Positions 1 to 29,837 of a stretch of 29,837 bases of DNA are shown here, piece after piece. Position numbers and translations under genes: made by a program. Source of the stretch: a virus. A model generated the notes under the pieces. It was not told the DNA's origin and did not search any database. It worked only from the letters and a program-made list of their open reading frames with translations. The stretch spans positions 1-29,837 of the IMG/VR virus record IMGVR_UViG_3300030104_006444. One strand, given 5' to 3'. Positions within the stretch are counted from its first letter, which is position 1. Every line of letters starts with the position of its first letter.

Positions 1-576
1 GTTAAACCCGGACTTATAGATTGGAATCCGGAAATAATGAATCATTATATACGTTGGGCAACAGGTGGAGCAGGTAAGTTTTTAGTTAATTCAGCAGAGA
101 CCTTAAATAGTTTAAGCAAATTTGAGACTCCCGAAATTAAAAGCACACCTCTTGTTAGGCAGTTTTTAAAGACCCCTACGGAGTATAAAGCAAAACGTAC
201 AGTTAAAGATATTGAATATAGACAGATGTCTGAGGTAATGAATGATAAAGTTAGGACTAAGTTGGAAGGTCAGTACGCTTTTCAGCAGAAAATACTTAGA
301 GGTAAAATAGCAGAAGAGTTAGATGAGAAAGTTAAACAGTCTTACGAAGAAGATATAAAGAAATTAGAAATGAATAAGTATCGTAGTTTAATAAAGTTTG
401 ATTTAGACCAATTACTACTAACTACAACCTCTCTACCTAAGTACAAAAAGTTAGTAAATAGCTACTACAATAGTCATAGAGGTGATATGAAAAAAGCCTA
501 TAAAACAAAAAAAACAAGAAAAGCATTTGTTAAAAAGTGGACTGATAAATACAAAGAAGAGTGGAGAACTGAGTGA
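1..576 (+). CDS. Large virion protein, C-terminal end (5' truncated)
   Basis: The frame is open from the first base, so this is the C-terminal part (about 191 residues) of a longer protein cut by the window edge. It opens with a DWNPE...YIRWATGGAGKF stretch that resembles the C-terminal region of phage 'large polyvalent' or internal virion proteins (recalled family resemblance, not searched). The rest is Lys/Glu-rich and helical, with a very basic end near residues 165-190. It ends by overlapping the GTG start of the lysozyme-like gene (GTGA junction), so it belongs to the late operon. The gene leaving the right edge of the window is of the same type and could be its N-terminal part if the genome is circular. 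Confidence 0.6.
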   Translation, partial: VKPGLIDWNPEIMNHYIRWATGGAGKFLVNSAETLNSLSKFETPEIKSTPLVRQFLKTPTEYKAKRTVKDIEYRQMSEVMNDKVRTKLEGQYAFQQKILRGKIAEELDEKVKQSYEEDIKKLEMNKYRSLIKFDLDQLLLTTTSLPKYKKLVNSYYNSHRGDMKKAYKTKKTRKAFVKKWTDKYKEEWRTE

Positions 577-1007
577 AAGAGATTTATGAAATAATAGAAA
601 CGACCCTAAAGAAAATTGATATGCACTCTGAAGATGCAGTCAATTTAATATATCGTACAGGTCAAGCAGAAAGTGGCTACCGCAAATTAAAACAAATGCA
701 AGAAGGATGTGCATTATCTTATTGGCAAGTAGAACCTGCAACTATTGAAGACACAATTAAAAATTACCTTGATTATAGACCGGACACCTATGATAAATTG
801 GTCGACTTGGGTTTTGACTGTTTAGACCCCGATTGGAGTGTGTTGACTAACATCCCTGTTGCAATCGCTTTTTGTCGACTAAAATATTACAGAGACCCGA
901 ATCCTATCCCTAAAACATTAAAAGGTCAGGCCAAATATTGGAAGACAATATATAATTCTGAACAGGGCAAAGGCTCTGTTAAACACTTTTTAGAGGCTAA
1001 TAAATGA
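573..1007 (+). CDS. Lysozyme/transglycosylase-like lysis or virion protein
   Basis: 144 residues, GTG start overlapping the preceding stop by 4 nt. The stretch RTGQAESGYRKLKQ...ALSYWQVEP at residues 28-55 looks like the lysozyme-like fold found in many podovirus late operons, with E34 of QAESGY as the likely catalytic acid and the SYWQVEP segment as the second conserved block. No signal peptide or membrane segment is visible, so export would rely on a holin or on the virion. The two genes that follow encode small membrane proteins, which fits a lysis cassette. It could instead be a tail-associated peptidoglycan hydrolase. The family call rests on recalled similarity. Confidence 0.6.
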   Translation: MKEIYEIIETTLKKIDMHSEDAVNLIYRTGQAESGYRKLKQMQEGCALSYWQVEPATIEDTIKNYLDYRPDTYDKLVDLGFDCLDPDWSVLTNIPVAIAFCRLKYYRDPNPIPKTLKGQAKYWKTIYNSEQGKGSVKHFLEANK

Positions 1008-1192
1008 TAGACAGTTTAAAAGACACTATGTTTGCAAAGAGTGAGGTTGGAATGACAACGTCATTAGGTAGTGCGGTAATTTCTTATTTGGATATTTTAA
1101 ATCCGGTACTTTCGGCAGTAACCCTAATTATTGGAGTGGGTGTTGGTGCTTTAACATTAATGATTAAGTGGAAGGAGTATAATGCCTCTTGA
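1004..1192 (+). CDS. Small membrane protein, holin candidate
   Basis: 62 residues; the ATG overlaps the previous stop (ATGA). One clear hydrophobic helix spans about residues 32-55 (LNPVLSAVTLIIGVGVGALTL), followed by a short basic tail (IKWKEYNAS). An amphipathic N-terminal segment precedes it. Size, topology and position just after a lysozyme-like gene and before another membrane protein suggest a pinhole or canonical holin. That role is inferred from context, since holins have little sequence conservation. Confidence 0.55.
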   Translation: MIDSLKDTMFAKSEVGMTTSLGSAVISYLDILNPVLSAVTLIIGVGVGALTLMIKWKEYNAS

Positions 1193-1463
1193 ACTAATAG
1201 ATAATTACGGACTCCCTATTGCCGGAGTTGTATTCTTAGCAATAGCTTTGCACCGGACAGTTAGTTTTGTTCAGAGCCAACTCCTTCAACAGATAGAATT
1301 AAGGCATAAAGCTGAAATGAGTGCTATTGAAGACTTGCAACAGGAACACCAAATATTTCACGATATAGTTACTAAGCTAATTTCCAATGCAAAGAATAAC
1401 CAATTAGAATTACAAAAAGTAGTATCTAACATAGATATGCTTGTTAAACTCTTAAACAAATAA
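1182..1463 (+). CDS. Membrane-anchored coiled-coil protein (spanin- or holin-like)
   Basis: 93 residues; overlaps the holin candidate by 11 nt. A hydrophobic segment at residues 10-27 (YGLPIAGVVFLAIALH) acts as an N-terminal anchor. The remaining 65 residues are a Gln/Glu/Leu-rich amphipathic helix likely to form a coiled coil. This is the topology of an inner-membrane spanin (Rz) and also of BhlA-type holins. No overlapping outer-membrane lipoprotein gene (Rz1) was seen, so a two-component spanin cannot be claimed. Confidence 0.5.
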   Translation: MPLELIDNYGLPIAGVVFLAIALHRTVSFVQSQLLQQIELRHKAEMSAIEDLQQEHQIFHDIVTKLISNAKNNQLELQKVVSNIDMLVKLLNK

Positions 1464-1474
1464 AAGGCAAAACA

Positions 1475-1660
1475 ATGATTCAAAAAATGATAATAGATTA
1501 TCTAACCGCAGAAGAGGTGAAAATTAAAGTATTGAAATCTCTAAACGAGGCGGTAGACGTACCAATTATTTCAGAAAAGACTGAGGCTAAAATTCTTGAG
1601 GGAATTTGGTCAACTGTTTCTGAGGTCTTAGTCAATGTAATTGAGGGCAAGAAAGATTAA
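1475..1660 (+). CDS. Small hypothetical protein, end of late operon
   Basis: 61 residues, not recognised. It is predicted helical with alternating acidic and basic patches and no Cys or membrane segment. Initiation uses the recurrent module AGGCAAAACAATG, a one-base variant of the AGGCAAAACGATG found before many genes here. It is the last plus-strand gene before the attachment site, 21 bp ahead of the convergent integrase stop. Its position suggests the end of late transcription. Confidence 0.5.
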   Translation: MIQKMIIDYLTAEEVKIKVLKSLNEAVDVPIISEKTEAKILEGIWSTVSEVLVNVIEGKKD

Positions 1661-1680
1661 AATAGTCGGTATATAGTCTT

Positions 1681-2673
1681 TTAGTCTTCCTCTTCCGAGG
1701 GTAGACACAAGGGACTTAAAATCCCTCGAACCTTGGTTCGTGCGAGTTCAAGTCTCGCTCCCGGTACTCGATTTTCCCCGATGTATTTTTTCATTAAATC
1801 ATCGGGGATTTTTGTATACTTTACAGTCTCTTTAAGACTTGTATGTCCTAACAATAACTGCACCTTACGAATATCCCTTGTTTGAAAGTACATCCTTAAT
1901 GCAAAGGTATGTCTTATCCAATGTGGCGTTGCTTTGCTACCTATTTTTTTAGCACATTTTGAAAATTCTCTAAGTGCTAAGTCGTACTGATTATCGTTAA
2001 TTTTGGTCGGTATATGGTCAGTAAGTTTGTAGATGATTTCTGAAACCGGAATATATCTCTTCAATCCGTTCTTACCAACTACGCTGATTGTATTGTTACC
2101 TTCTAACTTAATACGTTTAAACTCACTACGTCTTAATCCGGTGCATTCTAATATTCTAATTACATCGGCATATTTTTTAGTCATTAGTTTGTAAATTGAT
2201 TTAAAGTCATCTACATTTATAAATCTCGATTCAGCAGAATCACGTTGTTTTATTAAATCATATCTAAAGCCAAATTCCCAACCTTGTTTAGAACACCACC
2301 TAAAAAATGATTTAGCGTGTCTAAGCCTCATATTGCAAGTTGAAATAGAATAATTTTGCTTTGATAGATATAAAGTGAGGTCTTTGTGCGGACAGGCTTT
2401 AATTTGCTTAAATGCCTTGATGTCTTGGTCGATTGTACCTTGAGAAAGGTTTTTAGATTGTTGGAACTCTTGGTATTGTTTAAACGCTTTATCTAAAGGA
2501 GGTAAAGGCAGAGTCACTTTAATACCAAGTTTCTCCGCCCCGATTAAATACTCTAATTTCTTTTTGAGTTTTGTGACTACATCTTTTGAACCGTTCACAG
2601 TAGGTCTGTGGCGTTTGCCTCCCAAGTAGTAATCAAACTCGTAAAGGTTAGGCTTTAGTCTCCGTATCTTCAT
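1681..2673 (-). CDS. int: Tyrosine site-specific recombinase (integrase)
   Basis: 330 residues. It has an N-terminal arm-type domain (about 1-50), a core-binding helical domain (about 55-140) and a catalytic domain (about 150-300). The active-site set is visible: R181 in TGLRR, a Lys near 201-205, H251-W-I-R254 (HxxR), H277 in LLLGHTS and nucleophile Y286 in VKYTKIP. Residues about 303-325 (VPGARLELARTKVRG...) are the antisense translation of the tRNA-Leu fragment, so the C-terminal tail depends on the att sequence and would change on integration. It lies downstream of the repressor and overlaps it by 26 nt, which suggests cotranscription. It integrates and, with an unidentified excisionase, excises the phage. 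Confidence 0.95.
   Translation of the reverse strand: MKIRRLKPNLYEFDYYLGGKRHRPTVNGSKDVVTKLKKKLEYLIGAEKLGIKVTLPLPPLDKAFKQYQEFQQSKNLSQGTIDQDIKAFKQIKACPHKDLTLYLSKQNYSISTCNMRLRHAKSFFRWCSKQGWEFGFRYDLIKQRDSAESRFINVDDFKSIYKLMTKKYADVIRILECTGLRRSEFKRIKLEGNNTISVVGKNGLKRYIPVSEIIYKLTDHIPTKINDNQYDLALREFSKCAKKIGSKATPHWIRHTFALRMYFQTRDIRKVQLLLGHTSLKETVKYTKIPDDLMKKYIGENRVPGARLELARTKVRGILSPLCLPSEEED
1700..1766 (+). other. attP: attP: 3' fragment of tRNA-Leu(UAA)
   Basis: The fragment folds as tRNA from the D-loop (GGTAGACAC) onward. The anticodon stem AGGGA/TCCCT encloses loop CTTAAAA (anticodon TAA, 1717-1719). A long variable arm follows (CGAAC, loop CTTG, GTTCG), typical of class II tRNA-Leu. Then come the T arm (GCGAG, loop TTCAAGT, CTCGC) and acceptor strand TCCCGGT with discriminator A at 1766. 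The matching 5' acceptor and D-stem are absent upstream, so this is not a full tRNA gene. It is the identity segment used for site-specific integration into a host tRNA-Leu gene, and it overlaps the 3' end of the integrase gene on the other strand. Confidence 0.85.
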
Positions 2674-3388
2674 TTTGTTTTAAATATTCTTTTTTGTTGC
2701 TTTCGGTAATTTTTAAGAAAATTTTATTATTGCCAATGAAATTTGAATCAACAAAAATATATATTATACCTTTATCTTTCTTTTTCATTTTCCAAATGCC
2801 TTGATTTACATAACCTTTCAACTTATCAAGTTGTTCTGCCTCTTGCATTTTTGGATATTCATCTTCGTGGACTATTTTTATGTAATCCAATCCAAGCATT
2901 TCAATATGTTGATAGCCTAAAAGTTCGGCATATTTATTCGTTGCAGAAAGTATTATCTTTTTATCAAGACAGATAATAGCCTGTTTCTCAGATTGATTTA
3001 ACTCCGGAATAAACTCTTGATTGTTAAGAATACTATCTTCAAGTGATTCGCATTTATCTTTGTAATAATCTAATTGCTCTCTTAGCAAAGTTATTAATTC
3101 ATTTTGGTTATCTATGGTTTGCTTGTCTTGAGTATTGCCAAACATATCCTCTCCTTTAATTAATTCAAGTCGATTAGAGCCAAGCCAATCAACCTTGTAG
3201 TTTAGTCTATTAGCAATCATCTCTAAATTATTTTCACGAATATCGGCTCTACCGTTAAACCAAGCATACACTTGATTTCGCGTAAATCCTACTGCTCTCG
3301 CAAATTGAGATATATTATATCCCGACTTTTTAAATAATTCCTTAATTGCTTTTTGTTTTGTCATATTATCAACTATACTAATAGTCAT
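2648..3388 (-). CDS. HTH-PAS transcriptional regulator, likely lysogeny repressor
   Basis: 246 residues. An XRE/Cro-CI type helix-turn-helix occupies about residues 10-70 (NISQFARAVGFTRNQVYAWF). A polar helical linker (about 75-125) follows. Residues about 133-235 look like a PAS domain: a hydrophobic strand then ATNKYAELLGY, LGLDYIKIVHEDEYP and a closing beta-sheet. The S24/LexA autocleavage domain usual in SOS-inducible repressors is absent. It is divergent from the early operon and upstream of int, the usual place for a prophage repressor. The start is preceded by the module AAAGGCAAAACG. A sensory PAS suggests control of induction by a small molecule, redox state or partner protein; that is inference. 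Confidence 0.8.
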   Translation of the reverse strand: MTISIVDNMTKQKAIKELFKKSGYNISQFARAVGFTRNQVYAWFNGRADIRENNLEMIANRLNYKVDWLGSNRLELIKGEDMFGNTQDKQTIDNQNELITLLREQLDYYKDKCESLEDSILNNQEFIPELNQSEKQAIICLDKKIILSATNKYAELLGYQHIEMLGLDYIKIVHEDEYPKMQEAEQLDKLKGYVNQGIWKMKKKDKGIIYIFVDSNFIGNNKIFLKITESNKKEYLKQNEDTETKA

Positions 3389-3727
3389 CGTTTTGCCTTT
3401 CTACCTAATTACTAATTGTCGGATAATCTTAAAAAATTAGGTATCAAAAAATACACATGCTATTTATTTTAAGTCAAGTAATATTATACCGCAACTATTA
3501 TATTGCATTAGTCTTATGTATTTATAGATACATATATCTATTTATTGATTAAAGAGGTTTTAGTTAGATTGGCACACTATTTGTATATAAACAAGTGTCA
3601 TATTTACTGTATTTAATAGTTGCACAGTTGTGTAATTATTGTGTAATTTAGTATACACATTAATTAACACAATTTATGTGTAAGAAAAAAGGGGTAAGTC
3701 CGACCTCACCCCTTTTAAGGCAAAACG
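3389..3727. promoter_or_regulatory. Divergent immunity/early control region
   Basis: No gene is seen in this 339-bp AT-rich stretch. TGTGTA or its complement TACACA occurs at 3452, 3629, 3640, 3654 and 3677. The 3640/3654 pair forms an inverted repeat with an 8-bp gap, and 3629/3640 is a direct repeat of 11 bp. Candidate rightward promoters are TTGTGT (3628)-18 bp-TATACA (3652) and TTGCAC (3620)-16 bp-TGTAAT (3642), both overlapping these elements. A candidate leftward promoter is TTGACT (3477-3472)-18 bp-TATTTT (3453-3448), whose -10 overlaps the 3452 element. An inverted repeat TACCTAATT/AATTAGGTA lies in the repressor leader (about 3402-3445). Operator function is inferred. Confidence 0.5.
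3687..3716 (+). terminator. Leader terminator/attenuator before early operon
   Basis: A 9-bp perfect stem AAAAGGGGT/ACCCCTTTT with a 12-nt loop, its 3' arm ending in TTTT. It sits between the candidate early promoters and the first early start codon, so it would stop early transcription unless read through or antiterminated. No N-like antiterminator gene was recognised. Confidence 0.6.
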
Positions 3728-3799
3728 ATGAACTCAAGAGAGTTTATCGCAATCATAACTTACGGAGGCAAAACGTATGATTTCAAGGAAAGACATTAA
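3728..3799 (+). CDS. Possible 23-residue leader peptide
   Basis: A short frame beginning MNSREFIAIITYGG and ending 23 nt inside the next gene. It has the full initiation module AAGGCAAAACGATG, and its first six bases (ATGAAC) match those of the major capsid gene, which has the same module. Its own codons GGA-GGC contain the Shine-Dalgarno of the next gene, so translation here could open or block that site. It may be a regulatory leader peptide or just a decoy start. Confidence 0.35.
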   Translation: MNSREFIAIITYGGKTYDFKERH

Positions 3800-4034
3800 G
3801 TCCGGTGATACTGTTAGACTTAATTCCAAAAATGAACCTCTATTGGAGAAATATAACTACCCAATAGAACTTGTAAAAGTGGTAAAAGTTAATCCCCCTA
3901 CCGCTCAATTAAAATCCAAAAGAAATAATCCAAAACTTAGACCTTTTACATTTTATTTAAAAGATGTAATAAGCGTTTTTTCAGAGGATGATGTACCTCA
4001 AGAAATTGGAGGAAGAAAGGTTGTGTTAGTATGA
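3777..4034 (+). CDS. Hypothetical early protein
   Basis: 85 residues, not recognised. Beta-rich and basic (SGDTVRLNSK...ELVKVVKVNPP...), resembling a small SH3/KOW-like barrel in pattern only. It starts with the GGAGGCAAAACGT module and ends in an ATGA overlap with the next small gene. As the first substantial gene after the leader terminator, an early regulatory role is possible but unproven. Confidence 0.55.
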   Translation: MISRKDIKSGDTVRLNSKNEPLLEKYNYPIELVKVVKVNPPTAQLKSKRNNPKLRPFTFYLKDVISVFSEDDVPQEIGGRKVVLV

Positions 4035-4174
4035 GTTATAACTTTGACCCACCTTCTGAACCACCAACAACTTGCGAACACGGTTTAGATGAATTTTATG
4101 ACTGTGAAGAGTGTGATTCTGAAGCCGTTGATGAACGATATGATGCTTGGAGAGAGGCAAGAGATGAAATTTAA
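4031..4174 (+). CDS. Small acidic Cys-containing protein
   Basis: 47 residues (MSYNFDPPSEPPTTCEHGLD...), strongly acidic, with Cys/His spacing CEH...CEEC that could bind one zinc. ATGA overlap with the gene before and an 11-nt overlap with the gene after show translational coupling. Function unknown. Confidence 0.55.
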   Translation: MSYNFDPPSEPPTTCEHGLDEFYDCEECDSEAVDERYDAWREARDEI

Positions 4175-4343
4175 AATTTATTCAAAAAAAGATTATAGAG
4201 TAAGGGACGTTTATTTAAAACTATTAAAGTCCCCTAATTTTAGAATCGAAGACCCAAAAGGAGCAATAAGACGTTCAGAGGGTGAATATAATATTATTTT
4301 TAAAAGAGCCGTTCAACTCGGCATAATCGGAGGCAAACGATGA
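4164..4343 (+). CDS. Small basic hypothetical protein
   Basis: 59 residues starting MKFKIYSKKDYRVRD. A longer frame opens at 4089, but the ATG at 4164 is preferred because GAGAGG lies at a suitable distance upstream and the 4089 start would overlap the previous gene by 86 nt. It is basic and mixed alpha/beta, with no known motif. It overlaps the ERF gene start by 4 nt, so it is probably coexpressed with the recombination genes. Confidence 0.55.
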   Translation: MKFKIYSKKDYRVRDVYLKLLKSPNFRIEDPKGAIRRSEGEYNIIFKRAVQLGIIGGKR

Positions 4344-5062
4344 TACAAGAAAAGTTACATGAAATACAAGCTAAGTTAGTAGTTCCAAAGTCTCATAAGA
4401 ATAATTTTGGAAATTATAAATACAGAAACCTTGACGGCATATTAGATAATTTAAACCCTATATTAGCAAAAACGGGTTGTACTTGTAGGCTTAAAGATTC
4501 AATTGAGCATATTGGTGATAGATATTATGTGAAATCTACTGCAATCTTAACCTATAAAGATGAAAAGTTATCTTGCTCTGCTTATGCAAGAGAATCTCAG
4601 ACAAAGAAAGGTATGGACGAGGCTCAGATAACAGGTGCAAGTTCCTCTTATGCTCGTAAGTATGCTCTTGCCGGATTATTTAGTATTGGTGGGGCAAGTG
4701 ATAATGATTATGACTACTATGATAACTCCGGAGAGGGCGATGATGCCGGAGCAAATGCCTCCGTTTCCGGAAGCGAAAGTGTAGATAAACCCTCTCCCTC
4801 TCTTTTAGATGAATTAAATATTAATAGTATTGAAGATTTTAAATCTCGTGCTATAAAAGGCGAAGATAAAATCATTGAAAGCACAATTGAAAGTAGTGGT
4901 GAGACTATTGGTTTAATTCAAAAAGACTCTAAAAAATTAAAAGGTTATGTAGCTAATAATTCAATTAGTAAGAGTGATAGAAAATTGGCTCTTGGGGCAT
5001 TGTGCCTTACTGCAAACGATGATGATTTACAATCATTTGTGGAGGCTTATAGTACAAAATGA
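4340..5062 (+). CDS. erf: ERF-family single-strand annealing protein
   Basis: 240 residues. The N-terminal 130 residues carry the ERF hallmarks: EIQAKLVVPKSHKNNFGNYK with YRNLDGILDNLNPIL, then GASSSYARKYALAGLF at about 93-108. A Gly/Ser/Asp-rich linker follows (about 115-150), then a helical C-terminal domain. ERF proteins anneal complementary DNA strands in phage recombination and genome circularisation. The adjacent RecB-like nuclease makes this a two-gene recombination module comparable to Bet/Exo. Its start has GGAGGCAAACG, a shortened form of the repeated initiation module. Confidence 0.9.
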   Translation: MIQEKLHEIQAKLVVPKSHKNNFGNYKYRNLDGILDNLNPILAKTGCTCRLKDSIEHIGDRYYVKSTAILTYKDEKLSCSAYARESQTKKGMDEAQITGASSSYARKYALAGLFSIGGASDNDYDYYDNSGEGDDAGANASVSGSESVDKPSPSLLDELNINSIEDFKSRAIKGEDKIIESTIESSGETIGLIQKDSKKLKGYVANNSISKSDRKLALGALCLTANDDDLQSFVEAYSTK

Positions 5063-5772
5063 AATTATTAGATACAGTTAACGGACATTGGTATGAGGCG
5101 TTTGATAACGTCCTACCAAGTGTCACAACAATATTGGATGCCACCACCCCTAAACCCTTCTTAACTGATTGGATGTTAAAACAAGGTTATAAGGCTGATG
5201 TTAGTCTAAGAAATGCTATTAACACCGGGAATGTAGTTCATGATGTTATGATGAGATTACTTAGAGGTGAAGAGATTGATATTCGTAATGAAAGTTATTA
5301 TGAATTTGACGGATACAATTTAAAATTGACATCTGAAATGAGAAAAGCTATTGAGTCCGGTGTGGTTTGGTTTGAGCATAATCCTGTAAACATTTTAGCG
5401 ACCGAAATTAAACTTGCTCACGACAAATATGAATTTGCCGGAACTTGTGATATTGTGTTTCAGAAAGATGATAAGACTTATTTAGTCGACACAAAAACCT
5501 CTAATAATCTTGATGAAAATGTAAATTTACAATTAACTGCATACAAGATTTTGTGGGATGAATTGTACCCCGATAACAAAATTGATAAGATAGCAGTATT
5601 ACATTGTAAAAAGGCTTGGATGCACGGCAAAGACCCTTGTGCTAAATTCACTACTAAAAAGTTTGACAGGAACGCTTGGTTACTTGCAGTAGAGCGGTTT
5701 AAACATATGAAAAAGAAACCAACCTACAAATACAATACTACTCGTAGCTACAAATTGGGAATGTATTTATGA
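5059..5772 (+). CDS. PD-(D/E)XK exonuclease, RecB/Cas4-like
   Basis: 237 residues. Nuclease motifs appear in order: NTGNVVHDVMMR (motif I His, about 55-66), GTCDIVF (metal-binding Asp, about 128-134), YLVDTKTS (DxK, about 141-148) and LQLTAYK (QxxxY motif, about 157-163). This set is typical of RecB-family and Cas4-like exonucleases. A tryptophan-rich C-terminus ends the protein. It is translationally coupled to ERF by a 4-nt overlap and probably makes the single strands that ERF anneals. Confidence 0.88.
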   Translation: MKLLDTVNGHWYEAFDNVLPSVTTILDATTPKPFLTDWMLKQGYKADVSLRNAINTGNVVHDVMMRLLRGEEIDIRNESYYEFDGYNLKLTSEMRKAIESGVVWFEHNPVNILATEIKLAHDKYEFAGTCDIVFQKDDKTYLVDTKTSNNLDENVNLQLTAYKILWDELYPDNKIDKIAVLHCKKAWMHGKDPCAKFTTKKFDRNAWLLAVERFKHMKKKPTYKYNTTRSYKLGMYL

Positions 5773-6002
5773 AACCACTTGAAAGAAAAATAGATAGCCT
5801 TGAAAACGGTTGGTTCAGAATACAATATAATGCCGTGAATAGTGTTTGGGGTAAATCATCAAAACCTTTTGTAGTTAAATATTGCAAGACTTGTGATAAG
5901 GCTTGGGAGTGGTTGAGTCAGCAGAAAAAAACTGAATACTATAGCCGTGGTGATTTGCCTTTTTACGGTCTGAAAGAAAAAATCTGTAGGGGGTGTAAAT
6001 GA
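5769..6002 (+). CDS. Small protein with CxxC pairs
   Basis: 77 residues with CKTCDKAWEW at about 39-48 and a terminal CRGCK, two Cys pairs that could form one zinc ribbon. 4-nt overlaps on both sides place it firmly in the replication and recombination operon. Not otherwise recognised. A nucleic-acid-binding or protein-interaction role is only a guess. Confidence 0.6.
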   Translation: MKPLERKIDSLENGWFRIQYNAVNSVWGKSSKPFVVKYCKTCDKAWEWLSQQKKTEYYSRGDLPFYGLKEKICRGCK

Positions 6003-6829
6003 TATTTAAATGCGTACCTATCGACAATTACACTAATGTACCTAATGATTTAATTTCTAATCCTAAAATCTCTAATAATGCTAAAGTTGTTTTGATTTAT
6101 CTCTGTGGTAAGCCTTCAAATTGGAGGGTGTCAGTATCAGATATAATTAAGAACAATAAGTCCGGTAGAGATGCTATTTATTCAGCGATTAAAGAACTTA
6201 CCAAATTGGGTCACATCTGTAGATTGCAATCTAAAAATGAAGACGGTAAATTCAATGACCAAGAGTACATAGTGTCATTTGACACCGATTCCTTGAAAAC
6301 CGGATACGGTAAATCCGTAAACGGAAAAACCGGATACGGTAAATCCGACACTAATAATAAAGAGTATAAAAAGAAAGATATTAAAAAGAAAGATGATATA
6401 GGCGTTAGAAAAAATAAATTCTTTCAATTAGTAATGCTAACAATTGACAGAGGGTTTGATTTCCCTCAAGACCAAGTGTCTAAATTTATAGATTATTGGA
6501 CTGAAACTACTTTGAGCGGAAAGAAAATGAGATTTGAAAAGCAAGATGCTTTTTCTATTAAACGAAGATTATCAACTTGGAAAGAGCGGTCAAATCAAAA
6601 CACGTTTAAACAGTCTTCCCCAACTAAGCCTAATGCTACTATTGTTGTAGGTGAAATTAAGGATGCTATTATGTCCGGACATCATAGGGTTAAAAATAAT
6701 CCTAATTATTTTAAAAACCCTTTAGCTGAACAAGTTTACAAACATTATGGTCACGTCAAATTAGGAATGACTAATGATTTTGAATTAAGTCAATTAGTGA
6801 GGAGTTATATAAATGAAAATATTAATTGA
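5999..6829 (+). CDS. Winged-helix phage replication protein
   Basis: 276 residues. The N-terminal 95 residues match the winged-helix domain of phage replication-initiation proteins (YTNVPNDLISNPKISNNAK, VVLIYLCGKPSNWRVSVSDI, SGRDAIYSAIKELTKLGH). Next is a low-complexity linker encoded by an imperfect 30-bp tandem repeat (KTGYGKS twice, about 6296-6347) and a Lys-rich run. The C-terminal part (about 130-270) includes a short helical segment FIDYWTE...KMRFEKQDAF..KRRLSTW as seen in DnaD/RepO-like proteins. It probably binds the phage origin and recruits the host helicase. Confidence 0.75.
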   Translation: MIFKCVPIDNYTNVPNDLISNPKISNNAKVVLIYLCGKPSNWRVSVSDIIKNNKSGRDAIYSAIKELTKLGHICRLQSKNEDGKFNDQEYIVSFDTDSLKTGYGKSVNGKTGYGKSDTNNKEYKKKDIKKKDDIGVRKNKFFQLVMLTIDRGFDFPQDQVSKFIDYWTETTLSGKKMRFEKQDAFSIKRRLSTWKERSNQNTFKQSSPTKPNATIVVGEIKDAIMSGHHRVKNNPNYFKNPLAEQVYKHYGHVKLGMTNDFELSQLVRSYINENIN

Positions 6830-7010
6830 TAAGCTACTTGGGTGGTTGTTTAAGTGGAACAATGAAGAGACCGTTGTTCATACCCTGTACCAAGATAATG
6901 AATATCTTAAAAATCAGATTAAGTTTTATCAGAAAGATTTAGAGAGAGCATTAAAAACAATGAATAGGCTTAGAGATGAGTTGGAAAGTCTCACTAACTC
7001 ACAAAAGTAA
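6813..7010 (+). CDS. Small coiled-coil protein
   Basis: 65 residues. A short hydrophobic, Trp-containing N-terminus (ILIDKLLGWLFKW) is followed by a charged heptad-like helix (DNEYLKNQIKFYQKDLERAL). It could be a peripheral membrane protein or an accessory factor. GGAG lies 8 nt upstream of the ATG. It overlaps the replication gene by 17 nt. Function unknown. Confidence 0.55.
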   Translation: MKILIDKLLGWLFKWNNEETVVHTLYQDNEYLKNQIKFYQKDLERALKTMNRLRDELESLTNSQK

Positions 7011-7164
7011 TTGGAGACAATGCGATATGTGTAGCCAAAGAATTGGAAAGATATTTATTGAAAATATGTTTAAATATCTAAGTAGAGACATCCAAAAGAT
7101 TATCTGTAAGCCTTGTGCTTTAAGGGAGGTCGGTAAGGTTGAAATTAAAAAACTCGAATCCTAA
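6976..7164 (+). CDS. Small zinc-ribbon-like protein
   Basis: 62 residues with CDMC at about 16-19 and CKPC at about 44-47, a compact two-knuckle zinc ribbon. It overlaps the upstream gene by 35 nt and the downstream gene by 26 nt. The ATG at 6976 is the only standard start ahead of the first CxxC. Function unknown. Confidence 0.55.
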
Positions 7165-7336
7165 AGACATACCTAAAGGCTATAGCAAGGCAGAGTGGAT
7201 TAGAAAGTGTGGTGGTTATAGGGGGTATTTTGATTGGCTTAAATCTCCAATAGTTAGAAACTATCCTAAAGTGGGACGGAATGAAAAGTGTCCCTGTGAA
7301 AGTGGTAAAAAATTTAAAAAATGTCACGGAAAATGA
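7139..7336 (+). CDS. SEC-C motif protein
   Basis: 65 residues, TTG start. The C-terminus [20 protein letters not shown] is a complete SEC-C zinc motif (CxC...C-H), as found at the end of SecA and in many small accessory proteins. The N-terminus contains [20 protein letters not shown], a short helical segment. The motif binds zinc and mediates contact with ribosomes or proteins in other families; its role in this phage is unknown. Confidence 0.65.
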
Positions 7337-7374
7337 ACTACGAATATACAACAACTTATTTAACAGAGGAAAAT

Positions 7375-7704
7375 ATGAACACCGAATTAAGTACCGAAGA
7401 ATATGAACATATTTGCGATACAATTATAGAGCCAACTTTAGACAAACTTAGAAAGGGCGGTCAAAAAGAATACGCTCAAGATGTTAAAAATGTTTTTGCA
7501 AACTTTCAAAGAGTTGCTGATGACATTGATGTAACTGTTGATAAAGCAATTTGGGTCTATATGCGAAAGCATGTAGACGGAATTAAGTCTCACATAAAGG
7601 GACATAAATCTCAAAGAGAACCAATAGGAGGACGAATAGGTGACTTAATTACTTACCTTAAACTCCTTTGGGCGTATGAAATAAAAAACGAAAAGGTAGA
7701 ATGA
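7375..7704 (+). CDS. Hypothetical protein, nucleotide-metabolism-like
   Basis: 109 residues from the ATG at 7375, chosen because AGAGG lies 5 nt upstream; alternatives are 7333 (ATGA overlap with the SEC-C gene) and 7321. An all-helical pattern ends with AIWVYMRKHVDGIKSHI and EPIGGRIGDLITYLKLLWAYEI. That arrangement recalls small phage proteins related to MazG-like or 'nucleotide modification associated' families. The resemblance is from memory and weak. Confidence 0.5.
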   Translation: MNTELSTEEYEHICDTIIEPTLDKLRKGGQKEYAQDVKNVFANFQRVADDIDVTVDKAIWVYMRKHVDGIKSHIKGHKSQREPIGGRIGDLITYLKLLWAYEIKNEKVE

Positions 7705-7976
7705 TGAAAATAGACAAGCAGTCGATTAAAACAGGAGATTGGGGAAAGACTAAAGCTTTCTTTACAATCACCACAAACGAAGGTTTTGAAATTAAAGGAT
7801 GTAAACTTGTTGACGGGCAGAACGGATTTTTTGTTGCACCGCCAAGTCAGAAAGACAAGGAAGGAAATTATAAGCCTCAAGCGTGGATTCCTAAAGAATT
7901 ACAACCGGAAATTATCGATATAGTTTCTAATGAGGTAACTGTAGAAGGCAGTTATGATGACGGAATACCCTTTTAG
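7701..7976 (+). CDS. SpoVG-like nucleic-acid-binding protein
   Basis: 91 residues. The core TKAFFTITTNEGFEIKGCKL followed by VDGQNGFFVAPPSQKD matches the SpoVG fold signature (K-x-F-x-x-I...F-x-I/V-x-x-x-K-L/V-V-x-G-x-x-G-x-F-v-x-x-P-S). SpoVG proteins bind DNA and RNA and are regulators in Gram-positive bacteria and spirochaetes. Phage copies usually sit among replication and single-strand-binding genes, as here. The acidic C-terminus DDGIPF also resembles single-strand-binding protein tails, so it may act as an SSB-like factor. A terminator-like hairpin follows at once. Confidence 0.7.
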   Translation: MMKIDKQSIKTGDWGKTKAFFTITTNEGFEIKGCKLVDGQNGFFVAPPSQKDKEGNYKPQAWIPKELQPEIIDIVSNEVTVEGSYDDGIPF

Positions 7977-7991
7977 TAAATAGTCGTTTCT

Positions 7992-8027
7992 AAGGGGGAG
8001 GTTTTCCCTTATCATCCCCTCCCCCTT
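7992..8027 (+). terminator. Strong hairpin between early genes
   Basis: A 10-bp perfect stem AAGGGGGAGG/CCTCCCCCTT with a 16-nt loop, followed only by T and CCTCT before the next ATG at 8034. It looks like an intrinsic terminator with a weak U-tract, or an mRNA end-protecting or attenuating hairpin. Confidence 0.55.
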
Positions 8028-8033
8028 TCCTCT

Positions 8034-8411
8034 ATGAAAAAACTTGGCGAATTAGCGGAGAGTAAATTTATAGCGGAATGTTTAAGCAGAGATTTTGATG
8101 TAAGCATTCCTTTTGGGGATAGTAGTCCCTATGATTTAATCGTGACCTCTGAAAATATTAATAGAGTTCAAGTTAAATCTACGTCAACGGTAAATAGAGA
8201 GAGATACCACATTACTTGTGGTTGGGGTCATAAAAGTAAAAAATTGTACGATGAAAATAAGATTGATATTTTTGCAATCTATGTTAAAGGATATGATTGG
8301 TATATCATTCCCTCGGGTGAGATTAAAACAAAAACAATTAATCTTTATCCGCATCGTTTAAACACCGTAGGAAAATATGAGATTTACAAAGGAGCGTGGG
8401 ATTTACTGTGA
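8034..8411 (+). CDS. PD-(D/E)XK endonuclease-like protein
   Basis: 125 residues. It shows the fold order of restriction or group-I-intron-type PD-(D/E)XK enzymes: LGELAESKFIAECLSR (motif I Glu, about 4-19), SPYDLIV (catalytic Asp, about 31-37) and RVQVKST (QxK in place of E/DxK, about 44-50). Gln at that place occurs in some active homing enzymes of this superfamily. The later DIFAIYVKGYDWYIIP strand pair matches the same fold. It starts 6 nt after a hairpin and may act as a resolvase or nicking enzyme. Confidence 0.65.
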   Translation: MKKLGELAESKFIAECLSRDFDVSIPFGDSSPYDLIVTSENINRVQVKSTSTVNRERYHITCGWGHKSKKLYDENKIDIFAIYVKGYDWYIIPSGEIKTKTINLYPHRLNTVGKYEIYKGAWDLL

Positions 8412-8614
8412 TTGACTTTGAACAAGAATTAATGATATTAAAAATTTATTTAAAGAGATTAGAAAAAATAACATCAATATCTTTAGAGGCATTAAAAGAA
8501 ATTAAAGAGGGAATTGGAATCCCTAAGAAAAGAGCATCAGCAACACTACAGGAGGCAGAACGGATGATGAATGAAACGAAAGACCAAGCGGAAAGGTTTA
8601 GTAAAAAAACTTGA
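8408..8614 (+). CDS. Small helical protein
   Basis: 68 residues from GTG 8408, which overlaps the previous stop (GTGA); an earlier GTG at 8396 is possible. It is a single long amphipathic Lys/Glu/Leu-rich helix with a basic middle (KKRASATLQEAERM), probably a coiled coil. It overlaps the NinG-like gene by 44 nt. Function unknown. Confidence 0.5.
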   Translation: MIDFEQELMILKIYLKRLEKITSISLEALKEIKEGIGIPKKRASATLQEAERMMNETKDQAERFSKKT

Positions 8615-8957
8615 CGACCTACACTCTAAATACGTTAAAGCAAGAGATAAAAAATGTGTTACTTGTGGTAGCACATCGTATCTGCAAAATTCTCACAGGA
8701 TTAGTCGTAGGCATTACGCTACTCGTTGGTGTGATATTAATTGCAATACTCAATGTGCTAAATGTCATCTTAGTTGGCACGGTGGCTTTGTTAGTGCATA
8801 TAACTCCTACATTGAGACCAAGCACGGAGAAGGTACGCTTGAAGAACTTGAGCGTAGAGGCAGATTAACTGCAAGTGAATGTAATTTAAAAAAAGATTAT
8901 CAGTTAGAAGAATTATATGAAGAAATCAAAGGAAGATATGAGACACTACAAAAGTAA
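8571..8957 (+). CDS. ninG: NinG/Rap-like recombination protein
   Basis: 128 residues. It begins with basic residues, then KARDKKCVTCGSTSYLQNSH with RISRRHYATRW and a second cluster CDINCNTQCAKCHLSWHGG, giving the four-cysteine plus His pattern of NinG (Rap) zinc proteins related to HNH folds. In lambda, Rap promotes Red-dependent recombination and cleaves branched DNA. Here it probably works with the ERF and RecB-like pair. The length is shorter than lambda NinG, mostly by loss of the N-terminal part. Confidence 0.8.
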   Translation: MKRKTKRKGLVKKLDDLHSKYVKARDKKCVTCGSTSYLQNSHRISRRHYATRWCDINCNTQCAKCHLSWHGGFVSAYNSYIETKHGEGTLEELERRGRLTASECNLKKDYQLEELYEEIKGRYETLQK

Positions 8958-9156
8958 ATCCCTAAATAGAGAGGATGTTCAGAGAAAGGTTTTAGATAAA
9001 TTTGATACTCTTCTTCGAGATGCAGAGGTAAAGTCCTATTTCGATTGCCTAAAGGACTTAGGTTATAATGCAACCGAGAGTCTAAAGGTTTGTGCCGATA
9101 AGTTTATGACAGGCATAGAGAACATTAGAAGGTTAATTTATAAAGAGTACAAATAG
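8917..9156 (+). CDS. Small DNA-binding-like protein
   Basis: 79 residues, ATG overlapping the NinG-like gene by 41 nt. It is basic and helical, and its C-terminal half (LGYNATESLKVCADKFMTGIENIRRLIYKEY) has the spacing of a helix-turn-helix. Its place at the end of the recombination block would suit a late-gene activator or sigma-like factor, but no family was recognised. Confidence 0.45.
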   Translation: MKKSKEDMRHYKSKSLNREDVQRKVLDKFDTLLRDAEVKSYFDCLKDLGYNATESLKVCADKFMTGIENIRRLIYKEYK

Positions 9157-9164
9157 TAGCGGTT

Positions 9165-9186
9165 AGGGGAGTGAGCCAACTCCCCT
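9165..9186 (+). terminator. Hairpin after the NinG block
   Basis: An 8-bp perfect stem AGGGGAGT/ACTCCCCT with loop GAGCCA, followed by TTATCCT and the ATG at 9194. The design matches the hairpin at 7992-8027: a GC-rich stem ending in CCCCT with a start codon within 10 nt. Confidence 0.5.
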
Positions 9187-9193
9187 TTATCCT

Positions 9194-9292
9194 ATGTCAA
9201 TATTAATATTCTCAATACCCTTTGTCATCGGATTTCTGATTACCTACATTCTTTATATTGTTATTGATAAAATTAATGATTGGGACTTATGA
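9194..9292 (+). CDS. Single-span membrane peptide
   Basis: 32 residues. Residues 2-24 form one hydrophobic helix (ILIFSIPFVIGFLITYILYI) with a short charged tail (DKINDWDL). It starts 8 nt after a hairpin and overlaps the next gene start by 4 nt. This could be a superinfection-exclusion or other membrane peptide; the function is unknown. Confidence 0.5.
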   Translation: MSILIFSIPFVIGFLITYILYIVIDKINDWDL

Positions 9293-9474
9293 ATTGCACT
9301 TGTAAAAAAGAATTAATACATAGTGGTGACCACGATTACGAAGATTATGGTTATGACGGAAACGGAATCGTCAGTAATTACTCTTGTCCTAATGAGAGAT
9401 GCGATGTTGATGTTATTTTTGTTCACAGAGATTTAGATAAAGATTTACTAATCAATAAGATAGATGAATTGTAA
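9289..9474 (+). CDS. Small Cys-rich protein
   Basis: 61 residues from ATG 9289 (MNCTCKKELIH), chosen over an in-frame TTG at 9280 because of the ATGA overlap with the membrane peptide. CTC near the N-terminus and SCPNERC near residue 40 give a plausible zinc ribbon. It is rich in Asp and Tyr. Function unknown. Confidence 0.55.
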   Translation: MNCTCKKELIHSGDHDYEDYGYDGNGIVSNYSCPNERCDVDVIFVHRDLDKDLLINKIDEL

Positions 9475-9649
9475 GTGTGAAGGCATTTGTGGTGAAGACC
9501 ACAATCCTTGCGGTGTGAAAGTTAGTTTTTATGATTCCGCTCAATACGATGACCACGAGTCTCATCGTTGTTGTTGGGATTGTCAAGACAGGATTATAGA
9601 GCAAACTAAAAAAGATGTTTTAAAACTAATGAAAGGTTTTGGAAAATGA
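9464..9649 (+). CDS. Small Cys-rich protein
   Basis: 61 residues (MNCKCEGICGEDHNPCG...). Eight Cys, including CKC, CGE, CG and CCWDC, with several His, suggest one or two zinc sites. Its opening MNCKC echoes the MNCTC of the preceding gene, which it overlaps by 11 nt, so the two could be diverged duplicates. Function unknown. Confidence 0.55.
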   Translation: MNCKCEGICGEDHNPCGVKVSFYDSAQYDDHESHRCCWDCQDRIIEQTKKDVLKLMKGFGK

Positions 9650-9765
9650 TTTATATACTTTGTGTAATATGTTTTTGTTTGGGTTACCTTGTAGCCTGTC
9701 TTGCAAAGATTTTAAAAGATAGTTCATTTATAGATAAAGAAGTTCATAGTTTCTATAATGATTAG
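9646..9765 (+). CDS. Single-span membrane peptide
   Basis: 39 residues. A Cys-rich hydrophobic N-terminal helix (MIYILCVICFCLGYLVACLA) is followed by a short polar tail. It is coupled by a 4-nt overlap upstream and an 8-nt overlap downstream. It is too short for a family assignment. Confidence 0.5.
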   Translation: MIYILCVICFCLGYLVACLAKILKDSSFIDKEVHSFYND

Positions 9766-10213
9766 ACCAAAGTACGAAACCAATATAAATATTCAGCGTG
9801 AGGAGGAGGTCGCTAAGATGATTGGCGAGGCTTGGAGTTGCCTTATCTCTAAGCCTCTCCCTCATCGCTATGTCGTTGATAGGGCGGTCTCTCAGAATAA
9901 CGAATTAAAGGTTTGGGTCGAGATAAAAAACAGTACCCGAAAAAAGGATGCCTTTCCCGAATACACTATAGCACTACACAAGATAGCTAAAGGATTAGAA
10001 TTAGCAAAAGTTACAGGAGTTAAATTTATCTTAGTAGTTAGATTCGATAGTAATAATGATTCAGATGATGTTTATTGGATTGAATGTAATGAAAGGATGT
10101 TTAAACGTATTAGGTGGGGAGGCGTATTAGTGCCAAGAGATGACCAAGACCAAGAACCGATGGTCTGCATTCCTGTGTCTGAATTTAAAAAGTTAACAAA
10201 AAGACCTAATTAA
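9758..10213 (+). CDS. PD-(D/E)XK-like protein (Holliday-junction or resolvase type)
   Basis: 151 residues. The segment VDRAV...LKVWVEIKNS (about 42-61) supplies an Asp and an E-x-K, and it is followed by YTIALHKIAKGLELAKVTG and VKFILVVRF, an order seen in small PD-(D/E)XK proteins of podovirus early regions. It may resolve branched DNA or act on concatemers. It is the last plus-strand early gene and converges with a small minus-strand gene, overlapping it by 8 nt. Confidence 0.6.
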   Translation: MIRPKYETNINIQREEEVAKMIGEAWSCLISKPLPHRYVVDRAVSQNNELKVWVEIKNSTRKKDAFPEYTIALHKIAKGLELAKVTGVKFILVVRFDSNNDSDDVYWIECNERMFKRIRWGGVLVPRDDQDQEPMVCIPVSEFKKLTKRPN

Positions 10214-10352
10214 TATTTAGTCGTTTTATTCTTTCGGGGATAACTTTAGTAAAATTACACTTATCACAACATCTGCCGTTATTAATTGGTTCGGCATTAT
10301 GAGATTCTATTTCCTCAATTTCTTTTTCACAAATACTGCATTTAATTTTCAT
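10206..10352 (-). CDS. Small zinc-ribbon protein
   Basis: 48 residues (MKIKCSICEKEIEEIESHN...). CSIC at 5-8 and CCDKC at 28-32, followed by NFTKVIPERI, match a very common short prophage protein with two Cys pairs and the NxxPxxxGxCCDxCN-type core. Function unknown. It overlaps the convergent early gene by 8 nt. Only about 15 bp separate its start from a terminator, so its promoter must be upstream of, or inside, the repeat block. Confidence 0.65.
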   Translation of the reverse strand: MKIKCSICEKEIEEIESHNAEPINNGRCCDKCNFTKVIPERIKRLNIN

Positions 10353-10366
10353 ATCTTAATATAATA

Positions 10367-10395
10367 AAAAACCCCCTAACAAGTAGAGGGTTTTT
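10367..10395 (-). terminator. Intrinsic terminator, copy 1
   Basis: Arms AAAAACCCCCTA and TAGAGGGTTTTT with a 5-nt loop. In leftward RNA all 12 positions pair (one G-U) and end in a U-run; in rightward RNA one C-A mismatch remains, so it is better for leftward transcription but can serve both. It is nearly identical to the hairpin at 10545-10574. Confidence 0.75.
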
Positions 10396-10446
10396 CATTT
10401 CCTTTCTATTTCCTTTCCTTTAGTTTCCTTTCCTTTGGGGGTTATT

Positions 10447-10538
10447 GTATACATTTATCCTTCTCAACTGCATTAATGTATACATATTGCATACATTTAT
10501 CCTCCTCAACTACGTTATTGTATACATCTTGCATACAT
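10447..10538. repeat. Iteron-like array of GTATACAT/GCATACAT
   Basis: GTATACAT occurs at 10447, 10478 and 10520, and GCATACAT at 10489 and 10531, all in the same orientation and spaced 31, 11, 31 and 11 bp. The intervening 23-bp segments (TTATCCTTCTCAACTGCATT and TTATCCTCCTCAACTACGTT plus three bases) are also near-identical, so the unit is a 42-bp direct repeat. The 11-bp pairs lie on one face of the helix, as protein-binding iterons or operators do. Confidence 0.75.
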
Positions 10539-10544
10539 TAATAA

Positions 10545-10574
10545 AAAAACCCCCTAACAATGTAGAGGGTTTTT
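10545..10574 (-). terminator. Intrinsic terminator, copy 2
   Basis: Same arms as the copy at 10367 (AAAAACCCCCTA, TAGAGGGTTTTT) with a 6-nt loop. It lies downstream of the accessory minus-strand operon and would end that transcript before the iteron-like array. Confidence 0.75.
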
Positions 10575-10578
10575 CTTC

Positions 10579-10619
10579 GGAAGGGTCGGGAAGGGTTAGG
10601 GAAGGGTTTAGGGAAGGGT
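10579..10619 (+). other. G-quadruplex-forming tract
   Basis: Seven runs of GGG separated by 2, 2, 3, 2, 4 and 2 nt (AAGGGTCGGGAAGGGTTAGG and onward). This is more than the four runs needed for a three-tetrad intramolecular G-quadruplex on the plus strand. It lies between the terminator and the 3' end of the HTH gene. Confidence 0.6.
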
Positions 10620-10642
10620 CACCCTTAAAGTGTTTAAACGCC

Positions 10643-10957
10643 CTACTCTATATCAAATACAATCCTTTGACATCTGTCCACAAACATAACATCGGTTTCT
10701 AAAATGTGGTCGTGTTTGTCAAACAATTCCTTAATCTCCTGTATCTGCATAAATGCTTTTGATGTTTTGTACTCTAAGCCTTTAATAACAAGTAACCGCA
10801 GATAATGACAAGTCATTTCAAGTTGCTTTGTTATAGGTCGAGTTCCTTTCTCAAATTCATTTATTCTTACCGCAGATGAGTAGCCTAACATCTCCGCAAA
10901 AACCACTTGAGAAACCCCAAGTGATTTTCTGATTTTAATTAATGATTCTTTAGTCAT
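10643..10957 (-). CDS. HTH (XRE-like) regulator
   Basis: 104 residues. The N-terminal helix-turn-helix (about 3-55) reads IRKSLGVSQVVFAEMLGYSS and NEFEKGTRPI. The C-terminal half is helical with no known domain. It is the last gene of the minus-strand operon and is adjacent to the iteron-like array, so it is a natural candidate to bind it. It begins MTKES, like two neighbours that begin MTKKI and MTKEI. A Cro- or antitoxin-like role is possible, though no toxin partner was recognised. Confidence 0.75.
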   Translation of the reverse strand: MTKESLIKIRKSLGVSQVVFAEMLGYSSAVRINEFEKGTRPITKQLEMTCHYLRLLVIKGLEYKTSKAFMQIQEIKELFDKHDHILETDVMFVDRCQRIVFDIE

Positions 10958-11451
10958 CTTGTATATTCCTTTCTTAATTCAATATATTTGGATTCTAAGT
11001 TTTCTAATAAATCAATCCACCTATCAGTTTGCACTTGAGTCCTTGAGTCCAAATAAGCAAGTTCAAGATACTCCTTAATGTAACTATCTTGAAGAATAGG
11101 ACTTTTAGGGTTTTCATTTTCAAGTTCAGCAAAAGTGCTTAACAAGTCATTGTATTGGTCTTGACCACATTCGGGGCAAATACCGTCACTACTCATTCCA
11201 CAATTTACATACCCCTCACCTAAGTCATATTCACAATTAATACAAATATTATTACTCTTCTCTTTTCTAATCTTAGCAATCCTGTCTATTAATTCAATGT
11301 TTAATGTTATTACATTATCTATATCATTTCTGTCTCGTAGCTTTACAACTCCTAATAACTCATTGACCTCTACGCTCACATCATTAACAGACCACAATCC
11401 TGTTCCAAAATTTTGAACCAATATATCTTGTTTCCAATTATCGTTTTTCAT
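10954..11451 (-). CDS. Hypothetical protein with zinc ribbon
   Basis: 165 residues. CINCEYD...CGMSSDGICPECG at about 71-96 gives Cys pairs (CxxC and CxxC, with one extra Cys) suited to zinc binding. The flanks are mixed alpha/beta and helical. The start GGAGAAGAGTAATG is the same 14-nt module used by the neighbouring gene at 11890. Stop and start overlap by 4 nt with the HTH gene. Not recognised. Confidence 0.6.
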   Translation of the reverse strand: MKNDNWKQDILVQNFGTGLWSVNDVSVEVNELLGVVKLRDRNDIDNVITLNIELIDRIAKIRKEKSNNICINCEYDLGEGYVNCGMSSDGICPECGQDQYNDLLSTFAELENENPKSPILQDSYIKEYLELAYLDSRTQVQTDRWIDLLENLESKYIELRKEYTR

Positions 11452-11890
11452 TACTCTTCTCCTTTAAGTTTGCTCCAATTACTTTTACATCGAGAGTATC
11501 ATCATCGTCTTCCCAATCGAAAAATTCATCATCATTTTCTATTATCTCTTTAGCCTCTTTTTCGCTCGTAGCCTCGACATAAGTTTTCACATACAGAGTC
11601 TGTTTACCTTTAACCTTATAGGTTTTCATTTCTTTAATAGCATACTTAAAATCTCCAAAAGTAACAGAAAGATACTGCTCGGTATTTGGCTCATTAAAAG
11701 GGGTTAGAGGTTTAGATTTCTCTGCATTCACATAAGTGTTCATCATATCAATACACTCTTCCTTAGAACCGCAATATAAAGATTCTTCGATTTCTTTATG
11801 CAACGTATTATGTGAAACATTAATCTGATTGTGAACTTTATACAATCTAAACATCTTGGCGTTTAAACGCTCTTTTATTTTCTTAGTCAT
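11438..11890 (-). CDS. Hypothetical accessory protein
   Basis: 150 residues, not recognised. The helical N-terminal half (MTKKIKERLNAKMFRLYKVH) is followed by a region (about 100-130) reading TLYVKTYVEATSEKEAKEII and then a highly acidic segment (FFDWEDDDD). This YVEA-S-EEAA-x-x-I pattern is common in small proteins of unknown role. It overlaps its neighbours by 14 nt downstream and 1 nt upstream. Confidence 0.55.
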   Translation of the reverse strand: MTKKIKERLNAKMFRLYKVHNQINVSHNTLHKEIEESLYCGSKEECIDMMNTYVNAEKSKPLTPFNEPNTEQYLSVTFGDFKYAIKEMKTYKVKGKQTLYVKTYVEATSEKEAKEIIENDDEFFDWEDDDDTLDVKVIGANLKEKSNEKR

Positions 11891-12066
11891 TACTCTTCTC
11901 CTATTTGGTTAAATTCAAATTCATCTTCATCAACATAACAATGATGCTCATCTTTAGCGTGGTCACAATCTTTATTACAAGAGCAATAATGACCTATAAC
12001 AAAATCGTCAAATCCCTCCCACTCAAATTCACAAATAGGGCAACTGCTTACAATTTCTTTAGTCAT
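11890..12066 (-). CDS. Small zinc-binding protein
   Basis: 58 residues (MTKEIVSSCPICEFEWEGFD...). CPIC at 9-12 and CSCNKDC near 29-35, plus several His, indicate a zinc site. The C-terminus is acidic (DEDEFEFNQIGEE). The start overlaps the upstream stop by 8 nt and has AAGGAG upstream. Function unknown. Confidence 0.6.
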   Translation of the reverse strand: MTKEIVSSCPICEFEWEGFDDFVIGHYCSCNKDCDHAKDEHHCYVDEDEFEFNQIGEE

Positions 12067-12538
12067 TATTCATCTCCTTTTTGTTATTAAAAGATTCATT
12101 TATATAACCTTTATCTCTACAATTTTCGCAACATCCGTAATTTTCAAGGTGATTCCTAAAATCTAAAAAAGTTGATTTATCGTGTTCAGAATCTTGTTGA
12201 AACAAGCAAAGTTCACAAGTTAAAGTTTCAGTTGTCATAGATTTTCTCATATCATCAACATTAAATCCCCACTTGCCTAATTGGTCGATAATGTTTAAAT
12301 CAAGACTAAACGTTCCGTCATAATCAACCAACTCATTTTCTCTGAACCACAATCCACCCTCAGCGTGATGGTTACTATTGTCGTACATTTCAAAACCTCC
12401 TCGTTGCTTGATTTTGTCTGCCCAAACATTGTAAGTCATTATAACTTTTTCAGTTGGAGTAATTGCTCCGGCACTTGTCTCGTATCTGACAGAAACATCT
12501 TTCTTGAATTTAATCTCTTTTAATTGCTCTGTATTCAT
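12059..12538 (-). CDS. Hypothetical protein with C-terminal Cys pairs
   Basis: 159 residues. The N-terminal two-thirds are beta-rich and contain DNSNHHAEGGLWF at about 54-66. The C-terminal third has CELC and CCENC pairs at about 110-137, a probable zinc ribbon. The start uses GGAGGCATAACGATG, a variant of the repeated initiation module. Not recognised. Confidence 0.55.
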   Translation of the reverse strand: MNTEQLKEIKFKKDVSVRYETSAGAITPTEKVIMTYNVWADKIKQRGGFEMYDNSNHHAEGGLWFRENELVDYDGTFSLDLNIIDQLGKWGFNVDDMRKSMTTETLTCELCLFQQDSEHDKSTFLDFRNHLENYGCCENCRDKGYINESFNNKKEMNND

Positions 12539-12540
12539 CG

Positions 12541-12879
12541 TTATGCCTCCTTTTTGTTGTTAAAAAACTTACGAACGTCACATTCTTGTAATTGTTTTGC
12601 ATCTTCTTCTATCTCAAGGTTTCCTACTTTAATGCTATCACATTTTAGAGCCTCTGCTATCTTTTCTGCACCAACTTTAGTGTAGGTACGCCCTTGCACC
12701 CAACCTCTGTCGTGTATTACATATTCAATATATCTTGCAAAGATTCCTACACATATATCGAGATTAGTTGGTTCGCAATTAGTTGATTTAAATTCAATTA
12801 TTTCAAATCCTAACTCTTTACTCATCTGCATCGCTTTATTGATAAAGTCTATCTGTTTTTCGAGTATTTTTTCACTCAT
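12541..12879 (-). CDS. Hypothetical accessory protein
   Basis: 112 residues, not recognised. An alpha/beta pattern with HDRGWVQGRTYTKVGAEKIA at about 57-76. It has the initiation module AAGGCAAAACGATG. It is the first gene downstream of the predicted hammerhead ribozyme, so its mRNA would start with a 5' hydroxyl about 70 nt upstream of its start codon after cleavage. Confidence 0.55.
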   Translation of the reverse strand: MSEKILEKQIDFINKAMQMSKELGFEIIEFKSTNCEPTNLDICVGIFARYIEYVIHDRGWVQGRTYTKVGAEKIAEALKCDSIKVGNLEIEEDAKQLQECDVRKFFNNKKEA

Positions 12880-12906
12880 CGTTTTGCCTTATTTTGTTAA
12901 TTAAAT

Positions 12907-12982
12907 TCTGCGAGTTGTCTCGTCAGCGTTAGAGGAATCATCTCTAACGGACACCCCGAAGGGTGTTTCGACCTTATGCAGA
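12907..12982 (-). ncRNA. Hammerhead ribozyme, type II (open helix II)
   Basis: Read as minus-strand RNA, every core element is present in ring order. GAA (G12-A13-A14) is followed by helix III ACACCC/GGGUGU with a UUCG loop, containing the A15.1-U16.1 pair. Then come H17 = C (cleavage motif GUC), helix I CGUUAGAG/CUCUAACG with loop AUGAUUC, and CUGACGA (CUGANGA). Helix II is GUC/GAC with C11.1-G10.1 next to the core, a 5x5 internal loop (AUAAG/AACUC) and an outer stem UCUGC/GCAGA. Cleavage is expected between 12950 and 12949. The 5' strand of helix II overlaps the last codons of the SprT-like gene. Confidence 0.88.
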
Positions 12983-13660
12983 GGCTCTCTTTATTTTATC
13001 AATTTCTTTAGAAATTCCTCCGTCTTGGCTCATCTTAGTCTCGCTAATCAGCATATGAATATCATTACCACTAAGTCCCAACTCATCTGATATAGTGTAG
13101 AGTTCATTCTTTAAGCAAGAGGGACATACAGGCTCTCCCTCATTCTCAATTGCAGTTCGACTTAATCGAGCGATATAACTATGCTCGGCACACTCAACTT
13201 TAATCATTCTCGTGCCTTGCTTTTTGCGGTCAGTATAATCAAGTGAGCGGTGTGGATACTTACCAAGTTTCTTGGTAATCTTTTTCAACTTAGCCTGTAG
13301 TTCCTCACCCTCTGTTGTAGCCGTCATTTGACCCTCAAGACCAATAGCGATGGCGGTCTTTCTAAAGTGTCCTCTATGCCCCGATTTACAATTGTCGGAG
13401 GCGTGGATGAGTTCGTGAGCAAGTACCCCACCAACCTTAATTACATCATCTAACATAGGATGAATAAAGATTTCATTAAAACCGTTAAGAGCATCATTAA
13501 AACATTGACCAATAGTCTTGTTCTTTGACCTCTGACCTCCCTTTGAAGGGAAGCCACAGGACACTTTGATTTTCTTTAAATTCAGAGTCACACCAACCTG
13601 TTTAAACAGTTTAGATAACTCTCTCGTATATGCTACTAAATACTCTTCTCTTGTCTTCAT
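12974..13660 (-). CDS. SprT-like zinc metalloprotein
   Basis: 228 residues. The metal motif HELIH lies at about 82-86 (GGVLAHELIHASDN), with a downstream GHRGHFRKTA that can supply the third ligand, as in the SprT/Spartan-like and phage 'zincin' families. A C-terminal zinc-ribbon half is visible around CAEHSY...CPSC (about 153-185). SprT-like proteins are proteases or metal-binding proteins linked to DNA metabolism and to phage-host conflict. The gene's stop codon lies within the hammerhead ribozyme's outer helix II. Confidence 0.75.
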   Translation of the reverse strand: MKTREEYLVAYTRELSKLFKQVGVTLNLKKIKVSCGFPSKGGQRSKNKTIGQCFNDALNGFNEIFIHPMLDDVIKVGGVLAHELIHASDNCKSGHRGHFRKTAIAIGLEGQMTATTEGEELQAKLKKITKKLGKYPHRSLDYTDRKKQGTRMIKVECAEHSYIARLSRTAIENEGEPVCPSCLKNELYTISDELGLSGNDIHMLISETKMSQDGGISKEIDKIKRASA

Positions 13661-14202
13661 TATTTCGCCTCCTCTTCAATCGACTCTAAAGTTTTTTCAA
13701 ACACTCTTGCATATCTGTCTTCATGTTTAAAATGTTTACCAAGCATATGAATACCTTTATTATCTAAGTAATGTTGTTTAGAACTAACCTCTCCGTCCAC
13801 AATCTCATACAATCCTTCTGCATAACCTTGAGCAATTTTCTCATCTTTGAAATAGTAATATTCGTGAGTCTCATCAAACATATCTATTTTATCCACCCAA
13901 GCATCTGTAAAATCATTATCCTCAAGTGCATTACAAATATAGCTATCTAAAGGCTTTCTCACCTCCTTTACTTTTCTTTTAATTGTAGAGCGACTTTCTT
14001 CGATTAGTCTACGAACCTCTTTTGGGTCAGTTGACTCATCGTTGATTTTCCTTTCTACATTTTGACCTACTGATTTATAAGTAAAAGGGTTTTTACTTAC
14101 ACTCACGGTAAGGGCTTTAGGCACTCTATATAATGTGACCTCTAAATTGTCAATTATCTCTTGAAGAGTTTGTCTTTGTTGTTTCGCTTTTTCTAAGTTC
14201 AT
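13660..14202 (-). CDS. Hypothetical accessory protein
   Basis: 180 residues, not recognised. Mostly helical, starting with a Gln/Lys-rich coiled-coil segment (LEKAKQQRQTLQEIIDNLEV), a middle with SRSTIKRKVKEVRKP and a Tyr-rich stretch DETHEYYYFKDEK near 128-140. The start has GGAGGCAAAACGATG. Its stop overlaps the SprT-like start by 1 nt, so both are probably translated together. Confidence 0.55.
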   Translation of the reverse strand: MNLEKAKQQRQTLQEIIDNLEVTLYRVPKALTVSVSKNPFTYKSVGQNVERKINDESTDPKEVRRLIEESRSTIKRKVKEVRKPLDSYICNALEDNDFTDAWVDKIDMFDETHEYYYFKDEKIAQGYAEGLYEIVDGEVSSKQHYLDNKGIHMLGKHFKHEDRYARVFEKTLESIEEEAK

Positions 14203-14223
14203 CGTTTTGCCTCCGATTTTTAT

Positions 14224-14442
14224 TTATTGTTTTGATATTACTTTATTCATAAAAACTACATCTGTGGTCTCTCTTTGACCGCCTTTAGGATAGATGTAAA
14301 TTATTTCTCCGTCTACCCAAATTTTCAAACTTTTACCCTCAAAGTTAATTGTTGTATTTTCATCTGTTGCATCAATGTCAATGTCACGACCCCACGCTGT
14401 AACTGTTCTTGGATTATCGTTTTTATTTATTGTTATTTTCAT
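14224..14442 (-). CDS. Small hypothetical protein, first gene of accessory operon
   Basis: 72 residues from the ATG at 14442 (MKITINKNDNPRTVTAWG), chosen because GGAGGCAAA stands directly upstream; an ATG at 14475 has no such signal. It is beta-rich, with repeated short strands (DIDIDATDENTTINFEGKSL, KIWVDGEIIYIYPKGG). Not recognised. Confidence 0.55.
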   Translation of the reverse strand: MKITINKNDNPRTVTAWGRDIDIDATDENTTINFEGKSLKIWVDGEIIYIYPKGGQRETTDVVFMNKVISKQ

Positions 14443-14631
14443 TTTGCCTCCGATTTGTTTAAACATTGTTTGCAATCCCCTTGACTGCTACTGAAAGTTA
14501 CGAATAAAGTAATATTACCGTGCAAGAGAAAAATTACTAAAATAGAAAAAAAGTTCATTTACCGAGGAGAAAAAACTTTGGGTACACCGAATTACCCCAA
14601 TAAAAATGTTTAAACATCGTTATATTTGGGG
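14443..14631. promoter_or_regulatory. Divergent promoter region, accessory and late operons
   Basis: 189 bp between the leftward accessory operon and the rightward late operon. Two GTTTAAAC palindromes (14457, 14608) bracket it 151 bp apart. A candidate rightward promoter is TTGACT (14482) with TAAAGT after an 18-bp spacer. A short inverted repeat GGGTA/TACCC lies at about 14580-14597. No leftward promoter was convincing. Regulatory function is inferred from the divergent layout. Confidence 0.4.
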
Positions 14632-14901
14632 ATGACAGAAATATATATTTTCTTTGGGGGATTAATAAGCGGAGCAATTATTACAGGAATCAGCCACTAT
14701 TTAGGCTCAAATTCTGCTAATAAAACGATTGATACTTTTACCCAACCGATAGAATTACAGAAAGAAGAAACCCAATTAGAAAAGTTAAACGGCTATGATT
14801 GGGATTCTTACTATAAAGAGGTAACTGAATTTGGTAAAGATACAGAGTTAGAGATTGAAAATTCAGACCCCGATAATACAAAATTTGAAGAATTAAATTA
14901 A
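14632..14901 (+). CDS. Membrane-anchored acidic protein
   Basis: 89 residues from ATG 14632; a TTG at 14626 would add two residues. The N-terminal hydrophobic helix (IYIFFGGLISGAIITGISHYLG, about 4-25, given here in part) resembles a signal anchor. The C-terminal 50 residues are acidic and unstructured (ELEIENSDPDNTKFEE). It is the first gene of the late operon. The Shine-Dalgarno placement is poor, with GGGG touching the ATG. Function unknown. Confidence 0.45.
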   Translation: MTEIYIFFGGLISGAIITGISHYLGSNSANKTIDTFTQPIELQKEETQLEKLNGYDWDSYYKEVTEFGKDTELEIENSDPDNTKFEELN

Positions 14902-14976
14902 AAACGAGATAGTGCAAAAAAGCGTACCCCAACCACGATTCTTTACAAATCCTATATATAAGAGATAACAAAAATA

Positions 14977-15138
14977 ATGTACAAAAATAGCAAAGAAGAT
15001 AAGATTAAAAGTATAGCAAATAAGAATCATTCAAAGAAGAATTTTAAACCTCATAAAATGTATAAAGATAATAAGTCAATTATGGTTCAATCTTTTGAAC
15101 AACATAAAGAACTAATGAAAAAAGGATGGACTCATTAA
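14977..15138 (+). CDS. Small basic protein
   Basis: 53 residues (MYKNSKEDKIKSIANKNHSK...). Highly Lys/Asn/His-rich. Its opening KEDKIKSIANK resembles KEKKKNKLKKIAVKN of the next gene and KEDKKSKLQKIAKKS of the gene at 19339, so the three may be related DNA-packaging or capsid peptides. No strong Shine-Dalgarno. Confidence 0.45.
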   Translation: MYKNSKEDKIKSIANKNHSKKNFKPHKMYKDNKSIMVQSFEQHKELMKKGWTH

Positions 15139-15139
15139 T

Positions 15140-15358
15140 ATGATAAAATATTCAACATCTTCAAGTAAGAAAACACCTAAAGAAAAGAAAAAAAATAAAC
15201 TTAAAAAGATAGCAGTTAAAAATTATAGTCATCAACAGACATCTAATAAGTTTCAAGGTTCACCTCAAAAGATAAAAAAAATGATGAAAGATAATCCAAA
15301 CTTTGCAAAAGCTATGGGTAAGTATTATAGCTTAAAAGAAGATGATATTAAGTATTAA
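15140..15358 (+). CDS. Small very basic protein
   Basis: 72 residues, about a third Lys, with a run KKTPKEKKKNKLKKIAVKN at 10-28 and a C-terminal part FAKAMGKYYSLKEDD. It could bind DNA or RNA. It starts 1 nt after the preceding stop and lies ahead of the small-terminase-like gene. Function unknown. Confidence 0.5.
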   Translation: MIKYSTSSSKKTPKEKKKNKLKKIAVKNYSHQQTSNKFQGSPQKIKKMMKDNPNFAKAMGKYYSLKEDDIKY

Positions 15359-15399
15359 TTAACAGGGAAATTTTAAGGACAATAATTTAAATATAATTT

Positions 15400-15765
15400 A
15401 TGCCTCATAAAACTAATCAAACATCTTGGAAAAAAGGAAAAAGTGGAAACCCAAACGGTAGACCACCGAAGGAAAAAACTTTAAAAGCATTATTAAATGA
15501 TAATCCAAGAAATAAGAAATTATTAAAGAAATTATATGATATTGCGATGACTTTAGGAACAAAAAATGAACACAAAGAGGCAGTAAGAGTCACAAATATT
15601 TTACTGAATAAGATTGTTCCCGATTTAAAATCTACCGAATTAGAGGTAAATCAAACGATTCAAGGCTATGTAGTATTACCCGAGGGTAAAAAATATGACT
15701 CAATTGACGGGGAAATAATTTCCCAAAATGTACAGGATTCTAACCCTAAATCCTTGACAGAATGA
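15400..15765 (+). CDS. Small-terminase-like protein (DUF5681 type)
   Basis: 121 residues. The N-terminus has the diagnostic WKKGKSGNPNGRPPKEKT block (about 9-26) of DUF5681 proteins, which are often encoded just before large terminases. The middle is helical with EHKEAVRVTNILLNKIVPD. It could be the DNA-recognition (TerS) partner of TerL, or an adaptor to it; the position fits. No HTH was clear. Confidence 0.6.
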   Translation: MPHKTNQTSWKKGKSGNPNGRPPKEKTLKALLNDNPRNKKLLKKLYDIAMTLGTKNEHKEAVRVTNILLNKIVPDLKSTELEVNQTIQGYVVLPEGKKYDSIDGEIISQNVQDSNPKSLTE

Positions 15766-15924
15766 CAGAATTTACGATATGAGTAACTATTTAAAGAAAA
15801 TACAACAAATTACTATTTTATTAATCTCTATAAACTATATTGTTTTATAGTAGTTACAGAGATTAAAGTAAATTGATATACATAATAAAGTTTATCGGTA
15901 TTCTCAAAATAGTAAGTTTATTGA
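15766..15924. other. Non-coding gap with nested inverted repeats
   Basis: An outer 10-bp inverted repeat TTACTATTTT/AAAATAGTAA (15810-15819 and 15906-15915) encloses an inner hairpin TTAATCTCT/AGAGATTAA (15821-15829, 15858-15866) that extends inward through imperfect pairing TAAACTATA/TATAGTAGTTA. It could be a structured 5' leader of terL, a small mobile-element remnant or a processing site. A 23-residue frame at 15779 is not convincing. Confidence 0.5.
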
Positions 15925-17424
15925 CATTACGAGTATATAAACGAAAGGCGTTTAAACATCGCACATAAGGAGATTTGGAGACCGCATAAGGGACAACAGA
16001 CACGAGCATTAGAGGTTCGTGGTGTGTATGAGACCTTATTCGGTGGCTGACCCTTCGGGGTCATACTTGGTTCACGTGGTGGTGGGAAGACGGACACAGG
16101 GTTAGCTTGGCTACTCATAGACTCCAACAACCCCCTATATAGAGGTTTGGTCATAAGGCGTAATGCTACTGACCTTGAGGATTGGATTGACAGGGCAAGG
16201 CGTATGTACCCTCATGCTAATGTTGTAGGTAAGCCGACAGAGATACGGTTTCCGAGTGGGGCAGTCATTCGCACAGGGCATCTATCGAACAAGGATTCGT
16301 ATACACACTATCAAGGTTGGGAGGCACACCGCATACTTATAGAGGAGTTAACACAGATACCCGATGAGAATAGCTACCTCAAGCTGATAAGTTCCTGTAG
16401 GTCGACTGTCAAGGGGTTGGATGCAAGGGTGTTCGCTACTGCTAATCCGGGGGGTAGAGGTCACGCTTGGGTTAAGAAGAGGTTTATAGACAACCACAAG
16501 CCTAATGAACCCTTTGCGGATGAGGTAAGTAGTAGGCTTAGAATGTTTATCCCTGCTACGGTTGATGATAACCCGACATTAGTTGAGAGAGACCCCGATT
16601 ATGTAGCTTACTTAGACTCTCTACCCGAACCGCTTAGAAGTGCTTGGAGATACGGAGATTGGGAAAGTTTCGCAGAAGGGCAGTTTTTTACAGAATTTAG
16701 TCCCCGTATTCACGTTCTAAAGGACGAACAAGCAAAGGCTTTAGGTTATGGTCGACCCGAAAACCGCAAATACATAGGTTTGGATTGGGGTTACGCTAAC
16801 CCTTTTGCTTGTGTGTGGATAGAGGTTACACCCGATAATACGGTGTTCTGTTATAGAGAGTTGTACGGAACAGAGAAACACCCCCAAGAGTGGGGTGCTG
16901 AGATTGCAAGGTTATCTATGCACGAGAACATAGATACGACATTAGGTGACCCATCGTGTTGGATTCGTAACCCGATGAGTTGGAGAGACAATAGTGTGAG
17001 TATGTACTCCGATAAGTCTATTGCTCACGCTTTGCAAGGTGCAGGTGTTCCCAACTTAGTCCCTGCCAATAATGCAAGGGTAAACGGTTGGGCGAATATG
17101 CAACAGTTAATGAGTTACACAGGTGATAAGGTTGACGAAAGCGGAATGATGATTGAAAGAGGCTCTATACCAAGATTTTATATACTCGAAAAGACCTGTC
17201 CTAATTTAGTTAGGACATTTCCTTTAATGTTAAGGGATGAGAAAAATCCCGAAGATTTAGATACAACGCTTGAAGACCATATCTTAGATGCAACAAGATA
17301 TGCCTTGAGCCACGTTATAGCACCGGATAAGCCAAAGAAAAAAATGCCTATCCTTGCAAGTCAACTAAATGAGTTGGTTTTTGCAGAAAAAAATGAAACA
17401 GTTTTTACTTATAATTTTGATTAA
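15925..17424 (+). CDS. terL: Terminase large subunit with in-frame TGA (possible bypass)
   Basis: An ATPase/nuclease of the genome-packaging motor. The frame is open from 15925 to 17424 except for one TGA at 16048. Upstream it encodes EIWRPHKGQQTRALEVRGVYETLFGG. After a 24-nt hairpin segment come Walker A GSRGGGKT, Walker B RILIEELTQ, coupling motif FATANPGG, and nuclease acids in YIGLDWGYAN, TTLGDPS and EDHILDATRYA. Removing the 24 nt gives LFGGSRGGGKT, the junction expected for the family. No ATG, GTG or TTG exists in frame before codon 34; an ATC at 15958 has AAAGG at good spacing. It may be recoded, decayed or mis-sequenced. Confidence 0.75.
16045..16071 (+). promoter_or_regulatory. Candidate translational bypass element in terL
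   Basis: Gly codon GGC (16045-16047) is followed at once by TGA. The TGA is the first three bases of a perfect 6-bp stem UGACCC/GGGUCA capped by UUCG (16048-16063). AUACUU follows, then a Gly codon GGU (16069-16071). tRNA-Gly with a GCC anticodon reads both GGC and GGU, so matched take-off and landing codons exist, in frame, with a stop after take-off, as in phage T4 gene 60. Confidence 0.5.
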
Positions 17425-17431
17425 GGAATAA

Positions 17432-19207
17432 GTGGATAATTACGATAAAATAAAATCTGACGAACCTATTAAGTCGATTGCAGGTTATGCCCCTTCTAAG
17501 GAGGAGAGTGTATTAGTTCATTCTCTTGAAAAGAAATTCTTAGAGTCGGTTAAAGCACGTTCACACAAACCCGGACGTTGGAGACGAAACGAAGAGTTAT
17601 ATTCCGGAAGATTATTAGCACCTTTTAATCTCCCTAAATATAAATCAAGAATTGAAGTCCCCACTCCTTTTAGTATTGTGGAAACGATATATTCTATTCT
17701 TACTGACCGAAGACCTGTTGTAGATATAATGCCAAAGGAAGAATCTCAATTAGAGTCTGTTAATGTTAGTCGAGAGGCGATTGCTAACGAGTTTGAGACA
17801 AGTAAGGCTTGGAGATGTTTAAACTCAATGAAACGTGACGGTCTCATATACGGTAACGGCTTTATGAAAGTAATGCTTGGTGATGACGGAAAACTTAAAT
17901 TCGTCAATACAAGTGTTTACTCTGTTTTCTTTGACCCTTTGGCAACCAATATACAGAACGCTAAATGTGTTACCTTTGCAATACCTACCTATCTTGATGA
18001 GATTAAAGAGAAATACGAAAACGGCAAGTATGTACAGTCTGAAGGTAAACTTGATGAATATCGTTCATTTATTCACAGAGCAAAAACTGACGGCACAGTA
18101 GGTCAAGTTTCAACGTCACCCGGACACACAGGTACAGATTCTTTAGGCAATACTATTTCAGACCTTAGAACTGATTATGTTGAAAAATCCCCTATTGAAG
18201 AAAAGTCCGGTCAAGATTTTGGTGGTGGACAAGCACTCCTTAAAGAAAGTTGGTATTACCACGAAGGTACACTATGTGTAGCAACTTGGTGCGGTAAAGT
18301 ATTACTACAAAAGACCGAAAGTCCCTACCCTTTCATTCCTTTAATTATGTTTAAGAATTACGGTGATGACCACTCTGTTTGGGGTAAGGGAGAACCCGAA
18401 ATAATAGAGCCTTTAAGTGTAGGGACTGCTATTGCTATGTCACAGGCAGTTGATAATTTAATAATGCACGGTAACCCTGCTTATATAATGCCTAAGTCAT
18501 TAGCTAAGAATCAGCGTAACCGCCCAACAGATAAGCCGGGACAGATTTTTTGGACGAATAATCCTTCGGAAAGAATTGATAGATTACCTGCCGGAGATAT
18601 TTCACGCTCTACCCTCCCCCTCATCGAAGAAATGCTCAAACTACAAGATACAGTTTCGGGTGTTCACGATATTACACAAGGTCGTAGACCAACGGGGATT
18701 ACTGCGAGTAGAGCAATTCAACAATTGCAGGAAGCAAGTCAGCAAATTATCAGAGTGAAAGAGCGTGAGGTTGGTGCTGACCCTGTAATTGATATGTATA
18801 AAATGAGTTTATTTATTATAAAAAATATGTATGTGGATGCGGTATCAATTCGCAAAGTAGAAGACGGAAAATATCAATTTGATACTTATCAACCTTATGA
18901 CATAGATGATGACTTAGACTTTAAATATGTGCCGGGTAGTAGTCTTCCGGAGTCAAGAGCATCACGAATCGACCAAGCAATTGACTACTTAAAATTAGGT
19001 GTTATAACTCCGGAGCAATTTTGGAGGTGGCACGAGAAAGATATTAGTTCTGATATACTCGAAGAGATTGTCAAGCAAAAGCGACAAGCGGAAGAGCAAA
19101 TGATGGCTGACCAAGAGATTATGCAGACATCTACAGATGAGGATGAAATTATGAACGCTAAACTTAGAATGAGTGAGGCTTTAGGAGGTACACCAAGTGA
19201 GTCTTAG
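17432..19207 (+). CDS. Portal protein
   Basis: 591 residues, GTG start 8 nt after terL. The pattern fits podovirus (P22-type) portals: SHKPGRWRRNEELYSGRL near the N-terminus, RIEVPTPFSIVETIYSILTD, RRPVVDIMP, then DGLIYGNGFMKV, a central wing region with QAVDNLIMHGNPAYIMPK, and HDITQGRRPTGITASRAIQQ before a helical C-terminus. Twelve copies would form the ring through which DNA enters the capsid. The gene order terL-portal-scaffold-capsid supports the call. The C-terminus is acidic and Met/Glu-rich. Confidence 0.85.
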   Translation: MDNYDKIKSDEPIKSIAGYAPSKEESVLVHSLEKKFLESVKARSHKPGRWRRNEELYSGRLLAPFNLPKYKSRIEVPTPFSIVETIYSILTDRRPVVDIMPKEESQLESVNVSREAIANEFETSKAWRCLNSMKRDGLIYGNGFMKVMLGDDGKLKFVNTSVYSVFFDPLATNIQNAKCVTFAIPTYLDEIKEKYENGKYVQSEGKLDEYRSFIHRAKTDGTVGQVSTSPGHTGTDSLGNTISDLRTDYVEKSPIEEKSGQDFGGGQALLKESWYYHEGTLCVATWCGKVLLQKTESPYPFIPLIMFKNYGDDHSVWGKGEPEIIEPLSVGTAIAMSQAVDNLIMHGNPAYIMPKSLAKNQRNRPTDKPGQIFWTNNPSERIDRLPAGDISRSTLPLIEEMLKLQDTVSGVHDITQGRRPTGITASRAIQQLQEASQQIIRVKEREVGADPVIDMYKMSLFIIKNMYVDAVSIRKVEDGKYQFDTYQPYDIDDDLDFKYVPGSSLPESRASRIDQAIDYLKLGVITPEQFWRWHEKDISSDILEEIVKQKRQAEEQMMADQEIMQTSTDEDEIMNAKLRMSEALGGTPSES

Positions 19208-19364
19208 AGATTGGTGTGATAAAAACGGTTATGACGGAATAACAAAAGAATGTGTTAATTCAGCTTTTAATTCCCCCGACCCTAAAGTACAAGAACAAGC
19301 AAAAAGAGAAAAACTTAAACAAATGATAGAAGGGCGAAATGTCAAAGAAGAAAAAAGAAGATAA
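19197..19364 (+). CDS. Small hypothetical late protein
   Basis: 55 residues (MSLRDWCDKNGYDGITKECV...), GTG start inside the portal gene (11-nt overlap) and a 26-nt overlap with the next gene. It has a short N-terminal fold with two Cys, then a charged helix ending VKEEKRR. Not recognised. Confidence 0.5.
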   Translation: MSLRDWCDKNGYDGITKECVNSAFNSPDPKVQEQAKREKLKQMIEGRNVKEEKRR

Positions 19365-19644
19365 AAAATCTAAATTACAGAAAATAGCCAAAAAATCCGT
19401 TACTAATAAAAGCGGATTACATTATGCGACTAAGTATACTGCTCCTAAGAGGAGTTATACTGTAGACCCTACTACCTACACAGGCGGAAGAGGTGTTACC
19501 CTTGAGTCTGCCGGAGTGAGTGCGGAGGGTCGTGGTTATAATCAATTTAATTACAGACCAAGCCTAAGAGCCGGAGCGAAAAAATATTGGGCAAAGAAAA
19601 AAGGTCAATTTGGTAGTAGACAAACTATACACGAAGTATTATAA
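19339..19644 (+). CDS. Small basic late protein
   Basis: 101 residues. A Lys-rich N-terminus (MSKKKKEDKKSKLQKIAKKS) is followed by a Tyr/Gly-rich region (TVDPTTYTGGRGV, AEGRGYNQFNYRPS) and a basic end. It has the same N-terminal pattern as the genes at 14977 and 15140. It may be a minor capsid or DNA-binding protein; the position between portal and scaffold suggests a role in head assembly. Confidence 0.5.
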   Translation: MSKKKKEDKKSKLQKIAKKSVTNKSGLHYATKYTAPKRSYTVDPTTYTGGRGVTLESAGVSAEGRGYNQFNYRPSLRAGAKKYWAKKKGQFGSRQTIHEVL

Positions 19645-19679
19645 ATTTTTTTTAAGACCAACTCAAGGAGTGTCTAACG

Positions 19680-20462
19680 ATGGCTGACAATTATAGTGCA
19701 GTTGAAGTAAGTGCAGAGGAACAATCCTCGCTAACACAGGCAGATGTGCCTAAAACCGAAGTGGCGGAAACTCCTCCAACAGAGGAAGTAACTGAAACCA
19801 AAGAGGTGGAAGGATTAGAGATAGACGGTGAGATGTATTCATTTGATGATATATCAAAGTGGAAATCGGATTCTGATAACAAGGAATCTTGGCAAAAGTC
19901 CAACACCGAGAAGGCTCAAAGTCTTTCCAAGTGGAATAAGTTAACTCAAAAAATCGCAGAAGATAGCGAATTTAAAACCCACATTAAGGATTATTTTTAT
20001 GATAATCCGGAAGAGGCTAATAAATTCGGTCTTGACTTGACTGAGGGATTACCCTCCGCAGAAGAACATTCTCCGGAAGAGAATCCAATCAATCATTTAG
20101 AAGAGCGTTTAAACGCTTTAGAGGTTGATAAGCAAGTAGATATATTGGGTTCAGAACTTGACTCAATAGAACAAAGTAATCCGAGTGTTTTTCAAACAGA
20201 ACAAGACTCATTAGATTTCTTAGAGTTTGTCGACCAAAACGACATAACAAACTTAGAAACAGGATTTAAACTTTGGTCTTTTGACAAAGTGCAGGACGAA
20301 CTTAACCACTTTAAAAAGTTAAATGAAAACAAAGAGCGTTCTCAAAAGGCGGTTGTCAATGATAGTGGTATCGGAGCGAGTGAGGTTAAGCAAGAGTTTA
20401 AACCTACTAACTATAAAGATATTTCACTTGATAACCCGGAGGTCGCAAAATACTTTAGATAA
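19680..20462 (+). CDS. Scaffolding-like protein
   Basis: 260 residues, strongly acidic (long Glu-rich N-terminal region, residues 5-50), mostly helical, with coiled-coil-like stretches near 135-160 and 200-230. Acidic helical composition and location directly before the capsid gene fit a head scaffolding protein. Scaffolds have little sequence conservation, so the call relies on context. SD AAGGAG lies 12 nt upstream of the ATG. Confidence 0.65.
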   Translation: MADNYSAVEVSAEEQSSLTQADVPKTEVAETPPTEEVTETKEVEGLEIDGEMYSFDDISKWKSDSDNKESWQKSNTEKAQSLSKWNKLTQKIAEDSEFKTHIKDYFYDNPEEANKFGLDLTEGLPSAEEHSPEENPINHLEERLNALEVDKQVDILGSELDSIEQSNPSVFQTEQDSLDFLEFVDQNDITNLETGFKLWSFDKVQDELNHFKKLNENKERSQKAVVNDSGIGASEVKQEFKPTNYKDISLDNPEVAKYFR

Positions 20463-20507
20463 TTAGGGATTCCGACAATTCCCTTAACTTTTTAGAAAGG
20501 CAAAACG

Positions 20508-21539
20508 ATGAACTCGTTGACAATTAATTATGATGCTTTATCATCATTAACACAAACGAAAATGTTGCCTATTTTAGTGGATAATATATTTAGTTCAAAT
20601 CCTCTGACTTTAAAGCTGTTGAAAAATGCAGAGATGTTAGACGGTGGTACTAAAATTGTTACTCCTTTAGAATACGGTAAAAATTCAGCACAGGGATTTT
20701 ATTCCGGTTATGATGTGCTTTCAACAACACCAAGTGACCCAATTACAACTGCGGTTTGGGATTGGAAACAAGGTTATTCAACTATCACTATCTCCGGTGA
20801 AGAAGAGTTAAAAAATGCAGGTGAAAGCCAAGTTTTATCTCTTTTAAAATCCAAAATGAGAAATGCGGAAAAATCTTTGAAAGATTTATTCGGTGAGAAA
20901 ATGTTTAACACAGGTGCAGTTGGTGCAAATGATATTACATCATTAGCTTATGATGCTACTAATAAAGCAAATCACGTTATGAACGTAGACCGTTCATTAG
21001 GTGGTTTAGACTCAACTACTTATACTTGGTGGGATGCAGGTAATGTAAGTGCATTTACTGACCCTTCAAGTGACGGAAGTCTTGTTACTTGGACTGAACA
21101 CGTTACAGTTGCAAGTAATGAAGGCACAAGTTACATCGTAAAAGATATGACTAAAGCCTACGGTTCAGTTACTATTGGTAATGACCAACCCGACCTTATT
21201 ATCACAACTCAAGTATTGTACGATGCTTATGAAGCCTCTCTTCAGTCTAATAAAAGATTTGAAGGTGATGCTGAATTAGCTAACTACGGATTTAATACAA
21301 TTAAATTCAAAAATGCTACTGTAGTTGCTGATTCACATTGTCCGGCAGGTCATATGTATTTTCTTAACACTAAATACTTAGACTTTAAAGTCCACAATAA
21401 AAGGAACTTTGCATTTGAGGGTTTTCAGAAACCTGTTAACCAAGATGCACAAGTTGCTAAAATATTTTGGATGGGTCAATTAGTGTCAACTAACCCTCGG
21501 ATGCAAGGTGTGTTACACACCGGTGCAACCGCATATTAA
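20508..21539 (+). CDS. Major capsid protein (HK97-fold type)
   Basis: 343 residues. The N-terminus MNSLTINYDALSSLTQTKML and following PLTLKLLKNAEMLDGGTKIV with TPLEYGKN are typical of HK97-fold capsids of podoviruses and related phages, as is the later DWKQGYSTITISGEEELKNA segment (E-loop/spine helix). The C-terminal NPRMQGVL matches the closing strand of such proteins. It starts with the full module AAAGGCAAAACGATGAAC. It is followed by a decoration-like gene. Confidence 0.85.
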   Translation: MNSLTINYDALSSLTQTKMLPILVDNIFSSNPLTLKLLKNAEMLDGGTKIVTPLEYGKNSAQGFYSGYDVLSTTPSDPITTAVWDWKQGYSTITISGEEELKNAGESQVLSLLKSKMRNAEKSLKDLFGEKMFNTGAVGANDITSLAYDATNKANHVMNVDRSLGGLDSTTYTWWDAGNVSAFTDPSSDGSLVTWTEHVTVASNEGTSYIVKDMTKAYGSVTIGNDQPDLIITTQVLYDAYEASLQSNKRFEGDAELANYGFNTIKFKNATVVADSHCPAGHMYFLNTKYLDFKVHNKRNFAFEGFQKPVNQDAQVAKIFWMGQLVSTNPRMQGVLHTGATAY

Positions 21540-21549
21540 GGAGGTATGA

Positions 21550-21942
21550 ATGTTAAATCCAAGTAAATTAATAGGTGAACCAAGTGCAAAACAGGTAGTA
21601 ACTGCTACGGCAGGTAATACTGTTGGATTAGGTCTTCCTGTGGGATTGTATCTTGATGTAGACGGTAATTTAATGTGTTTTAAAAATACCGCAGATGCAA
21701 CAACTGTTTCGTTTGGTACAGGTAAGTGGGGTATCGTTTCGGGAGGTGATGCTTTTGCAATTGGGAGCGAAGTTGAAGTTACTATCGCAGGTAAAGCTAA
21801 GTGTGTAAGTGGTGGTACACCGGGTCAGCTTATAACTCAAGTAGATGATAGCGGTGATATATCATCGAGTGCAGTTAGCACTACTACTATAGATAATAAC
21901 CTTGGTACTGTTACAGTTGCAGGTGAGATGTACATCTACTAA
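21550..21942 (+). CDS. Capsid decoration-like protein
   Basis: 130 residues, almost all beta-strand, Gly/Thr/Val-rich. GLPVGLYLDVDGNLMCFKNT and an end such as TTIDNNLGTVTVAGEMYIY resemble DUF2190-type capsid decoration proteins. AAGGAGG stands before the ATG, 10 nt after the capsid gene. It probably stabilises the head surface. Confidence 0.6.
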   Translation: MLNPSKLIGEPSAKQVVTATAGNTVGLGLPVGLYLDVDGNLMCFKNTADATTVSFGTGKWGIVSGGDAFAIGSEVEVTIAGKAKCVSGGTPGQLITQVDDSGDISSSAVSTTTIDNNLGTVTVAGEMYIY

Positions 21943-21957
21943 CAAAAACCAATATCT

Positions 21958-21985
21958 TCCCCCTCTTCTTGAGGGGGAGGGTATT
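21958..21985 (+). terminator. GC-rich hairpin after capsid/decoration genes
   Basis: Stem CCCCCTC/GAGGGGG with a 5-nt loop (TTCTT), followed by AGGGTATT with no U-run. It is more likely an mRNA stabiliser or partial terminator that raises capsid gene output relative to the tail genes downstream. Confidence 0.45.
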
Positions 21986-22026
21986 ATTAAGGAAAAAATG
22001 TTTTTAAAATTTAATAATACTTATTA

Positions 22027-22920
22027 ATGAAAACGTCATTACTTGTATCACATCTAAGAAGTAGAATTGAAGACGAATCTAACCTTAATTACACAGATTC
22101 TAAATTAGAAGGTTATTTAGACCAATCAGCATTAGCAGTTGCAAACCTTTTGAAGTGGGAATATTTGCAAAGACTTTTTGTTGACACCGGGTCTTTAAAT
22201 ATTACTACAGGTGGATATATTACATTTAAGAATGCTTTTGGTTCTGTGTACCCCTTGAGAAATGCTATATCTAAGGTATATATTACTAATCTGTCTGACG
22301 GTACTGCTGATGCAAGTTTTAACTTATCTTTGAATAAGTTTGCAGACTTAATTAGCTATGAAAACGGTGAGGCTGATAATCTATATTACACAAATGAGGC
22401 AGTCAATACAGTTCTTACGGAAAAACCTGCCTCTGCATATAAACCTGTTGCATATATACAAGACAATAAATTGTATGTAAAGCCTTTTTATTCAACTGAA
22501 ACTAATATAACTATCTCCTATTATAGAGAGCCGTTTAAACACATTACTGATATATCTACTGACCTTACTTTCACAAATAATAGATTGTCATCAGCAGGTA
22601 ATATAAACTTTAGGAGAAGCGGATATGAGGTTGGGCAATTAATTGAATTGACAGGCACTACTAATGTTGCCAATAGTTCGACCTATGAAATAACTATAGT
22701 AACAGATACATTTATTGAGGTGGAGGATAATTTCCCAAATGCAGGAGCAGATACTGCATCTATAACTATTAGTACAGTCGATAATTTAGGCTCTAACCTT
22801 ACAATTCCTCTTTTAGACTATGCTGAATATTTAATTTGGTCAGAGGACAACAAACCTACAAGGGCAAAGAACGCTTACAGTTCAGCACTTAATCAAATCA
22901 ACACTTTAAACGGTCGATAG
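22027..22920 (+). CDS. Head-tail connector/adaptor-like protein
   Basis: 297 residues. Helical N-terminus (LLVSHLRSRIEDESNLNYTD) then a beta-rich middle and a C-terminal helix WSEDNKPTRAKNAYSSALNQ. The order and the sentence-like AYIQDNKLYVKPFYS...ITISYYREP pattern match podovirus head-to-tail adaptor proteins. It shares this layout with the later gene at 25860. A GTTTAAAC palindrome lies in its coding region (22533). Confidence 0.6.
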   Translation: MKTSLLVSHLRSRIEDESNLNYTDSKLEGYLDQSALAVANLLKWEYLQRLFVDTGSLNITTGGYITFKNAFGSVYPLRNAISKVYITNLSDGTADASFNLSLNKFADLISYENGEADNLYYTNEAVNTVLTEKPASAYKPVAYIQDNKLYVKPFYSTETNITISYYREPFKHITDISTDLTFTNNRLSSAGNINFRRSGYEVGQLIELTGTTNVANSSTYEITIVTDTFIEVEDNFPNAGADTASITISTVDNLGSNLTIPLLDYAEYLIWSEDNKPTRAKNAYSSALNQINTLNGR

Positions 22921-25731
22921 ATGATAATAAATATACCTCTTAACACCGGACTAATGACACACCCCGAACCGGAAGATATTGGTTCGGGCGGTAATTCTAT
23001 CCTATCTGATTACGATATAGATGTGCCGGGAAAATTAGTTAAGCGTGAGGCTCTTGGTGATTTAATTACTAATGCAAGTATAATTTCAGACAAGGGTGTT
23101 AGTTTTGTACATAGAATTACCACAACAGACCCTTACGACACAGAAACAGAATTATTTATACTACAAAAAGACGATAAAACTATTGTCTACAAAACAGATA
23201 CGGCATTTGCTAATCAGTCAGCTATAATTGCCCTACCTTCTCCCTATCCTTCTTTGATTAATTTTTTACAAGAAGGTCAGCGTTTAAGGATAACCGCAGG
23301 GACGGAAGGGTTGCCGTGGATTTATCAATATATAGATAGAGATTATTTTTGGGGTTTTTATAACCCAAGTGCAGGTTATAATATGCAAAAAGCGTATGTT
23401 AGGCTAAGTGATACACAGTTTACACGAACTGCAATAATTAACGATAATATTCCTAACACAAACTACGGAACATCAACAGGCACAGGATTGGATTTATCGG
23501 GTACAGATGAATATTATTATAAAATAGCACCTGTATTTGACGGTAACCAAGTAGGTCTACTTTCAGATATTAAGGCTGATACACTATTATTGACAGGTTC
23601 TAATGTAGTTCCTAAAATTAGTTTTGAGTTAGACACTACCTCCTACAATAAAAGGCTTACAGGTGTTAGGTTTTATCGCTCTAAAAATAACCCAAATTCA
23701 AATTTTTATAATATATTAGATGTTAGCACATTAAAGAACGACCCTTCTTTAATAAAAGCAAACGATGGTGATATTGGGAAAGATGTTTATAGTCCAAGTG
23801 CTACAGGTGTAACCTCAAGTCACAAGTTTTACGGAAGTCATACCTCGAAGGAGGATGTGAGTTCATTTAGTGACAATATTGTAACCCTTACTAATAATAT
23901 AGCGAGTAATGTTTTTAGAGAATACAGTTATTTTATAATCCCAACAGGGATAAAGGTGTTATCTAATATTACATCATCAGAAAGTGGTGCTACAACAGGA
24001 GGCTCTTTAGGTACAGGTATGACTCAAGCACAGGGTACTGACGGCAACTATGTGACTACGGAAATAACAAAAAATAGCACCTATACCTATTATGCTTGGT
24101 CTATTGCATTAGACAACTCATTGACTTATGATTTTTATTGTGTTTATAAAACGGAAGGCTCTTTTACGAATTTAAGATTTAAAGTTGGTTCGGGAACTGA
24201 TTTTTCTTCTTCAAATATTGCAAACGGACAATTATTTGAAGGTATTGAAGATAGTCCCGATTGGAAACTATATCATAAATCTTTTTCACCAACTACTCCA
24301 AGCGGTAATACAATATTTGGATTTGATTCTGACGAAACAGTTGGTTCAAAAAAATTACATATTTCTCGTATTATATTAATTGAAAGGGATGGAGTAAATT
24401 CAAGAATAACTGCCTCTCTAACGTACGGAGGTAGTGATACGTTTGTTTCGCCTTCCTTGAATTTGGATAACTCTGACACTAAAAAAGGCAATATAGCTAA
24501 TTTATATCAAACTCCGGGAACTCCTCCTTCAAACAAGACGGTCGCAAGAATAGAAAAAAACTCAACAAAAGCTATAAAATTTACTAAACCTGTTGGGTGG
24601 ATAGATTCTACAGTTGAGTTACATACATCAGAAAATTATCTTTGGAGTGATTTAGGCTCAAATAAAATTCAATTAGATGTTTTTGATAGAGGTCTTTTTG
24701 ACGGTGCAACAAGTCTAATTGAGGGCGTAGAAAATATAGATGTTCATTATAAATACGGAGTTCATTTAGACGGCAGACTTTATGTTGGTAATGTTAAACT
24801 TGATTCAGACGGTGAACAAGAATTACACACGGATTGGATACTATTCTCTGAACTTAATTCTCCGGATGTAATACCTGTATCTAACTATATTAAAATCACA
24901 GATATGCAGGGTGGTGAAATAACCGGACTTGCTAAAATGCTTGGTGATTTAGTTGTATTTATGAATAAAGGAATATTCAGAATATCAACTCCTTCCGCAG
25001 ACCCAACCTCTTGGTCGCTTGTTGAATCAGAGCAAAATATAGGTTGTATTTCATCCGAGTCTATAGTTGAAGTTGAGGGAAATATTTTCTTTGCCGGAGA
25101 TGACCAAATCTATCAATTAGACCAAAACTTTCAAGCAGTTCCTATATCTTTGGAAATACAAGATACTTGGCAGGGTACATCTAATAAGCACCTTACTAAA
25201 GGGACTTATGACCCTAAAAAAAGAAGAATCATATATCAGTTCGGTGGCGGTTCAAATACTCCTTATATGTATTATGTAGATATGAAGGCTTGGAGTTCAT
25301 ATACGCTTAAAGGAATTACGGCAGACGGTTGTTTGGTAGATAAAGACATGAATGTTTATGTAATTGATAAAGAGTCATCATCAACTAAATTTTACAAGTT
25401 ATATAATGTGACTACCTCAAGTGAAACGGAAACAACGCCTTACAAAAAAACAGGATTTATTTCATTAACTGACATAGGTAAAAACACTATAGTCCGAAGA
25501 ATAAATATTCGAGGAAAATTTAAAGGGGTGGTTAGGATTTATAAAAATAATTCAACCGAAAAGTGGAACTCTGCAATCTTAAATTTAAGCACCACAAGCG
25601 GAAAATCAGAACAATCAATTAAAGTCGGAATGAGGGCAGATAGTATTGCTTTAGAACTTTATTCAAATCACACCTTACCTGCAACCAATATAGATATTAG
25701 TCGCATAGAAATTGAGGTTGACGGTGGATAG
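22921..25731 (+). CDS. Large tail protein (stabilizer/tail tube type)
   Basis: 936 residues, starting 1 nt after the adaptor stop. The N-terminus INIPLNTGLMTHPEPEDIG...SDYDIDVPGKLVKREALG matches phage tail-stabilisation proteins of the P22 gp10 group, which form part of the tail hub. Central residues (about 310-510) have beta-sandwich character and could bind carbohydrate (inserted domain). The C-terminal part has a beta-propeller-like pattern (GLAKMLGDLVVFMNKGIFRI, YDPKKRRIIYQFGGG). An overlapping GTG starts the next gene. Confidence 0.65.
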   Translation: MIINIPLNTGLMTHPEPEDIGSGGNSILSDYDIDVPGKLVKREALGDLITNASIISDKGVSFVHRITTTDPYDTETELFILQKDDKTIVYKTDTAFANQSAIIALPSPYPSLINFLQEGQRLRITAGTEGLPWIYQYIDRDYFWGFYNPSAGYNMQKAYVRLSDTQFTRTAIINDNIPNTNYGTSTGTGLDLSGTDEYYYKIAPVFDGNQVGLLSDIKADTLLLTGSNVVPKISFELDTTSYNKRLTGVRFYRSKNNPNSNFYNILDVSTLKNDPSLIKANDGDIGKDVYSPSATGVTSSHKFYGSHTSKEDVSSFSDNIVTLTNNIASNVFREYSYFIIPTGIKVLSNITSSESGATTGGSLGTGMTQAQGTDGNYVTTEITKNSTYTYYAWSIALDNSLTYDFYCVYKTEGSFTNLRFKVGSGTDFSSSNIANGQLFEGIEDSPDWKLYHKSFSPTTPSGNTIFGFDSDETVGSKKLHISRIILIERDGVNSRITASLTYGGSDTFVSPSLNLDNSDTKKGNIANLYQTPGTPPSNKTVARIEKNSTKAIKFTKPVGWIDSTVELHTSENYLWSDLGSNKIQLDVFDRGLFDGATSLIEGVENIDVHYKYGVHLDGRLYVGNVKLDSDGEQELHTDWILFSELNSPDVIPVSNYIKITDMQGGEITGLAKMLGDLVVFMNKGIFRISTPSADPTSWSLVESEQNIGCISSESIVEVEGNIFFAGDDQIYQLDQNFQAVPISLEIQDTWQGTSNKHLTKGTYDPKKRRIIYQFGGGSNTPYMYYVDMKAWSSYTLKGITADGCLVDKDMNVYVIDKESSSTKFYKLYNVTTSSETETTPYKKTGFISLTDIGKNTIVRRINIRGKFKGVVRIYKNNSTEKWNSAILNLSTTSGKSEQSIKVGMRADSIALELYSNHTLPATNIDISRIEIEVDGG

Positions 25732-25858
25732 GAATATTGGTACAAAACCAAAAGACAAGATTGTTGAAAAGTCTGTGCGAAGAACAGAAAAAATATTAAA
25801 AGAATTACAAAGAGAAATAGACTCTTTAAAATCAAGAGTCAAAGCATTGGAGGGTTAA
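25724..25858 (+). CDS. Small coiled-coil protein
   Basis: 44 residues from GTG 25724, overlapping the tail gene by 8 nt. Basic N-terminus (MDRNIGTKPKDKIVEKSVRR) then a clear heptad region (ILKELQREIDSLKSRVKAL), likely an oligomerisation helix. Its role in the virion is unknown. Confidence 0.55.
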   Translation: MDRNIGTKPKDKIVEKSVRRTEKILKELQREIDSLKSRVKALEG

Positions 25859-25859
25859 A

Positions 25860-26774
25860 TTGGCGTTAAGTTGGAATAAATTATCAGATAGATGTGTATT
25901 GTTCAATAACAACAAGCCAAGAGCCTTGTATGTTGAATTATTAAAAGAGGCTGAAAAAGAACTTGTCCGAAAGTGTGATATTCTTGAAGAAAAATACAAT
26001 ATATCATCAAGCACAAATGACAACAGTTTCTCTGATTTTAGTTTAAGCGGAAATCAAAATAGCGTTGTACTCCCTCCGGAATACAAGAGAATGATTAGTG
26101 TTGTCTATAAGGGTAAACATTTAAAGCCGTTTAAACAGAATGATTTGTATCATCAGAGCGATAACAGTTTGTCAAGCGGAACACCAACTCATTACTACAT
26201 ACAAAATAATACTCTTTACTTTAATGTAATTCCGTCTGATAGAGAAACTTTAAGTCTATATTTTTACAAAAATCTAATAAGCGATACACATAGTAAGATT
26301 TTAAAAACTCAAAAAATACAAGTTACAGGGATAGGAGCAGATGCAACATATATTGTTTTAAATTCTAATTTAAAGCATGAATTAAACGGAATGTTAGCAA
26401 CGACAAGATTAAGGCATATAACTACAGGTCTTTATACTAATAAAGACATCACAAATCTTACATATTGGAAAGATATGGCTAATCCCGATAGCAGTCAAGT
26501 TAATGCTTGGTATAAAAGCACTATGACTGACTCAGATTATATAGGCTCTTTAAATAATGCAGATTTAATGATTAATGATTATCATTATGTTGCCCCAATT
26601 ATTCCCGACCAATATCATTTGGATTTATGTGACTACGCTTTAGCGATAGCAAGTGATGACCCAAATATGCACGACAAACATATGACTATGTGGCTAAATA
26701 AAGTTGAAGAAATTAAAAATGAAGATGCAGATAGAGATTTAATACACGAGGTAAAAGCAGATTACTATGTCTAA
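25860..26774 (+). CDS. Head-tail adaptor-like protein, second copy type
   Basis: 304 residues, TTG start with GGAGGG at a good distance. Same layout as the gene at 22027: helical N-terminus (LYVELLKEAEKELVRKCDIL), beta-rich middle (YYIQNNTLYFNVIPSDRETL, SLYFYKN) and a C-terminal helical tail ending near LNKVEEIKNEDADRD. It may be a second adaptor, or a duplicated and diverged connector. One GTTTAAAC palindrome lies inside (26129). Confidence 0.55.
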   Translation: MALSWNKLSDRCVLFNNNKPRALYVELLKEAEKELVRKCDILEEKYNISSSTNDNSFSDFSLSGNQNSVVLPPEYKRMISVVYKGKHLKPFKQNDLYHQSDNSLSSGTPTHYYIQNNTLYFNVIPSDRETLSLYFYKNLISDTHSKILKTQKIQVTGIGADATYIVLNSNLKHELNGMLATTRLRHITTGLYTNKDITNLTYWKDMANPDSSQVNAWYKSTMTDSDYIGSLNNADLMINDYHYVAPIIPDQYHLDLCDYALAIASDDPNMHDKHMTMWLNKVEEIKNEDADRDLIHEVKADYYV

Positions 26775-26934
26775 ACAACAAATACATATCGGTATACCCG
26801 AAAAAGTTACAGGTAGATTATTAACAAAGATTCCGGCTGACTCTTTAGCACCGGGAAAACCTGCAAAAGATGAATACAGAGAGTATAATGTCTATGCAGG
26901 AAAAAAATATTATAAGAAAGTGGAGGTAGAATAG
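26767..26934 (+). CDS. Small basic late protein
   Basis: 55 residues (MSKQQIHIGIPEKVTGRLLT...), with a basic, Tyr-rich C-terminus (YREYNVYAGKKYYKKVEVE). Overlaps the adaptor stop by 8 nt and the next GTG by 1 nt, so it is translated as part of the tail block. Not recognised. Confidence 0.5.
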   Translation: MSKQQIHIGIPEKVTGRLLTKIPADSLAPGKPAKDEYREYNVYAGKKYYKKVEVE

Positions 26935-27629
26935 TGGCGATAGGTGCAATAGTCCCTTATATCCCTGCAATAGCGAGTACAGTTTCAAGTTTTGTTAGTG
27001 GACGTACAACAGACAGAGCATTACGGAATCAAGAAAAAGCCTTAGACAAAGCAGGTCAAAAAAGTCCTCAAGAAAAAGAATATTTATCACGCTTAGAAAA
27101 GCGTAGACGAGAGGGAGACCCTTTACACGCTGAACGCTCAAGGATGGCGATTCAACCCTTAAAGCAGATGCAACAACAAAGTATGCAAACTGCATACGGT
27201 AGAATTGCTAATCAAGGTTTAGATAGTTCTATTGTTGCTAATGAAATAATGAGGCGTACAGAAGCACCTATTTTACGTCAGATTGCAGAAGAATCTCGAA
27301 GACAAGCCTTAATTAATGCTGAGTATAAACAACGTGCTGAACAAGAATATGATAAGTACCTCCTTTCACGCTCTGACTACTTAAAAGAAATTGCTCTAAA
27401 GAAAGCCGGAGTAGGGTCTGACAGAATATTAAACAGAGGTAAAACATTTGGAAATATGCTTGGTAATGTTGGGGACTTTATGAAGATAGGAAATAAGGCA
27501 AGTTTCTTAAATAACTTAAGCGATAGTGGTTATAATGCCTCTACAGGTGAAAAAAATATTGTAGAATTTTTAGGCAGTTTAGATTCTTCAACTCTCCAAG
27601 AATTAATTGAAGGAGGGTTTTTACAGTAA
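26934..27629 (+). CDS. Internal virion-like protein
   Basis: 231 residues, GTG start. A hydrophobic N-terminal segment (IVPYIPAIASTVSSFVSG, about 5-22) is followed by an Arg/Gln/Glu-rich helical body (QPLKQMQQQSMQTAYGRIAN, RRTEAPILRQIAEESRRQAL) and a Gly/Asn-rich end. Similar small helical proteins with a hydrophobic N-terminus precede the ejected internal proteins of podoviruses. The call is by context and composition. Confidence 0.55.
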   Translation: MAIGAIVPYIPAIASTVSSFVSGRTTDRALRNQEKALDKAGQKSPQEKEYLSRLEKRRREGDPLHAERSRMAIQPLKQMQQQSMQTAYGRIANQGLDSSIVANEIMRRTEAPILRQIAEESRRQALINAEYKQRAEQEYDKYLLSRSDYLKEIALKKAGVGSDRILNRGKTFGNMLGNVGDFMKIGNKASFLNNLSDSGYNASTGEKNIVEFLGSLDSSTLQELIEGGFLQ

Positions 27630-28240
27630 TGTCTATAAAACTATCACCGGAAGATTGGGGAAAAGTATACAACCTTCAGAAAAAGAACAAAGAAAGTAAG
27701 AAAAATAAAGAGACCAAAGTAACTCAATCGTCTCTAAAGATGGACGAGTATAATCGTGTCAGCCAAATAGATGAAAAAGACAGAACTCCCGATGAGAACG
27801 CTTATGTAAGAAAGTATTTAGGTTATCCGGAAAAAACTATCGAGCAAAAAGATGAAGAGACTTATCAGAAGGAGTATAAAAAGGCAAAAGTAAAACTTGA
27901 TAAAAGAATTGATAAGCATACTAAATCTAAAGCTAAAGATATGAAAGAGCAAATAATGAATACTCCTCTTGAAGTATCTACCCAACTAAAATTAGAAAAT
28001 TCGGTAGCAATTCTTAAAACTGTATTAGAAAATTCGGGTTGGGAAAGAGAAGACGGTAAACTTGTTAAAACAGTTAATGAGGGCGAGAAGACAAAACTTA
28101 GCAAGGAAGAATACATCCAAAATGAGAGACGTATTTTACAGATTCAAAATCAGTTAAATATTAACGATTCAAATGTAAAAAAACAGACCAACAGAGATAT
28201 TGGCTCAATTATTGACGAACTACATAAGGCGGTTGTTTGA
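27629..28240 (+). CDS. Hypothetical helical virion protein
   Basis: 203 residues, ATG overlapping the previous stop by 1 nt. Very rich in Lys and Glu and almost all helical (LQKKNKESKKNKETK near residues 12-26). Residues 53-70 read DRTPDENAYVRKYLGYPEK. No domain recognised. Located between two probable internal virion proteins, so a head or ejection component is likely. Confidence 0.5.
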   Translation: MSIKLSPEDWGKVYNLQKKNKESKKNKETKVTQSSLKMDEYNRVSQIDEKDRTPDENAYVRKYLGYPEKTIEQKDEETYQKEYKKAKVKLDKRIDKHTKSKAKDMKEQIMNTPLEVSTQLKLENSVAILKTVLENSGWEREDGKLVKTVNEGEKTKLSKEEYIQNERRILQIQNQLNINDSNVKKQTNRDIGSIIDELHKAVV

Positions 28241-29837
28241 ATTACTCACTTAATAATATTAAGAAAATTGATGAGGTTGCCGAAAAATTTAAAGCAGATT
28301 TTAAACTTTGGCAGTCACTCGGGGAAAAGAGACAAAAAACATTTCTTGAGGCGTATACTAACGTCTATCCGGGTGCAGATTTAAGGGTATTTGGTTATCA
28401 AACTCAGCAACAAGATTTGGAAGGTGTATCAGTACCTATGACTGAATCTTGGAAAGACCCAATCTCTACCCCCACCTCCTATACTCCGGGTAGAAATGTA
28501 AACCAAGTATTCCCAACTCAAGTTGACTCTATAATGAGCCAAGCAGTTGAAGAAGAAGAAGAAGTACCTGTAAAAGAATTAACTGAAGATGAAGAGCGTA
28601 ACAGAGAATCCTTAAATAACCTTAAAAAGAAAATGTCATTTGAGCCTAATGTGGATAGGTCAGTAGAATCTTATGACGGTGCATCCTCTGAATATGAATC
28701 TCAATTCCGTCAAGAAGAAATTAAAGAGTATCTTGAAGAACAGAAAAAAATAGATGCTCAAGATGTTATAATGAATAAAGTTAAAAACCCTGCAACTATT
28801 TTACCTTTTGTAGGTGATGCAGTAGAATATTCTGATATTTATTCAGTTATGTTAATAGCAGATAAATTTGAGCGAGGAGAAGACTTAGATTCAGAGCAAT
28901 TAGAAAAATTAAGTGAATTTATTAACCAAAATAACGAAACTACTTTTTGGGGTGGTGTTGCTAAGGTGCTAACCGAAATGCCTACTTTTATGTTAGAGAT
29001 GGGTATTTCCGGAGGCTTATTTAATCTCGGTAAAAAAGGACTAAGTGTTGGTGTTAAAGGTGCTTTAAATAAAATTCAAAGTGAAGGATTTAAAAAGAAA
29101 CTTGCAGAGTCATTCTTAACCAAAGAAACTACAAAAGGCGTTGCTAATTGGGTCGCTAAGACAGGATTCCAAACAGGTATGATAGCAGAGTCTAATTTAG
29201 ATAAAAGGGTCATAGAAGAGACCGTAATGCACGGACTTTCAGATGAAACGGAAGGCATTATTGAACTCCTTGATAATAAAGAACTCCAAGCAGACATTAC
29301 AAATTATGTTAGGCTTGATGAATATGTTGAGGTTGTATCTGAAAATTTAGGACTTGGGTTTGGCAAATTAGGTAATTTTGCTAAAAGAAAACTATTTAAG
29401 GCTCATATAATAGGTGCTATTGAAAAATCTAATCCCGGCAAATCATTACAACTTTTACAGAAATACGGCTATCACGGTGTCTTGGAAGAGATACTTGAGG
29501 AAAGAGCCGGAGAGGTTTTAAGAGCAGGTGGTCGCAAGTTAGGTTTATCTAATGATGATAGATTAAAATATAAGCTACCGGACAGAGACCAATTCCTCAC
29601 AGAGATTGTATCATTTTCTATCCTACCTATGATGACAGGAAAACCTGCACAAAAGTTTGATAAGTTTTTAACACAGATTAAAAACAGAAATGTTTTAGAT
29701 AAGTTAAATAAAAGAATATCCAAGACTAAAGCAGGTCGAGAAATTTTAAAAGCAGAAAAAGAAGGTGGATATACATTTGAAACCCTGCAACAGGCTAAAT
29801 ATTTTTTAGATAAAAACTCAAACTATGATGTAGATGC
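28237..29837 (+). CDS. Large internal virion/polyvalent protein, N-terminal part (3' truncated)
   Basis: The frame from TTG 28237 is open to the right edge (at least 533 residues). The start overlaps the previous stop by 4 nt and has AAGG 8 nt upstream. There is an acidic, Glu-rich linker (about 98-120) and a hydrophobic segment near residues 248-262 (FMLEMGISGGLFNLG). YGYHGVLEEILEERAGEVLR near 409-428 resembles ejected or 'polyvalent' proteins. Size and position after the tail block suggest a very large internal protein that may continue into the gene at the left edge. Confidence 0.6.
   Translation, partial: MNYSLNNIKKIDEVAEKFKADFKLWQSLGEKRQKTFLEAYTNVYPGADLRVFGYQTQQQDLEGVSVPMTESWKDPISTPTSYTPGRNVNQVFPTQVDSIMSQAVEEEEEVPVKELTEDEERNRESLNNLKKKMSFEPNVDRSVESYDGASSEYESQFRQEEIKEYLEEQKKIDAQDVIMNKVKNPATILPFVGDAVEYSDIYSVMLIADKFERGEDLDSEQLEKLSEFINQNNETTFWGGVAKVLTEMPTFMLEMGISGGLFNLGKKGLSVGVKGALNKIQSEGFKKKLAESFLTKETTKGVANWVAKTGFQTGMIAESNLDKRVIEETVMHGLSDETEGIIELLDNKELQADITNYVRLDEYVEVVSENLGLGFGKLGNFAKRKLFKAHIIGAIEKSNPGKSLQLLQKYGYHGVLEEILEERAGEVLRAGGRKLGLSNDDRLKYKLPDRDQFLTEIVSFSILPMMTGKPAQKFDKFLTQIKNRNVLDKLNKRISKTKAGREILKAEKEGGYTFETLQQAKYFLDKNSNYDVD

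Follow-up and report, generated by a model that had tools for sequence, protein, structure and literature searches.

Stop-containing inserts in the Walker A codons of phage large-terminase genes as candidates for translational bypass

Gene 60 of phage T4, in which 50 nt are bypassed during translation, is the only well-established efficient bypass in a phage, and the existence of counterparts has been a long-standing question (PMC5009743). The gene has a mobA cassette history, its insert was considered in a review as a possible protection against a homing endonuclease, and a Shine-Dalgarno-like (SD-like) sequence 5' of where the ribosome lands has a modest effect (PMC5009743). A bypass was also suggested for the terminase gene of Streptomyces phage Hau3, where it was tied to a UUA codon and to the decoding of UUA by the host, so that the idea of a bypass in a terminase is not wholly new (PMC5009743). 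In the mitochondria of Magnusiomyces capitatus, short inserts (byp) that would otherwise be inactivating are skipped at 81 sites genome-wide, often between matched codons and reportedly largely independently of the mRNA context, while in synthetic stop-hops, which are laboratory constructs, matched codons flank a stop and 9 nt are read as one amino acid (PMC5009743). No description of recurrent stop-hairpin or stop-hop inserts in Walker A was found in the literature searched.

The DNA analyzed here is a stretch of 29,837 nt (IMGVR_UViG_3300030104_006444, positions 1-29,837; hereafter the window), to which coordinates refer unless another contig is named (Table 1). Read directly, its terL frame (IWRPHKGQQTRALEVRGVYETLFGG) is interrupted by a TGA directly 3' of a GGC codon, and the insert comprises exactly 24 nt that run from this TGA, through a 6-bp UUCG hairpin, to a GGT. 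An earlier note, made from the letters alone, had described the TGA, the hairpin and the in-frame GGU, and direct reading bore this out; all the gene 60 ingredients that it had named (matched codons, adjacent stop, take-off stem-loop) are present. According to the note, the T4 take-off hairpin likewise carries a UUCG loop. GGC and GGU share both the amino acid and the tRNA-Gly (GCC). The codons TCA CGT GGT GGT GGG AAG ACG (SRGGGKT) follow from 16072, then 443 stop-free codons, and this 3' part is 56–69% identical to intact terL proteins. That a skip of 24 nt would give the expected P-loop junction, as the note had also claimed, was upheld by alignment with relatives: L003–L006 (57% identical, insert-free) read YGG-ARGGGKS and lack exactly these 24 nt, so that the skip restores the motif length. 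A perfect 6-bp stem beginning exactly at the stop would arise by chance about once in 4,096 cases, and the 77-nt region taken whole folds no better than its shuffles (z = +1.06). No SD-like sequence precedes the landing codon in the window or in L014 (spacer AUAAUUA). The hairpin was rejected as a repeated element, as it has a single copy in the window, and an alternative genetic code was rejected because TGA serves as an ordinary stop in the window's other genes.

Table 1. Features of terL and its surroundings in the window, and inserts in other terL loci (take-off codon/gap/landing codon; an 8-nt insert is a 5-nt gap plus the landing codon)
Feature	Position	Strand	Basis or remark
Probable small-terminase gene (Pfam DUF5681)	15400-15765	+	ORF; PF18932, E 1.7e-7
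AAAGG, candidate Shine-Dalgarno for non-canonical terL start	15944-15948	+	inferred; 9 nt before ATC 15958
terL 5' part IAHKEIWRPHKGQQTRALEVRGVYETLFGG, ends at take-off GGC	15958-16047	+	N-terminal parts of relatives align with it
Take-off codon GGC, second Gly of YGG/FGG motif	16045-16047	+	direct reading, alignment
In-frame stop UGA, then C	16048-16050	+	direct reading
6-bp hairpin TGACCC-TTCG-GGGTCA	16048-16063	+	direct reading
Hairpin arms	16048-16053, 16058-16063	+	
Hairpin loop TTCG	16054-16057	+	
Spacer TACTT (UACUU), hairpin to landing codon	16064-16068	+	direct reading
Landing codon GGT (GGU), Gly as take-off GGC	16069-16071	+	direct reading
terL 3' part, begins SRGGGKT, 450 aa, intact	16072-17424	+	ORF list
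L014: GGT/TGACCCTTTGGGGTCAATAATTA/GGT			26 nt; one Gly codon after Arg codon
L011, L327: GCT/TAATTACCCCCATCATTAAGTTGGTGGGGGATTGATTT/GCA (TAATT...)			41 nt
L146, L135: L011-type			differ by one or two changes; L135 has an extra base (42 nt)
L116: GCT/TGACTGCTCCCTCTAGAAATAGGGGGAGATTATT/GCA (TGACTG...)			37 nt
L263: GCT/TGACTGCTCCCATCAGTAATGGTGGGAGTGTAAT/GCA (TGACTG...)			37 nt
L277, L279, L280, L281: GGC/TGACA/GGT			8 nt; just before Lys-Thr
L017, L358, L359: GGC/TGATT/GGT			8 nt
L354, L356: GGC/TGACT/GGT			8 nt
L360: GGC/TGACT/GGC			8 nt
L357: GGT/TAATT/GGT			8 nt
L020: GCC/TAGTT, then AGG			without matched landing codon

A second IMG/VR contig (L002) carries the identical insert at 99.5% identity (22 SNPs in 4,552 nt), by which an assembly or sequencing error, a source that the note had wished to see excluded, was rejected. 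Seventeen of the 22 SNPs lie in terL and 15 of these 17 are synonymous, including both that lie 5' of the TGA. As 15 of the 17 terL differences are concentrated in one tract (16449-16680), a mark of recent recombination, the pair is weaker as evidence for selection. The terL of the window was probably itself imported by recombination. Position 1 of L002 corresponds to window position ~15868, which precedes the beginning of terL by about 90 nt, and this contig end falls in an AT-rich non-coding leader, as though the population branches there. Across 15950-17100, terL has 42–50% G+C vs. 25–38% in the surroundings, and on the 5' side the change is abrupt where terL begins.

The note had called terL otherwise intact, which holds for the 3' frame, open to 17424, but it had overlooked that no in-frame ATG, GTG or TTG lies upstream of the insert (before WxPH). 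The best start candidate is the ATC at 15958-15960. An ATC is equally spaced before Trp in L011, L139, L144, L154, L160 and L161, which are also without an in-frame ATG, GTG or TTG, and stands one codon further in L152; in this set it often overlaps the end of terS. The shared spacing suggests initiation at AUC, or a -1 frameshift from terS, and the terL of the window probably starts at AUC 15958. A missing start codon as a sign of decay was rejected, since several insert-free relatives share the equally spaced ATC. Reinitiation was rejected too, as no ATG, GTG or TTG lies between the stop and Walker A and the first canonical start is beyond the P-loop.

The insert of the window has counterparts. 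Stop-containing inserts of 5–42 nt were found in 21 IMG/VR contigs from many metagenomes, belonging to at least seven terL lineages (insert-type and contig counts were assembled by hand; the binomial and p values below are approximate). All interrupt the stretch of terL that encodes Walker A, at several different codons. An in-frame stop (TGA, TAA or TAG) opens each type, immediately 3' of a codon for Gly or Ala; with the sole exception of L020, every type closes with a matched codon (Gly/Gly or Ala/Ala), and most lengths are not multiples of three. The stop UGA is followed by C, a weak termination context, in 7/8 distinct UGA-type inserts (binomial 4e-4). In every carrier the 3' frame of terL is intact, with no second lesion. 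Among 183 terL loci surveyed for frame breaks, the genuine ones are confined to ~8 P-loop codons with the exception of L007; the flags in L156 and L165 came from extension of the query upstream of the start, and L017 was spotted by eye. In L007 (1103-1158), terL is split at about codon 243 by a simple frameshift, far from the P-loop. No comparable breaks or stop-inserts were found in other genes (portal etc.) of these loci, where matches were antisense or divergence noise. The final pattern scan (GGNGGNTRANNGGNNNNMGNGGNNNNGGNAARWS, in which the NN bases and the third position of the first Gly codon could vary) of 2.9 million contigs gave nine matches, seven of which are terL P-loops in the correct register; the other two (L355, L361) were rejected as ordinary P-loop genes in another frame. 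No second intact terL was found in the insert-bearing contigs, and tblastn against annotated phages returned only distant terminases (< 60% identity).

A take-off stem-loop is present in the window and in all inserts of at least 24 nt, and is absent from the 8-nt class; in the long inserts a short unpaired spacer separates it from the landing codon. The stems of L011, L116 and L263 differ on both sides at several pairs with pairing kept, and stable loops occur in the window (UUCG), L116 (GAAA) and L263 (GUAA). An earlier GGT lies buried within the stem in the window and in L014. In L014, L011/L146, L135 and L116, stops occur in the take-off frame and in the landing frame alike; therefore neither readthrough nor frameshifting joins the two halves of these genes, and only skipping does.

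Flanking terL is under strong purifying selection across insert carriers (dN/dS 0.03–0.17), with dS 0.14–0.51 and dN 0.013–0.034 among L277–L281 (8-nt class), dS 0.14–0.26 and dN 0.007–0.037 among L011, L146, L135 and L327, and dS 1.16 and dN 0.12 between L116 and L263. Together with the intact 3' frame in all carriers, these ratios argue against simple decay, as the earlier note had. They suggest that terL with a shared insert evolves as a functional gene; the selection may partly predate each insert, because inserts may spread horizontally, and the insert-bearing alleles could be recent and defective. Changes in the 25 codons 5' of the inserts are mostly synonymous, with 0–1 amino-acid changes between insert-bearing and insert-free sisters. 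As the peptide before the insert is thus nearly unchanged in insert-free sisters, no dedicated gene-60-like nascent-peptide signal is visible; the N-terminus of TerL itself could act as the stimulus. In gene 60, a stimulatory nascent peptide and a 5' stem-loop belong to the programmed bypass, which makes one protein from two disjoint ORFs; in the terL carriers, both halves are conserved.

In a tree of 94 proteins no insert type has a place of its own: they occur in scattered positions, three of the groups include insert-free sisters, and presence is patchy among 93–97% identical relatives. Most insert-bearing/insert-free sister pairs diverge by 11–23% just 5' of the insert and by 0–7% just 3' of it (three pairs pooled, 21/134 vs. 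9/450 differing sites, p 2e-8), and between carriers of one insert type the 5' flank is near-identical. In L020, L354 and L360, terS is separated from terL by an HNH_3 gene (PF13392), which immediately precedes terL; no such gene was found beside an insert-free terL. In L354 the HNH gene (2788-3444) begins with a copied terL 5' end MNIDLILQKKQKKAFYQSLETPVIFYNGG that ends at the P-loop, and is followed by the complete terL start and a recoded P-loop, an arrangement that we read as a snapshot of homing insertion. L017 has a possible endonuclease relic upstream of terL (ORF tail NIHKRW). In the window and 14 further records, PF13392 matched in L017 and L020 only, and GIY-YIG and PF01844 HNH matched nowhere; the window and the tested contigs with longer inserts gave no endonuclease family match. 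A neighboring endonuclease gene (in three phages), patchy presence and a diverged 5' flank are what a homing-linked insertion would show, and such a link is part of the best explanation for the inserts. The terL of L017 (3001-5034) also carries an intein (PF14890) at the C-terminal DH motif, and an HNH_3 ORF (4302-4769) is open in a different frame within the intein region.

The bypass proposed in the earlier note thus gained support from the recurrent layout, the stops in both frames of long out-of-frame types, the purifying selection and the HNH neighbors. We consider it reasonably probable, going by sequence, that the 24-nt element of the window is a homing-linked insertion into Walker A that is skipped in translation and belongs to a recurrent class. 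The ribosome would halt at GGC while UGA-C occupies its A site, the peptidyl-tRNA-Gly would release and the mRNA would slide beyond the hairpin, with an efficiency that we infer along with the sliding; the tRNA would then re-pair at GGU and decoding restart at UCA, giving ...YETLFGG-SRGGGKT..., of exactly the length found in intact relatives. For nearly all types a general rule would apply: the ribosome stalls on Gly or Ala when its A site holds a stop, and the tRNA re-pairs farther 3' at a codon with identical meaning, by which the motif regains its exact length. The exception is L020. The inserts would probably spread and persist by destroying the HNH target in conserved P-loop DNA, and bypassing would keep terL working despite the insert. 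Close to an even call is the broader proposition that the terL Walker A of many uncultured phages is a hot spot where HNH activity drives the gain of cleavage-resistant bypass cassettes, from 41-nt hairpin hops to stop-hops over a 5-nt gap, with the motif exactly restored by the ribosome, so that bypassing would not be singular to T4.

Other readings were weighed against this one. The short inserts (GGG GGY TRA NN GGY, and that of L020) might be read by a -1 frameshift on the G run, giving YGG-L(T/I)G-ARGGGKT, with only the long inserts bypassed, a division that we hold to be less likely than not but a serious rival for the 8-nt class. In every short-type lineage the codon just before take-off is GGG, which occupies the first Gly codon in only 3/92 insert-free relatives, although it could be a shared cassette flank; the net frame change is -1, the -1 frame is open in the short types, and no other reading fits L020. 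Three residues would, however, be added at two different positions, within Walker A or beside it, GGG pairs imperfectly with tRNA-Gly(GCC) whereas the GGY landing pairs perfectly, and the long inserts are left unexplained. Readthrough, which the earlier note had kept as an alternative, could apply to the window alone, where the insert is in frame and has one stop in the weak UGA-C context; read as Trp or another residue, it would yield ...FGG-X-PFGVILG-SRGGGKT, in which VILGSRGGGKT looks like a beta strand leading into Walker A. We judge it very improbable, as eight residues would be added to an otherwise length-invariant motif and TGA is a stop in the other genes of the window; it is impossible for the long out-of-frame inserts and inapplicable to the others, which change frame or have two stops.

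It is also improbable, if less so than readthrough, that the inserts are scars in inactive terL, left in defective prophages or doomed variants where the repair of endonuclease cuts or of replication slippage in the G-rich P-loop added bases. The DNA of the P-loop has repeats and is targeted by homing, the patchy distribution and the lack of a canonical start in the window would agree with such damage, and L007 is an example of a broken terL. Yet several genomes whose dS reaches 0.5 (dN/dS 0.05–0.17) retain the same insert, as does the L116–L263 pair at a dS of 1.16; stems vary on both sides and stay paired, a stop opens every insert and a matched codon closes nearly all, and no carrier has a second lesion in the 3' frame. 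Excision from the RNA (as a tiny intron or by excision of the tRNA-splicing type) or from the DNA before expression would yield the right protein, as would skipping at any level, and the flanks of the L263 hairpin are able to pair; we regard it as extremely improbable, given that 8 nt is too small for any known intron, that the predicted folds are without bulge-helix-bulge geometry and that no repeats are suited to precise removal from DNA.

Translational bypassing of the terL inserts is likely to work as in gene 60, of which they are candidate rather than proven counterparts. Shared with gene 60 are the phage gene, the stop directly after the take-off codon, the take-off stem-loop, the non-coding gap in an essential protein and the link to a homing endonuclease, with a presumed protection against it (PMC5009743). 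The differences are that the site is Walker A of terL and not a topoisomerase, that several unrelated inserts of 5–42 nt occur, with the 8-nt class lacking a hairpin, that no special nascent peptide is visible and that the window has no SD-like element before the landing codon. Hau3 resembles the present case in the terminase gene, the short gap and a bypass proposed from sequence, but reportedly involves a UUA codon and an SD-like sequence before the gap in place of a stop-hairpin insert in Walker A (PMC5009743). The byp inserts are spread over many genes, whereas those of terL occupy one site in one gene and each open with a stop. At least seven terL lineages with the layout of gene 60, some beside a homing-endonuclease gene, would link bypassing to immunity against such enzymes, and these natural variants make the origin and the minimal signals of bypassing testable, down to a 5-nt gap with no obvious nascent-peptide signal. 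In these phages, routine gene prediction would miss the packaging ATPase or cut it short. Matched codons flank the stop in GGC-UGANN-GGU as in the synthetic stop-hops, with the difference that the phage genes are natural and that one amino acid corresponds to 11 nt. Immediately 5' of the hairpin, the inserts of L116 and L263 also hold GCT/TGACT/GCT, which has the 5-nt stop-hop layout seen in the short class.
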